A stretch of DNA of 48,407 nucleotides. Origin: Parafrankia sp. EUN1f. GTDB lineage: Bacteria > Actinomycetota > Actinomycetes > Frankiales > Frankiaceae. The stretch lies in assembly GCF_000177675.1 (NCBI RefSeq), contig NZ_ADGX01000061.1, forward strand, positions 1 through 48,407, in the 5' to 3' direction. The notes beneath the pieces were generated by a model, which was given only the letters and a program-made list of their open reading frames with translations, was not told the DNA's origin and ran no database searches. Positions within the stretch are counted from its first letter, which is position 1, and every line of letters starts with the position of its first letter. A program made the position numbers and the translations under genes. Of this stretch, positions 1 to 48,407 are shown piece by piece.

Positions 1-96
1 ATCCGCAATTGAGCCAGACCTATGGACTTTTCTGTCAAGCGCTTGATAGAAACTGGCTCCGCAGATCCGCCGAGGTACACACCGAGGAGGCAGCGC

Positions 97-1431
97 GTGG
101 TCGGACAGTCGTCAGGACCCGCGGAAGAAGCGGTCGACCGGTGGGCGGGGTGCCCACCTGATCTTGAGGCACGGTCGGACGCGTTACGACGCATCCGGGT
201 GTGCGACCTGAGCGGCCAGCTCGCCGGGGCCGGCTCCACCAGGCTTCTCGCCGCGTTCGGCGCTCAGGTGATCCGGGTCGAGGACCCGGCGACCAGGGGC
301 GGCTGGGACATCGTCCGCGGGGCCCAGCCGTTCCACGACGATCGCCGCGGAATCGAGTTCGGCGCCACCTTCAACAACCACAACACCGAGAAGCTGGGAA
401 TCACCCTCAACCTGCGCACCGAACGCGGGCGGGAGCTGCTCACCCAGCTGATCGCGGTGTCGGACGTCGTCACCGAGAACTTCGCCGGTGGAGTGTTCGC
501 CCGCCTCGGCTTCCCGTACGAGCGGCTGCGGGAGATCCGGCCCGACATCGTCTACGTCTCGCACAGCGGCTTCGGGGCCACCGGGCCGTACCGGGACTTC
601 CGCACCTGGGGGCCGATCGTGCAGGCCGTCAGCGGCCTCACCTTCACCTCGGGGCTGGCGGGACATCCGCCGACCGGCTGGGGCTTCTCGTACATGGACC
701 ACATGGGCGCCTACGCGATGGCCGTCGCGATCCTGGCCGCGCTGTGGCACCGCGACCGAACCGGCGAGGGACAGTGGGTCGACCTGTCCGGCGTCGAGGC
801 GGGACTCGCTCTGACCGGCCCGGACATCCTGGACCATCATCTGAACGGCCGACCGCCCCGCGCCGCCGGCTCGGTCGACTCCAACCGCGATGCCAACTCC
901 CCGATGGCACCGCACGGGATCTACCCCTCCCACGGGGAGGATCGCTGGATCGCGGTGGCCTGCCGCGATGATCAAGACTGGCGGCTGCTGGCGGGCGAGA
1001 TCGGCCAGCCGTGGGCGACCGCCGGGGACCTGGCGACGCTGGCCGCCCGGCTCGCCGGCCAGGACACGCTGGATGCCCGGCTGGCCGCCTGGACCGCCGG
1101 CTTCGACAACCACGAGCTCGCCGGCCGGCTGGCTGCCGCCGGCATCCCAGCCAGCCCGGTGCGCACGCCGGCCGAACGCATCGACGGCACCGCAGCTGAA
1201 CGCGCCGACGGCACACCCGCGACGTCCGACTGGGGTCTGTGGCCGACGGTCGGGCATCCCGACATCGGGCCGGCCCGGGTCGACGGGATCCCGGTGCACC
1301 TGTCCGAGACCGACTGGTCGCTGCGCCGCGGCGCACCCCGGCTCGGCGAACACAACCGGTACGTCCTGGGTGACCTGCTGGGTGTCGACGACGCCGAGCT
1401 GAGTGAGCTGGCAGCGGAGGGCGTCGTATGA
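97..1431 (+). CDS. CaiB/BaiF (family III) CoA transferase, first of a pair
   Basis: Family III CoA transferases move CoA between acyl donors and carboxylic acids in the cytoplasm, often to activate a substrate for degradation. The N-terminal Rossmann-like part is clear (VCDLSGQLAGAGSTRLLAAF, then VIRVEDP, then NFAGGVFARLGF), followed by VYVSHSGFGATGPY and GQWVDLSGVEAG. Where many members carry the catalytic Asp after the VDxS motif, this protein has Glu (GVEAG). The open frame starts at ATG 22, but GTG 97 has a GAGGAGG site six bases upstream and is preferred; it gives about 444 residues, a normal family length. The stop overlaps the next gene by ATGA. The substrate cannot be read from the sequence. 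It may form a heteromer with the next protein. Confidence 0.85.
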   Translation: MVGQSSGPAEEAVDRWAGCPPDLEARSDALRRIRVCDLSGQLAGAGSTRLLAAFGAQVIRVEDPATRGGWDIVRGAQPFHDDRRGIEFGATFNNHNTEKLGITLNLRTERGRELLTQLIAVSDVVTENFAGGVFARLGFPYERLREIRPDIVYVSHSGFGATGPYRDFRTWGPIVQAVSGLTFTSGLAGHPPTGWGFSYMDHMGAYAMAVAILAALWHRDRTGEGQWVDLSGVEAGLALTGPDILDHHLNGRPPRAAGSVDSNRDANSPMAPHGIYPSHGEDRWIAVACRDDQDWRLLAGEIGQPWATAGDLATLAARLAGQDTLDARLAAWTAGFDNHELAGRLAAAGIPASPVRTPAERIDGTAAERADGTPATSDWGLWPTVGHPDIGPARVDGIPVHLSETDWSLRRGAPRLGEHNRYVLGDLLGVDDAELSELAAEGVV

Positions 1432-2657
1432 ACGGCCCGCTGGACCGGTTACGGGTCCTGGAGATCGCCGGGGAGTTCTCCGCGTACCCGAGCAAGCTCC
1501 TGGCCGACCTCGGAGCAGACGTCATCGTCGTCGAACCACCGCACGGGGCGGCCACCCGTTCCTGGGGGCCGTTCGCGGACGACCGGCCCGGGCCCGAGGC
1601 GAGCCTGTACTGGCGGCACTACAACACCTCCAAACGCGGCATCGTCCTCGACCTCACCGAGGACGCGGGCCGCGAGCGCCTCCACCACCTGCTCGCGAAG
1701 TGCGACGTCCTCATCGAGGGCATGCCCGGCTCCGAGGCCGCCGCGGCCCTCCGGCTCGACCCGGGGACGTTCACGGCCACCTTCCCTTCGCTTGTCTGGG
1801 TCTCGGTGACGCCCTTCGGCCGGCGCGGCGCACCACCGGACGTCCCCACCACCGATCTCACCCTGCTGGCCGGCGGGGGCCCGGTGCTCACCTGCGGTTA
1901 CGACGACCACACGCTGCCGCCGGTCCGCGGCGGCGGAAACCAGAGCGTGCACGTCGGCGGGATGTTCGCGGTGACGGCCACACTCACCGCGCTGCTGAAC
2001 CGCACCGTCTCCGGCCGTGGCCAACACGTCGACGTCAGCATCGACGCGGCGCTGAACGTCTCCTGCGAGACTGCCACCACCCACCAGCTCACCGACGGTG
2101 GTGTAGTGCGGCGCCAGACCGGACGGCACGCGATGGTGGAGCCGACAGCGCCGACCCAGGTCCGCGCCGCCGACGGCGACTACGTGGTGCTCGGCTTCCC
2201 GCCACGCGCGGCCGAGGACTACGCATCCATCCTCGAATGGATCGACCTCGTCGGGATCCGCGACGACTTCCCGGACGCCGTGCTGCTGGAGATGGGCGTC
2301 GAGCGCGGCGGTGTCGGCGTCGTCGAGCTCGGGACGGACCCGATCGCGCAGCAGATATGGAACGCCGCCCGTGACGCCATGGTGCTGCTGGCCGAGCGGA
2401 CGCCGGCCTACGAGTACTTCCTCGGCTGCCAGCGCCGCGGCCTGGTCGCCGGGTTCGTCGCCGCCCCGGAAGCGGTCATCCACGACCCGCACCTGGTCGC
2501 CCGCGACTTCGCCACGAAAGTGACCGACCCGCACACCGGTCGCGAGGAGACACACCCCGGCGCGCCCTACCGTTTCACCCGCACCCCCTGGCGGATCTCG
2601 CGCCCCGCGCCACGGCTCGGTGAACACACCGACGCCGTTCTCGGCGGCCCTGGATGA
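1428..2657 (+). CDS. CaiB/BaiF (family III) CoA transferase, second of a pair
   Basis: This is a second family III CoA transferase of 409 residues, a standard length, translationally coupled to the first through an ATGA overlap. It shows LRVLEIAGEFSAYPSKLLAD, VIVVEPPHG, NTSKRGIVLDL, VWVSVTPFG and GQHVDVSIDAALN. The Asp in SIDAAL sits where the catalytic Asp of formyl-CoA transferase-type enzymes is expected, unlike the Glu of its neighbour. Two unequal adjacent CaiB proteins recall heteromeric CoA transferases such as the benzylsuccinate type, where only one subunit keeps the Asp; that comparison is inference. The following lipoprotein gene is on the same strand after a 36-base gap and may supply the substrate. 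Confidence 0.88.
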   Translation: MNGPLDRLRVLEIAGEFSAYPSKLLADLGADVIVVEPPHGAATRSWGPFADDRPGPEASLYWRHYNTSKRGIVLDLTEDAGRERLHHLLAKCDVLIEGMPGSEAAAALRLDPGTFTATFPSLVWVSVTPFGRRGAPPDVPTTDLTLLAGGGPVLTCGYDDHTLPPVRGGGNQSVHVGGMFAVTATLTALLNRTVSGRGQHVDVSIDAALNVSCETATTHQLTDGGVVRRQTGRHAMVEPTAPTQVRAADGDYVVLGFPPRAAEDYASILEWIDLVGIRDDFPDAVLLEMGVERGGVGVVELGTDPIAQQIWNAARDAMVLLAERTPAYEYFLGCQRRGLVAGFVAAPEAVIHDPHLVARDFATKVTDPHTGREETHPGAPYRFTRTPWRISRPAPRLGEHTDAVLGGPG

Positions 2658-2693
2658 ACCTTTTCCATCCCACCTTCCCCAGATTGGCGAGTC

Positions 2694-4016
2694 ATGAAGC
2701 GCACCAAAATCTCTCCCCCAACCGCGCTCAGCCGCAGGGAGGCTCGACACCGAACGCGTTTGCTCTTAGCCGCGGTGACCGCGTTATCCGCGATCCTTTG
2801 CACGGTCGCGGCCTGCGGTGGTGATGACGACGATTCCAAGGACACCACGGCCGCCGGCACCGCCGGCACCGCCAACGCCTCCGACGTGCTCGGGCCGTCC
2901 GCTCCGGCGAAGGGCGACCCGGTGCGGATCGGAATCATCTCCGATGGCAAGGGCCCGGTCTCGGACCTCGCCTACGAAAGCCGGGTGGCCGACGCCACGA
3001 TCGCCTATCTGAACGAACATCGTTCCGGGATCGCCGGCCGCCCCATCAGCCTGGTCAAGTGCGAGACCCTCGCCGACCCGGGCAAGGGAACCGACTGCGC
3101 GAACCGGATGGTGGAGGAGGACGTCGTCGCCGTCGTCGTCGGATCATCCTCGGTCGGGGAAAGCATCTGGGAACCGTTGCACCAGGCGAAGATCCCGCTG
3201 ATGTTCGCCAACACGACCGCCACCGGGCCGCTGAAGGACGGTGACACGACCTTCAATCTGACCGACCCGTACTTCGGCCAGATCAACCTGCCTGCCGACA
3301 AGGCCAAGGAGGCCGGCGTCAAGAAGGTGACCGCGGTCGTCATCGACGTGCCGACCGCCACGGCCTTCTACAAGTCGATCGCACCGCAGATATTCAAGGA
3401 AAAAGGCCTCACCCTCGATGTCGTCGCCGTTCCCGCCGGGACGGCCGACATGACCGCGCAGATGCAGGCCATCGCCTCCGGTGAGCCGGGGGTGGTGTCG
3501 ATCGTCGGCGGCGACTCTTTCTGCATCAGCGCACTGAACGGTCTGCGGGCCGTCGGCTATGACGGCCCGACGGTCGCCATCGGGCTGTGCATCACCGACG
3601 CGACACGCAAGGCGGTGCCGGCGTCCACTCTCAAGGGGATGTCCGTCAGCGCGACCGCACCCATCGGCACCGACAACCCCTCGACCCGCCTGCTCCAGGC
3701 CGTCGTGAGCACCTACGGCCACGACATCGACGTCAGGCGGGCCGGCACGCTGAGCATGTTCACCGTGGTCGCCGCCCTCGGTGCGGCCGTCGAAGGGCTG
3801 ACCGGGGACGTCACAGCCGCGTCGGTCACCGCCGCTATCAAGGCGATGCCGGCGCAGAAGCTGCCGGGCGCCGAGGGGCTGAGCTTCCGGTGTAACGGCA
3901 AGGCCTACCCGAAGCAGCCCGCGGTGTGCGTCCGCGGCGGGCTCGTCGCGACCTTGGACGACAAGGGCCAGCCGACCGGTTACACGCCGGTCGGGGTCTC
4001 CGCGATCGAGGACTGA
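2694..4016 (+). CDS. Branched-chain-amino-acid-type ABC substrate-binding lipoprotein
   Basis: This is an extracellular solute-binding lipoprotein of 440 residues, like the LivJ/Peripla_BP_6 group that binds amino acids, amides, ureas or aromatic acids. A basic N-terminus and hydrophobic stretch (LLLAAVTALSAILCTVAACGG) end in a lipobox with the lipidated Cys at residue 41, followed by an acidic linker. The mature part starts with VRIGIISDGKGPVSDLAYE and continues with GRPISLVKCETLADPGKGTDCANR, typical of type 1 periplasmic folds. No permease or ATPase lies beside it, so it either works with transporter parts encoded elsewhere or serves as a sensor. It follows the two CoA transferases on the same strand. 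Confidence 0.85.
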   Translation: MKRTKISPPTALSRREARHRTRLLLAAVTALSAILCTVAACGGDDDDSKDTTAAGTAGTANASDVLGPSAPAKGDPVRIGIISDGKGPVSDLAYESRVADATIAYLNEHRSGIAGRPISLVKCETLADPGKGTDCANRMVEEDVVAVVVGSSSVGESIWEPLHQAKIPLMFANTTATGPLKDGDTTFNLTDPYFGQINLPADKAKEAGVKKVTAVVIDVPTATAFYKSIAPQIFKEKGLTLDVVAVPAGTADMTAQMQAIASGEPGVVSIVGGDSFCISALNGLRAVGYDGPTVAIGLCITDATRKAVPASTLKGMSVSATAPIGTDNPSTRLLQAVVSTYGHDIDVRRAGTLSMFTVVAALGAAVEGLTGDVTAASVTAAIKAMPAQKLPGAEGLSFRCNGKAYPKQPAVCVRGGLVATLDDKGQPTGYTPVGVSAIED

Positions 4017-4097
4017 GCCGGGCGCTGCGACACGGCGCGATCCGACCGGAACGACGTCCGGCGGTTGGGCTGGCGGCATCGGCCCGACCTCTGTGAG

Positions 4098-4124
4098 TCG
4101 CCCGCACCGGCGTGGTGCGGGCGA
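4098..4124. terminator. Bidirectional hairpin terminator between convergent genes
   Basis: A perfect 11-bp inverted repeat (TCGCCCGCACC and its complement) encloses a 5-base loop. It lies between the rightward lipoprotein gene and the leftward TetR gene. There is no strong T-run, which is common for actinobacterial terminators. Confidence 0.6.
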
Positions 4125-4181
4125 TCCACGGGGCCGCTTCACCAGCGGTCGCGGATACGCGGATATCTATGCGGAAAGCCG

Positions 4182-4979
4182 TTACCGCGCAGCGGCTGGA
4201 GAAGCTCCCACCACCGCGTCACCGACCGCGATGGAATCATTGTCACCGGCTCCCTGCCGCCGCCGGCGGCGCACCGGATTGCCACCGGCGGCGGAACCAC
4301 GACCCGAGAGCACGTCGGCCACCACATCAGTCAACATCATCGCAAGGTTTCCCGGCGTAGTCTCCGCCTGCGCACTGACCCATTTGACAACTCCGCCGTC
4401 ACCGGTGCCGAACAACACCAACAACAGCGCGCTCGCCACCCGGTAAAGGCGTTCCGTTTCGCTGAGCCCAGGCGTGAGAGGGGTGAGAAGATCGACGACC
4501 GCCTCGCTCTGCGGCGTGGCCTTCGACGTGGTGAGATGCTGGTATTCAGGATCATTCATCACCGCGATCAGGAACGGATGGTAGAATCGACCGGTCTCGT
4601 GGCCGGCCATCTCGTTCGCGGCGACAACCATCGCGTTCGCGATGTCACGAAAACTGACATCGCGATCCGGGACGTTCAATGCGAAGATTCGTTCGATATC
4701 GGCACGGAGCCCTCCCGTCCGGGCCTCGAGGATCGCGCTCACCAACCCGGCCTTGGAGCCGAAGTGATAGTGAATCGCGTCCCGACTGACGCCGGCCTCA
4801 GCCGTGATCTGCCGAGTGGAGGTCCGCGCGATTCCCTGATCAGCGAACAGTCGCTCAGCCACCCTGAGCAACTGCTGGCGGGTGTTGACGCCACGCGCAT
4901 CAGGGCGAGCGTCCGAAGAATCAGGGGAAGGCGCCACGAACAGCCAGTCTACCGCAACGGCATACCATCCGCGATTCAC
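4182..4979 (-). CDS. TetR/AcrR family transcriptional regulator
   Basis: TetR-family repressors bind DNA through an N-terminal helix-turn-helix and sense a ligand with the variable C-terminal helices. The DNA-binding part reads TRQQLLRVAERLFADQG, then TSTRQITAEAGVSRDAIHYHFGSKAGLVSAIL, a textbook TetR domain. The C-terminal half includes a TetR_C-like segment around FYHPFLIAVMNDPEYQHL. The start is uncertain because GTG codons at 5078, 5009, 4979 and 4937 all lack a Shine-Dalgarno. An AT-rich stretch just upstream of 4979 contains a TAGATA-like -10 box that would place transcription initiation at that GTG, so a leaderless message is proposed. It diverges from the DUF4190-type gene; a 16-bp palindrome at 5170-5185 may be its operator. 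Confidence 0.85.
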   Translation of the reverse strand: MNRGWYAVAVDWLFVAPSPDSSDARPDARGVNTRQQLLRVAERLFADQGIARTSTRQITAEAGVSRDAIHYHFGSKAGLVSAILEARTGGLRADIERIFALNVPDRDVSFRDIANAMVVAANEMAGHETGRFYHPFLIAVMNDPEYQHLTTSKATPQSEAVVDLLTPLTPGLSETERLYRVASALLLVLFGTGDGGVVKWVSAQAETTPGNLAMMLTDVVADVLSGRGSAAGGNPVRRRRRQGAGDNDSIAVGDAVVGASPAAAR

Positions 4980-5169
4980 GGCTTTATCTAACTCTGATAC
5001 GAAATACACTCGCCCGCGACCGCACACGCCGTGGGCTCCGTGCGCGGAAAGCCGCCGCCCGAACGGAGTCCGCCACACGGCGGGCCGTATCCGGCGGTCA
5101 GTGCGGCGTGCCTGTTACCGCCGTCCGCTGACGGTGGCAACGGGCGCTGACGGCCCGCGGCCAACTCCT

Positions 5170-5185
5170 CCGGTCAGCTGACCGG
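5170..5185. promoter_or_regulatory. Perfect 16-bp palindrome, candidate TetR operator
   Basis: CCGGTCAGCTGACCGG is fully self-complementary. It lies between the divergent TetR gene and the DUF4190-type gene. Length and symmetry fit a TetR-dimer operator; the assignment is inference. Confidence 0.45.
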
Positions 5186-5272
5186 CTCCATGCGGAGATG
5201 GTTGGATTCCGGCACGGATGCCGCCCGCACGGTGATGGCGAGGGCGGCGCGATGAGGGGAGCCGGACGACAC

Positions 5273-5881
5273 GTGAGCGACGACAAGGGATCCCCCTGGA
5301 ACCCGGGCCAGGCGGCGCCGGGTCAGGGCGGGCCGGGCGGGGGCCACCCGCCATACCCCGACCAGGGCACGAGCAGCGGTTCCGCCTACCCGCAGAACCC
5401 GGGGTATCCGGCATATCCGTCGCCTGCTCCGGGTAACCAGCCGGCGCCGGGATACGGCTATCCGCCCGGTGGTCAGGGCTACCCGCCGCCGGGCTACGGC
5501 CCCTACGGCGGCGGCCCCTACGGCGGCGGTGGCCAGCCCCGCAACGGTCTCGGCATCGCCGCGCTCGTCCTCGGCGTGCTCGCGATCCTGACCTGCTGGA
5601 CCGTCATCGGCGGCATCCTGCTCGGCGTCGCAGCGTTGATCTGCGGTTTCCTCGGCCGCGGCCGGGCGAAGCGCCAGGAGGCCACCAACGGCGGCATGGC
5701 GCTGGCCGGCATCATCACCGGTGCGCTCGGCGCAGTGCTCGCCGTGATCGTCCTGATCGCGGCCATCGCGTTCTCCGACGAAGTTCAGGACCTCCAGACC
5801 TGTCTGGACGATGCCGGCACCAGCCAGACCGCGCAGGACCAGTGCGCCCAGGAGTTCGCGGACGATCTGAACGGCAAATGA
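5273..5881 (+). CDS. DUF4190-type membrane protein with Pro/Gly/Tyr-rich N-terminus
   Basis: About 202 residues. The first 85 or so are low-complexity and rich in Pro, Gly, Tyr and Gln (repeats such as GYPPGGQGYPPPGYGPYGGG). Two hydrophobic segments follow (GLGIAALVLGVLAIL.. and MALAGIITGALGAVLAVIVLIAA), with a short basic loop (GRGRAKRQEATNGG) between them; this is the usual DUF4190 layout. The tail is acidic with two Cys. The function of this actinobacterial family is not established. GTG 5273 (giving VSDDKGSPW) has a GAGGGGAG site upstream; ATG 5252 in the same frame is an alternative. It diverges from the TetR regulator and could be its target. Confidence 0.8.
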   Translation: MSDDKGSPWNPGQAAPGQGGPGGGHPPYPDQGTSSGSAYPQNPGYPAYPSPAPGNQPAPGYGYPPGGQGYPPPGYGPYGGGPYGGGGQPRNGLGIAALVLGVLAILTCWTVIGGILLGVAALICGFLGRGRAKRQEATNGGMALAGIITGALGAVLAVIVLIAAIAFSDEVQDLQTCLDDAGTSQTAQDQCAQEFADDLNGK

Positions 5882-5962
5882 CCCCGACCACCACTCAGAT
5901 GGCACCACATCCCGGGCAGTACTCACTGGCCGCATCATCAGCGTGAGCCCGGGGCCTCGCAC

Positions 5963-5988
5963 CGCGGTCATCTGGCGCGATGACCGCG
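5963..5988. terminator. Hairpin between convergent genes
   Basis: A 10-bp perfect stem (CGCGGTCATC and complement) with a 6-base loop sits in the 155-base gap between the DUF4190-type gene and the leftward molybdenum hydroxylase operon. It probably ends one or both transcripts. Confidence 0.5.
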
Positions 5989-6036
5989 TGCCGGGCCGCG
6001 GGGGGATGATGCCGGGTGAAGCGAATGACAGGTGAG

Positions 6037-8433
6037 TCACGTCCCGGCTGACGGTTCGGCGGCGGCCTGGGCGGCCTTCCAGACGCGTTCCGGATGCAGG
6101 GGGAGCTCGTGGATGTGGGCGCCGAGGGCCTCGGCGACCGCGTTGCCGATCGCGGCGGGCACCGCCGGGGAGCCGGTCTCCCCCAGGCCGTGGATGCGGG
6201 CGCCGTCCGGGCCGGCCGGGTCCTCCGTCATGCCGATGGTGAAGGTCTCCGGCAGGTCGCGCACCGACGGGATCCGGTAGTCGAGCAGGCTGTCGTTGAG
6301 CAGCGCCCCCGACTCCCCGCCCCAGACCATCGCCTCCGACAGGGCCTGCCCGACCCCGAACGCGACGTTCCCCTCACACTGCAGCTCGGCGAAGGTGGGG
6401 TGGATGACCCGCCCGGCGTACGACTCGACGTGCAGGTCGACGACGCGCACCGTGCCGGTCTCCAGGTCGACCTCGACCTCGGCGGCCGCGGCGGCATGGT
6501 AGAAGTGCGGCGTCACGACGCCCTGGCCGGTCTCGGGGTCCAGGCCCCCGTCACTGGCGTGCACCTCGGAGACGGTGACGCCGCCGAGCTTCGCCCGGGA
6601 GATCAGCTCGGCGTAGCTCAGGCCGGGGCCGAGGCCGCTGCGGATGCGGTCGGCGCGTACGTCCACCGCGGTCGCCGGTACGCCCAGCAGCGCACCGGCG
6701 CGGCGGGCGAGCTCACCGCGCAGCCGCTCACCGGCGCGTTCGACGGCCACGCCCATCATCAGCGTCGAGCGCGACGAGCTGGTGGTCTGGTCCCAGGCGG
6801 TGACGGCCGAGTCCGGGTAGGTGACGTGCACCCGCTCGAGCGGGACGCCGGTCGCGTCGGCGGCGAGCTGGGCGAGCACCGTCCGCGCGCCCTGGCCGAT
6901 CTCCACCGTGGAGCACACGACGGTGAGGTTGGCGTCCTCGTCGAGCTTGAGCGCCACGGTGGACGTCGACGGTGTCACGGTCGTCTTCAGGATGGTCGAG
7001 ACGCCCTTGCCGCGCACGATCCCGGGGGCGACGACGACCCGCCGGGCGGACGCCGGGCCGGGTTTCCAGCCGATGCGGTCGCAGGCGGTGTCGAGCAGGG
7101 CGGCGAGGTGGAAGTCCTCGATGGTCTGCCCGGTGGCGAACGCATCCCCCGGGCGGAGCAGGATGCGGTGGCGCAGTTCGGCGGGGTCGAGGTCGAGGTG
7201 CTCGGCGATGAGATCGGTGTGGTTCTCGTACGCCCAGGCCACCTGGGGGATGGCGTACCCGCGGAACCCGCCTGACGGGGTGGTGTTGGTGTAGACCGCG
7301 TAGGAGTCGATCGACACGTTCGGGATGTCGTAGGGCCCGGCGGAACTGTAGCCGCCGTTCTTGATGGTCCGCGGGGAGATGTCGGCGTAGGCACCGGCGC
7401 CCCACAGCACCTCCACCCGACGGGCGAGCAGGGTGCCGTCGGAGCGGAAGCCGGTGCGGATGCGCACCACCGAGCTGTGCCGGGCGACCGTGGCGAACTC
7501 CTCCGCCCGGGTCAGCTCGACGCGCACCGGCCGGCCGCGCACCGCCCAGGCGAGCACGGCGACGAGCGGCTCCAGCCGCGGGTAGGTCTTCGCCCCGTAG
7601 GCACCACCCACGTTGAGCACCCGCACCCGCACCCGGCTCTCGGGCAGCTTCAGCGTCTCGGCGACCTGGCTGCGCACGGTGAAGGGGGAGGCGGCCGACG
7701 TCTGGATGTCGACCGTGTCACCGCGCACCGTCGCGATCGTGACGTGCGGCTCCAGCGGCACATGCTGCTGCTGGGGGGTGCGGAACTCGTGGGAGAGGAT
7801 GTGGTCGGAGGCGGCGAACCCGGCGTCGACGTCGCCGCGGCGCAGCCTGAAGTGGTTGCAGACGTTGCCGCCGTCCTCGGTGTGCAGGACGAGGTCGGGG
7901 AAGGTCATGACGTCCCGGGTCGGCACGTGCTCGTGCAGGATCGGGGCGCCGGGGGCCATCGCCGCGTCGGGGGTGAACACCGCCGGCAGCGCGTCGTAGT
8001 CGACGGTGATGGTGGCGGCGGCCTCGCGGGCGGTGTCGACGTCGCGGGCGATGACCGCGGCGACCGGCTCGCCGGCGAACCGGACCCGGCCGATGGCCAG
8101 CACGGGCCGGTCGGGCAGCACCGGGCCGTAGTACGGGAAGGGCCCGTCCGGCTGGTCCTGCCAGCGGGTCAGGTCCTCGCCGGTGACGACCGCGACCACA
8201 CCGCGGGTGGCCCGGGCGGCGGTGACGTCGACCGAGCGCAGGTCGGCGTGGGCGTGCGGGCTGCGCACAAGCACCGCGTGCAGGCAGCCGGCCGGGACCC
8301 GGTCGATGACGTACGGGTACCGCCCGATCGTGCGGTCGCGGGCGTCACCGACGTCCACCCTGCGCCCGGCCGCCTTCATCCCGGGGTGGCCACCGGCCCG
8401 GGCGCGGGGGGCGGTGCCCGCCTCGGGGGTCAC
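6037..8433 (-). CDS. Molybdenum hydroxylase large (Mo-pterin) subunit, copy 2
   Basis: Xanthine-dehydrogenase-family large subunit of about 798 residues, which carries the Mo-pterin cofactor and hydroxylates N-heterocycles, aldehydes or aromatic acids with water as oxygen source. It has the N-terminal hammerhead-type domain (RYPYVIDRVPAGCLHAVLVRSP), GGAYGAK near residues 276-282, GGFRGYAIPQ near 388, STVEIGQGA, and GLGETGSP near 749 with the expected active-site Glu. There is no CO-dehydrogenase VAYRCSFR loop, so it is not a CODH. The GTG start overlaps the iron-sulfur gene by GTGA. The frame stays open far upstream, but that part is antisense-like low-complexity and is not counted. It is a tandem paralogue of the gene ending at 9020, and the two would share one FAD and one Fe-S subunit. 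Confidence 0.9.
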   Translation of the reverse strand: MTPEAGTAPRARAGGHPGMKAAGRRVDVGDARDRTIGRYPYVIDRVPAGCLHAVLVRSPHAHADLRSVDVTAARATRGVVAVVTGEDLTRWQDQPDGPFPYYGPVLPDRPVLAIGRVRFAGEPVAAVIARDVDTAREAAATITVDYDALPAVFTPDAAMAPGAPILHEHVPTRDVMTFPDLVLHTEDGGNVCNHFRLRRGDVDAGFAASDHILSHEFRTPQQQHVPLEPHVTIATVRGDTVDIQTSAASPFTVRSQVAETLKLPESRVRVRVLNVGGAYGAKTYPRLEPLVAVLAWAVRGRPVRVELTRAEEFATVARHSSVVRIRTGFRSDGTLLARRVEVLWGAGAYADISPRTIKNGGYSSAGPYDIPNVSIDSYAVYTNTTPSGGFRGYAIPQVAWAYENHTDLIAEHLDLDPAELRHRILLRPGDAFATGQTIEDFHLAALLDTACDRIGWKPGPASARRVVVAPGIVRGKGVSTILKTTVTPSTSTVALKLDEDANLTVVCSTVEIGQGARTVLAQLAADATGVPLERVHVTYPDSAVTAWDQTTSSSRSTLMMGVAVERAGERLRGELARRAGALLGVPATAVDVRADRIRSGLGPGLSYAELISRAKLGGVTVSEVHASDGGLDPETGQGVVTPHFYHAAAAAEVEVDLETGTVRVVDLHVESYAGRVIHPTFAELQCEGNVAFGVGQALSEAMVWGGESGALLNDSLLDYRIPSVRDLPETFTIGMTEDPAGPDGARIHGLGETGSPAVPAAIGNAVAEALGAHIHELPLHPERVWKAAQAAAEPSAGT

Positions 8434-9023
8434 GAGTGGGCCGCCTGGGCCGCGCCTGCGCCCGCGGAGGAGGCGGAGCAGGAGGGGCGGGCGTAGCCGG
8501 CGGCGGGGCCCGTGTAGGGGGTGCCGTCGTCGTGGTGGCCGCGCATCCGGTCCCGGGCGTCGAGAACCGCGTCCATGATCTTGACGTAGCTGCCGCAGCG
8601 GCAAAGGTTGCCGGACAGCTCGGCGCGGATGCGGTCGCGGGAGGCGTCCGGCTCCCGCTCGAGCAGCGACACCGCGGTCAGGATGAACCCCGGGGTGCAG
8701 TACGAGCACTGGAACGCCGTGTGGTCGATGAACGCCTGCTGCACGGGATGCAGCTCCCCTGGTCGGGCCAGTCCCTCGACGGTGCGGACCGGCCGGGCGC
8801 CGACCACCTGGGCGGGCAGCAGGCAGGAGCTCGCCGGCGCGCCGTCGACCAGCACCGTGCACGAGCCGCAGGCCCCGGCGGTGCAGCCGGGCCGGGCGCC
8901 GAACAGGTCGAGCTCGCGGCGCAGCACGTCGAGCAGGGTGTGGTGGCCGCGCGGGCGGACCTCGACCTCGTCGTCGTTCACGACCAGGCGCAGCGGCTGT
9001 CGCGGGTCGTCGTTGGCCGTCAA
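8430..9023 (-). CDS. Molybdenum hydroxylase small subunit, 2x[2Fe-2S]
   Basis: Electron-transfer subunit of 197 residues, the usual size, which passes electrons from the Mo centre to the FAD subunit. The plant-ferredoxin-like cluster ligands are in GCTAGACGSC..SSC (Cys 47, 52, 55 and 67). The second cluster uses CSYC (106, 109) and CRC (141, 143). It starts at TTG 9023, which overlaps the upstream stop as TTGA and is preceded by GAGAGGA. Its stop overlaps the next GTG as GTGA. It lies between the two Mo-binding subunits, so it could serve both. The C-terminus is a short extension rich in Ser and Ala. Confidence 0.93.
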   Translation of the reverse strand: MTANDDPRQPLRLVVNDDEVEVRPRGHHTLLDVLRRELDLFGARPGCTAGACGSCTVLVDGAPASSCLLPAQVVGARPVRTVEGLARPGELHPVQQAFIDHTAFQCSYCTPGFILTAVSLLEREPDASRDRIRAELSGNLCRCGSYVKIMDAVLDARDRMRGHHDDGTPYTGPAAGYARPSCSASSAGAGAAQAAHS

Positions 9024-11335
9024 CGCGCGATCCTCTCGTAGTCGGCCCGGTCCCCCGGGGAGCTGTCACGGTGGTGGTGCGGACGCGGGTCGCGCAGCGC
9101 GGCGAGCACCCGTTCCGGGCGCAGCGGCAGGTCGGTGAGGACGACGCCGGTCGCGTCCGCGACGGCGGCGGCGACGGCGGGCGCGACCGGTGGCACCGCG
9201 GTCTCCCCCAGGCCGTAGATCTCGTCGTCGGGCCCGCCGAGCAGGTCGACGGTGATCTCGGGGAGGTCGCTCAGCGCGGGCATCCGGTAGTCGAGCAGGT
9301 CACGCTGCGCCTGGCCGCCGGCCGGGTCGAGGCCGAGCTCCTCACCGAGGACGGAGCCCAGGCCCAGGATCACCGCGCCTTCGACCTGCATGCGGGCCTC
9401 CACCGGGTTGACGACCCGGCCCGCCCACACCGCGGCGTGGTAGCGCAGGACCCGGATCCGCCCGGTCTCCAGGTCGACGGTGACCTCGGCGGCGCCGCTG
9501 GCCTGGTGCCAGCGGGACGAGGCGATGCCCTGGCCGGTCTCGTGGTCCAGACCGCCCTTCGACGCGTACTCACCCTCGCAGCGCAGCTGGCCGGCGCGCA
9601 GGACGGTGACCAGCTCGCCGTAGCCGAACGTCGCCGTACCGGCCCGGACCCGGCCATCCCCCACCTGGACCTGTTCGGCGGGGACGCCGCAGTGGTCCGC
9701 GGCGAGGCGGGCGAGCAGCTCGCGCAGGTTCCGGCAGGCGTCCCGCACGGCGCCGCCCATCGCGATCGTGGACCGCGACGAGCTGGTCTGCTGGTCGTAG
9801 GGGGTGACGTCGGTATCGGGCAGGCTGACCGACACCACCCGCTCACCAATGCCGAGGGCCTCGGCGGCGAGCCGGGCCAGTGCCAGGTGGGCGCCCTGGC
9901 CCATCTCGACGGTGCTGGTCAGCACCTGCAGGCTGCCGTCCCGGTTGAGCAGCACCGCGGCCTGCGAGACCGACGGGGTGTTGGTGCCCTTGACCGTCAG
10001 CGCGAGGCCCCGGCCGCGGACCTCGCTTTCCGGCCACTGCGGCGGGATCGGCTCCCGGCCGAACGCGTTCTCGGCGACGTCGAGGAGGGTGTCGTAGTGG
10101 CAGTCGGTCATCGACTCGCCGGTGACGTTGCGGGAGCCGTCGCGCAGCAGGTTCACCCGGCGGACGTGGCGTGGATCCAGACCGAGGCGGCGGGCGATCT
10201 GTTCGGTCTGGCCCTCGTAGGCGAACGCGGCCTGCGGTGAGGCGTACCCGCGGAACGCCCCGGCCGGCGGGCGGTTGGTGTACACGGCGTACACGTCGAC
10301 CCAGATGTCGTCGATGTCGTAGGGCCCGCCGAAGCCGTACGCGCCGTTCTTGATCACCCGCGGGCTGATGTCGGCGTAGGCACCGGCGTCGAACCAGGCG
10401 GTGACGTGCCGGGCGGTGATGCGGCCGTCGGCGCGGACCCCGGTCTCGATCGTGGAGCGGGTGGCGTGCCGGGTGACGGTGGTGAGGCTCTGCGCGCGGT
10501 CCAGGCTGACCCGGACGGGCCGGTCCATGGCCCGGGCGAGGCAGGCGGCGAGCGGCTCGATCTTCGCGTAGCACTTCGCGCCGAACGCACCGCCCAGGTA
10601 GAGGGTGCGCACGGCCACCCGGTCGAGCGCCACGCCGAGCATCTCGGCGAGCTGGACCCGCACCTTGTACGGCGTCTGGGTCGCCGACCAGACGACGAGC
10701 CGCTCCGCGTCGGGCACCGCGAGCGCGATGTGGTTCTCCAGCGCGCCGTGGTGCATCGCGGGGGTGGTGAAGGTGTCGGTGAAGACGTGGTCGGCCCGCG
10801 CGAGCGCGCCGGGGGCGTCACCCTTGCGGATGACGAAGTGGTTGACCAGGTTGGTGCCCGGCTCGCGGCGGAGCCGGATCTCGGGAAACGCCGCGGACGG
10901 CTCGGCGTCGCGCGGGTGCAGCACCGCACCGGACGGCGGCAGGTCCAGCGCCGCGACCGGGTCCGTGACCAGCGGCAGCGGGTCGTAGGTGACCGTGACG
11001 TGGCGCAGCGCCTCGTCGGCATCGTCCGGGTCGGTGGCCAGCGCGACCGCAACCGGCTCCCCGGCGTAGCGGACCCGTTCGACGGCCAGCGGCGGCTGGT
11101 CGCGCAGCACCGGGCCGAAGCGCAGCGGACGTCCACCGAGCGCCGCCTCCAGCTCGCGACCGGAGAACACCGCGGCGACCCCGGGCACCAGCCGGGCCGC
11201 CGCGGTGTCGACGGCGAGCCGGGCGTGCGCGACGGGGGCGGTCAGCAGCCGGGCGTGCAGCAGGCCCGGGCCGACGTCCGCGAGGTCGGCGAGCATCGGC
11301 AGCCCACCGGCGACCTTCGTCCGCGGGTCGATCAC
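9020..11335 (-). CDS. Molybdenum hydroxylase large (Mo-pterin) subunit, copy 1
   Basis: A second full-length xanthine-dehydrogenase-type Mo subunit, 771 residues. Motifs match the family: KVAGGLPMLADL at the N-terminus, GGAFGAKCYAK near 248-258, AGAFRGYASPQ near 360, STVEMGQGAHLALARLA, and GLGETAVPP near 708 with the active-site Glu. It lacks the CODH Cys loop. The GTG start overlaps the FAD-subunit stop as GTGA. The two copies share architecture and many motifs (for example AYADISPR.IKNG.Y, GLDHETGQG/GLDPETGQG) but are clearly diverged. Both appear intact, so this is a duplicated, possibly alternative, catalytic subunit rather than a split one. Confidence 0.92.
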   Translation of the reverse strand: MIDPRTKVAGGLPMLADLADVGPGLLHARLLTAPVAHARLAVDTAAARLVPGVAAVFSGRELEAALGGRPLRFGPVLRDQPPLAVERVRYAGEPVAVALATDPDDADEALRHVTVTYDPLPLVTDPVAALDLPPSGAVLHPRDAEPSAAFPEIRLRREPGTNLVNHFVIRKGDAPGALARADHVFTDTFTTPAMHHGALENHIALAVPDAERLVVWSATQTPYKVRVQLAEMLGVALDRVAVRTLYLGGAFGAKCYAKIEPLAACLARAMDRPVRVSLDRAQSLTTVTRHATRSTIETGVRADGRITARHVTAWFDAGAYADISPRVIKNGAYGFGGPYDIDDIWVDVYAVYTNRPPAGAFRGYASPQAAFAYEGQTEQIARRLGLDPRHVRRVNLLRDGSRNVTGESMTDCHYDTLLDVAENAFGREPIPPQWPESEVRGRGLALTVKGTNTPSVSQAAVLLNRDGSLQVLTSTVEMGQGAHLALARLAAEALGIGERVVSVSLPDTDVTPYDQQTSSSRSTIAMGGAVRDACRNLRELLARLAADHCGVPAEQVQVGDGRVRAGTATFGYGELVTVLRAGQLRCEGEYASKGGLDHETGQGIASSRWHQASGAAEVTVDLETGRIRVLRYHAAVWAGRVVNPVEARMQVEGAVILGLGSVLGEELGLDPAGGQAQRDLLDYRMPALSDLPEITVDLLGGPDDEIYGLGETAVPPVAPAVAAAVADATGVVLTDLPLRPERVLAALRDPRPHHHRDSSPGDRADYERIAR

Positions 11336-12306
11336 GCCGCACCCGCCTCGTAGGCGGCGGCGATCGCCCGCCGCACATACACCCGGACCATCTCGACCCG
11401 GTAGGCGGCGCCGGCGCGCAGGTCGTCGACGCAGGTCACCCGGTCGGCGTACCCGTCGGCGACGGCCTTCGCCGAGGTGGAGCCGGGACCCTCACCGAGC
11501 AGCAGCGCGTCGAGGTCGGTGAAGGTGACGGGGCGGGCCGTCGCGCTGCCGAGGGCCAGCCGGGCCCGTACGCACACCCCGGACGGGTCGAAGCCGAGCA
11601 CGACCGCGACCCCGAGTGCCGAGGAGTCCTCCGCCGAGCGGGTCTTCAGCGTCAGGTAGCGGCTCACCGTCCCCGGCGGCGGGACGTCGATCTCCACCGA
11701 GGTGAGTAGTTCCCCCGGCTCGATCACGGTGGTGCCCCCGGCGGGGTAGAAGTCCTCGACGGCCACCGTGCGCCGCCCATTCGGGCCATCGAGGCGCACC
11801 CGCGCGTCGAGCGCGTGCAGCACCGTCGGGGGATCCCATGCGTAGACCGCACCGGCAAGGACACCGCCCACGGTGGCGACGGACCGCACCCGGACGTTGC
11901 CGACGCGGGAGAAGACGTCCCCGAGCAGCGGCACGGCCGCCCGCAGGTCGGCGTCGGCGGCCACCCGGGCGTGGGTGACCGCGGCGCCCAGCACGACCGT
12001 TCCCCGGCCGTCCGCCCAGTTCATCTGCTGGACGGCGGACAGTTCCGGGACACCCCCGAGCGCCACCAGCCGGCCGGGCCGACGGCGCGGGTCGGCCAGC
12101 GCGAAGGCGAGCTGGGTGCAGCCCGCGGCCGGGACGCTGCCCGGCACGGCCAGCTCGGCCAGCGCCTCGCCGAGCGACGTCGGGTGCGCCCATCGGGTGA
12201 TCGCGGGCACCGCCGCCGGCGGCGCCACCGGTGCCTTCGGTGCCGTGGGCGGCGCGGCGTCTGTGGGTGTCGCAGCGTCCGTGGGCGGCGCGGCTGTCGT
12301 GCTCAT
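11332..12306 (-). CDS. Molybdenum hydroxylase medium (FAD) subunit
   Basis: FAD-binding subunit of the CoxM/XdhB type, 324 residues, which takes electrons from the iron-sulfur subunit. After a low-complexity Ala/Pro/Thr leader of about 35 residues (an unusual addition) comes the domain start RWAHPTSLGEALAEL, the first flavin-binding loop AAGCTQLAFALADP (60-73), GGVPELSAV, and the second loop SVATVGGVLAGAVYAWDPP (142-160). In the second loop the common GGN is GGV. It starts at ATG and overlaps the class II aldolase stop as ATGA, and its own stop overlaps the first Mo subunit. It is the only FAD subunit for two Mo subunits. Confidence 0.9.
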   Translation of the reverse strand: MSTTAAPPTDAATPTDAAPPTAPKAPVAPPAAVPAITRWAHPTSLGEALAELAVPGSVPAAGCTQLAFALADPRRRPGRLVALGGVPELSAVQQMNWADGRGTVVLGAAVTHARVAADADLRAAVPLLGDVFSRVGNVRVRSVATVGGVLAGAVYAWDPPTVLHALDARVRLDGPNGRRTVAVEDFYPAGGTTVIEPGELLTSVEIDVPPPGTVSRYLTLKTRSAEDSSALGVAVVLGFDPSGVCVRARLALGSATARPVTFTDLDALLLGEGPGSTSAKAVADGYADRVTCVDDLRAGAAYRVEMVRVYVRRAIAAAYEAGAA

Positions 12307-13142
12307 CGGTCCTCCCCGTCACCCTCACCGTCACCCGCGACGGCTCCGATGCCGGCGCAGGCGTCCGCCCAGATGGCGGTCATCCGGCCGCGGTGGCCGG
12401 CTTCGAAAGCGCCGCAGAGCCGGTCGAGGGTCACCGGTGGAAGCGGGCGCGGGCGGCCCACCGCCATCGCCGTGAGCCGCACCGACACCGCCCGGTGCAG
12501 CAGCAGCGCGAGCGCCGTGGCCTCCGCGACATCGGCGCCGACGGTCACCAGGCCGTGTGCTCGCAGCAGCGCGCCTCGCGCGCCGCCGAGGCAGATGACG
12601 AACCCCCGCGCACGGGCGGCGTCGGCGACCAGGTCCGCGTCGTCGTACCAGGCGAGCCCGGCGGCGAACGGCACCTCGTCCTGACTGAAGACACCCTCCG
12701 GCAACGGGCCGAGCGTCGTCGCGCTCTGCACCGCGAGCGGATGGGTGTGCACGACCGCGCCGACGTCCGGGCGGGCGGCGTACACGGCCTGGTGCAGGGC
12801 GGTCTCCTCGTGCAGGCGCAGACCGGGGGTGCGCAGTGATCCGTCCGGGCTGATCTCGGCGACCCGGGCGGTGGTGACCCGCGCCAGCGACGGGCCGACC
12901 GCCTTGACGAACAGGCCTCCGTCGGCCCCGCGGGCGCTCACATGCCCGAAGCAGAAATGGTCCTGGCCGTCGGCGGCGAGCACCCGGCACGCCGTCGCGA
13001 CCAGCGCAGGCAGCGTCCCGCCGGCGGACATCCCGCCAGCCGACATCCGGCCGGCAGATGTCCCGCCGGCCAGCGCCTCGCCGGCCAGCGTCTCGGGGGC
13101 CGGCCCGGCGGGCAGGGTCGGTGAGCTGGCTGGCAGGCTCAC
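12303..13142 (-). CDS. Class II aldolase/adducin family protein
   Basis: Zinc-dependent class II aldolase fold, 279 residues. The core runs from FCFGHVSARG, through HEETALHQAVYAARPDVGAVVHTHPLAVQ (metal ligands in the HTHP motif), to GARGALLRAHGLVTVG. Such proteins cleave or decarboxylate hydroxy-acids and some act in aromatic degradation; the reaction here is unknown. The first 40 residues are a low-complexity stretch of AGG/SAGG repeats, encoded by imperfect tandem repeats around 13020-13095. The start is GTG, overlapping the upstream stop as GTGA. It sits between the isochorismatase-like gene and the Mo hydroxylase genes. Confidence 0.85.
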   Translation of the reverse strand: MSLPASSPTLPAGPAPETLAGEALAGGTSAGRMSAGGMSAGGTLPALVATACRVLAADGQDHFCFGHVSARGADGGLFVKAVGPSLARVTTARVAEISPDGSLRTPGLRLHEETALHQAVYAARPDVGAVVHTHPLAVQSATTLGPLPEGVFSQDEVPFAAGLAWYDDADLVADAARARGFVICLGGARGALLRAHGLVTVGADVAEATALALLLHRAVSVRLTAMAVGRPRPLPPVTLDRLCGAFEAGHRGRMTAIWADACAGIGAVAGDGEGDGEDR

Positions 13143-13747
13143 GCCGCGCCCCGCTCGCGGGCGCCGTCCATCAGCGTGTCGAGCACCTTGGCGAGGTCCT
13201 CCACATCGCCGTACTTGGCGTCCAGGTCGAACAGGCTGACCTCGTGCACCAGCGCCGAGCGGTCGCCGACCGCCTCACGCACGACGATGGGGCGGAACCC
13301 GAGCCCGCACCCGTCCACCACTGTGGCCCGCACACAGCCGCTGGTGGTGCAGCCGGCGACGAGGATCGTGTCGACGCCGTCGCGGCGCAGCCGGTCGGCC
13401 AGGTCGGTGCCGAGGAAGGCCGAGGCGTGCTTCTTCACCACGCGCGGCTCCCCCGGCCGGCGGCTGAGCCGCGCGTCCAGGCCGGTCCACTCGCCGCCCT
13501 CGACGAGCAGCCGCTGGGCGCTGATCTTGCGTGGCCAGACCCCGGCGTCGCTCATGTCCGGGGCGTAGGCGACCTCCGCCCAGTAGACCGGGACGCCCAC
13601 CTGCCGGGCCGTGGCGACGAGCACGCCAGTCGCCTCGACCACGTCGCCGAGGTCGCCGCCGAGCGGCGACGCGGGGTCGGTGAAGCCGCGGATCAGGTCC
13701 ACGACCACGACGGCCGGCGCCTCGCCCCAGCCGACCCGGCCGACCAT
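13139..13747 (-). CDS. Isochorismatase-family hydrolase, maleamate/N-carbamoylsarcosine amidase type
   Basis: Cys-hydrolase of the isochorismatase superfamily, close in pattern to N-carbamoylsarcosine and maleamate amidohydrolases that deaminate ring-cleavage products. The triad is visible: Asp 17 (VVVVDLIRGFTDPASP), Lys 105/106 (VVKKHASAF) and Cys 138 (GCTTSGCVRAT). A NicX-like ring-cleaving dioxygenase in the same block makes a NicF-like role (maleamate to maleate) attractive, as inference. Start problem: ATG 13747 is the only canonical start, yet family-like coding (FAELDRLRARFAASG) continues upstream in the same frame to the stop of the VOC gene without any ATG, GTG, TTG or CTG. True translation may begin at a rare codon or involve read-through. 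Confidence 0.85.
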   Translation of the reverse strand: MVGRVGWGEAPAVVVVDLIRGFTDPASPLGGDLGDVVEATGVLVATARQVGVPVYWAEVAYAPDMSDAGVWPRKISAQRLLVEGGEWTGLDARLSRRPGEPRVVKKHASAFLGTDLADRLRRDGVDTILVAGCTTSGCVRATVVDGCGLGFRPIVVREAVGDRSALVHEVSLFDLDAKYGDVEDLAKVLDTLMDGARERGAA

Positions 13748-13861
13748 CCCGGAGGCCGCGAACCGGGCCCGGAGCCGGTCGAGCTCGGCGAACGCCGCCC
13801 CCGCCCCGCCCCCGGTTCCGATTCCGCGGACGGGTTCGGGATCGGGTTCCCCGGCTGCTGG

Positions 13862-14281
13862 TCAGGCATAGATGTGGGGGTGCCAGCGAACCGGCTCGTC
13901 GCACAGCTCGACGATGTTGCCTTCCGGGTCCATCAGCTGCGCGACCCGCCAGCGCGGGGCGTCCATGCCGTCGATGACGACCGGCGCGACGTGGATCGGC
14001 TCGACGCCGCGTTCGGCGAGCTCGGCGAGCTCGGCGTCCATGTCGTCGACCTTGAAGGTGAACAGGACCTGGTTACGCTCCCAGCCCGTGCGGTCCGGGT
14101 TGCCCGACGGGCCGTTGTCGTGCCGGCCGATGAGCACGAGGATGCAGGGCCCGGTGTCGAACACCGCCGACTGCTCGGTGGTCGACAGCACCTTGAGACC
14201 GAGGCCGTCGCGGTACCAGCCGGTCATCAGGCTGATGTCATGGGCCCACACGAGGTTCCAGCTGATCGCTCCGAGTGGCAT
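13862..14281 (-). CDS. VOC-fold protein (glyoxalase/dioxygenase-like)
   Basis: Vicinal-oxygen-chelate protein, 139 residues. It has the paired beta-alpha-beta-beta-beta pattern: SWNLVWAHDISLMTGWYRDGLGLKV in the first half and QVLFTFKVDDMDAELAELAERGV with VAQLMDPEGNIVELCDEP in the second. The Glu of VEL is the usual metal ligand. VOC proteins range from dioxygenases and isomerases to binding proteins, so the reaction is open. It resembles the VOC protein at 16686-17141 (shared SWNLV..D and DPEGNI.ELCDEP), suggesting duplication around the Rieske/SDR pair. Its TGA stop is immediately followed, in the same frame, by the start-less extension of the amidase gene. Confidence 0.82.
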   Translation of the reverse strand: MPLGAISWNLVWAHDISLMTGWYRDGLGLKVLSTTEQSAVFDTGPCILVLIGRHDNGPSGNPDRTGWERNQVLFTFKVDDMDAELAELAERGVEPIHVAPVVIDGMDAPRWRVAQLMDPEGNIVELCDEPVRWHPHIYA

Positions 14282-14380
14282 GCCGTGTGGCCTCTTTCTG
14301 TGATGCGTTGGACGGAAGCAGCCAGCCCGCCGGTCCGGCCGGGAGGGCAGACGGACCGGCGGACCGGCGGACCTGGGTGG

Positions 14381-15208
14381 TCAGGCGACGGCCGCGACTC
14401 CGCCGTCGACGACGAGCGTGGTGCCGTGGACGAAGTCGGCCGCGCCGGAGGAGAGGTAGACCGCCGCCGCGCCCATGTCGACCAGCAGGCCGTTGCGCCG
14501 CGCCGGCGTGGCGGCGGCCGACTCCTCGGCCGCGCCCGGCTTGTTCAGCAGCCAGTTGGTCGGCGTCTCGATGCTGCCCGGGACCAGGCAGTTCACATTG
14601 ATGCCCTGTGGCGCCAGCTCGCCGGCGAAGACCTTCGTGAGGTGCTCGACAGCGGCCTTGCTCGCCCCGTACACCGACGACCCGGGAAACGCCCGCTTGC
14701 CGGCGACCGAGCTCACCGTCAGGATCTTCCCGGGGCGCTTGTCCGCCAGGAAGTACCGCGCGGCCGCCTGGACGCCGAAGAAGGTGCCCTTCAGGTTGAG
14801 GTCGATCTGCGCGTCGAAGTCGGCCTCGGTGACGTCCACCAGCTCGGCGGGGCGGAACACCCCGGCGACGGCGGCGAAGATGTCGAGCCCGCCGAAGTGG
14901 GCGACGCAGGCCTGCACGACCGCGGTGTTCGCGGCGACGTCGAGGACGTCCACCTGGATGCCGGTGATGCTCGCCGGCCCGGCGACGCTCGCGAGGTCCT
15001 CGACGACGGCGTCCATCCGGGCCTTGTCCCGGCCGGCGACGGCGACCCGGGCTCCGGCGGCGAGGTAGGCCCGCGCGATCCCGATGCCGATGCCCTGGGT
15101 GCCGCCGACGACGAGGGCGACCTTCCCGGTCAGCAGCGAACCGGGAATCGGCTCCGCGGCGGTCTGCGCCGTGGTGGCCTGCCCCGCGGCGGTCTGCTCC
15201 GTGGCCAT
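14381..15208 (-). CDS. Short-chain dehydrogenase/reductase (SDR)
   Basis: Classical SDR of 275 residues, oxidising or reducing an alcohol/ketone with NAD(P). The cofactor loop is GGTQGIGIGIARAY (TGxxxGxG variant), AGRDKARMD follows the second strand, AAVAGVF replaces the NNAG motif, and the active site is Ser (SSVAG) with YGASK. The C-terminal NCLVPGSIETPTNW and VVDGGVAAVA are typical. A Thr/Ala-rich leader of about 25 residues precedes the fold. ATG 15208 shares one base with the Rieske stop (TGATG), so the two are coupled. Next to a Rieske oxygenase, a dihydrodiol-dehydrogenase-like step is possible but not shown. Confidence 0.9.
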   Translation of the reverse strand: MATEQTAAGQATTAQTAAEPIPGSLLTGKVALVVGGTQGIGIGIARAYLAAGARVAVAGRDKARMDAVVEDLASVAGPASITGIQVDVLDVAANTAVVQACVAHFGGLDIFAAVAGVFRPAELVDVTEADFDAQIDLNLKGTFFGVQAAARYFLADKRPGKILTVSSVAGKRAFPGSSVYGASKAAVEHLTKVFAGELAPQGINVNCLVPGSIETPTNWLLNKPGAAEESAAATPARRNGLLVDMGAAAVYLSSGAADFVHGTTLVVDGGVAAVA

Positions 15209-16578
15209 CAGGACCGTCCTCGGGTCGGGTTGCGGCGGCTGCGCGGCTTGATCAGCTTGTCGGGCGTCTGGATGTCCCGCGCGTGCTCGCTGAAGAACTT
15301 GCGGAACATGGTGATCTCCAGGTCGGGGCGGTAGAGCCGTTCCCGGTCCCAGCCGTTCTCCTTCTCGTAGAACGTCTGCATGCTTTCCCGGGCCTTGTTG
15401 TCGTCGATGAGGAACTTTTCGACGGTGGGCACATACCACTCGGTGCGGCCGGTTTCACCGCGCCAGGCTTCCGCCTCCTCCTCGGTCGAACACGACTTCG
15501 CGCCGAACATGAAGGAGCGGGTGTGGTTCTCGTCGATCGGGACCAGCCAGTCGAAGGTGATCATGTCGGACGGGAAGTTCACCGTCTCGTTGCAGGACGG
15601 CAGCCAGATGCCGACCTCGATCGGCGGCATCGCCAGGAACGACGAGATCAGTTCCTCGCGGCTCTTCCCGACCGCCGCCGGCGCGGTGTAGGTGGTGTCC
15701 GGGCGGCCGTCCTTGCCCGGGATGACCGCGGAGAAGATCAGCTCGGCGGTCGCGGTGCAGCGGGAGAAGCCCTTCGGGCCGGGGGCGTCGACGACGTAGG
15801 TGGTCTCGCCGGCCTCCTCGCCCTTCTTCGCGACATACCCGAACGTCATCGGGAAGCCCGACTCGATCACGTACGGCGACCAGTTGTGGATGAAGTGGTG
15901 GCCCGGATCGAACGAGTTCTCCAGCGCCAGCCGCCAGTTCGCGCGGATGATCCCCGGCTCGGCGTAGTGCATGACGGTGTCGGCGGCAAGGAAGCTCGCC
16001 GGGACGTCCGCCTCCAGCGGCGGCGGCTCCTCGTCACCGATGTAGACGAACAGCAGGCCCTTGGCCTCGACGACCGGGTAGGCGCGCACGCCCGTCCTGC
16101 CGACCAGCGAGCTTTCCGGCTCGTTGAGGATGCAGCGCAGGTCGCCGTTCTCCATGTCGAACGTCCACGTGTGGTACCAGCACGTGATCGTGTCCTCCGA
16201 CAGGACCAGCGGGCGCTCGGAGAAACGGGTGCCACGATGCGCGCACCGGTCCTCGACCGCGTACAGCTTGCCGTTCTTGCGGACGAGCAGGATCTCCTCG
16301 CCGAGCATCTTCACCGCGTGGGTGCCGCCCTCGGGCAGCGCGTCGGACAGTGCCGCCGGATACCAGTACTCGCGCAGGCCCAGGTTCGCCTCCAGGTAAC
16401 GCTGCCAGGGCCTGGCCCGACGCGGCGGGGCCTCGACCCGGTCGACCTGGTCCCGGGTCTGCTCGGCGAGCTCGTTGGCCATGGCCATGCCCGCGGCGGT
16501 CGGCTCGGTGTGCCGGGCCTGGGTCTGGGTCTGGGTCGGTTCGCTCGCCGAGGCCTGCTCGGGAACGCTGATGCTCAC
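15208..16578 (-). CDS. Rieske non-heme iron oxygenase, alpha subunit type
   Basis: Aromatic-ring-hydroxylating or related mono/dioxygenase, about 456 residues. The Rieske [2Fe-2S] motif is CAHRG at 112-116 and CWYH at 133-136 (C-x-H, 18 residues, C-x2-H). The mononuclear iron site lies in NSFDPGHHFIHNW, around 221-233, in the D-x2-H..H pattern. A polar leader with TQTQTQ precedes the domain. GTG 16578 has an AGGAG site seven bases upstream. No reductase, ferredoxin or beta subunit gene is adjacent, so electrons must come from elsewhere. It is coupled to the SDR gene and lies downstream of a VOC protein and the NicX-like enzyme. Confidence 0.9.
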   Translation of the reverse strand: MSISVPEQASASEPTQTQTQARHTEPTAAGMAMANELAEQTRDQVDRVEAPPRRARPWQRYLEANLGLREYWYPAALSDALPEGGTHAVKMLGEEILLVRKNGKLYAVEDRCAHRGTRFSERPLVLSEDTITCWYHTWTFDMENGDLRCILNEPESSLVGRTGVRAYPVVEAKGLLFVYIGDEEPPPLEADVPASFLAADTVMHYAEPGIIRANWRLALENSFDPGHHFIHNWSPYVIESGFPMTFGYVAKKGEEAGETTYVVDAPGPKGFSRCTATAELIFSAVIPGKDGRPDTTYTAPAAVGKSREELISSFLAMPPIEVGIWLPSCNETVNFPSDMITFDWLVPIDENHTRSFMFGAKSCSTEEEAEAWRGETGRTEWYVPTVEKFLIDDNKARESMQTFYEKENGWDRERLYRPDLEITMFRKFFSEHARDIQTPDKLIKPRSRRNPTRGRS

Positions 16579-16685
16579 GTAATCACTCCTCGGCGGGAGG
16601 TCGAAGGGGCGGGAGTCGAAGGGGCGAGATGGGTGATGAAGATGCTCGGCGGAGCTCGTGGAGCCCACGCGGAGCTCGGCAGAGC

Positions 16686-17141
16686 TCAGAAGAACAGCGG
16701 CTCGTCGCAGAGCTCGAAGATGTTGCCCTCGGGGTCGATGAACTGCGCGACCTGGCCCTCCGGCGGCAGCCCGTCGGCGGAGACCGTCGGTGACGGGCCG
16801 TGCAGCAGCGTCGCGCCGCGCCGGGTGAGCTCGGCGACCACCGCGGTCATGTTCTCGACCTTGAACGACATCAGCACGCGGTTGCGGTCCCAGCCCCGCG
16901 CCGGGCTGCCGGCGGCCGGCCCGTTGTCCTTGCGGGCCATCAGCTCCAGGGTGCAGCCGCCGGTGTGGTACGCCGCGAAGTACGGCGAGGCGTTCTTCAC
17001 CGGCAGGCCGAGGACGCCCTCGTAGAAGGCCCGCATGGCGGCGAGGTCGTCGACGTACACCAGGTTCCACGACAGCGGCCCGAGCAGCGGTCCGCCGGTG
17101 GGCGCGGCCGGTGCGGGGCTTTCGACGGCTTCAGCGGTCAC
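16686..17141 (-). CDS. VOC-fold protein, paralogue of the one at 13862
   Basis: VOC-superfamily protein of 151 residues. It shows LSWNLVYVDDLAAMRAFYEGVLGLPV, then CTLELMARKDNGPAAG, then VLMSFKVENMTAVVAELTRRGATL and VAQFIDPEGNIFELCDEP. An Ala/Pro/Thr-rich leader of about 20 residues comes first. GTG 17141 is preceded by GGAGGAGA. It shares distinctive stretches with the VOC protein at 13862-14281, so the two are likely duplicates that bracket the Rieske and SDR genes. Whether it is an extradiol-type oxygenase, an isomerase or a binding protein cannot be decided here. Confidence 0.82.
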   Translation of the reverse strand: MTAEAVESPAPAAPTGGPLLGPLSWNLVYVDDLAAMRAFYEGVLGLPVKNASPYFAAYHTGGCTLELMARKDNGPAAGSPARGWDRNRVLMSFKVENMTAVVAELTRRGATLLHGPSPTVSADGLPPEGQVAQFIDPEGNIFELCDEPLFF

Positions 17142-17219
17142 GTTCTCTCCTCCGGACAGGGACGGACGATCAGGGCAGGCGATCAGGACGGGCCAGGCGG
17201 TCGGACCGGGGCCGAGCGA

Positions 17220-18329
17220 TCAGAGCGCGCCGACGAGCGGGGCGCCGAGCCGGGCGGCGCCGTCGTCCACCCGCAGCTCGTCGACGACGAAACGGCCGTG
17301 GTCGAGGATCTGCCGCCCGTCGAGCCACACGCTGCACCGGCGCACCGGGACGTCCGAGTGCGCGAGGGTGAACCGGCTGCCGCCGGCCTCGTTGTTGGGG
17401 CCGGTGGAGAACAGCACGTTGCCGGCGAAGCAGCGGCCGTCCATGCCCTGGGTGGCGGAGCGGTCGAGCAGCGCCAGCGCGTTCCAGCGGGCCTTCTCGT
17501 TGAGACCCCACCCGATGTGGGACATCGCGAAGCCCTCGGGGTCGCCCCAGCTCTCCAGGTAGTCCCGGTACAGCTCGGCGTCCGCCCCGGGGCCCTCGAT
17601 GGAGCGGATGAACCCGTCGACGACGTCGATCGTGATCGGCGCGTTCACGTAGGTCTTGAACGGGAAGATGATGTCACCACTGTTGATCACCCAGCGGCCG
17701 TTGGCGCTGCCCTCGTTCGGGTAGGACGCCGCGAGACCGGCGCTGAGGTGCGCGTGGGTGCCGGGGCCGTTGGTGAACCCCCAGCCACCGCCGGCGCCGA
17801 ACTGGCCGAGGCCCATGGTGATGTCGGTGCCGGCGTCGGAGGTGATCCGGATCTCGCTGGCCCCGCTGAGCATGGCCACACTGGCCTGCACCCGCCGGCG
17901 CAGGTCGTCCGTCGGGAACAGTCGCTCCAGGATCTCCGGCGGCTCGGTGATCATGAGCATCCGGGTGCCGGCGGCGAGGATCTCCTCCTGCTCCGCCGAA
18001 TGCAGCAGGATGGACAGGTCGACCACCATGTCGGCCGACTTGAGCGCCTCGACCACCGGGCGCAGGCCGGTCAGGCCGGTCAGGCCGTACACCTCGCCGA
18101 CCCCGGGGACCGTGGCGGCCGCGCGGGTGATCGACGGCAGCATGACGGTGAAGACCCGGGCACCCAGCGACGCGGCCGCGGCCGCGGTGGTCTCCAGGTA
18201 CAGCGGCGGCGACTGGGCGTTGCCGAGCACGGCCACCGTCTCGCCGGGCCGCACGTCGCAGCCTTCCAGCGCGCGGCGGAACAGGGTTGTGAGGGTGCCG
18301 CCGTCGGCGGCCTGGTTGGGAACGAGCAC
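17220..18329 (-). CDS. nicX: NicX-like 2,5-dihydroxypyridine 5,6-dioxygenase (M29-like fold)
   Basis: About 369 residues, like the NicX group, which cleaves 2,5-dihydroxypyridine to N-formylmaleamate with Fe(II) and is related in sequence to M29 aminopeptidases. As I recall, the iron ligands proposed for Pseudomonas NicX are His265, His318 and Asp320. Here His271 (AMSHIGWGLN), His324 and Asp326 (LAHSDVPVRR) have exactly the same spacing (53 and 2). The N-terminus (LVPNQAADGGTLTTLFRRAL.GCDVRPGETVAVL) fits. GTG 18329 has AGAGG six bases upstream, whereas the open frame starts at 18461 in unsupported sequence. The symbol rests on motif and context; an aminopeptidase-T-like enzyme is the alternative. 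Confidence 0.75.
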   Translation of the reverse strand: MLVPNQAADGGTLTTLFRRALEGCDVRPGETVAVLGNAQSPPLYLETTAAAAASLGARVFTVMLPSITRAAATVPGVGEVYGLTGLTGLRPVVEALKSADMVVDLSILLHSAEQEEILAAGTRMLMITEPPEILERLFPTDDLRRRVQASVAMLSGASEIRITSDAGTDITMGLGQFGAGGGWGFTNGPGTHAHLSAGLAASYPNEGSANGRWVINSGDIIFPFKTYVNAPITIDVVDGFIRSIEGPGADAELYRDYLESWGDPEGFAMSHIGWGLNEKARWNALALLDRSATQGMDGRCFAGNVLFSTGPNNEAGGSRFTLAHSDVPVRRCSVWLDGRQILDHGRFVVDELRVDDGAARLGAPLVGAL

Positions 18330-18855
18330 GATGCACCTCTCACCGGTGTGGCTTGCCGCTGTGCCGCGATGCCGCGGCCCTTCCGTTCCCCCCGGGGCGC
18401 CGGTCCCGGGAGACAGCCGTCGGGCCGGGATGAGCCCACGAGCCGCCGCGCGCCGAGGCACGGCCCGAATTCGTGAAGCCCCGCCGGCCGGGCGCCCGGC
18501 CGGCGGTTTTCATGCTCCGTGCACGATGTTTCGGGGTTTTGTCCCGCCTGTCTCGGAACCATGAAATCGTGTTCCAAAAAGCTCCGGAGATATACCGTGG
18601 CGCGACGGCTCGGGCGATCGACGCCGACTGATCCTTTTCCGTCGTCGACTCCGACCTGTAACATCCCGGGCGGCACACGGGGAGATGGAAAAGGGTCACT
18701 GGAGTCGGCGCGACCGGTCACGCTGACAACAAGTATGTCGCGCCGGATCGTGGCCCGCTCGACACCAGGTCCTGCGCCGGATCAGCGGCGGATCAGCACC
18801 TGGTCACGCCCGGAGAATTTGCCCGTCGAAAGGAACGGAAGCAAAGGTCGGGAAA
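18330..18855. other. 526-base gap, promoter region of the NicX-like operon
   Basis: No convincing gene lies here. It contains a strong hairpin (18481-18510) and a GGAAC-N11-GTTCC dyad at 18555-18575 that could be an operator. The leftward operon promoter is expected in this gap, but no clear -35/-10 pair was identified. Confidence 0.5.
18481..18510 (+). terminator. 26-base perfect palindrome followed by TTTT
   Basis: Positions 18481-18506 are fully self-complementary and all G/C, followed by TTTT on the plus strand. This looks like an intrinsic terminator for a rightward transcript, yet no rightward gene precedes it. It could stop antisense transcription, attenuate the leader of the leftward operon, or end a small RNA. 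Confidence 0.5.
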
Positions 18856-19683
18856 TCAGGAGAAGCGGACGGTGTTCTGCGTGGTGCCGATACCGTCGAT
18901 CGCCACCGTGACGACGTCTCCGTCGGCGAGATAGACCTTCGGGTCACGGCCGTGCCCGACACCGCCCGGGGTTCCGGTGGTGAGGACGTCACCCGGCACC
19001 AGGGTGATGAACTGGCTGACGTAGGCCACGATCGTGGCGGGCGGGAAAAGCAGGTCCGAGGTACGCGACTTCTGCATCACCTCACCGTTCACCAGGGTGC
19101 GCAGGGCGAGGTCGTCCGCATTGTCGAGCTCGTCGGGAGTGACCAGCTCGGGACCGAGCGGGGTCGATCCCTCGAAGGTCTTGCCCTGCAGGAACTGCAG
19201 GGTGCGGAACTGCCAGTCCCGCATGGTGATGTCGTTCATCACCGTGTAGCCGGCGATGGCGGCGCAGGCCGAGTCCTCGTCGGCGAAACGAACCGTGGAG
19301 CCGATGACGAAGGCGAGCTCGCCCTCCCAGTCGACCTCGCTGGTCACCGGCGGCACGATGATGTCGTCGTGCGCGCCGATCAGGGAGCTCGCGTACTTCG
19401 CGAACAGCGTCGGGTGGGTCGGTGGGGTGCGCCCCATCTCCTTCAGGTGGGTCGCGTAGTTCAGGCCCATGCAGACGATCTTGGGCGGCTGCGGCACCAG
19501 CGGTGCCAGGTCCGCGCCCTCACGCTCGATCCTCTCGCCGTCAACGGCGGCGGCCTGGCGCCAGTCCGGGCCCGAGGCGATCAGAGTGCCCACGCTCGCG
19601 AACGGGAGCAGGACGATCTCGTCACCCTCGACGCGACCGGCGGCGGTTTCGCCACCGGGACGACGGACAGTGGACAAGCGCAC
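18856..19683 (-). CDS. Fumarylacetoacetate hydrolase (FAH) family protein
   Basis: FAH-fold hydrolase/decarboxylase of 275 residues, a family that handles late intermediates of aromatic ring degradation such as acylpyruvates and 2-oxo-hept-3-ene-dioates. It reads CMGLNYATHLKEMG, LFAKYASSLIGAHDDI, VDWEGELAFVIG with metal-binding Glu120 and Glu122, and YTVMNDITMRDWQ with Asp151, ending in GDVLTTGTPGGVG. GTG 19683 has AGGAGA a few bases upstream. It lies between the LLM oxidoreductase and the NicX-like gene on the same strand, with a hairpin-containing gap on the LLM side. It probably processes a ring-opened product. Confidence 0.9.
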   Translation of the reverse strand: MRLSTVRRPGGETAAGRVEGDEIVLLPFASVGTLIASGPDWRQAAAVDGERIEREGADLAPLVPQPPKIVCMGLNYATHLKEMGRTPPTHPTLFAKYASSLIGAHDDIIVPPVTSEVDWEGELAFVIGSTVRFADEDSACAAIAGYTVMNDITMRDWQFRTLQFLQGKTFEGSTPLGPELVTPDELDNADDLALRTLVNGEVMQKSRTSDLLFPPATIVAYVSQFITLVPGDVLTTGTPGGVGHGRDPKVYLADGDVVTVAIDGIGTTQNTVRFS

Positions 19684-19705
19684 GGTTTCTCCTCAGGTAT
19701 GTTCA

Positions 19706-19723
19706 GCCGGCCGTCTGGCCGGC
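19706..19723. terminator. Small hairpin between LLM and FAH genes
   Basis: GCCGGCC-GTCT-GGCCGGC forms a 7-bp GC stem with a 4-base loop in the 137-base gap. It may partly terminate or process the LLM transcript before the FAH gene. There is no T-run. Confidence 0.3.
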
Positions 19724-19820
19724 CGGGCCATCCGGTATCTCTGGCTGTCCGGGCTGGGCGGGTGCCTCTGTTCGACCCGCCCAGCCGTTCAGCTGCTCGA
19801 CTTCTGAGCTCCTCAGCTCC

Positions 19821-20969
19821 TCAGCTGCTCGCGGCCGCCGGAACCGACGCCGCCGCGACCGCGGTCGCCGCCGCCGCCTCGGCCGCGACACCGTTGTCCG
19901 GCTCCGAGAAGGCGGGCATGACCTCGGCGGCGAAAAGCTCCAGCGTGCGGCGGGCATCCGACAGTGGGGTCGCCGCGAAGTTGATCTGCATGGAGGGCTC
20001 GACGTCGCCGAACACCTCGAGGGTCGCGGCCACCTGCTGGCGGACGTCCGCCGGCGTGCCGACGTAGACCTGGGCCTTGTCCTCGAGCTCGGCCAGCGTC
20101 TTCCTACGCATACCGGTGATCATGTCGGCGTAGCCCGCGTACTGCGACGGGCTGCGCTCCATGTAGTCCTCCCAGGTGGAGGCCATCTTGTCCACGTAGT
20201 CGGCGTAGTGCACGGCGGCGTTGCGCCGGGCCCGGTCGCCGTCCTCGTCGACGAAGCAGTGGATCCCCATCTGGATCCGCTCGGAGCCGGCCGGGTAACC
20301 GGCGTCCAGGCGGGCCTTCCGGTACAGGTCGAGCAGCCCGGCGACCTTCTCGTTCGTCGAGGTGAACGGAATGAACATCAGGTTGAAGCCCTGGCTGCCC
20401 GCCCAGACGAAACTCTCCGGAGTGGACGTCGCCGCGATGAAGACCGGCGGATGGGGCCGCTGGTAGGTCAGGGGAAGCATACTCACCGGACCGAACCTGT
20501 GAAAAGTGCCGTTCCACACCACATCGGTCTCGGTCCACAGCTTGAGGACCGCGGCAATACCTTCCTGATGCCGCGCCCGGCTGGTGTCCATGTCGACTTC
20601 GAATGCCTCGAACTCGCCGGGGAGGAAAGCGCGGGCGAAGCCGGCGTCGAGCCGGCCGTGGGACAGGTTGTCGAGCATCGCGAGCTGCCCCGCGAGCTTG
20701 ATGGGGTGGTTGAACGCCGGAATGTTCGCACCAGTTATGAGCCGAATACGTTCGGTCCGGGTCGCGACGGCCGCGAGGAAGGTGACGGGGTCCGGGCTGT
20801 AACCCCCGTAGGGGTAGAAGTAGTGTTCGACGATCTTCACCGAGGAGTAACCGAGCCGGTCCGCGAGGATCGAAAGTTCGAGCGCCTCGTCAAAGAACTG
20901 CACAGCAGACTTCTCGGCGGGCGAGACCGTGGGGAAGAAGTTCACTCCGGCGAGCACCGGCACCTCCAC
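19821..20969 (-). CDS. LLM-class flavin-dependent oxidoreductase
   Basis: Luciferase-like monooxygenase of about 382 residues, using FMNH2 or F420. It shows FFDEALELSILADRLGYSSVKIVEHYF, the typical YSPDPVTFLAAVATRTERIRLITGA, LAGQLAMLDNLSHGRLDAGFARAF and HPPVFIAATSTPESFVWAG. The C-terminal 30 residues are Ala/Val-rich low complexity. The frame starts at GTG 20969, but GTG 20957 has GGAGG five bases upstream and may be the true start. A degenerate copy of the GTCGACTGTATAC element lies directly upstream. It is divergent from the FCD-type GntR gene, which may control it. The substrate is unknown. Confidence 0.88.
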   Translation of the reverse strand: MEVPVLAGVNFFPTVSPAEKSAVQFFDEALELSILADRLGYSSVKIVEHYFYPYGGYSPDPVTFLAAVATRTERIRLITGANIPAFNHPIKLAGQLAMLDNLSHGRLDAGFARAFLPGEFEAFEVDMDTSRARHQEGIAAVLKLWTETDVVWNGTFHRFGPVSMLPLTYQRPHPPVFIAATSTPESFVWAGSQGFNLMFIPFTSTNEKVAGLLDLYRKARLDAGYPAGSERIQMGIHCFVDEDGDRARRNAAVHYADYVDKMASTWEDYMERSPSQYAGYADMITGMRRKTLAELEDKAQVYVGTPADVRQQVAATLEVFGDVEPSMQINFAATPLSDARRTLELFAAEVMPAFSEPDNGVAAEAAAATAVAAASVPAAASS

Positions 20970-20977
20970 CTAACTAT

Positions 20978-20990
20978 GTCGTCTGTAGAC
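20978..20990. promoter_or_regulatory. Degenerate GTCGACTGTATAC-like operator
   Basis: GTCGTCTGTAGAC matches the 13-base element found twice near 24 kb at 11 of 13 positions. It is 9 bases upstream of the LLM oxidoreductase start and could block its translation or transcription. Confidence 0.35.
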
Positions 20991-21050
20991 GCTGAAATCA
21001 CGTTCGAAAGTGCCCTCTTCGGGCAGTTTTCGTGCTATCGTGCGAAAACC

Positions 21051-21080
21051 GTTCCAGGCCGCGTGGTTCCACCCTGGAAC
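21051..21080. promoter_or_regulatory. Inverted repeat GTTCCAGG-N14-CCTGGAAC
   Basis: Two exactly complementary 8-base arms lie midway between the divergent LLM oxidoreductase and GntR genes, with a further GGTTCC inside. This is a candidate operator for the adjacent regulator. Confidence 0.4.
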
Positions 21081-21164
21081 AGGAGTTTCCGCCGGGTGCG
21101 TCAGGGTGGTTTCGACGGCCAGGGACAGGAGCTCACTCCAGCCGACGACGGCGTCGATTCATTT

Positions 21165-21172
21165 CTGTATAC
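21165..21172. promoter_or_regulatory. CTGTATAC core site upstream of GntR gene
   Basis: CTGTATAC, the core of the 13-base element near 24 kb, lies 31 bases upstream of the FCD-type GntR start, in the likely promoter. A GT..AC core is usual in GntR-family operators. Confidence 0.4.
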
Positions 21173-21202
21173 TGTCCACAATCTTGCTGCTGAGGTGCAC
21201 GG

Positions 21203-21874
21203 GTGGGAGATATGAAGACGACGACGATCGGCGCGGCCTACCGTCCGCTGCGGCAGCTCGTCGCCGACGAGCTGCGCGGTCGCATTCTTCGCGGCGAGCT
21301 CACCCAGGGCAGCCGCGTCATCGAGGACCGCCTCGCCGAGGAGCTGGGGGTCTCCCGCAACCCTGTCCGCGAGGCGATCCGGCTGCTGGAGTCGGAGGGC
21401 CTCGTCGAGGTCACCCCGCGCAAGGGCGTCATGGTCACGGTGATCAGCGGCGAGGAGGCCGACGACCTCATCGAGGTCCGCGCCGCGCTGGAGGTCACCG
21501 CGGTACGCCGTGCGGCGACCAGGGGCATCACCGCCGAGATCGACGCCGAGCTCGAGGCAGTGCTGGTCGAGGGCGAGAGCGTCACCGAGGCGGGTGCCTA
21601 CGAGCGCCTCTCCGCTCTCAACGCCCGCTTCCACGACCTGCTCGCGCGGGCCAGCGGCAACAACCACCTCGTCGAGGTGCTGCGTGACCTGCAGAACCGG
21701 CTGCAGCTGCTGTTCTCCGCCGGAGTGTCGCGCCGCTCGGGGCGCGCCTGGGAGGAGCACCGCCGCGTCCTGCAGGCGATTCGCGCCCGGGATGCGGACT
21801 GGGCGGAGGCGGAGATACGCGCACACATCAACGGCGCGGCGCACCGCTACCGGAAGGAGAAGCCGCAGGCCTAG
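21203..21874 (+). CDS. GntR-family regulator, FCD (FadR-type) subfamily
   Basis: Regulator of 223 residues. The N-terminal winged helix reads YRPLRQLVADELRGRILRGEL, RLAEELGVSRNPVREAIRLLESEGLVEVTPRKGVMV. The C-terminal helical FCD-type effector domain starts at LIEVRAALEVTAVRRAA and includes LNARFHDLLARASGNNHLVEVLRDL and WEEHRRVLQAIRARDADWAEAEIRAHI, where the usual metal-binding His and Asp residues sit. GTG 21203 has a GAGG site seven bases upstream. It is divergent from the catabolic block and is the natural candidate for its repressor, sensing a carboxylated intermediate; that role is inferred. Confidence 0.9.
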   Translation: MGDMKTTTIGAAYRPLRQLVADELRGRILRGELTQGSRVIEDRLAEELGVSRNPVREAIRLLESEGLVEVTPRKGVMVTVISGEEADDLIEVRAALEVTAVRRAATRGITAEIDAELEAVLVEGESVTEAGAYERLSALNARFHDLLARASGNNHLVEVLRDLQNRLQLLFSAGVSRRSGRAWEEHRRVLQAIRARDADWAEAEIRAHINGAAHRYRKEKPQA

Positions 21875-22002
21875 CCGGGCTGCCGGCGTCGGCGCCACCG
21901 AGGGCGCCGGCGCCGCGGGGGCTGTCGGCAGTGCCGGAGCCGTCCGCGCCGCGGGAGGCGTCGGTGGTCTGGCGGCGGTGGCGCGAACGCACCGAACGGC
22001 CG

Positions 22003-23427
22003 TCACCATGGCGAGGCGGGCGCGACGAGTGGCCAGGGGTGGTCGCGCTCGACCGCCGCGGCAAGCTCGAGCAGCAGGTCGTCGCGGTGGTGCGGCGCGA
22101 ACAGGTGCAGGCCCACCGGCAGGCCGGTCGGGCCCGTCCCCACCGGGATGGAGATCGCCGGGCAGCCGCAGATGTTCGCCAGGGGGAGCGGGCCGGGCGC
22201 GGGGCTGCCTGTCTCGGCGTCGAACGCCTCCCCCGTCGTCGGGCAGGCCACCAGGTCGACCTCGTCGAACAGTGCCGCCATCGTCTCGATGACGTCGATC
22301 CGGTAGGTGTCCAGCTCGGTGAGAACCCGGGCGTCGAGGCTGTCCGCGGCCACCATCACCTCGCGGATCTCCGCCGTGAGCTCGTCCGCGCACGCGGGCC
22401 AGTACGGGCCCAGGAACCGTCGGATGCGCAGCGCGCCGATCGCGGCGAACGCCGCCGACGGTCCGGGAACCGCCGGGGTCGCCAGCGCGGCCGGCCGCAG
22501 GCCCGCGGCCGCGACGAGGTCGCGCAGCGCCCGCTCCACCATCGTGACCACGCCCTGGTCGTGTGCGGCGCCACCGAGGTCGGGCAGCCAGGCGACCCGC
22601 AGGCCCGCGGTGGGCACCGTCCCGAGACCGGCCTCGAACCGCGGGGAGATCGGGGCACTGAACGGATCACGCGCGTCGAAGCCGGCGGTGACGTCGAGCG
22701 CGCGGGCGATGTCGCGTACCGAGCGGCTCAGCGTGGTCGTGACCACGGTGAACGGCTCCAGCACCGGCTCCGGCCCACCGGGCACGATCCGCCAGCTGAC
22801 CTTGAGCCCGGGCAGGCCGCACATCGCCGCCGGCTGACGGGTCGAGCCGCCGCCGTCCGTCGCCGTCGCCAGCGCGAACAGGCCACCGGCCACCGCGGCC
22901 GCACTGCCGCCCGACGAGCCGCCTGCGGACGCCGTCAGCCGCCACGGGTTGCGGGTGATGCCGTGCAGGCGGCTCGCGGTGTGCGCGCCGCGGGCCAGTT
23001 CACTGGACGTCGTCTGCGCCACCGGGATCGCCCCGGCCGCGACGAGCCGCCGAACCTGGGTCGAGTGGCGGGCGGACCGCCGCCCCCGCAGGGGCACCGA
23101 CGCGTCGGCCCGCGGCCAGCCGGCGACCTGCTCCAGTTCCTTCACCGCGAACGGCACGCCGGCGAGAGGCAGGGCGAGGTCCACCTGCGCGGCCGCCCGG
23201 CGGGCCGCGTCGGCGTCGACATGGCACAGCGCACCCAGCCGCGACCGCTCCAGCGCGCCCAGCACCCGTTCCAGTTCGGTGACCGGGTCGTGGTCCCCAC
23301 GCCGGTAGCTGTCCACCAGCCCGACCGCGTCCCCGGCCCAGGGCGCGGCTGTCGGACCGGAGGCCATCCCGCTGGAGGTCACCTCGGTGGAGGCGGCCCC
23401 GGTGGTCGCCGCCGGCTGGCTCAGCAC
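22003..23427 (-). CDS. Amidase (amidase-signature family)
   Basis: Amidase-signature hydrolase of 474 residues. The Ser-cisSer-Lys triad is visible: Lys96 in PFAVKELEQ, the GGSSGGS loop at 169-175 and Ser195 in GGGSTRQPAAMCGLPGLK. The last motif is GSTR rather than the common GSIR. C-terminal elements such as DLVACPTTGEAF and NICGCPAISIPVG.GPTGLPVGLHLF are typical. The first 30 residues are low complexity. It overlaps the VOC gene by seven bases (23421-23427), so the two form an operon. It could release ammonia from an amide formed in the same pathway; no substrate can be named. Confidence 0.9.
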   Translation of the reverse strand: MLSQPAATTGAASTEVTSSGMASGPTAAPWAGDAVGLVDSYRRGDHDPVTELERVLGALERSRLGALCHVDADAARRAAAQVDLALPLAGVPFAVKELEQVAGWPRADASVPLRGRRSARHSTQVRRLVAAGAIPVAQTTSSELARGAHTASRLHGITRNPWRLTASAGGSSGGSAAAVAGGLFALATATDGGGSTRQPAAMCGLPGLKVSWRIVPGGPEPVLEPFTVVTTTLSRSVRDIARALDVTAGFDARDPFSAPISPRFEAGLGTVPTAGLRVAWLPDLGGAAHDQGVVTMVERALRDLVAAAGLRPAALATPAVPGPSAAFAAIGALRIRRFLGPYWPACADELTAEIREVMVAADSLDARVLTELDTYRIDVIETMAALFDEVDLVACPTTGEAFDAETGSPAPGPLPLANICGCPAISIPVGTGPTGLPVGLHLFAPHHRDDLLLELAAAVERDHPWPLVAPASPW

Positions 23428-23873
23428 GGTCCGTCCAGCTGGGACGGCCCGTAGTGACGGAGCTCGACGACGTTGCCGTCGGGATCCCTGATGTAGAGCA
23501 GATCGCTGTTGCCATAGGCGCCGTAGCGATGGAACGGGCCACCGACGACGTCGAAGAACCCGGACGCGGCGAGCTCGGCGAGGTCACACGGCTCGATGAC
23601 GACACAGAAGTGGTTCACGTTGCGACCGGGGCCACCCCGCGGGGTGCGGGCGTCCAGGTCGATGATCACTCCCGGTGCCACCTCGACCGACGGGAACGGC
23701 GCCCGGCCCTCGCGCCAGGCCTCGAGACGGTGGGTGCGCATGCCGAACTTCTCGACCCACCACCGGACCGAACGCTCCGGATCCTCGACGTTCAACACGA
23801 TGTGGTCGAAGGCCTTGGTCACGATCGGTGGCCGGACTACTGGCAGCGATTCGACTGTGTCGCCCACGGTCAC
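23421..23873 (-). CDS. VOC-fold protein (extradiol-dioxygenase/glyoxalase-like)
   Basis: VOC-superfamily protein of about 150 residues. It reads FDHIVLNVEDPERSVRWWVEKFGM in the first module and NHFCVVIEPCDLAELAASGF with LLYIRDPDGNVVELRHYG in the second, with His and Glu at the usual metal positions. The frame opens with TTG 23879, but GTG 23873 has GGGAGG seven bases upstream and is chosen. It is a different subgroup from the two VOC proteins in the NicX-like block. It is coupled to the amidase gene. A copy of the GTCGACTGTATAC element lies 33 bases upstream, so the gene is probably controlled by one of the GntR regulators. Confidence 0.85.
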   Translation of the reverse strand: MTVGDTVESLPVVRPPIVTKAFDHIVLNVEDPERSVRWWVEKFGMRTHRLEAWREGRAPFPSVEVAPGVIIDLDARTPRGGPGRNVNHFCVVIEPCDLAELAASGFFDVVGGPFHRYGAYGNSDLLYIRDPDGNVVELRHYGPSQLDGPC

Positions 23874-23905
23874 GTTCAACCCTCCCGGATCCTCCGACGA
23901 AGTTC

Positions 23906-23918
23906 GTCGACTGTATAC
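23906..23918 (+). promoter_or_regulatory. GTCGACTGTATAC element, copy 1
   Basis: A 13-base motif just upstream of the VOC/amidase operon. An exact copy is found inverted at 24035-24047 in the same divergent gap. This is probably an operator half of a GntR-type regulator. Confidence 0.55.
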
Positions 23919-24034
23919 CGACAGCCCCGCCCCGCCGCTACCCCCACAGCCGCCCGTTCACTGGGAAAACACCCTGTGACGTGCATGTTTCGCGATTCCC
24001 GCTAACCCTGGGCATTCCCTGTGACCTCACAACC

Positions 24035-24047
24035 GTATACAGTCGAC
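24035..24047 (-). promoter_or_regulatory. GTCGACTGTATAC element, copy 2 (inverted)
   Basis: Exact reverse-complement copy of the element at 23906-23918, about 116 bases upstream of the UTRA-type GntR gene. The inverted pair brackets the divergent promoter region, as expected for autoregulation plus control of the VOC/amidase operon. Confidence 0.55.
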
Positions 24048-24162
24048 GGCAAGTCGAGAAGTTCTTCCGTCCTGGGGCCGTACCTGGGCCGCCAGGCATG
24101 GGGGACAGATCGGTAGCGGTGTGTAGCGCAGGGCAGATAGGACGAGGCACCAGGAGGGCACG

Positions 24163-25086
24163 ATGGCAGCGGACAGATCCGCGGAGATCGAGCGGTCCCG
24201 AGTCGAGTTCAGTCGCGCCCGACGGGCGCAGACCGCCGGGCGCCAGCTGCAGGTCTCGTCCCGGCGGGCCTACGAGATGCTGCGCGCCGGCCTACGCGCC
24301 GGGCACTTCGACGGCCCGGAGGAGCTCGCCGAGAACACCCTCGTGAACACCCTCGGGATCAGCCGCAACTCGGTGCGCCGCGCCCTGTCCATGCTGGCCG
24401 ACGAGGGTCTGGTGACCCGCGCCCCGCGTCGGGGCACCACCGTCCGGCGCGGCATCGTCCAGGTCCACGAGGGCGAGATGCTGCCCCGCGAGCTGCACGA
24501 GGAGGAGAGCTGGCGCCGGCTGGAGATCGAGGAGATCAGCCAGTGCGTCGTCCCGACGACCCGGCTGCTGCGTGAGCGGCTGGAGATCGACGACGCCGAG
24601 GTTGTCATGATCGAACAGGTCTTCAGCCTCGACGGTGAGCCGCTGTGCGTCCGGGCCGGCTATGTGCCGCTGCCCACGACGCCTGAGCGCTACTTCGCCG
24701 ACGTGGTCGCCATCGACCGTCGCCCACCGCGCTACGAGGCCCTGTTCGAGAAGCTCTTCGACGCCCCGTACGGCGGCGGGCGGGCCGTGGTGGAGGCCGT
24801 TCCCTGCGAGGAGCGCACCGCGCGACTGCTCGGTGTCGCGCCGGGAACCCCGGTCCTGCTACGGGAGGTCGTCGTGCGCGACAGCAGCGGGCGTCCCCGC
24901 GATCTGCACTGGACCCATTTCCGCGGCGATCGTGTCGCGCTCTCCTTCGGTGTCGACGGGCCGACGGCGGCACGGGCGAGCGCCCCCGCCGGCACCGCAC
25001 GCGTGACGGGTGCGACGGCTACGGGTGCGACGGCTACGGGCGCGCAGCGGGCGGGAACGATGTCCGCGCGGGCCGACGTTGCCTGA
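24163..25086 (+). CDS. GntR-family regulator, UTRA (HutC-type) subfamily
   Basis: Regulator of 307 residues. The winged helix spans about residues 25-100 (SSRRAYEMLRAGLRAGHF, NTLGISRNSVRRALSMLADEGLVTRAPRRGTTVRRG). It is followed by a UTRA ligand-binding domain to about residue 270, with VVMIEQVFSLDGEPLCVRAGY and FDAPYGGGRAVVEAVPCEERTARLLGVAPGTPVLLREVVVRDSSGRPRDLHWTHFRGD. The last 40 residues are low complexity (TGATATGATATGAQ), encoded by two perfect 15-base repeats. ATG 24163 has GGAGGG upstream. It is divergent from the VOC/amidase operon and upstream of an MFS gene, both plausible targets. Confidence 0.9.
   Translation: MAADRSAEIERSRVEFSRARRAQTAGRQLQVSSRRAYEMLRAGLRAGHFDGPEELAENTLVNTLGISRNSVRRALSMLADEGLVTRAPRRGTTVRRGIVQVHEGEMLPRELHEEESWRRLEIEEISQCVVPTTRLLRERLEIDDAEVVMIEQVFSLDGEPLCVRAGYVPLPTTPERYFADVVAIDRRPPRYEALFEKLFDAPYGGGRAVVEAVPCEERTARLLGVAPGTPVLLREVVVRDSSGRPRDLHWTHFRGDRVALSFGVDGPTAARASAPAGTARVTGATATGATATGAQRAGTMSARADVA
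25006..25035 (+). repeat. Two perfect 15-base direct repeats in the GntR tail
   Basis: The unit ACGGGTGCGACGGCT occurs at 25006-25020 and 25021-25035, with a partial third copy. Being a multiple of three, it extends the low-complexity C-terminus without changing frame. Confidence 0.7.
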
Positions 25087-25102
25087 CGGCGCCGCGGTAC
25101 CC

Positions 25103-25138
25103 GAGGCTGGCGCCGCATCCGAGGCTGGCGCCGCATCC
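25103..25138 (+). repeat. Two perfect 18-base direct repeats upstream of the MFS gene
   Basis: The unit GAGGCTGGCGCCGCATCC is repeated exactly twice between the GntR stop and the likely MFS start. It may reflect replication slippage. Confidence 0.7.
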
Positions 25139-25141
25139 GGG

Positions 25142-26455
25142 GTGGCGTGCCCGCGGACGACGTCCCGGCCACGGCTGGCCTCCCGGCAACGGGCGACGTC
25201 CCAGCCGAAGGTGGCCGCGCGCGAGACCGGGCTGGAACGGACCGTCCCGCTGGCGGCGCTGGTGCTGTTCGGCGCGATGACCGGGCTCGGCCCGTTTTCG
25301 ATGAGCGTGCACCTGCCGGGCCTGCCCGACATGGCCGACGACCTGCGCACCTCCCAGTCGTCAATCCAGCTGACGATGACCGCGTGCGTCGTCGGGATCG
25401 CGGTGGGCCAGGTGATCGCCGGGCCGGTCTCCGACGCGGCCGGACGCCGCCGCCCGCTGCTGGCGGCGATGGCGTTCTACGCCGCCGCGTCCGCCGGCTG
25501 CGCGCTGATGTGGTCGGTGCCCGCGCTGGCCGCGTTGCGCTGCGCGCAGGGCATGTTCGCCGGGTTCGGCATGACGATCGCCCGCGCGGCGATCCGTGAC
25601 CTCGCCGAGGGCCAACGCCTTGTCCGCCTGTTCGCCCGGATGGCGATCATCAGCGGCCTGACCCCGATCCTGGCCCCGAACCTCGGCGGTGCGCTGCTCG
25701 CCGTCACCGACTGGCGCGGTGTCTTCGTGGTACTCGCGCTGCTCGGAGCGGTGCTGGCCGGTGCCGGCACCGTCAGCATCCGCGAGAGCCTGCCGCCGGC
25801 CCGGCGGGTGCCACTGCGACCGGTCGCGACGTACCGCACGTACCGCACGATCGCCGGCGACCGGTCGTTCCTGACCGCGGCGTTGATCGTCGGGCTGGCC
25901 TACGGCGCGATGTTCTCCTACGTGTCGTCCTCCTCGTTCGTGCTGACCGACGCCTACGGGGTGTCGAAGACCCAGTTCGGGCTGCTGTTCGCCCTGAACG
26001 CGCTCGGTTTCATGGGCGGCAGCCAGGTCGGAGCCGCGCTGTCGGCACGGTTCGGCTCGCTGGGCGCACTGGCCCGCAGCCTGCCGGTAGCCACCCTCGG
26101 CAGCCTCCTGATCATGATCGGTGCGGCCACACACCTGGCGGCACTGGTGATCGCCGCACTGTGGTTCACCGTCACGTCGATCGGCATGTGCATGCCGGTC
26201 GCCTCTGCCGAGGCGATGCGCTACCAGTCCGCGAACGCCGGGACGGCCTCCGGGCTGCTCGGGCTCATCCAGTTCGCGCTCGGAGGTCTGGTCGGCCCGA
26301 TCGCCGGCGCCTTCGGGTCCGCCAGCGCGCTGCCGCTGGGCGCGACGATGTGCGTTGTGCTCTGCGCCGCATGCGTGTTGTGCGCCCGGTCGGCGGGTGG
26401 ATCGCGAGTCATCGCCGCCACCGCAGCCACCGCAGCCACCGCCCGACCGGAATAG
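25142..26455 (+). CDS. MFS transporter, Bcr/CflA-like drug-resistance type
   Basis: Twelve-helix-type proton antiporter of the DHA1 group. The first helix is VPLAALVLFGAMTGLGPFSM, followed by VHLPGLPDMADDLRTSQSSIQLTMTACVVGIAVGQVIAGPVSDAAGRRRPLL, which holds the family motif (GPVSDxxGRRRPL). The second half, LFALNALGFMGGSQVGAAL to ASGLLGLIQFALGGLVGPIAGAFG, matches Bcr/CflA proteins. The start is unclear: the frame is open from 25010, overlapping the GntR gene, but GTG 25142 or GTG 25211 (eleven residues before helix 1) is more likely; neither has a good ribosome site. Its position after the UTRA regulator suggests export of a toxic substrate or intermediate. Confidence 0.85.
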   Translation: MACPRTTSRPRLASRQRATSQPKVAARETGLERTVPLAALVLFGAMTGLGPFSMSVHLPGLPDMADDLRTSQSSIQLTMTACVVGIAVGQVIAGPVSDAAGRRRPLLAAMAFYAAASAGCALMWSVPALAALRCAQGMFAGFGMTIARAAIRDLAEGQRLVRLFARMAIISGLTPILAPNLGGALLAVTDWRGVFVVLALLGAVLAGAGTVSIRESLPPARRVPLRPVATYRTYRTIAGDRSFLTAALIVGLAYGAMFSYVSSSSFVLTDAYGVSKTQFGLLFALNALGFMGGSQVGAALSARFGSLGALARSLPVATLGSLLIMIGAATHLAALVIAALWFTVTSIGMCMPVASAEAMRYQSANAGTASGLLGLIQFALGGLVGPIAGAFGSASALPLGATMCVVLCAACVLCARSAGGSRVIAATAATAATARPE

Positions 26456-26833
26456 TTTTGCCGGCCCGGTCGCAATCCGCATCCGAGGCCGGCAGCAATC
26501 CTCGCCGACCCGGCACCAAATCCCCCTCGGGACCTCCGACATCCGGGTATGGAGGGCTTATCCCGGCCGAAATTCCCGCCCTTTTGACGGACATCCCGCC
26601 ACATCTCGTTCGATCATGCTCGGAGGCCGGCTCCCGACCCCTGGCAGGCACCCGGCAGGCGGCGCAATCATCTGGATCACGCTGTGTACCAGGAACTTCT
26701 CCGCACTTCATGAGGCGCAAAGCGCGGGTTACCACTCCCGCGCCGCAGAGAAACAATGCGGCGGAAATATAGGCCTTCGACGCCCGGCACCGGGACGGCT
26801 TCGGGGCAGCGATCGACCGGAAGGTGGCCCGTG
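26456..26833. other. 378-base gap before the ABC importer operon
   Basis: No gene is seen. Base composition is less GC-rich than in the flanks, and the promoter of the ABC operon is expected here. The end carries GGAAGG (26819-26824), which serves the first ATPase gene. Confidence 0.4.
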
Positions 26834-27997
26834 ATGACCACTGGCACCGTGATCAGCGACACCGCGCGGCGGGAGGATCTCGCCGAGGAATCGGGCCCAC
26901 CGATTCTTCGCGTCGAGGGAATGACCGTCCGCTACGACTCGTCTCGTGGCGACGTCGTCGCCGTCGACGACGTGAGTTTCTCGCTGGGCCGCGGCGAACG
27001 GGTCGCCCTCGTCGGCGAGTCCGGCTCGGGCAAGACCACGCTCGGGCTGGCACTGGCGGGTTTCCTCACGCAGCCGTCCGTGCACATCACGCACGAGCGG
27101 CTGGAATTCGACGGAGTGCCCGTCTCCCGCACGGTCCGCACCCGCCTGCCGGTGCGGACACCCGGGCTCTCCATGGTGTTCCAGGACGCGATGACCACCC
27201 TTGATCCGGTCTGGACGATCGGCAGCCAGCTCGCCGCCGTCATCCGGGCTCAGCGTGCCGGGGCCACCGGCACCGACGGGGCCGAGGCTGGTGCTGGTGC
27301 CGGTGCCGGTGCCGGTGCCGGCCGCCGCTGGCTGCACCGGCGGTCGGACCGGGCGGTCATCCGTGAGATCTCGCGCCACTGGCTGGACAAGGTCGGTCTG
27401 CGCGACACCGACCGGGTGCTGCGAGCCCGCCCGTACGAGCTGTCCGGCGGCATGCGGCAACGCGCGATGATCGCCATCGCGCTGTGCGGCTCGCCCCGGC
27501 TGCTCATCGCCGACGAGCCCACCTCGGCGCTGGACGCCTCCCTCGCCCGCGACGCCATGGAAATGCTGCTCGGCCTCACCCGGGAATCGGGTGCGTCGGT
27601 ACTGGTGATCAGCCACGACATTTTGCTGGCGCAGGAGTACACCGACCGCACCTTCGTCATGTACGGCGGCCGGATCGTCGAGAAGCGCAGTTCGGCGAAA
27701 CTCGCCGAGACGGCCACCCATCCGTACACGGTCGGCCTGCTGCGGTGTGTGCCGACGCTCGACAGCGCCGAGCTCGACGAGCTCCCCACGCTGGCGAGCA
27801 TCGCCGCCGTGGGCGCACCCGCCGCACCATCTCCCGCACCGGCACTGGCACCCGCGCCCGCACCGGCGCCCGCACCGGCACCGGCACCCGTAGCGAAGGT
27901 GCCCGTCGCGAAGGTGCCCGCGCCGTCCGCGCCTTCGCCCGTCGCACCCGCTCAGCGGCGCCCCCTCACCCGTACCGATCACCGAGAAGGGCAGTAA
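26834..27997 (+). CDS. Dpp/Opp-type ABC importer ATPase 1
   Basis: OppD-like ATPase, about 387 residues. Walker A is GESGSGKTTL (61-70), the Q-loop VFQDAMTTLDPVW, the signature ELSGGMRQRAMIA, Walker B LLIADEPTSALD and the switch VISHD; THPYT.GLL..VP is the family C-terminal motif. Two low-complexity inserts are unusual: an (Ala-Gly)n run between Q-loop and signature, and an Ala-Pro-rich tail of about 50 residues (PAPAPAP..), both encoded by short tandem repeats. The start is ATG 26834 (GTG 26831 is possible) after GGAAGG. It heads a five-gene importer operon. Confidence 0.9.
   Translation: MTTGTVISDTARREDLAEESGPPILRVEGMTVRYDSSRGDVVAVDDVSFSLGRGERVALVGESGSGKTTLGLALAGFLTQPSVHITHERLEFDGVPVSRTVRTRLPVRTPGLSMVFQDAMTTLDPVWTIGSQLAAVIRAQRAGATGTDGAEAGAGAGAGAGAGRRWLHRRSDRAVIREISRHWLDKVGLRDTDRVLRARPYELSGGMRQRAMIAIALCGSPRLLIADEPTSALDASLARDAMEMLLGLTRESGASVLVISHDILLAQEYTDRTFVMYGGRIVEKRSSAKLAETATHPYTVGLLRCVPTLDSAELDELPTLASIAAVGAPAAPSPAPALAPAPAPAPAPAPAPVAKVPVAKVPAPSAPSPVAPAQRRPLTRTDHREGQ
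27287..27322 (+). repeat. GGTGCC/GGTGCT hexamer tandem repeat inside ATPase 1
   Basis: About six hexamer units encode the (Ala-Gly)n run. A second Pro-Ala-coding repeat lies at about 27833-27891 in the same gene. Hexamers keep the frame, so copy number could vary without loss of the protein. Confidence 0.65.
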
Positions 27998-27999
27998 GC

Positions 28000-28794
28000 G
28001 TGGACGCCTTCGCGCAGCTGGCGGTCAGCTCCGTGGTGAAGTACTTCGGGCCCGCCCGCAGTCGGCACGCCGCCGTCGACGGCGTCTCGCTGTCGGTCGA
28101 GCCGGGCCAGCGCATCGGCGTGGTCGGCGAGTCCGGTTCCGGGAAGTCGACGCTGGCGCGGATGATGGTCGGTCTGGAGCGGCCGTCGGCCGGCGAGGTC
28201 TCCTTCAACGGCGTCGCCATGGGCACCCTGCTGAAGATGCGGGCCTCACGGGTGGAGCTGCGCCGGGAGGTGCAGTTCGTCGCGCAGGACACCACGTCGT
28301 CGTTCGACCCGCTGCGCACGTTGCGCGACTCGATCCGTCAACCGGCGCAGCACCTGCTCGGGATGGGCAGCCGTGACGCCGACGCGAAGGTCGACGAGAC
28401 CGTCAGCCTGCTGGGCCTGGCGCCGGCGCTGGTGGACCGGCATCCCGCGGAGGTCTCCGGCGGGCAGCGGCAGCGCTTCGCGATCGCCCGGGCGCTCGTC
28501 GTCCGACCGCGGCTGCTGGTGTGTGACGAGGTGGTCTCCGCCCTCGACGTGTCGGTGCAGGGCTCCATCCTCAACCTGCTCAAGCGGTACTGCCTGGAGT
28601 CGGGGGCGGCGCTCGTCTTCGTCTCGCACGGGCTTCCGGCCACCGCGTTCGTCTGCTCGGAGCTGGTCGTCATGCAGCACGGCAAGATCGTCGAGCACGG
28701 CGCCACCCGGCAGGTGCTGCACGAGCCGAAGCACCCCTACACCGCCAGCCTGCTCGCCGCCTTCCGCGGCGGCGGGGCCCGCGGCGCCGCCTGA
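28000..28794 (+). CDS. Dpp/Opp-type ABC importer ATPase 2
   Basis: OppF-like ATPase of 264 residues, somewhat shorter than usual. It has YFGPARSRHAAVDGVSLSVEPGQ, Walker A GESGSGKST, Q-loop VAQDTTSSFDPLRT, signature EVSGGQRQRF, Walker B LLVCDEVVSALDVSVQ and the switch FVSHG, where the conserved His is kept but Asp is replaced by Gly. GTG 28000 follows the upstream TAA by two bases and has AGAAGGG upstream, so the long frame open from 27484 is not used. It pairs with ATPase 1 to drive the two permeases that follow. Confidence 0.9.
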   Translation: MDAFAQLAVSSVVKYFGPARSRHAAVDGVSLSVEPGQRIGVVGESGSGKSTLARMMVGLERPSAGEVSFNGVAMGTLLKMRASRVELRREVQFVAQDTTSSFDPLRTLRDSIRQPAQHLLGMGSRDADAKVDETVSLLGLAPALVDRHPAEVSGGQRQRFAIARALVVRPRLLVCDEVVSALDVSVQGSILNLLKRYCLESGAALVFVSHGLPATAFVCSELVVMQHGKIVEHGATRQVLHEPKHPYTASLLAAFRGGGARGAA

Positions 28795-28907
28795 CCGCTC
28801 CTGCTCCCGCTCCCATTTCGGCCAATGTTCCCGGCTCCTCCAGTCCGCTTCCGCTTCCACTGCCCCTTCGCCCGACCGTTCCGTCCGGAGAAAGGACCAC
28901 CGGCCAT

Positions 28908-29945
28908 ATGGAGATCCTGCGCCGACAGCGGTGGTGGTTGGGCCGCATCGTCGCGCTGCCGTTTCAGCTGCTGGTGTTCGCGGCGGTGTCGTTCCTGCTG
29001 GTCCAGAGCATTCCCGGCGATCCCGTCGCGGTGCTGACCGGCGGGCAGGCCACCGAGGAGAACCGCGCCGCCATCGAGAAGGAGCTCGGCCTCGACGGCA
29101 GCCTGCTCCACCAGCTGCTGCACTACCTGGGCAACGCCATCCAGTTCGATCTGGGCAACTCGATCATCTCCGGGCAGTCCGTCGCCGACGAGTTCGGTGA
29201 GCGGCTGCCGGCGACCGTCGAGCTCGCGCTGATGGGGGTGCTGCTGTCGATCGTGGTCGCGGTGGCGTTCGCCTACCTGGCAGTAATGCGCCCGAAGAGC
29301 CCGCTCGCCTACCTGGTACGCGGCTTCGCCCGGATCGCCGGCGGACTGCCCGAGTTCGCGGTGGCCGTCGCCGCCGTGTTCGTCTTCTACGCCACCCTGC
29401 ACTGGGCACCCGCCCCGCTCGGACGTCTCTCCGGTGACATCGCGGAGGTTCCGAAGGTCACCGGGATGCCGTTCCTCGACACGGTCCTGACGCTGCGCTT
29501 CGACGCGACCTGGTCGATGCTCGGCCATCTGGTGCTGCCGGTGGGCGTGCTGGTGATCTGCCAGTCCGGTGTGCTGATCAAGATGATGCTCGCCGGGCTG
29601 GAGGAGGCCGTCGACTCGGCACCGACCCGGTTCCGGATCGCGACGGGCGCCTCGGCGGCGACGGTGCGGGCGAGCCTGTTCCGCCGCGCGCTGCCGCCCG
29701 CGGTCACCACCTGCGGCACCCTGTTCGGCTACACCCTCGGCGGCGCGGTGATCATGGAGTCGATCTTCGGGTTCGCCGGGATCGGCGGCTACCTCGCGGA
29801 CGCGGTCTCCTCCGGTGACATCCCGGCGATGCAGGGCTTCCTCGTCATCGTCGCCGCTGTCTCCCTGCTGGTCTTCCTCGTTGTCGACCTGGTCAACATG
29901 ACGCTCGACCCGCGCCGGCGGCCGGGCGTGCGGGCGGAAGGGTAA
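28908..29945 (+). CDS. Dpp/Opp-type ABC importer permease (DppB-like)
   Basis: Membrane permease of 345 residues. The N-terminal helix (IVALPFQLLVFAAVSFLLVQSIPGDPV) with the PGDP motif is characteristic of DppB/OppB. The loop SVADEFGERLPATVELALMGVLLSI and the ATPase-contact segment near EEAVDSAPTRFRIATGASAATVRASLFRRALPPA (EAA loop) follow, and GGAVIMESIFGFAGIGGYLADAVSSGDIPAMQGFL is the typical C-terminal signature. It is followed three bases after its stop by the second permease gene. Confidence 0.92.
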   Translation: MEILRRQRWWLGRIVALPFQLLVFAAVSFLLVQSIPGDPVAVLTGGQATEENRAAIEKELGLDGSLLHQLLHYLGNAIQFDLGNSIISGQSVADEFGERLPATVELALMGVLLSIVVAVAFAYLAVMRPKSPLAYLVRGFARIAGGLPEFAVAVAAVFVFYATLHWAPAPLGRLSGDIAEVPKVTGMPFLDTVLTLRFDATWSMLGHLVLPVGVLVICQSGVLIKMMLAGLEEAVDSAPTRFRIATGASAATVRASLFRRALPPAVTTCGTLFGYTLGGAVIMESIFGFAGIGGYLADAVSSGDIPAMQGFLVIVAAVSLLVFLVVDLVNMTLDPRRRPGVRAEG

Positions 29946-29948
29946 CGA

Positions 29949-30875
29949 ATGGCTGTCGTCGACACCGCCGATCATCCGAAGACGCCCGCGGCCACCGCGG
30001 CCGCCGCCTCGGTTACTGGCCCGGCTCCGGCCGACGCGGCTTCCACGGCCGCCAGTGGCCGGCGCCCGGGATGGCTGCGCCTGCTGATCAGCCTGCTGCC
30101 GCTGATCCTGCTTGCCGTCGTCGCCGTCATCGGCCCGTGGATCACACCGTACGACCCCGAGCGGGTCGCGGGGCCGTCGTCGAAGGGGCCGAGCGGAGAC
30201 CACTGGTTCGGCACTGACGGTTCCGGGCTGGACGTCCTGTCGCAGCTGCTCGCCGCGACCCGCACCAACGTCGGGGTCGCCACCGTCGTCGTCCTGCTCG
30301 CCACCGCCGGCGGCGCGTTCCTCGGCCTGCTGACCGGGATGAACGAGTCGTCGCGGGGCCCGCGCGGGGTACTGGCCCGGGTCGTCGGGCGGGCCGTCGA
30401 CTTCATCCAGGCCGTGCCCGGGATGCTCGTCGGCCTGGTCGCGGTGGCCTTCTACGGGGCCTCGTTGACCACGCTGGTCGCGACGCTCGCGATCGTGCTC
30501 GCGCCGCTGCAGGCGCGGCTGGTACGCACCGAGGTCCTGCGGGTCCGGTCGGACGCCTACGTCGACGCGGCCCGGCTCGCCGGGCTGAGCGAGCTGCGGC
30601 TCACGCTGCGCCATGTCCTGCCGAACTCCTGCCGGCCGGCGCTGGAGAACATCTCGGTGATCTTCGCGGTGAGCATCATCCTCACCGCGTCGCTCGGCTT
30701 CCTCGGTGCCGGGCTGCCCCCGCCCCATCCGGAGTGGGGCTCGATGATCTCCCGCGGTGCGACCGACGCGGCCGTCGGCCGCTGGTGGCCCGCCACCTTC
30801 CCCACCATCGCCCTGATTCTCACTGTCGCGATCATGGCTTCCTCGGCCGCGAAACTGTTCGGCCGCCGTCGCTAG
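29949..30875 (+). CDS. Dpp/Opp-type ABC importer permease (DppC-like)
   Basis: Membrane permease of 308 residues. An Ala-rich cytoplasmic leader of about 35 residues precedes the first helix (LLISLLPLILLAVVAVIGPWITPYDP). It shows HWFGTDGSGLDVLSQLLAATRTNVGVA, the DppC/OppC hallmark, the EAA-type loop YVDAARLAGLSELRLTLRHVLPN, and LTASLGFLGAGLPPPHPEWGSMIS. It forms the heterodimeric channel with the preceding permease. The binding lipoprotein gene follows after 144 bases. Confidence 0.92.
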   Translation: MAVVDTADHPKTPAATAAAASVTGPAPADAASTAASGRRPGWLRLLISLLPLILLAVVAVIGPWITPYDPERVAGPSSKGPSGDHWFGTDGSGLDVLSQLLAATRTNVGVATVVVLLATAGGAFLGLLTGMNESSRGPRGVLARVVGRAVDFIQAVPGMLVGLVAVAFYGASLTTLVATLAIVLAPLQARLVRTEVLRVRSDAYVDAARLAGLSELRLTLRHVLPNSCRPALENISVIFAVSIILTASLGFLGAGLPPPHPEWGSMISRGATDAAVGRWWPATFPTIALILTVAIMASSAAKLFGRRR

Positions 30876-31019
30876 CGGCGGGTGGCCGATGCCGGGACCG
30901 CATCGGCCGCCGGCACGTCCACCGGCCGCGTCCCGATCGGGCGGCCGTCCATCCAGCAGCACCACTACGCCGACGTGGTGGCAACCGCAGATCTCTCACC
31001 ATCGACAGGAGCTCTACTC

Positions 31020-32756
31020 ATGCCTGCCCAGAACACCCCCGCACCAGGGGGTCATGATGGCGCCGGTGATCCGGTCGCCATACCCGTCGTGACAGGCTCC
31101 CGGGGACGGCGCGGGCCGCGCCTGCGCCGCGCGGGCGCCGCGCTCACCGCCGGCGGAGTCGCGATCGCGCTCATCGCCGCCTGCTCCGGCGAGACCACCT
31201 CGTCGTCCTCCGAGGGCTCCTCGAGCGGGGCCGACAGCATCGTCGAGGCCGTCGCCGCGCTGCCGACCGCGTTCGCCTACGACGCCGGCGCGTTCACCTA
31301 CGAGGGCTTCGAGTTCCAGATCAACACCCAGGCGCAGCTCATCCGCAACCCGATCGTGACGGCGGACCGCGCCGACGGGTCGCAGGAGGAGGACTTCTTC
31401 AAGTTCGAGGGCGAGCTGGCGGAGAGTTACGACGTCAGCGCCGACGGACTGACCTACACCTTCCACCTGCGCAAGGGCGTGAAGTCGTTCGCCGGCAACG
31501 AGCTCACCGCCGACGACGTGCTCTGGTCGTACGAGCGGAAGTGGAACTCGACGTCGGTGGCGCCGGCCATCTCGGCCCCGGCGATCGTCGACCCGGCCCG
31601 GCAGTTCAAGAAGGTCGACGACTACACCGTGGCGATCACCATCGACCGCGCCGGTGACGGGTTCACGCTGCTGTCCCTGCTCGCCAACGTCAGTGGCGAC
31701 ATCTTCGACAGCGACCTGCTCAAGGAGCACGTGACCGCAGACGATCCGTACGCGGTCAAGTGGTCGGCCGAGAACGGGAACTTCGGCTACGGCGCCTATG
31801 TGCTGGACAACTGGAAGTCCGGCCAGAGCCTGACACTGAAGGCGAACCCGAACTACTGGGCGGGCGAGCCGGCGATCAAGACGATCACGCAGCGGGTGGT
31901 CGCCAACCCCGGAACCCGCACCAACCTGCTGACCAACGGTGATGCCGACATCGCCGTCCAGCTTCGCCCGCAGGACGTCAACGGGATGAAGGACGACGAC
32001 GGCCTGCAGACCTTCAACATCGACTCGATCGAGTACCTGAACACCAACATCAACATCAAGAAGGCGCCGTTCGACGACAAGCTCGTGCGGCAGGCGCTGA
32101 GCTACGCCATCCCCTACGACGAGATCATGAAGCAGGTCTTCCTCGGCCGTGCCGACGCGATGACCGGCTTCATCAACCCCCGCTACCCCGGATACACCAC
32201 CGACGGCCTGCGGACCGGTTCGTATGACCCGGACAAGGCCAAGAGCCTGCTCGCGCAGGCCGGTGTCAGCAGTGTCTCGGCGAAGATCCTCGTCGAGAAC
32301 AGCATTCCGGCGCTGGAGGAGGCCGCGGTCCAGATCCAGTCGTACGCCAAGGACGCCGGCTTCAACTTCACCATCGACAAGCAGCCAGCCACCGCGGTGC
32401 AGGACGCACGGTCCAACGGCACGTACGACATCCAGCTGGTGACCGACAAGGCGATCAGCCAGTCGCCGCCGTACGAGCTGCTGCTCGCGTTCACGAAGGG
32501 CTCCCCGCTCAACGCCACCGGCTTCGCGAACGACGCCTACTACGCCGCCGTCGACAAGGGCGTCGCCGCCGGCGACCCGCTGTCGGAGGCAGCCGGCACG
32601 GCCTGGAACGAGGCCGTGAAGATCTGGCAGGACGAACAGCCGACCGTTCCGGTCGCGTTCATCCAGCCGAACGTGGTCTTCGGTGCCGGCATCGACGGCT
32701 ACTACTACCGCTCGGACAGCGCGATCGACTTCGCCGCGCTCTCCAAGACCCAGTAG
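31020..32756 (+). CDS. Dpp/Opp-type substrate-binding lipoprotein (SBP_bac_5)
   Basis: Extracellular binding protein of about 578 residues for the importer. A long basic N-region (about 35 residues, with GRRGPRLRR) precedes the hydrophobic stretch and lipobox ALIAACSG, lipidated Cys near residue 55, then a Ser-rich linker. Family motifs are ESYDVSADGLTYTFHLRKGVKSFAGNELTADDVLWSYE, NPNYWAGEPAIKTITQRVV and VRQALSYAIPYDEIMKQVFLGRA. ATG 31020 has AGGAG eight bases upstream; the open frame from 30882 is not used. A strong terminator follows. The ligand may be a peptide, opine, chelate or other amphipathic compound. Confidence 0.93.
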   Translation: MPAQNTPAPGGHDGAGDPVAIPVVTGSRGRRGPRLRRAGAALTAGGVAIALIAACSGETTSSSSEGSSSGADSIVEAVAALPTAFAYDAGAFTYEGFEFQINTQAQLIRNPIVTADRADGSQEEDFFKFEGELAESYDVSADGLTYTFHLRKGVKSFAGNELTADDVLWSYERKWNSTSVAPAISAPAIVDPARQFKKVDDYTVAITIDRAGDGFTLLSLLANVSGDIFDSDLLKEHVTADDPYAVKWSAENGNFGYGAYVLDNWKSGQSLTLKANPNYWAGEPAIKTITQRVVANPGTRTNLLTNGDADIAVQLRPQDVNGMKDDDGLQTFNIDSIEYLNTNINIKKAPFDDKLVRQALSYAIPYDEIMKQVFLGRADAMTGFINPRYPGYTTDGLRTGSYDPDKAKSLLAQAGVSSVSAKILVENSIPALEEAAVQIQSYAKDAGFNFTIDKQPATAVQDARSNGTYDIQLVTDKAISQSPPYELLLAFTKGSPLNATGFANDAYYAAVDKGVAAGDPLSEAAGTAWNEAVKIWQDEQPTVPVAFIQPNVVFGAGIDGYYYRSDSAIDFAALSKTQ

Positions 32757-32777
32757 CCACCTGGTTCCCACTTTCCC

Positions 32778-32821
32778 TCCGCCGTGCCGGCGCAATTTCG
32801 CCGGCACGGCGGACCCTTTTT
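32778..32821 (+). terminator. Rho-independent terminator of the ABC importer operon
   Basis: A perfect 15-bp GC-rich stem (left arm 32778-32792, right arm 32799-32813) with a CAATTT loop is followed by CCCTTTTT. It lies 22 bases after the lipoprotein stop. Confidence 0.85.
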
Positions 32822-32988
32822 CGGCCACACAACGGGCCGGACCACAGGCCCCACCCGCGACCGCCGGCGTAATTCCGGACGAACCCGGTGGCACCCCGAC
32901 CGAAACACGGTTGGGATTTTCTGCAGGAAAGAACGGGCCGCGCGACGCGCGGACGGACGGGCTTCATGCCCCGGGCTAGGGAGAGAAC

Positions 32989-34302
32989 ATGTTCCACATG
33001 GGCTGGTTCGTCGGGTCGGGCTTCAGCGTCCAGTCATGGCGCGGCACGTGGGGCGGCTCGGGTGCCCGGGAATGGATGAAGCCCGACCTCTACGTCGACA
33101 TGGCCCGCTCCCTGGAACGGGCCTGCTTCGACTACATGATCTTCGAGGACGGCCTCATGATTCCCGATGCGTACCAGGGGAACATGCAGGCCTACCTGAA
33201 GTACAACATGGAGTCCCCGCGGCACGACCCGACCGCGCTCATCGGCATTCTCGGCCAGACGACGTCCCGTATCGGCCTCATTCCCACGCTTTCCACGTCG
33301 TTCTACCCGCCGTTCATGGCGGCGCGGATGCTGGCCACCCTGGACCACCTCACCGACGGACGGGTCGGCGGCAACCTCGTCACCTCCTCCAGCCACCGGG
33401 CCGCGCAGAACTTCGGCTACGAGAAGCACTTCGAGCACGATCTGCGCTACCGGATGGCCGACGAGTGGATCGACCTCGTCGGGAAGCTGTGGGAGTCGTG
33501 GGAGCCGGGCGCGGTCGTCTTCGACGAGGAGACCGGCACCTTCGCCGACCACACCAAGGTCCACACCGTCGACTTCGAGGGCGAGTTCTTCCGCTGCCGC
33601 GGCCCGCTGAACGCGGTGCCCGGACCGCAGGGCCGCCCGGTGATCTGCCAGGCGGGCGGCTCCCCCGCCGGCCGCGAGTTCGCCGCCCGCAACGCCGACA
33701 CCGTCATCTGCGTGCCGCTGGGTGTGGAGGCGATGAAGGCCTACCGCGACGACATGTCCGCCCGGCTCATCGCGAACGGGCGCAAGCCGTCCGACTGCAA
33801 GGTGCTCTACCTCGTGCGCCCGGTGCTCGGCGCGACCGACGAGGAGGCCCGGGAGAAGCGCCGGCGCATCCAGGCCGCGCAGCGCACCGACGACGCCGTC
33901 GCCACCCAGCTCGCCGTCATGTCCTACTTCTCCGGGCTGGACTTCTCCCAGTTCGACCTCGACAAGCCACTGCCCGACCTGACCGGCCAGGTCAACGGCC
34001 ATCAGTCGTCGATGTCGCGCTACGCCAAGGACAGTGAGGACGGCAAGACCCTGCGCGAGCTCGCCGCCACCCACGAGACGACCGTCTCCCTCGAGCTCGT
34101 CGGCACCCCCGACACCGTCGCGGCGCTGATGGGCGAGGCGATGGAGGAGGTCGGCGGCGACGGCTTCCTCATCTCCAACGAGCTCGACCGGCGCGGCATC
34201 GCCGAGATCGCCGACGGCCTCGCCCCGGCCCTCAAGCGCCGCGGACTGATCCGCGAGTCGTACACGCACGAGTACTTCCGCGACAATCTGCTGGAGTTCT
34301 GA
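32989..34302 (+). CDS. LLM monooxygenase, NtaA/SnaA/DszA type, first of a pair
   Basis: Flavin-dependent monooxygenase of 437 residues, like the large LLM group that oxidises nitrilotriacetate, pristinamycin or dibenzothiophene sulfone with FMNH2 from a separate reductase. It shows YVDMARSLERACFDYMIFEDG, IGLIPTLSTSFYPPFMAARMLATLDHLTDGRVGGNLVTSSS, AAQNFGYEKHFEHDLRYRMADEWIDLV.KLW and GRPVICQAGGSPAGREFAARNAD. ATG 32989 has GGGAGAG upstream. Its stop shares one base with the next start (TGATG). No flavin reductase is encoded nearby. It is separated from the ABC operon only by that operon's terminator. Confidence 0.9.
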   Translation: MFHMGWFVGSGFSVQSWRGTWGGSGAREWMKPDLYVDMARSLERACFDYMIFEDGLMIPDAYQGNMQAYLKYNMESPRHDPTALIGILGQTTSRIGLIPTLSTSFYPPFMAARMLATLDHLTDGRVGGNLVTSSSHRAAQNFGYEKHFEHDLRYRMADEWIDLVGKLWESWEPGAVVFDEETGTFADHTKVHTVDFEGEFFRCRGPLNAVPGPQGRPVICQAGGSPAGREFAARNADTVICVPLGVEAMKAYRDDMSARLIANGRKPSDCKVLYLVRPVLGATDEEAREKRRRIQAAQRTDDAVATQLAVMSYFSGLDFSQFDLDKPLPDLTGQVNGHQSSMSRYAKDSEDGKTLRELAATHETTVSLELVGTPDTVAALMGEAMEEVGGDGFLISNELDRRGIAEIADGLAPALKRRGLIRESYTHEYFRDNLLEF

Positions 34303-35591
34303 TGTTCCACCTCGGCCTGTTCACCGGGTGCGGAGTGCAGTCCTGGAAGGACATGTGGTCGGGCGAGGGCGCGACCGACTGGATGAGCCCGCAGCTCTAC
34401 ATCGACGTGGCTCGGGCGGTCGAGCGGGCCGGTTTCGACTGCATCATCCTGGAGGACGCCCACTTCGTCCCCGACGTCTTCCGCGGCAACACCGACTTCG
34501 CCCTGAAGAACGGTTTCCACGCGCCGAAGATGGACCTGTTCGTGATGACGCCGTTCATGCTCACCGCGACGAAGCACCTCGGGATCCTCCCGACGCTGAC
34601 GACCACCTTCCACCCGCCCTACATGGCGGCCCGCACGCTCGCCACCCTGGACCACCTCTCCGGCGGGCGCGGCGGCGCCAACCTGGTCATGTCACACAAC
34701 GACCGCACCGCGCAGAACTACGGCCTCGACGGACAGGCCGACCACGACCTGCGCTACGACCAGGGCGACGAATGGGTGCAGCTCGTCACCGAGCTGTGGA
34801 ACTCCTGGGACGCCGACGCGCTCACGGTCGACCGCGACAACGGCGTCTACGTCGACCCGGCGAAGGTCCACGAAATCCACTTCTCCGGCCGCTTCTACCG
34901 TTCCCGGGGCCCGTTGAACTCGCTGCGCCCACCGCAGGGGCGCCCGGTGTTCTCCCAGGCCGGCGGATCGGGCCGCGGCAAGGACTTCGCCGCCCGCAAC
35001 GTCGACCTGGTGATGACCAACGTCACCGGCATCGACACGATGAAGGCCTTCCGCGACGACCTGGTCGCCCGGCTGGAGGCCTTCGACCGCAAACCCGACT
35101 CCTGCAAGGTCATGTTCAACGTCGCCCCGGTGCTCGGGGAGACCCAGCGGGAGGCCGAGGAGAAGCGCGCCGCGGCGGTCGCCGCCCGCGAGGCGAACAT
35201 CGAGTCGAACCTGGGCTGGATGTCGTACTACAGCGGCATCGACTTCGGGAAGTTCGACCTGGACGCCCCGATGCCGCGGATGCACACCAACGCCAGCCGC
35301 AGCACCACGCAGAACCTGCAGGCGAAAAGCACCGGCCTGACGCTGCGCGAGTTCGCCTCGTATCCGTCCGGCGGCGCCGTCGAACTCGTCGGCACGCCGG
35401 ACGCGGTCGCCGCCCAGATGGGCGAGGTGATGGACGAGGTCGGCGGCGACGGCTTCCTCATCCAGCAGCCGATGTTCCGCCGTGCGATCAGCGAGATCAC
35501 CGACGGCCTCGCACCGGCGCTGCGCCGCCGCGGCCTCATCCGCGACGGCTACTCCTACCCCCACTTCCGCGACAACCTGCTGGAGTTCTGA
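34302..35591 (+). CDS. LLM monooxygenase, NtaA/SnaA/DszA type, second of a pair
   Basis: A 429-residue paralogue of the preceding gene with the same layout (YIDVARAVERAGFDCIILEDA, TFHPPYMAARTLATLDHLSGGRGGANLVMSHNDRTAQNYG, GRPVFSQAGGSGRGKDFAARNVD) and the same C-terminal ending FRDNLLEF. Roughly half of the aligned residues look identical by eye. It is translationally coupled to the first, so equal amounts and perhaps a heteromer are likely. Two sequential oxidations of one substrate would be an alternative. Confidence 0.9.
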   Translation: MFHLGLFTGCGVQSWKDMWSGEGATDWMSPQLYIDVARAVERAGFDCIILEDAHFVPDVFRGNTDFALKNGFHAPKMDLFVMTPFMLTATKHLGILPTLTTTFHPPYMAARTLATLDHLSGGRGGANLVMSHNDRTAQNYGLDGQADHDLRYDQGDEWVQLVTELWNSWDADALTVDRDNGVYVDPAKVHEIHFSGRFYRSRGPLNSLRPPQGRPVFSQAGGSGRGKDFAARNVDLVMTNVTGIDTMKAFRDDLVARLEAFDRKPDSCKVMFNVAPVLGETQREAEEKRAAAVAAREANIESNLGWMSYYSGIDFGKFDLDAPMPRMHTNASRSTTQNLQAKSTGLTLREFASYPSGGAVELVGTPDAVAAQMGEVMDEVGGDGFLIQQPMFRRAISEITDGLAPALRRRGLIRDGYSYPHFRDNLLEF

Positions 35592-35719
35592 CCCTCGCCG
35601 CCCCGCCGGACCGTGATCAGGCTTCTGGCCGGCGACGCGCTGGCAAGATCTGACTGCGGGGCCGGTCGTCCCATCGACCTGCCCATCCACCCGGCCGAAC
35701 GCCGTACGGAAGGCACCCC

Positions 35720-36550
35720 ATGGACCTCGCCACCGACCTGCCGATCTGTGCCACCTGCGGCGTGCAGTACGACGCACCGCGGCCTGACTGCCCGGTGTGC
35801 GAGGACGAGCGCCAGTACGTCGGCTGGGACGGTCAGCGTTGGACCACCCTCGGGACGCTGCGCGCCGAGGGCTTTCATGGCAGGCTCGAACCCGAGGGCC
35901 CTGGCGTGTACGGCATCGGCGCCGAGCCGAAGATCTCCATCGGCCAGCGGGCGCTGCTCGTCACCACCCCGGGCGGCAACATCCTCTGGGACTGCGTGCC
36001 CTACCTCGACGACGACCTGATCGCCCAGGTCAACACCCTGGGCGGCATCAGCGCGATCGCCGTCAGCCACCCGCACTTCTACGGCTCGATGATCGACTGG
36101 AGCCACGCTTTCGGGGATGTACCCGTCTACGTCCACGCCGCCGACGAGCGGTGGCTCGGCCGCCGCTCCCCCGCCGTCGACCTGTGGACGGGCGACACCC
36201 TCACCATCGGCGAGGGCCTCACCCTCGTCAACGGTGGCGTGCATTTCGACGGCGGCACCGTGCTGCACCACGCCGGCGGCGAGAACGGCCAGGGGGCGCT
36301 GTTCTCCGGGGACATCCTGCAGGTCGTCCTCGACCGCCGGTATGTGAGCTTCATGTATTCGTACCCGAACTACATCCCGGAGCGCCCGGAAACCGTCCGC
36401 CGAGCCATCCGCCTGCTGGAGCCGTTCGCCTTCGAGGCCATCTACGGCGCCTTCTGGCAGACCATCGTCCGCACCGACGGCCACGCCGCCATGCACCGCT
36501 CCGCGGACCGCTACCTGCACTTCGTCGCCGACCCGGCCCACCCGTCCTGA
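35720..36550 (+). CDS. MBL-fold metallo-hydrolase with N-terminal zinc-ribbon-like Cys pairs
   Basis: Protein of 276 residues. The N-terminus has CATCGVQYDAPRPDCPVC, two CxxC pairs that probably bind zinc. The following fold is metallo-beta-lactamase-like: LLVTTPGGNILWDCVPYLDDDLIAQV, and SHPHFYGSMIDWSHAF, which stands for HxHxxD (the Asp is three residues late, so the metal site may be altered). ALFSGDILQV follows, and then a C-terminal helix region. ATG 35720 has GGAAGG upstream. It follows the monooxygenase pair by 128 bases and may hydrolyse their product. Its 3' end overlaps the convergent hypothetical gene by 40 bases. Confidence 0.85.
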   Translation: MDLATDLPICATCGVQYDAPRPDCPVCEDERQYVGWDGQRWTTLGTLRAEGFHGRLEPEGPGVYGIGAEPKISIGQRALLVTTPGGNILWDCVPYLDDDLIAQVNTLGGISAIAVSHPHFYGSMIDWSHAFGDVPVYVHAADERWLGRRSPAVDLWTGDTLTIGEGLTLVNGGVHFDGGTVLHHAGGENGQGALFSGDILQVVLDRRYVSFMYSYPNYIPERPETVRRAIRLLEPFAFEAIYGAFWQTIVRTDGHAAMHRSADRYLHFVADPAHPS

Positions 36551-37056
36551 CCCACCCGCTCTCCTTGGGTGCGACCGGACGCGTCCTCCCTGAAGGTCCT
36601 CGCCAACAGGAAACCCATCCCGAAGCCCTGGACAGGAATCACGGGAATCAGCAGCCATGGTGTGACGCCGAGGGCCGCGACATGAAGTGCCGCACAGGCC
36701 AGGGCGTAACCCAGGAACACAGGAGAGCGCAGCATCCGGCGTAACACCTGGCCCGCGGTCGGTTCCGCGACCACCGAAACCACGGCCCCGTCCTGGCGGG
36801 CCGAAGGGTCGCTGCGGCTCCCGACCATCAGTCGTTTTCGCGAAACAGGAGCATGAATTCCTCCTCCGAGGCTTCCGAAGAAATCCACAGGGTACCAACG
36901 AAGGTCCGCCCAAAGGAATCTCTCCGAGCATGTAGTCTCGCCGTCGCCGCACCATGCCTCCGCGTCCTCCGGACACCAATACTCGCACCGGGCGTACTCG
37001 CCGCAGGTGCAGCGCCCCAGCCGACCGTCGTCGTCGATTGCGGGAATCAGATCCAT
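36511..37056 (-). CDS. Hypothetical Cys-rich membrane protein
   Basis: I do not recognise this protein of 181 residues. The N-terminal part is acidic and rich in Cys and Trp (RCTCGEYARCEYWCPEDAEA, then WCGDGETTC), suggesting a small metal-binding or disulfide-bonded module. The C-terminal part has a long hydrophobic region (SPVFLGYALACAALHVAALG, TPWLLIPVIPVQGFGMGFLLA) that could form two membrane helices, then a polar tail. ATG 37056 has GGAGG six bases upstream, a good start. It is convergent with the MBL gene and downstream of the WD40 gene on the same strand. The two halves could in principle be separate proteins, since GTG and ATG codons occur between them. Confidence 0.55.
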   Translation of the reverse strand: MDLIPAIDDDGRLGRCTCGEYARCEYWCPEDAEAWCGDGETTCSERFLWADLRWYPVDFFGSLGGGIHAPVSRKRLMVGSRSDPSARQDGAVVSVVAEPTAGQVLRRMLRSPVFLGYALACAALHVAALGVTPWLLIPVIPVQGFGMGFLLARTFREDASGRTQGERVGQDGWAGSATKCR

Positions 37057-37192
37057 CCAGAGCCTCCGGCCGCATTGCCTGGCCACCCTCGATGGTGGAG
37101 ACGACACACGATACAGCCAGCAGAAACCCGCGCAGTGGTAGATATCAGGCCCACGCACCCCCGGCAAGACCACCGACGGGAGCGGCCCAGGT

Positions 37193-38194
37193 TCAGCTGT
37201 TTCCGACGTGATAGAGGGTCGTCGTGCCGTTCGAGTCACCGCCCGCCAGCAGCCGGCCGTCTGGAGAGAATGCCAGGGACCACACCTCGGCGCGGCTTCT
37301 GGACAGCTCTTCTGGTTTCTGTGGCACAGCGGGATCGCTGACATCCCAGAGCAGAATTTTCGATCCGTCGGTGCTGGCCACCAGCCGCCCGTCAGCGGTG
37401 ACCGCCATCGCGAGGACCTCACGACGGTGCGGGAGTGTCGAAAGCCTGACTGGTGCGGTCACATCAGCCCCAAGATCCCACAGCGTCACACCTTCGAAGC
37501 CGGCGGCATACAACAGCGACCCGTCGACTGAGAAGCTGACCGAGCCGATCATCGACTCGCAGTCCGCGCATGCCAGCCGACGCGGGCTCGTCACATCCCT
37601 GACGTCCCACAGGCGCACCGTCCTGTCGGTGCAACCCGTCGCAAGCATCGAGCCATCCGGGGAGAATGCTGCCGCCAGCACCGGCTGTTGGTGCGCGGGG
37701 AGAACCGAGACCCGGGACGGAGCGGCCGCGTCGTCGACAGCCCAGATAGTCACCGCCCGATCACCCACAGCCGAAAACCGCGACCGGTAACCGCTTGTTG
37801 TTGCCAGGAACCGACCGTCGGGGGCGAAAGCAACCGCGTCGACGGTCATTCGCTGGTTATCCAGGGCTGCCAGCTGAATGGGTGCCTCCGGAGCGGCGAT
37901 ACCCCAGAGCGTTGTTCTCCGGTCGGAACCGCCTGCCGCCAGCAGCTCACCGTCGGGCGAGCAGGTTACGGCGTGTACTCGACCGCGATGCGTGACGGCG
38001 GCGACCAGTACCGGTACGGCGGGATCCGCGACATCCCACAACCTTGCCTTCCGGTCGACGCTACCGGTCACCAGGTGGCGACCGTTCGGCGTGAACACCA
38101 TCTGGCCGATTCCCATGAATCCCGGACCCATGTTCGGCACGAACCGAAGCACGCGATGCCCGTCCCGGAAGGCTGACACCCTCGTGCCCCGCAT
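37193..38194 (-). CDS. Stand-alone WD40 beta-propeller protein
   Basis: Scaffold protein of 333 residues made almost only of WD40 blades. Repeats read MVFTPNGRHLVTGSVDRKARLWDV, AVTCSPDGELLAAGGSDRRTTLWGI, AVAFAPDGRFLATTS..RAVTIWAV, AAFSPDGSMLATGCTDRTVRLWDV, SVSFSVDGSLLYAAGFEGVTLWDL, AVTADGRLVASTDGSKILLWDV and LAFSPDGRLLAGGDSNGTTTLYHV, seven in all, enough for one closed propeller. Linkers of the type DPAVPVLVAAV recur. In actinomycetes such blades usually follow a STAND ATPase or kinase; here ATG 38194, with a GGAGG site, gives a free propeller. No partner domain is encoded upstream. Confidence 0.88.
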   Translation of the reverse strand: MRGTRVSAFRDGHRVLRFVPNMGPGFMGIGQMVFTPNGRHLVTGSVDRKARLWDVADPAVPVLVAAVTHRGRVHAVTCSPDGELLAAGGSDRRTTLWGIAAPEAPIQLAALDNQRMTVDAVAFAPDGRFLATTSGYRSRFSAVGDRAVTIWAVDDAAAPSRVSVLPAHQQPVLAAAFSPDGSMLATGCTDRTVRLWDVRDVTSPRRLACADCESMIGSVSFSVDGSLLYAAGFEGVTLWDLGADVTAPVRLSTLPHRREVLAMAVTADGRLVASTDGSKILLWDVSDPAVPQKPEELSRSRAEVWSLAFSPDGRLLAGGDSNGTTTLYHVGNS

Positions 38195-38544
38195 GCACCC
38201 GTCCCTCCCCACGCCGCTCCGGCCGGCGGGCACGGATCCGCCGGATGAACGGCTCCGCGACGGGCCGCCGCGGAGGACTCCGCAGCCTCGGCCCGCATCC
38301 TCTGACGCCGGTCGATCGGCCGACAACCCCTCGCAGGCACGTCCCATCCGCCCCGCCGGCGAGCGCCGCTGCGGCGCCACCGCCAGATGTCGGTGAATGC
38401 CCACCGCCGCACCCCTGCCCACCTGGGATGATTGCCCGATGGAGGCCGCCGGGGGTCGCCTGGGCGACAGCTCCTGCCAATCACCGGGGCATTGCAAGGC
38501 GAGCAGAAGCGTCTACGATCAACCATTGTCGTGTGGAGGACCGA
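38195..38544. other. 350-base divergent gap between WD40 and NfeD-like genes
   Basis: No gene is supported. It holds a likely promoter for the NfeD/flotillin pair (38492-38519) and a GGAGG site for the WD40 gene at its left end. Confidence 0.4.
38492..38519 (+). promoter_or_regulatory. Sigma-70-type promoter for the NfeD/flotillin operon
   Basis: TTGCAA, a 16-base spacer and TACGAT (TAnnnT form) lie about 25 bases upstream of the NfeD-like ATG, a good match to the actinobacterial housekeeping consensus. Confidence 0.45.
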
Positions 38545-38754
38545 ATGGCCGACCAGGCCGTGATCGGCAAGGCAGGACGGGTGACCGGAAAAATCGCTCC
38601 AGGCATGGTCGGCGAGATAATGATCACCGTTCGTGGCGGCTCCGAGGCTTTCCACGCCTACGCCGACGACCCGGAGACGACAATTCCCGTCGGATGCCGG
38701 GTTCTCGTTGTCGAATATTTTCCCCCACGCACGGTGACAGTTGTCCGAATGTAG
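38545..38754 (+). CDS. Small NfeD-like OB-fold protein
   Basis: A 69-residue protein starting at ATG 38545 after GGAGG. The sequence (VIGKAGRVTGKIAPGMVGEI, then GSEAFHAYADD, then IPVGCRVLVVEYFPPRTVTV) matches the C-terminal OB-fold of NfeD proteins, which act with flotillin/stomatin partners in membrane organisation. Unlike full NfeD it lacks any transmembrane helix, so it would be cytosolic and tethered only through the flotillin encoded 78 bases downstream. The open frame upstream of this start has no coding character. This is a likely partner gene of the next one. Confidence 0.75.
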   Translation: MADQAVIGKAGRVTGKIAPGMVGEIMITVRGGSEAFHAYADDPETTIPVGCRVLVVEYFPPRTVTVVRM

Positions 38755-38832
38755 CGCAAGCACCACCGGCCCGATCGGCCGCAGCCCCAGGACCTCAGAC
38801 CCACAGGTTCTCCTGTGCACGACGGAGGCATC

Positions 38833-40386
38833 GTGACGCTCATAACCATCATCATTGTGGTCGCGGTCGGACTGGTGCTGGGGGTGCTGCTCTTCAAACT
38901 GATGTGGCGGGTCGCCGAGCCGAACGAGGCACTGATTATCTCCGGCCTGCGGGCGCAGAAGGGCGCGGACGACGCTGTGGCCGAAAGCCTCGGCTTCAAG
39001 ATTGTCACCGGCAAGGGTGTGCTGGTTCCGCCCGGCGTCCAGACCGTGCGCCGGATGTCGCTCGATCTGCGGGCCGCCCAGCTCGGCATCGACTGCGTCA
39101 CCCAGCAGGGTATTCCGGTAGGCATTCGCGGCGTGGTCATCTTCAAGGTCGGCGACGACTACGTCTCCATCGCGAACGCGGCCCGCCGCTTCCTCGACCA
39201 GCAGGACAAGATGGATACCCGCGTGCACAACGTCTTCGCCGGCCACCTGCGCGCCATCGTCGGGCAGCTCACCGTCGAGGACCTCATCCGTGACCGGGAG
39301 AAGCTGACCCATCTGACCCGGGCAAGCTCCGGCACCGAGATGGAGAAGCTCGGTCTGATCGTCGACTCGCTGCAGGTCCAGGAAATCGACGATCCCACCG
39401 GATACATCCGTAACCTTGGCCGCCCGCACGTGGCCGCCGTGGCCGCGCAGGCCCGGATCGCCGAGGCCGAGGCCGACCGCGAGGCCACCGAGCAGGAGCA
39501 GATCGCGCTGGCGCTGAAGGCCGAGGCACAGCGCAACAGCTCCATCAAGCAGTCCGGCTTCCAGGCCGAGATCGACGAGGCCACCGCCCGCGCCGCCCAG
39601 GCCGGCCCGCTGGCCGAGGCCGCCGCGCACCAGCAGGTCGTGGTGGAGCAGACAAGGGTCGCCGAGCTGGAAGCCGAGCTGGAGGAGCAGCGGCTGCAGG
39701 CCTCGATCCGCAAGCCTGCCGACGCCCGCGCCTACGAGCAGACCACGCTCGCACGCTCCACCCGTGACGCGCAGATCAGCGCGGCAGAGGCCGCGGCCCG
39801 CGAGGTCGAGCTCGCCGCGGCCGCCGACGCCACCAGGATCCGCACCGACGCGGACGCCCGGGCGACCCAGATCCGGATGCTGGCGACCGCCGAGGCGGAG
39901 TCGACCCGCGCGGTCGGTGACGCGAACGCCCATGCCCGCCGGGCTGTCGGCGCGGCGGAAGGCGAGGCGCTGCGGGCCTGGGGCCTGGCTGAGGCCGAAT
40001 CCATCAAGGCCCGCGCGGACGCGCTCGCCACGAACCAGGAAGCCGTCATCGGCCAGCAGCTCGCCGAGCAGTGGCCGGCCATCGTGGAGGCCGCGGCCAA
40101 GCAGTTCAGCGCCATCGACCAGCTGATCGTCCTGAACGGAGCGGCCGGCCTGAGCGAGACCCTGGCCGCCGCGCTCTCCCAGGGCGCGACAGGCCTGCAG
40201 CTGGCCCGCTCCCTGCTGAGCGGCGGGTCGTCGGACGGTAAGCCGTCGGCCGCAGCCACCGCCGACGGCACCGGCACCAGTCCCAGGACCGGCGGGAGCG
40301 ACAGGGCGTCGGTTCCGGCCGTGCGGTCGCCCGATGCCACTGTCGAGCAGAACACGACCGACGGCCCGGATGAGCCCAGCCGGTAG
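38833..40386 (+). CDS. Flotillin-like SPFH-domain membrane protein
   Basis: Membrane scaffold of about 517 residues. One N-terminal helix (TLITIIIVVAVGLVLGVLLF) is followed by the SPFH/PHB domain (EPNEALIISGLRAQKG, GKGVLVPPGVQTVRRMSLDL, FLDQQDKM.TRVHNVFAGHLRAIVGQLTVEDLIRDRE) to about residue 195. A long Ala/Glu/Arg-rich coiled coil with EAE-type repeats runs to about 400, then a flotillin-type C-terminus (AALSQGATGLQLARSLL) and a disordered Ser/Thr tail. GTG 38833 has GGAGG four bases upstream; GTG 38815 in the same frame is possible. Flotillins organise membrane microdomains; the NfeD-like gene upstream is the usual partner. Confidence 0.9.
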   Translation: MTLITIIIVVAVGLVLGVLLFKLMWRVAEPNEALIISGLRAQKGADDAVAESLGFKIVTGKGVLVPPGVQTVRRMSLDLRAAQLGIDCVTQQGIPVGIRGVVIFKVGDDYVSIANAARRFLDQQDKMDTRVHNVFAGHLRAIVGQLTVEDLIRDREKLTHLTRASSGTEMEKLGLIVDSLQVQEIDDPTGYIRNLGRPHVAAVAAQARIAEAEADREATEQEQIALALKAEAQRNSSIKQSGFQAEIDEATARAAQAGPLAEAAAHQQVVVEQTRVAELEAELEEQRLQASIRKPADARAYEQTTLARSTRDAQISAAEAAAREVELAAAADATRIRTDADARATQIRMLATAEAESTRAVGDANAHARRAVGAAEGEALRAWGLAEAESIKARADALATNQEAVIGQQLAEQWPAIVEAAAKQFSAIDQLIVLNGAAGLSETLAAALSQGATGLQLARSLLSGGSSDGKPSAAATADGTGTSPRTGGSDRASVPAVRSPDATVEQNTTDGPDEPSR

Positions 40387-40734
40387 GAATCGGCTGTCCA
40401 ACCCACCGGCGCAGGCTCTCGCGGTGCAGTCTGGGCTGCCCGTTCCGACAGCCGCGCACACCGGGCACAACGGACCACGAGCGGCCCCGTCACGAGGTGA
40501 GGCGGCGCGGGATGGCGGGCAGAGCCAACGGGAAGGCATAATTCCGCCTGACCTTCCGGTCAGCCGACGTACACGTTCATGCCGACATAGTCGAAGGGCC
40601 TCAGCCCCCAGCGCACGGTCGTCTACGCCTACGAGACGGGGCTCGCGCGAACCGCCTGATCGGTCTATCGGTCCCCCGCCGCCACGGAACGCAACAGCCG
40701 CGAACGCCGCGGCCGGCGCTCCCGCGCGGCCAGA
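40387..40734. other. 348-base gap between flotillin and methyltransferase remnant
   Basis: Convergent gap with no gene and no clear terminator. Nothing else stands out. Confidence 0.4.
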
Positions 40735-41139
40735 TCACCCGCGTTGGGCGACGAGATGGCAGCAGCGGGCGATCTGCCGATAGGGGTCACGGATACCCGC
40801 CAGCCATTCGGCCAGCATGATCTCCGCGGGATTCGGCACCCGTATCTCCTCGGTGATGTGGTCCGTGAAGATGCCGACCCCGTGCCAGCCAAGAACCGGC
40901 GCTCCCGCCGACGTCAGGAACGCCGAGACGGCCTGCAGCGAATGCGCCTCGCCGAGCTGGTACTGACCGTCCACCGGCGCCGTGCCGTGGAGCTGGTCGA
41001 TGGTGTCGCGCCATCGGCCCTGCAGGCCGCTTCGCATCGCCACGGCATCCGGGTTCACCGTGAGGATCGAGAGGAGTGCGCCGGGCCGGGCCAGCCTGAC
41101 GAGCTCTGCCAGGAGACGGTCAGGCTGGCTCAGGTACAT
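40735..41139 (-). pseudogene. C-terminal half of a class I SAM methyltransferase (remnant)
   Basis: The 134 residues match only the distal part of SmtA/CmoM-like methyltransferases: VMYLSQPDRLLAELVRLARPGALLSILTVN is the post-motif II/III region, followed by SLQAVSAFLTSAGAPVLGWHGVGIFTDHI and RDPYRQIARCCHLVAQR. The glycine-rich SAM-binding half is absent: in frame, family-like coding begins only a few codons before the ATG (CVMYL) and a TGA lies 12 codons further up. It overlaps the preceding truncated gene by 20 bases in another frame. A deletion that fused two genes out of frame explains this. A functional short protein is unlikely, since it could not bind SAM. Confidence 0.7.
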
Positions 41140-41452
41140 GACGCAGCGAATGGGACATCGTGTCCCGCTCGAAGGTCAGGACGACAATACGACCCGTGAC
41201 CTCGGACGGATCGGGCAGGGCCGAGGCCAGCCGCTCCACGAACCCGTCGTCGTGGAGCGGCGCCATCCAGACACGGCTCACGCAGATCCGGCGAACCTCC
41301 AGGGCCGCGTAGACCCAGGCGGCAGCCTCATGGCTGTCACTCGTGTAAAGAACCAGAACCTGGTCGGTCGCCTCCACGTGCACATAGGAGTCCAGCAGGT
41401 TGTTGACGCCGGACCAGACCAGATCGTCGATGACCGAGGCTGCCACTGCCAC
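41120..41452 (-). CDS. Short protein of unknown type, probable truncated gene after the precursor
   Basis: The 110 residues start at GTG 41452 (or GTG 41446), five bases after the stop of the repeat peptide, so the two are almost certainly co-transcribed. The sequence looks genuinely coding: NNLLDSYVHVEATDQVLVLY, TSDSHEAAAWVYAALEVRRI, FVERLASALPDPSEVTGRIVV. It weakly recalls the N-terminal domain of M29 aminopeptidase-T-like proteins, a guess only. Such proteins are about three times longer. The last residues read through into the 5' edge of the methyltransferase remnant in a different frame, as expected if a deletion removed its 3' part. Confidence 0.5.
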   Translation of the reverse strand: MAVAASVIDDLVWSGVNNLLDSYVHVEATDQVLVLYTSDSHEAAAWVYAALEVRRICVSRVWMAPLHDDGFVERLASALPDPSEVTGRIVVLTFERDTMSHSLRHVPEPA

Positions 41453-41457
41453 TGCTG

Positions 41458-41796
41458 CTACTGCTCGACGACGCTGTCGACGACGGGCTGCACAGCCACC
41501 TCGGTGGGCTGGACGGCTATCTCGTTGATGGAGCTGGAGGACGTGCTGTAGCTGATGCTCCAGGCGGTGTTGTTCGCCTGGGACCGCAGGACGTCCGTGC
41601 CCGCTATCTCCGCGGCCGAGGTGCTGTAGCTGATCGACCAGGCCGAGTCACCGCCGATCTTGTTCAGGGTCGCGGCGTGCTCGCTGAAATCGGAGACCCG
41701 CAGTGCCTCCCGCTCGTTGACCTGGGCCTCCTGGGCGAACTCCTCGGTGACTTTGGTGACGATGCTCTCGATCTGGGCGCGCGAGATCTCGGCCAT
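41458..41796 (-). CDS. Candidate RiPP precursor peptide with two AWSISYSTS core repeats
   Basis: A 112-residue protein of no family I can name. Residues 1-45 form a charged, helix-prone leader-like segment (EISRAQIESIVTKVTEEFAQ) ending in KIGG. The C-terminal part has two repeats 26 residues apart, DSAWSISYSTSAA and NTAWSISYSTSSS, rich in Ser/Thr with one Trp and one Tyr each and no Cys, then a Val/Gln/Glu-rich tail. Leader plus repeated core is typical of ribosomally made, modified peptides. ATG 41796 has GGAGAGG upstream; the frame is open to 41889 but that part has no coding look. Neighbours downstream are two truncated genes; no synthetase, radical-SAM or YcaO enzyme is in the window. Confidence 0.65.
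   Translation of the reverse strand: MAEISRAQIESIVTKVTEEFAQEAQVNEREALRVSDFSEHAATLNKIGGDSAWSISYSTSAAEIAGTDVLRSQANNTAWSISYSTSSSSINEIAVQPTEVAVQPVVDSVVEQ
41539..41643 (-). repeat. Twin 27-base core repeats in the precursor gene
   Basis: The segments 41617-41643 and 41539-41565 both encode AWSISYSTS. They differ at a few bases, mainly TCG versus AGC/TCC serine codons, so the peptide is conserved beyond the DNA. The period is 78 bases. Confidence 0.85.
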
Positions 41797-41907
41797 GAGG
41801 GCCTCTCCATCCTGAACGGACCGCAGAGCGCGACGAAACACGATGCGGTAAAGGAAAAGGAAATTCGGCATGATGACATGACGAACCAACTACACGACAG
41901 AACGACT

Positions 41908-42909
41908 TCACGGCCGAACAACGACACGGCGAGACAACGACCACCGGCCGTCCGACCGCTCGAATTCGCTCTGCTTGAACTGCGTCGCTGCCCAGGACGG
42001 GAGCCAGGCCGTCGCGGGGAGCCTCGGAAGGCTGCCGAGATGGGTGATGATCGCATGAAGCCCCGGGTGTGGATTCGTTCTGGGGAGCATGAGCGAAAGC
42101 GGGTAGGCGGGCGTCGGATTCACGACGGGGATGCGGCGCAGGTCGTGGTTCGTCGGCCAGAGGTACCGGTCGCGTTCCCCGACGAGAGTGGCCACGTCGG
42201 CGGAATCCGCGAGTACGTCCAGGAGCACCTCATCGCCGAAGTGCGGGCCGGCCGCGTCGATGCGCAGGTCGAAGTCGGCCGCGAGCTCGTCATAGAAATC
42301 CGACCATTCGCTGCCGGGCGCGATGCCCGGAATCCAGATCCGATGCCGGCGCAGCTGCGCCGGTGTCAGGCTCCGCGCGGAGGCGAGTGGATGTCTCGGG
42401 CCCACGAGAAGTTCCAGCGGCGAGTCGAACACGTGGATCATCCGCACGTCGCGTGGCAGCAGGGCCTGGTCGGTGACGGTACGGAACGAGGCGTCGATCT
42501 CCCCTGTCCCGACGGCGGCGGCCGCCACCCGCGGGTCGTCGACCCTGAGGGTCACCACGTCGAGGTCGGTCTCGGGATGCGACCGCCAGTAGTCGTGCAG
42601 GACGACGGCCTGCGCGCTTCGCAGGCCCAGCACGTCGATCCGCAGGGCCCGGGAGCCCGGCCTGACCGCGGCGATGGCGCGGTCGACCCCCGCGACGATG
42701 CTCCGCGCGTGCGGGAGGAACGCCTGGCCGTCGAGCGTCAGCTCAACCCCGCGGGCGGAGCGGGTGAACAGGCGGGCTCCCAGCTCGCGCTCCAGTACCG
42801 CGATCCGCTTCGAGACCGCCTGCTGGGTCACGCCCAGCTCGTCGGCCGCCTGCCGCAGCTGGCCGAGCTCGGCGGCCCGGACGAACGATCGCACTGCCTC
42901 GGTGTCCAC
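41908..42909 (-). CDS. LysR-family transcriptional regulator
   Basis: LysR-type regulator of 333 residues. The helix-turn-helix is MDTEAVRSFVRAAELGQLRQAADELGVTQQAVSKRIAVLERELGARLFTRSARGVELT. The effector domain follows (RIDVLGLRSAQAVVLHDYWRSHPETDLDVVTLRVDD, LELLVGPRHPLASARSLT) up to about residue 300. The C-terminus carries an unusual basic tail. GTG 42909 has AAGGTGA just upstream. It is divergent from the MFS gene, its probable target, and two direct repeats (ATCGTTGT) lie in the shared 122-base gap. The precursor-peptide gene follows 111 bases downstream on the same strand and may have its own promoter. Confidence 0.9.
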   Translation of the reverse strand: MDTEAVRSFVRAAELGQLRQAADELGVTQQAVSKRIAVLERELGARLFTRSARGVELTLDGQAFLPHARSIVAGVDRAIAAVRPGSRALRIDVLGLRSAQAVVLHDYWRSHPETDLDVVTLRVDDPRVAAAAVGTGEIDASFRTVTDQALLPRDVRMIHVFDSPLELLVGPRHPLASARSLTPAQLRRHRIWIPGIAPGSEWSDFYDELAADFDLRIDAAGPHFGDEVLLDVLADSADVATLVGERDRYLWPTNHDLRRIPVVNPTPAYPLSLMLPRTNPHPGLHAIITHLGSLPRLPATAWLPSWAATQFKQSEFERSDGRWSLSRRVVVRP

Positions 42910-42927
42910 CGGCTCACCTTAGGAGCA

Positions 42928-42964
42928 CACAACCGATCGTTGTGACACGCCGAAGAATCGTTGT
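42928..42964. promoter_or_regulatory. Candidate LysR operator
   Basis: ATCGTTGT occurs at 42936-42943 and again at 42957-42964, exactly 21 bases (two helical turns) apart. The first copy is half of the dyad CACAAC-N5-GTTGTG (42928-42944). The position in the LysR/MFS divergent gap fits LysR control. Confidence 0.5.
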
Positions 42965-43031
42965 TTGATCGTCTGGTAGCGCGGCTGATCTGATTCGGGC
43001 ATCCAAACCGCTGGTTGTCAGAAGGAGCCGT

Positions 43032-44387
43032 GTGCGCGCGAGACTGGGGGCTGGGTTCGGCTGGCTGTGGTCGGCCTACGCTGTGAGCACCTACGGCACG
43101 TGGATCGCCTTCGGGGCGTTCCCGCTCCTCGCGGTCCGCGTGCTGCACTCGCCGGCCTTCGCCGTCTCGCTCCTGGGCGCGGCCAGCCTCGCCGTCGCCG
43201 CCGGCGTGGCGATTCCGCTGGGTCCGTGGGTCGAGCGCCGGAACAAGCGCTCCGTGATGATCGCAATGGATCTGGTTCGCTTCCTCGCCATGGCGAGCGT
43301 TCCGGCCGCCTACCTTTTCGACCTGTTGTCCTATGGCCAGCTGCTGGCCGTCTCGGTCATCTCCGCGACGGCGGGTATCGCCTTCACCGCCGCCTCCGGC
43401 GCGTACCTGAAACACCTCGTCAGCCCGGAGCATCTCCTCGTCGCGAACGGGAGGTTCGAGGGCACGAGCTGGATGGCGACCGCGGCCGGCCCGCCGCTCG
43501 GCGGCGCACTCATCGGGCTCCTCGGCCCGGTCATCACCGTCGCCGCCGACGCCGTCAGCTATCTGCTCTCCGCATTCGGAATCCTCCGCATCCGCGGCGG
43601 CGACGTCGCAGCGCCCCGACCCGCGCCACCCCGCACCCCAGCACCGCGCACCGCAGCGCCCGGCACCACAGCACCGCGCACCGCACCACCCCGCGAGGCG
43701 GCCGCCGGCTCACGTGGCCTCGACATTCTGAGTGGCTGGCGGTTCATCTTCCGCGACCACGCGCTTCGACGTCTGTTCCTGAACGCGATGACCGTCAACG
43801 GTCTGATCATGGCAACCAGCCCGCTCCTCACCGTCCTTCTTCTGGACGAATACCACCTGCCCGCCTGGCAGTACGGCCTCGCGTTCGGCCTCCCGGCCCT
43901 CGGCGGCCTCGCCGGTGCCCGTAGCTGCGCACTACTGGTAACCCGTTACGGGCAGTACCGCGTCCTGATGGTCTCCGGCTGGCTGCGCTCGACCTTTCCA
44001 CTCGGGCTCGCCCTGACCCGCCCGGGCGTCGCCGGACTCCTCATCGTGATCACCACCGAGGCCCTGCTGATCATCTGTATGGGCGTCTTCAACCCGATTA
44101 GCGCCACAGAACGCCTGCGGCGTGCGCCCGCCGACCACACCGCACAGGTCCTCAGCGCATGGAGCATCAGCAGCAGAATCGCCCAGGCGTCCCTCATGGC
44201 GATCTGGGGAGGCCTCGCGACGCTCACCAGCCCGCTCACCGCCATCACCGCCGCCGGTGTCCTTCTCCTCGCCACCCCGCTTTTTCTGCCCCGACGGACG
44301 CACCTGCCCGATCCGGTGCTCGATGCACCGGCCGAAAGCGGCCGCGTCAAATCGACTGACGCCGGAAAGGCCATATCGGTAAAGTGA
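43032..44387 (+). CDS. MFS efflux transporter (macrolide/EntS-like type)
   Basis: Membrane transporter of 451 residues with the MFS_3-like pattern. It opens with FGWLWSAYAVSTYGTWIAFGAFPLLAVRVLHSPAFAVSLLGAASLA. The cytoplasmic loop is GPWVERRNKRSVMIAMDLVRF, and ASGAYLKHLVSPEHLLVANGRFEGTSWMATAAGPPLGGALIGLLG is typical of drug/siderophore exporters. The central loop is a Pro/Ala/Thr-rich low-complexity linker (TPAPRTAAPGTTAPRTAPPR). GTG 43032 has GAAGGAG upstream. Divergent transcription from the LysR gene suggests an inducible efflux unit. It might also export the nearby peptide, but nothing ties the two together except distance. Confidence 0.88.
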   Translation: MRARLGAGFGWLWSAYAVSTYGTWIAFGAFPLLAVRVLHSPAFAVSLLGAASLAVAAGVAIPLGPWVERRNKRSVMIAMDLVRFLAMASVPAAYLFDLLSYGQLLAVSVISATAGIAFTAASGAYLKHLVSPEHLLVANGRFEGTSWMATAAGPPLGGALIGLLGPVITVAADAVSYLLSAFGILRIRGGDVAAPRPAPPRTPAPRTAAPGTTAPRTAPPREAAAGSRGLDILSGWRFIFRDHALRRLFLNAMTVNGLIMATSPLLTVLLLDEYHLPAWQYGLAFGLPALGGLAGARSCALLVTRYGQYRVLMVSGWLRSTFPLGLALTRPGVAGLLIVITTEALLIICMGVFNPISATERLRRAPADHTAQVLSAWSISSRIAQASLMAIWGGLATLTSPLTAITAAGVLLLATPLFLPRRTHLPDPVLDAPAESGRVKSTDAGKAISVK

Positions 44388-44494
44388 TCGTGTGCCCGCG
44401 TCGGTCGGCGGGTGCCACCCCAGCTCGCCGGCCCATGCTCGCCGGCCCACCGTGGAGGGGGCTGGCTCGTTCGAGCCGGGCCTGGTGGGGTTCT

Positions 44495-45475
44495 TCACAC
44501 GGCGAGGCTCATCCGGTATTTCGACCAGTCGCCGGCCAGCACCGCCCGGTAGCGGGGCGGATTGTTCTCACTGGTGCACGACGGAATGCACTCGATCAGC
44601 GCGTCGAAGTTCGGGTGCTGGAAATACGGGATGGACATGCGTGGCTGGTGCGCGGTCTCGGCCGGCGGGTTCACCACCCGGTGTTCGGTCGCGACCCAGC
44701 GGTCGTTCGTCCACTTCGCCAGCATGTCCCCCAGGTTGATCACGTACGAGCCGGGCACCGGTGGGACGTCGCACCACCGGCCGGTGCGGTCGAAGACCTG
44801 CAGGCCGCCGATTCCGTCCTGGTAGAGGATGGTGAGGCTGCCGATGTCGGTGTGCGCACCACGGCGCATCCGGCCTTCCTCCGGTGGTTCGGGCTGGGCC
44901 GGGTAGAAGTTCGCGTTCAGATACGAGGTGTGCCGGTCGAACTTGTCGTCGAACCAGTCGGCCGGCAGGTCGAGGGCCTCGGCGAACGCGGCCATCAGCC
45001 GGGCCGACAGCCCCTCCATCACCGCGTAGTACTCGCGCCAGACCGGGCGGAAGGCCGACGGTTGCGCGGGCCAGATGTTGCCCTCGAAGTCCTCCGACCA
45101 TTCGGGACCGTACCCCGCCGCGGCGACATCCGCCGCGTCGTCGAACCGGCCGTTCTCGAAGCCCTCGACGACGGACTCCTGGCCGAAGGCCTCGACCGAG
45201 CCGTACCCGCGGTACAGGTTCCCGCGCGCGGAGGCGGACCGCAGCTTGTGCTCCAGCGGCAGCTCGAAGAACTCCCGGTTGACCTCGTACATCCGGTCGA
45301 CGAGCTCGCTCGGCACACCGTGGCCGGTGATCACGATGAAGCCGACGCGCTCGCAGGCCGCCCCGATCGCGGCGACGATCGACGGGCGGAGCTCGGGGTC
45401 GGTGAGCCCCGCGATGTCGATGACCGGAACCCCGGTCTCCTCGCCCTCGGTCGTGACCGGAACCGGACCGCTCAT
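44495..45475 (-). CDS. Isopenicillin-N-synthase-like 2OG/Fe(II) oxygenase
   Basis: Oxygenase of 326 residues with the DIOX_N domain (VPVIDIAGLTDPELRPSIVAAI, ERVGFIVITGHGVP) and the double-stranded beta-helix core. Iron ligands are His208 and Asp210 (GAHTDIGSLTILYQD) and His265 (ATEHRVVNP); the 2-oxoglutarate-binding RxS is Arg279-Met-Ser281. Length and motifs match plant-type dioxygenases and IPNS relatives found in many actinomycetes. ATG 45475 has GGAGG seven bases upstream; the frame is open to 45622 in low-quality sequence. The substrate is unknown. It lies just downstream of the adenine deaminase pseudogene, suggesting a former purine- or nucleoside-related operon, which is speculative. 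Confidence 0.92.
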   Translation of the reverse strand: MSGPVPVTTEGEETGVPVIDIAGLTDPELRPSIVAAIGAACERVGFIVITGHGVPSELVDRMYEVNREFFELPLEHKLRSASARGNLYRGYGSVEAFGQESVVEGFENGRFDDAADVAAAGYGPEWSEDFEGNIWPAQPSAFRPVWREYYAVMEGLSARLMAAFAEALDLPADWFDDKFDRHTSYLNANFYPAQPEPPEEGRMRRGAHTDIGSLTILYQDGIGGLQVFDRTGRWCDVPPVPGSYVINLGDMLAKWTNDRWVATEHRVVNPPAETAHQPRMSIPYFQHPNFDALIECIPSCTSENNPPRYRAVLAGDWSKYRMSLAV

Positions 45476-45634
45476 TTCCTGACCTCCTGCCAGAACGGTT
45501 GTCGATGGATGGGCCTCGGCCGCGGCCCGCGCCGCCCGCCGCGACTCATCCTGCATCTGCAGGCCCAGGCAGGCGTTGGCCAGCACGCGCCGCCAGGGCA
45601 GCAGGACGTCCCGCTGCGGCATGTAGGCGAAGTG

Positions 45635-46388
45635 TCATGCGCTCGCCCCGGCGGAGACGAGCAGGGACGGCACGATCGTTCCGGTGTCGCCGTCGACGAC
45701 GCCGATATCGGTCAGGTGCGGCCCGGGAATGCACGGCAGGGTCGCGGCCAGGACGTGGAAGAGCGGTTGCTGGGTCAGTGGCGCCGTCGGCATGCCGATC
45801 TCGATGGCGGCCTGCTGGGTGGCACGCTGCTGCTCGGCGACCTCGGCGGCCGGGCGGTCGCTGAGAATGCCGGCGATCGGCAGCGGAACCTCGGCGATCA
45901 CCGCACCGGCGCGCGCCACCGCGATCCCGCCGCCGTGGGCGACGACCGCCTGGGCCGCGCGCAGCATCTCGGCCGGGTCGCGGCCGAACACGACCAGGTT
46001 GTGGGTGTCGTGCGACAGGGTCGTGGCGACCGCGCCCGTCCAGTCACCCCAGCCGGAGAGCAGCGCCGCCTGCGGGGCGTGCGGCGCGCGCCCGTGCCGG
46101 TGGACGACCACCTGCAGCAGGCAGCCCGCCGGGATCTCGGCGACCCCGCCGGAGATCAGGACGTCGGCCTCGGCCCAGCGGCTCGCCACCGGACTGTCGA
46201 GGACCATCAGGCGGGTGACGCCGTCGGGCCGGGCCGACGATGCCGACATCCGCGGGGCGCAGGCGGCCGGTCGCGACGTCGATGACCGTCCCGCCGGTCA
46301 GCAGCAGGTCGAACGGCTCCAGGCCCTGGGCGGCCCGAACCGCGCGCCGCCGTACGGCCGGCGCCACCGGCTCGATGTGAGTCGTCAC
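45635..46388 (-). pseudogene. ade: Adenine deaminase pseudogene (catalytic domain deleted, frame shifted)
   Basis: Two parts of an adenine deaminase are present in different frames. The first, from GTG 46388, gives the N-terminal APAVRRRAVRAAQGLEPFDLLLTGGTVIDVATGRLRPADVGIVG. The second, from about 46249 to 45635, is the C-terminal adenine-deaminase domain (RPDGVTRLMVLDS, GAVATTLSHDTHNLVVFG, GGGIAVARAGAVIAEVPLPIAGILSD, LTDIGVVDGDTGTIVPSLL). The central amidohydrolase barrel with its metal-binding His residues, some 300 residues, is missing, and the join lies near 46240-46260 with a frame change. It cannot be an active deaminase. The C-terminal part alone could still be translated from ATG 46249. 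Confidence 0.75.
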
Positions 46389-46767
46389 AGAAACACACCC
46401 ACCCTAACAGAAAATCTTCATACTGGCAGTCGGCGACACCAGTGATATCGAAGAGGTCCGAGACTCGGAGTTTCGGAATCTCCGTACTATGCCGAACTGC
46501 CAGCATGAGAGCTTCCAGGTGAACATGAAACTTGCGATCACATCATGTTGCAGTTTTTCTCCGCCGCTCCCCGCCGAGACCTCACCGAAACAAGTCGCCC
46601 GCCCGTGTCAGCCCACTGTTTCCCACCACGACGGCGATCAATGAGGTGAGAACAGGATCACATTTAATTGATCTCCCTGGGTGTGACCGTCGACGCTTCG
46701 GATGACGTTCTGCCAGCGTGGTCAATCCGCCTCGAAAGGTCACCGGAAGCCCGGTGAGAGCAGGGCC
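46389..46767. other. 379-base gap, relatively AT-rich
   Basis: No gene is seen. It contains the former promoter region of the adenine deaminase, with a 19-base dyad at 46466-46484 and a wider inverted pair CTGGCAG/CTGCCAG (46423-46429 and 46497-46503). Confidence 0.4.
46466..46484. promoter_or_regulatory. 19-base dyad upstream of adenine deaminase remnant
   Basis: CGGAGTTTCGGAATCTCCG has symmetrical arms CGGAGnTT and AAnCTCCG. The position about 80 bases upstream of the deaminase start fits an operator; the regulator is unknown. Confidence 0.35.
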
Positions 46768-47259
46768 TCAGCGTGGCGTTGCCACCACTCGTTCCAGGAA
46801 GTCGCGGTAGCCGCGCAGCGCCTCGCGCAGGCTGTCGGTCGACGCGGCCCCGTCCTCCCGCCAGGCCGCTCGCAGCCGCTCCTGCTCCCGTCGCACCGCC
46901 ACGGTGAGCTGGTTGACCGCGTCGTCGAGCACCTGGTCGGCCTGCCGCACCGCCTCCCGCGGATCGTCGACGAACGACAGCAGCGCCTCCTGCCACCGCT
47001 CCCGCAGCCGGCCCGACGCGCTCGCCTCGGCCTCCGCCGCCGCCTTCTCGGCCTTGCCCGGGCCCTGCGTCCGGCCAGCCCCCTCCGCCCTCGCTGCCTT
47101 CTCCCTCTCGTTCCTTTCCCGCTCCGCCTTCTCGGCGCCGACACCCGCCGGGGCCTTCTCGGTGCCGATGCCCGGCGGGCGGTGTGCCGGACGGTCGGCG
47201 GCGGCTTCGGGAACGGCGGGATACACGCCCGTTCGGGTCGAGCGATCGTCGAGGTTCAT
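46768..47259 (-). CDS. Actinobacterial hypothetical protein with charged coiled-coil region
   Basis: A 163-residue soluble protein. A disordered N-terminal third is followed by a highly charged Glu/Lys/Ala/Arg stretch (EKAERERNEREKAARAEG..) likely to be coiled coil. A conserved-looking C-terminal helical domain follows (RLRERWQEALLSFVDDPREAVRQADQVLDDAVNQLTVAVRREQERLRAAWREDGAASTDSLREALRGYRDFLERV). The C-terminal pattern is common in small actinobacterial proteins of unknown function. ATG 47259 has GGGAGG upstream. It lies 27 bases after the next upstream gene, whose central part also contains a FVDEP-type helix, so the two probably work together. Confidence 0.75.
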   Translation of the reverse strand: MNLDDRSTRTGVYPAVPEAAADRPAHRPPGIGTEKAPAGVGAEKAERERNEREKAARAEGAGRTQGPGKAEKAAAEAEASASGRLRERWQEALLSFVDDPREAVRQADQVLDDAVNQLTVAVRREQERLRAAWREDGAASTDSLREALRGYRDFLERVVATPR

Positions 47260-47286
47260 CTGAGCTTCCTCCCACTCTCAGGGCTT

Positions 47287-48039
47287 TCAGGAACGCTGCC
47301 GACGGCCGGGAAGTGCGGCTACTCGCACCGGCGGGCTGTCATCGGACGGATTCGTGTCAGCCGGAGATCCACCGGCGACAGCACCGCCCGCCGGGTTACC
47401 GGTCGACGACGCACCGGCCGGGGCCCGAGATCCCATGTCGGTCGACGGACCGTCGGCGGATCGCTCGTCGGCCGGCGCGACAAGGCCGTCGAACACGGCT
47501 CGCAGTGCCAGGAAACGCAGGCGCATCGCATCCGTACTGGTCTCGTTCGGGCCCGCCCCGGCACCCCCGGCGCCACCAGCACCCCCAGTGTCGGCCGCGC
47601 CGGCTTCTCCGCGGCGCGCCGTGCGGAGCGCGGCGGACAGCGCCGGGTCATCCAGGGCCAGCAGATCCGCGGTCTCGGCACGGTCGGCGGTCGGATACCC
47701 GCGCTCGCGCAGCACAGCGGTGATCAGATCGTCGGCGCGGGTGGTGGCAGTCACCGGCTCGTCCACGAACAGGGCCTGAAGGGTGTTCCAACTCGTCTTC
47801 AGCGCCGCCCGGCGCGGGGCCCCCAGCGGCTGGATGTCGAGACTGTCCCGGCGCCGCGCAATACCCGCGAGGTGGCGTTCGGTGCTCCGCCGGTCGCCGA
47901 CCTCGTGCAGCGTGCGTTCGTATTCGGGTCCGAATCTGTTGCGCAGCCGGGCGGACCGGGAGCGGTCGACGAGAACGGCCGCGGCGAAGACCGCACCGAG
48001 AAGCAGGACCACCAGGATGGCCCAGGCAAGCAGGGACAC
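47287..48039 (-). CDS. Single-helix membrane hypothetical protein
   Basis: A 250-residue protein with one N-terminal transmembrane segment (LLAWAILVVLLLGAVFAAAVLV) and then RLRNRFGPEYERTLHEVGDRRSTERHLAGIARRRDSLDIQPL. It continues with KTSWNTLQALFVDEPVTATTRADDLITAVLRERGYPT, a conserved actinobacterial pattern of unknown role. The C-terminal 100 residues are Gly/Ala/Ser/Pro-rich and probably disordered. GTG 48039 has an AGGT-like site. It shares strand and a short gap with the charged hypothetical protein downstream, and both carry a similar W..LQ..FVD(E/D)P.. element, suggesting common ancestry of that module. Confidence 0.78.
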   Translation of the reverse strand: MSLLAWAILVVLLLGAVFAAAVLVDRSRSARLRNRFGPEYERTLHEVGDRRSTERHLAGIARRRDSLDIQPLGAPRRAALKTSWNTLQALFVDEPVTATTRADDLITAVLRERGYPTADRAETADLLALDDPALSAALRTARRGEAGAADTGGAGGAGGAGAGPNETSTDAMRLRFLALRAVFDGLVAPADERSADGPSTDMGSRAPAGASSTGNPAGGAVAGGSPADTNPSDDSPPVRVAALPGRRQRS

Positions 48040-48109
48040 AACGCACCGACCTTTCGCGCCTTCGCGGGACTATCGCGACACGAGATGCCGGGTACCCGAG
48101 ATCGTCCCG

Positions 48110-48407
48110 CTAAAACGACATCCCCGTTTCTGGGGCGCTGGCACGCCAGGCTCGGGACAGCACCGCCGCGCTGACCGCGAAGAACCAGCAGGTTCCGAGG
48201 AACAGGCCGGCGATGACGTCGGAGGGGTAGTGCATTCCCCGGTAGGTCCGGCAGAAGGCCACGACCAGTGGAAGCACCAGGGCGGCGACCGCGGCCGGCA
48301 GCCACAGCCACCGGGCGACGGCGACCACGCGCCGGGCAGCCGCGGGGTGGGACACCGCGGACTCGGATACCAAAGCCTCGGGTACCACGGGCTGGGACGC
48401 CGCGGGC
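48110..48407 (-). CDS. PAP2-family phosphatase, C-terminal part (cut by window edge)
   Basis: The visible 99 codons hold the last two helices of a phosphatidic-acid-phosphatase-type membrane enzyme. The motif CRTYRGMHYPSDVIAGLFLGT corresponds to the third active-site motif (SRxxxGxHxxxDVxxG) with the catalytic His and Asp. The first motifs (KxxxxxxRP and PSGH) lie beyond the right edge. The frame is open to the edge, so the first codon here is not the start. A Val/Ser/Ala-rich cytosolic segment precedes the helix LWLPAAVAALVLPLVVAF. The Ser of SRxxxG is replaced by Cys. Confidence 0.8.
   Translation of the reverse strand, partial: PAASQPVVPEALVSESAVSHPAAARRVVAVARWLWLPAAVAALVLPLVVAFCRTYRGMHYPSDVIAGLFLGTCWFFAVSAAVLSRAWRASAPETGMSF

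Follow-up and report, generated by a model that had tools for sequence, protein, structure and literature searches.

The window, that is, the whole 48,407-nucleotide stretch of DNA that was analysed, carries on its minus strand a short ORF, P0001, that reads as a RiPP-type precursor and starts just behind a probable ribosome-binding site:

41458..41796 (stop included), minus strand: P0001, predicted 112-aa RiPP-type precursor (ORF reading, codon-position GC)
41802..41808, minus strand: GGAGAGG, probable ribosome-binding site 5' of the ATG (read by eye)
41650..41661, minus strand: KIGG directly ahead of core 1 (residues 46–49), possible GG-type cleavage site (translation)
41617..41643, minus strand: core 1, AWSISYSTS (residues 52–60; repeat search)
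41539..41565, minus strand: core 2, AWSISYSTS (residues 78–86; repeat search)

The ORF boundaries agree with those of a first-pass annotation of the letters, which left the strand unstated. It had also described AWSISYSTS as occurring twice, 26 residues apart, after KIGG, and we recovered both copies at that spacing. The longest repeated string in P0001 is 9 residues, while the longest in any of 5,000 shuffled versions of the protein was 7. At the DNA level the two cores differ at 5 of 27 nucleotides, and all five differences, including a TCG/AGC serine switch, are synonymous; among 200,000 variants of core 1 with five random substitutions, 34 kept the peptide. The earlier reading of the serine codons as a mark of selection on the peptide therefore holds. 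The GC content of P0001 at codon positions 1, 2 and 3 is 0.56, 0.46 and 0.94. Comparison of P0001 with Pfam and NCBIfam at E values up to 1 gave no match, a search of 97 relatives returned only P0001 itself, searches of the genome contig collection and of plasmids gave no homologue, and the core strings had no match in the open-access literature. Taken with the gene sets described below, P0001 is very probably a RiPP precursor consisting of a leader and two identical W-x-I cores.

Broken genes 3' of the precursor

Two incomplete genes follow P0001, the first of them encoding part of an M29-fold protein hereafter called X:

41120..41452, minus strand: truncated X, the N-terminal ~100 aa of an M29-fold protein that has ~370–390 aa when complete (homologue comparison)
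40735..41139, minus strand: truncated class I methyltransferase (CmoM-like), residues ~121–254 only (NF008264 profile 124–254 of 261)
40987..41046, minus strand: methyltransferase stretch left as a ~60-bp scar at the corresponding site of a sister genome, G004 (DNA comparison)

The X fragment starts 5–11 nt past the P0001 stop and is 41–51% identical to fuller X proteins, matching residues ~6–100 of ~380 only; the putative metal ligands start at residue 196, so the metal-ligand region is absent. The methyltransferase remnant is out of frame with X, lacks the SAM-binding half and is 42–43% identical to the methyltransferases of two X loci in other genomes (L036 and L040). Neither remnant matched Pfam at E values up to 1, and NCBIfam recognised the methyltransferase only. 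In a methyltransferase tree built with 16 of 19 generic loci (L005, L021 and L022 absent), the window fragment was not firmly placed with the cluster type versus other relatives. Within the same genome, the single match for X and the single match for the window methyltransferase were the truncated genes themselves, and the PhyH protein of L036 had no match at E 0.001 in a search run without a positive control. The assembly is a draft of 396 contigs (99.13% complete, 4.86% contamination), and an unassembled X copy is possible.

Profile scanning of nine ORFs around P0001 (37193–46506) recognised the methyltransferase, LysR, MFS, 2OG oxygenase, flotillin, adenine deaminase and WD40 genes and left X and a 99-aa ORF unmatched. 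Neither a radical SAM maturase nor a lanthionine synthetase was among these nine neighbours. The 2OG-Fe(II) oxygenase (44495–45622) belongs to another Pfam family than PhyH. We left the MFS gene (43083–44387) out of the set; its product is 26–33% identical to those of MFS genes in X loci. The adenine deaminase gene (45635–46388, minus strand) looks internally deleted: its C-terminal domain (204 aa, PF13382, NCBIfam profile 441–578 of 588) is joined out of frame to an N-terminal piece that was identified by eye and has no NCBIfam match.

The flanks of the locus are 94–98% identical in G004, where the site between them holds other ORFs. There the 60-bp methyltransferase piece adjoins the end of the flotillin gene and scores 76.8 bits; the highest score among 30 shuffles was 30.7. 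From this scar we infer that the gene set is probably older than the split of the two genomes and is now being lost; the corresponding sites of two further genomes (G002 and G003) gave only noise by tblastx. Also absent from G004 (locus L069) is the counterpart of window 36638–38958, where the WD40 gene lies and the flotillin gene begins, suggesting repeated loss or gain of DNA in this neighbourhood. Since the enzyme genes beside it are broken, P0001 would seem to be what is left of a natural-product pathway in decay.

X loci and their precursors in other genomes

A search with the X fragment returned no match but itself from 296 genomes of the class, and from 35 genomes of the order itself plus one weak match with two stops (E 0.0085). 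A joined query of P0001 and X retrieved fuller X homologues from two families, in 5 of 249 genomes of the one and 3 of 250 of the other, counts that likely overlap with the later loci and are not additive. An X profile had no match in 251 genomes of the family of G037, and in 396 genomes of the phylum it returned the window X itself and one protein of G1110, which we rejected as X and read as an ordinary M29 protein with no precursor. When six aligned X proteins were used to search the species genome collection, 27 X loci emerged, in Kitasatospora, Streptomyces, Sphaerisporangium, Catellatospora, Micromonospora, Actinoallomurus, Actinokineospora, Amycolatopsis, Actinomadura, Nocardia, Myxococcus and Pseudoalteromonas. 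L035 has a second X, and one more lies in L060 (G047), which brings the number of X places to 29.

Directly upstream of X, 26 of the 29 places have a short ORF, accepted by eye, that carries W-x-[ILV] close to its C-terminus, the exceptions being the second X of L035, L059 and L060. The bare W-x-[ILV] pattern was found at 28 of the 29, two of them spurious, versus 87 of 1160 positions drawn at random from these loci. C-terminal cores of the upstream ORFs are exemplified by IAWSISYTTFRS and VSWSISYSTASSPV, and the small ORFs just 5' of several fuller X genes end in VAWKVSYSTFYNN, VAWRISYSTFYNS, IAWSISYTTFRS, MAWFVAT or similar strings. L036 has two precursor genes in tandem; the L051 precursor, like P0001, has GG ahead of its core, and a C39-peptidase ABC transporter is encoded upstream of it. 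Two cores within one gene occur only in P0001 and in none of the other accepted precursors; its W-S-I cores are internal rather than C-terminal, and it is longer than the other X-linked precursors. Against an HMM of 25 precursors (L054 and L056 omitted as near copies of L053), whole P0001 scored 12.7 bits, where 500 shuffles reached 8.0 at most, and this score stems from the core. The leader scored no better than chance sequence, as 464 of 500 shuffled leaders equalled or exceeded it. With its leader unrecognised by the family profile, the membership of P0001 in the X-associated set rests on its core and its position.

Three of the X places deserve separate description. The second X of L035 (786–1913, minus strand, Sphaerisporangium) has ERAGMAHF instead of ERDTMSHF and no credible precursor, and recalls the CgnB/CgnE duplication of the crocagin pathway. 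In L060, a candidate precursor picked by eye (1060–1284) has M at the usual Trp place (EAMYIAYGTRLKP), and the X behind it is 38% identical. L059 comes from a record titled Nocardia alni that the tree tool puts in Frankiaceae; a methyltransferase and an HExxH piece lie near its X, upstream of which there is no clear precursor. Our own gene calls skipped this X and any precursor there, as well as the methyltransferase genes of L033 and L059.

The enzymes encoded near X were inventoried from our own gene calls with clustering, profile scans of representatives and tblastn, so that all counts are lower bounds. PhyH genes were found in L033–L036 and L040, and L051 combines a cupin and a PhyH gene with its C39-peptidase transporter. 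JmjC genes lie in L043–L047 and L057, and genes for an alpha-ketoglutarate HExxH hydroxylase (TIGR04267) in L041–L047 and L057, with a partial match in L059. Closely related P450 genes occur in L037–L039, L041 and L042; the P450 genes of L034 and L050 are distant. Relatives of the window methyltransferase were present in 4 of the 27 loci (L036 and L040, and by tblastn L033 and L059), M16 peptidases in 5 (L033–L036 and L048), and YcaO with a SagB-like protein in L055. Radical SAM genes were recognised in 5 of 27: a radical SAM/SPASM gene in L049, a distant one 6 kb away in L051 (tblastn), and B12 radical SAM genes (TIGR03975) with DUF5825, a domain mentioned in PMC12026744 and PMC12257519, in L053, L054 and L056. 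The tailoring enzymes thus vary from locus to locus while X is constant.

These inventories bear directly on the first-pass annotation. Its call of a RiPP precursor gains support from the like cores that lie beside X and RiPP tailoring enzymes in other genomes, and of the maturases it suggested looking for near homologues, radical SAM, YcaO and methyltransferase genes are there, along with PhyH, P450, JmjC and HExxH hydroxylase genes. That the enzyme genes next to P0001 are broken had escaped it. It had stated that homologues without the repeated core, or homologues from a known structural or secreted protein family with no modification enzymes nearby, would refute the idea; the homologues do carry a single core each, yet modification enzymes do lie near them. 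The two chemistries it proposed found no support as the common one. Radical-SAM cyclophane peptides share the W-x-x pattern of the core, but the constant partner here is the M29-fold protein, and radical SAM genes were recognised in the loci listed above and in none of the scanned neighbours of P0001. Ser/Thr dehydration fared likewise, since no lanthionine synthetase was seen either beside P0001 or among the scanned part of the neighbours of the X loci.

Nature of X and the fate of the pathway

Profile comparison linked X weakly to a known family: the L027 protein matched Pfam Peptidase_M29 (PF02073) at E 2.2e-5, under the gathering score, and the L036 protein had no match at E 0.01. An AlphaFold model of the L036 X (mean pLDDT 90.4) matched the NicX dioxygenase with Z 24, the M29 aminopeptidases PepS, AmpT and AmpS with Z 19–20, and the crocagin proteins CgnE and CgnB with Z 17.6 and 17.4, pointing to one shared fold of which the window gene would retain only the N-terminal part. 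Putative metal ligands E196, E268, E289, H295, H315 and D317 are invariant in the 27 X proteins; E196 was assigned by eye and the other five from a weak HMMER alignment with CgnB (6zsv; E 0.56 and 0.6). The G1110 M29 protein carries motifs similar to this ligand set, and an E-to-H spacing of 6, at one stage taken as CgnB-specific, was dropped as a marker because that protein has the same spacing. What sets X apart from M29 proteins is its link to RiPP precursors and the further conserved motifs ERDTMSHF, NSHINERR and a C-terminal DCCG, which by eye are absent from one M29 protein. At the X C-terminus, ED and CC pairs (E353, D354, C359 and C360) are invariant in 27 of 27 alignment rows.

Among the open-access papers retrieved, judged by titles and abstracts, the only one with an M29-derived RiPP protein is that on crocagin. 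As described there, CgnB and CgnE are M29-derived peptide-binding proteins, and CgnB, which has a dinuclear Zn site, makes the tetracyclic crocagin core at Tyr-Trp together with CgnE and the dioxygenase CgnC (PMC10070186). We regard CgnB as the nearest characterised RiPP counterpart of X, a likeness of predicted fold and comparable setting and not a subfamily assignment. Both systems have a small precursor with a core Trp and an M29-fold protein with a metal-ligand set, a putative one in X, and several X loci also share with crocagin a dioxygenase and a methyltransferase nearby. Beyond this, P0001 departs from the crocagin precursor in having two internal cores and broken enzyme genes beside it.

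Our preferred reading is that P0001 is the precursor of an X-type gene set, was probably orphaned when its cluster decayed, and is probably not matured. Such a set would comprise the precursor, then X with a putative ligand set comparable to that of CgnB, then oxidative and sometimes methylating enzymes. By analogy with crocagin, X in working clusters would be a core-binding protein that, jointly with an oxygenase, alters the stretch around the conserved Trp. In the window genome the partner genes appear to have been deleted or truncated, leaving P0001 behind; loss of the product there is what we infer from these breaks, and neither modification of the Trp region nor leader processing is possible without an X from elsewhere. 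A living pathway would require just that, with P0001 matured by enzymes encoded elsewhere and the two-core layout serving as a working variant that gives two peptides per precursor. The intact P0001 and its purely synonymous core differences are in keeping with this, as is the description in PMC10885120 of RiPP pathways served by proteases outside the cluster. We nevertheless think it unlikely, given the failure of the own-genome searches to return a second X, a second methyltransferase of the window type or PhyH (the last at E 0.001, no positive control) and the close succession of precursor and X in the 26 accepted cases, which makes action in trans unusual. Less probable still is that P0001 encodes some ordinary small protein, unrelated to RiPPs, whose repeat arose by chance: the lack of a Pfam or NCBIfam match and the unrecognised leader would suit it, but the core resembles those of X-linked precursors and the gene directly precedes the X fragment.

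For the working clusters, two roles of X were weighed, each of them possible rather than probable. The cores might be oxidatively cyclised at Trp, much as in crocagin, by X and an alpha-ketoglutarate dioxygenase or other oxidase. The modelled CgnB/CgnE fold of X, the formation of the crocagin core at Tyr-Trp by CgnB, CgnC and CgnE as reported in PMC10070186, and the PhyH, JmjC or cupin-type dioxygenase genes recognised in 12 of the 27 X loci favour this. Against it, the crocagin core ends in Ile-Tyr-Trp, whereas in X-linked cores Trp precedes x-[ILV] and none of the accepted precursors ends in Tyr-Trp; the clusters that the authors term crocagin-like have two CgnB/CgnE copies (PMC10070186), whereas a second X was found, within the locus DNA examined, in L035 only; and the L036 X is no closer to CgnB and CgnE (12 and 15% identity) than to NicX and the aminopeptidases (13–15%). 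Alternatively, X could be the leader-removing peptidase of several unrelated RiPP types, with W-x-[ILV] as a recognition or stop signal, which would fit its M29 fold, its conserved ligand set and its constancy beside differing tailoring enzymes. Against this, M16 peptidases, encoded in 5 of 27 loci, could be the leader proteases there, and CgnB and CgnE had no aminopeptidase activity according to the crocagin report (PMC10070186). Modification of the Trp region and leader processing are about equally likely in intact sets, and both crocagin-like oxidation at Trp and leader cleavage by X are likelier than cyclophane or lanthionine chemistry. We adopted Trp-region modification as the model that fits best, since the nearest RiPP counterparts, CgnB and CgnE, were not peptidases in their authors' hands.

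On a broader view, X may tentatively define a RiPP class of its own, slightly less probable than its contrary in our estimate, in which a metal-binding core enzyme of the M29 fold would work on W-x-[ILV] peptides across Actinomycetota, Myxococcota and Pseudomonadota in the company of very different tailoring enzymes, and of which P0001 would be a two-core variant caught in decay. We met no description of such gene sets in the open-access literature, and the novelty of the family is uncertain, as precursors that the crocagin authors report near single CgnB/CgnE copies (PMC10070186) may overlap with the X-linked ones. The analysis connects an orphan repeat with RiPP gene sets whose common elements are one M29-fold protein and a W-x-[ILV] core; intact sets in Kitasatospora, Streptomyces, Actinokineospora and Myxococcus make the function of X directly testable. 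The window itself is of smaller value: it adds a record of one such cluster being lost, along with the scar that the sister genome keeps. Elsewhere in the window, distant from P0001, a 413-aa ORF (17220–18461, minus strand) resembles the M29/NicX fold by eye.
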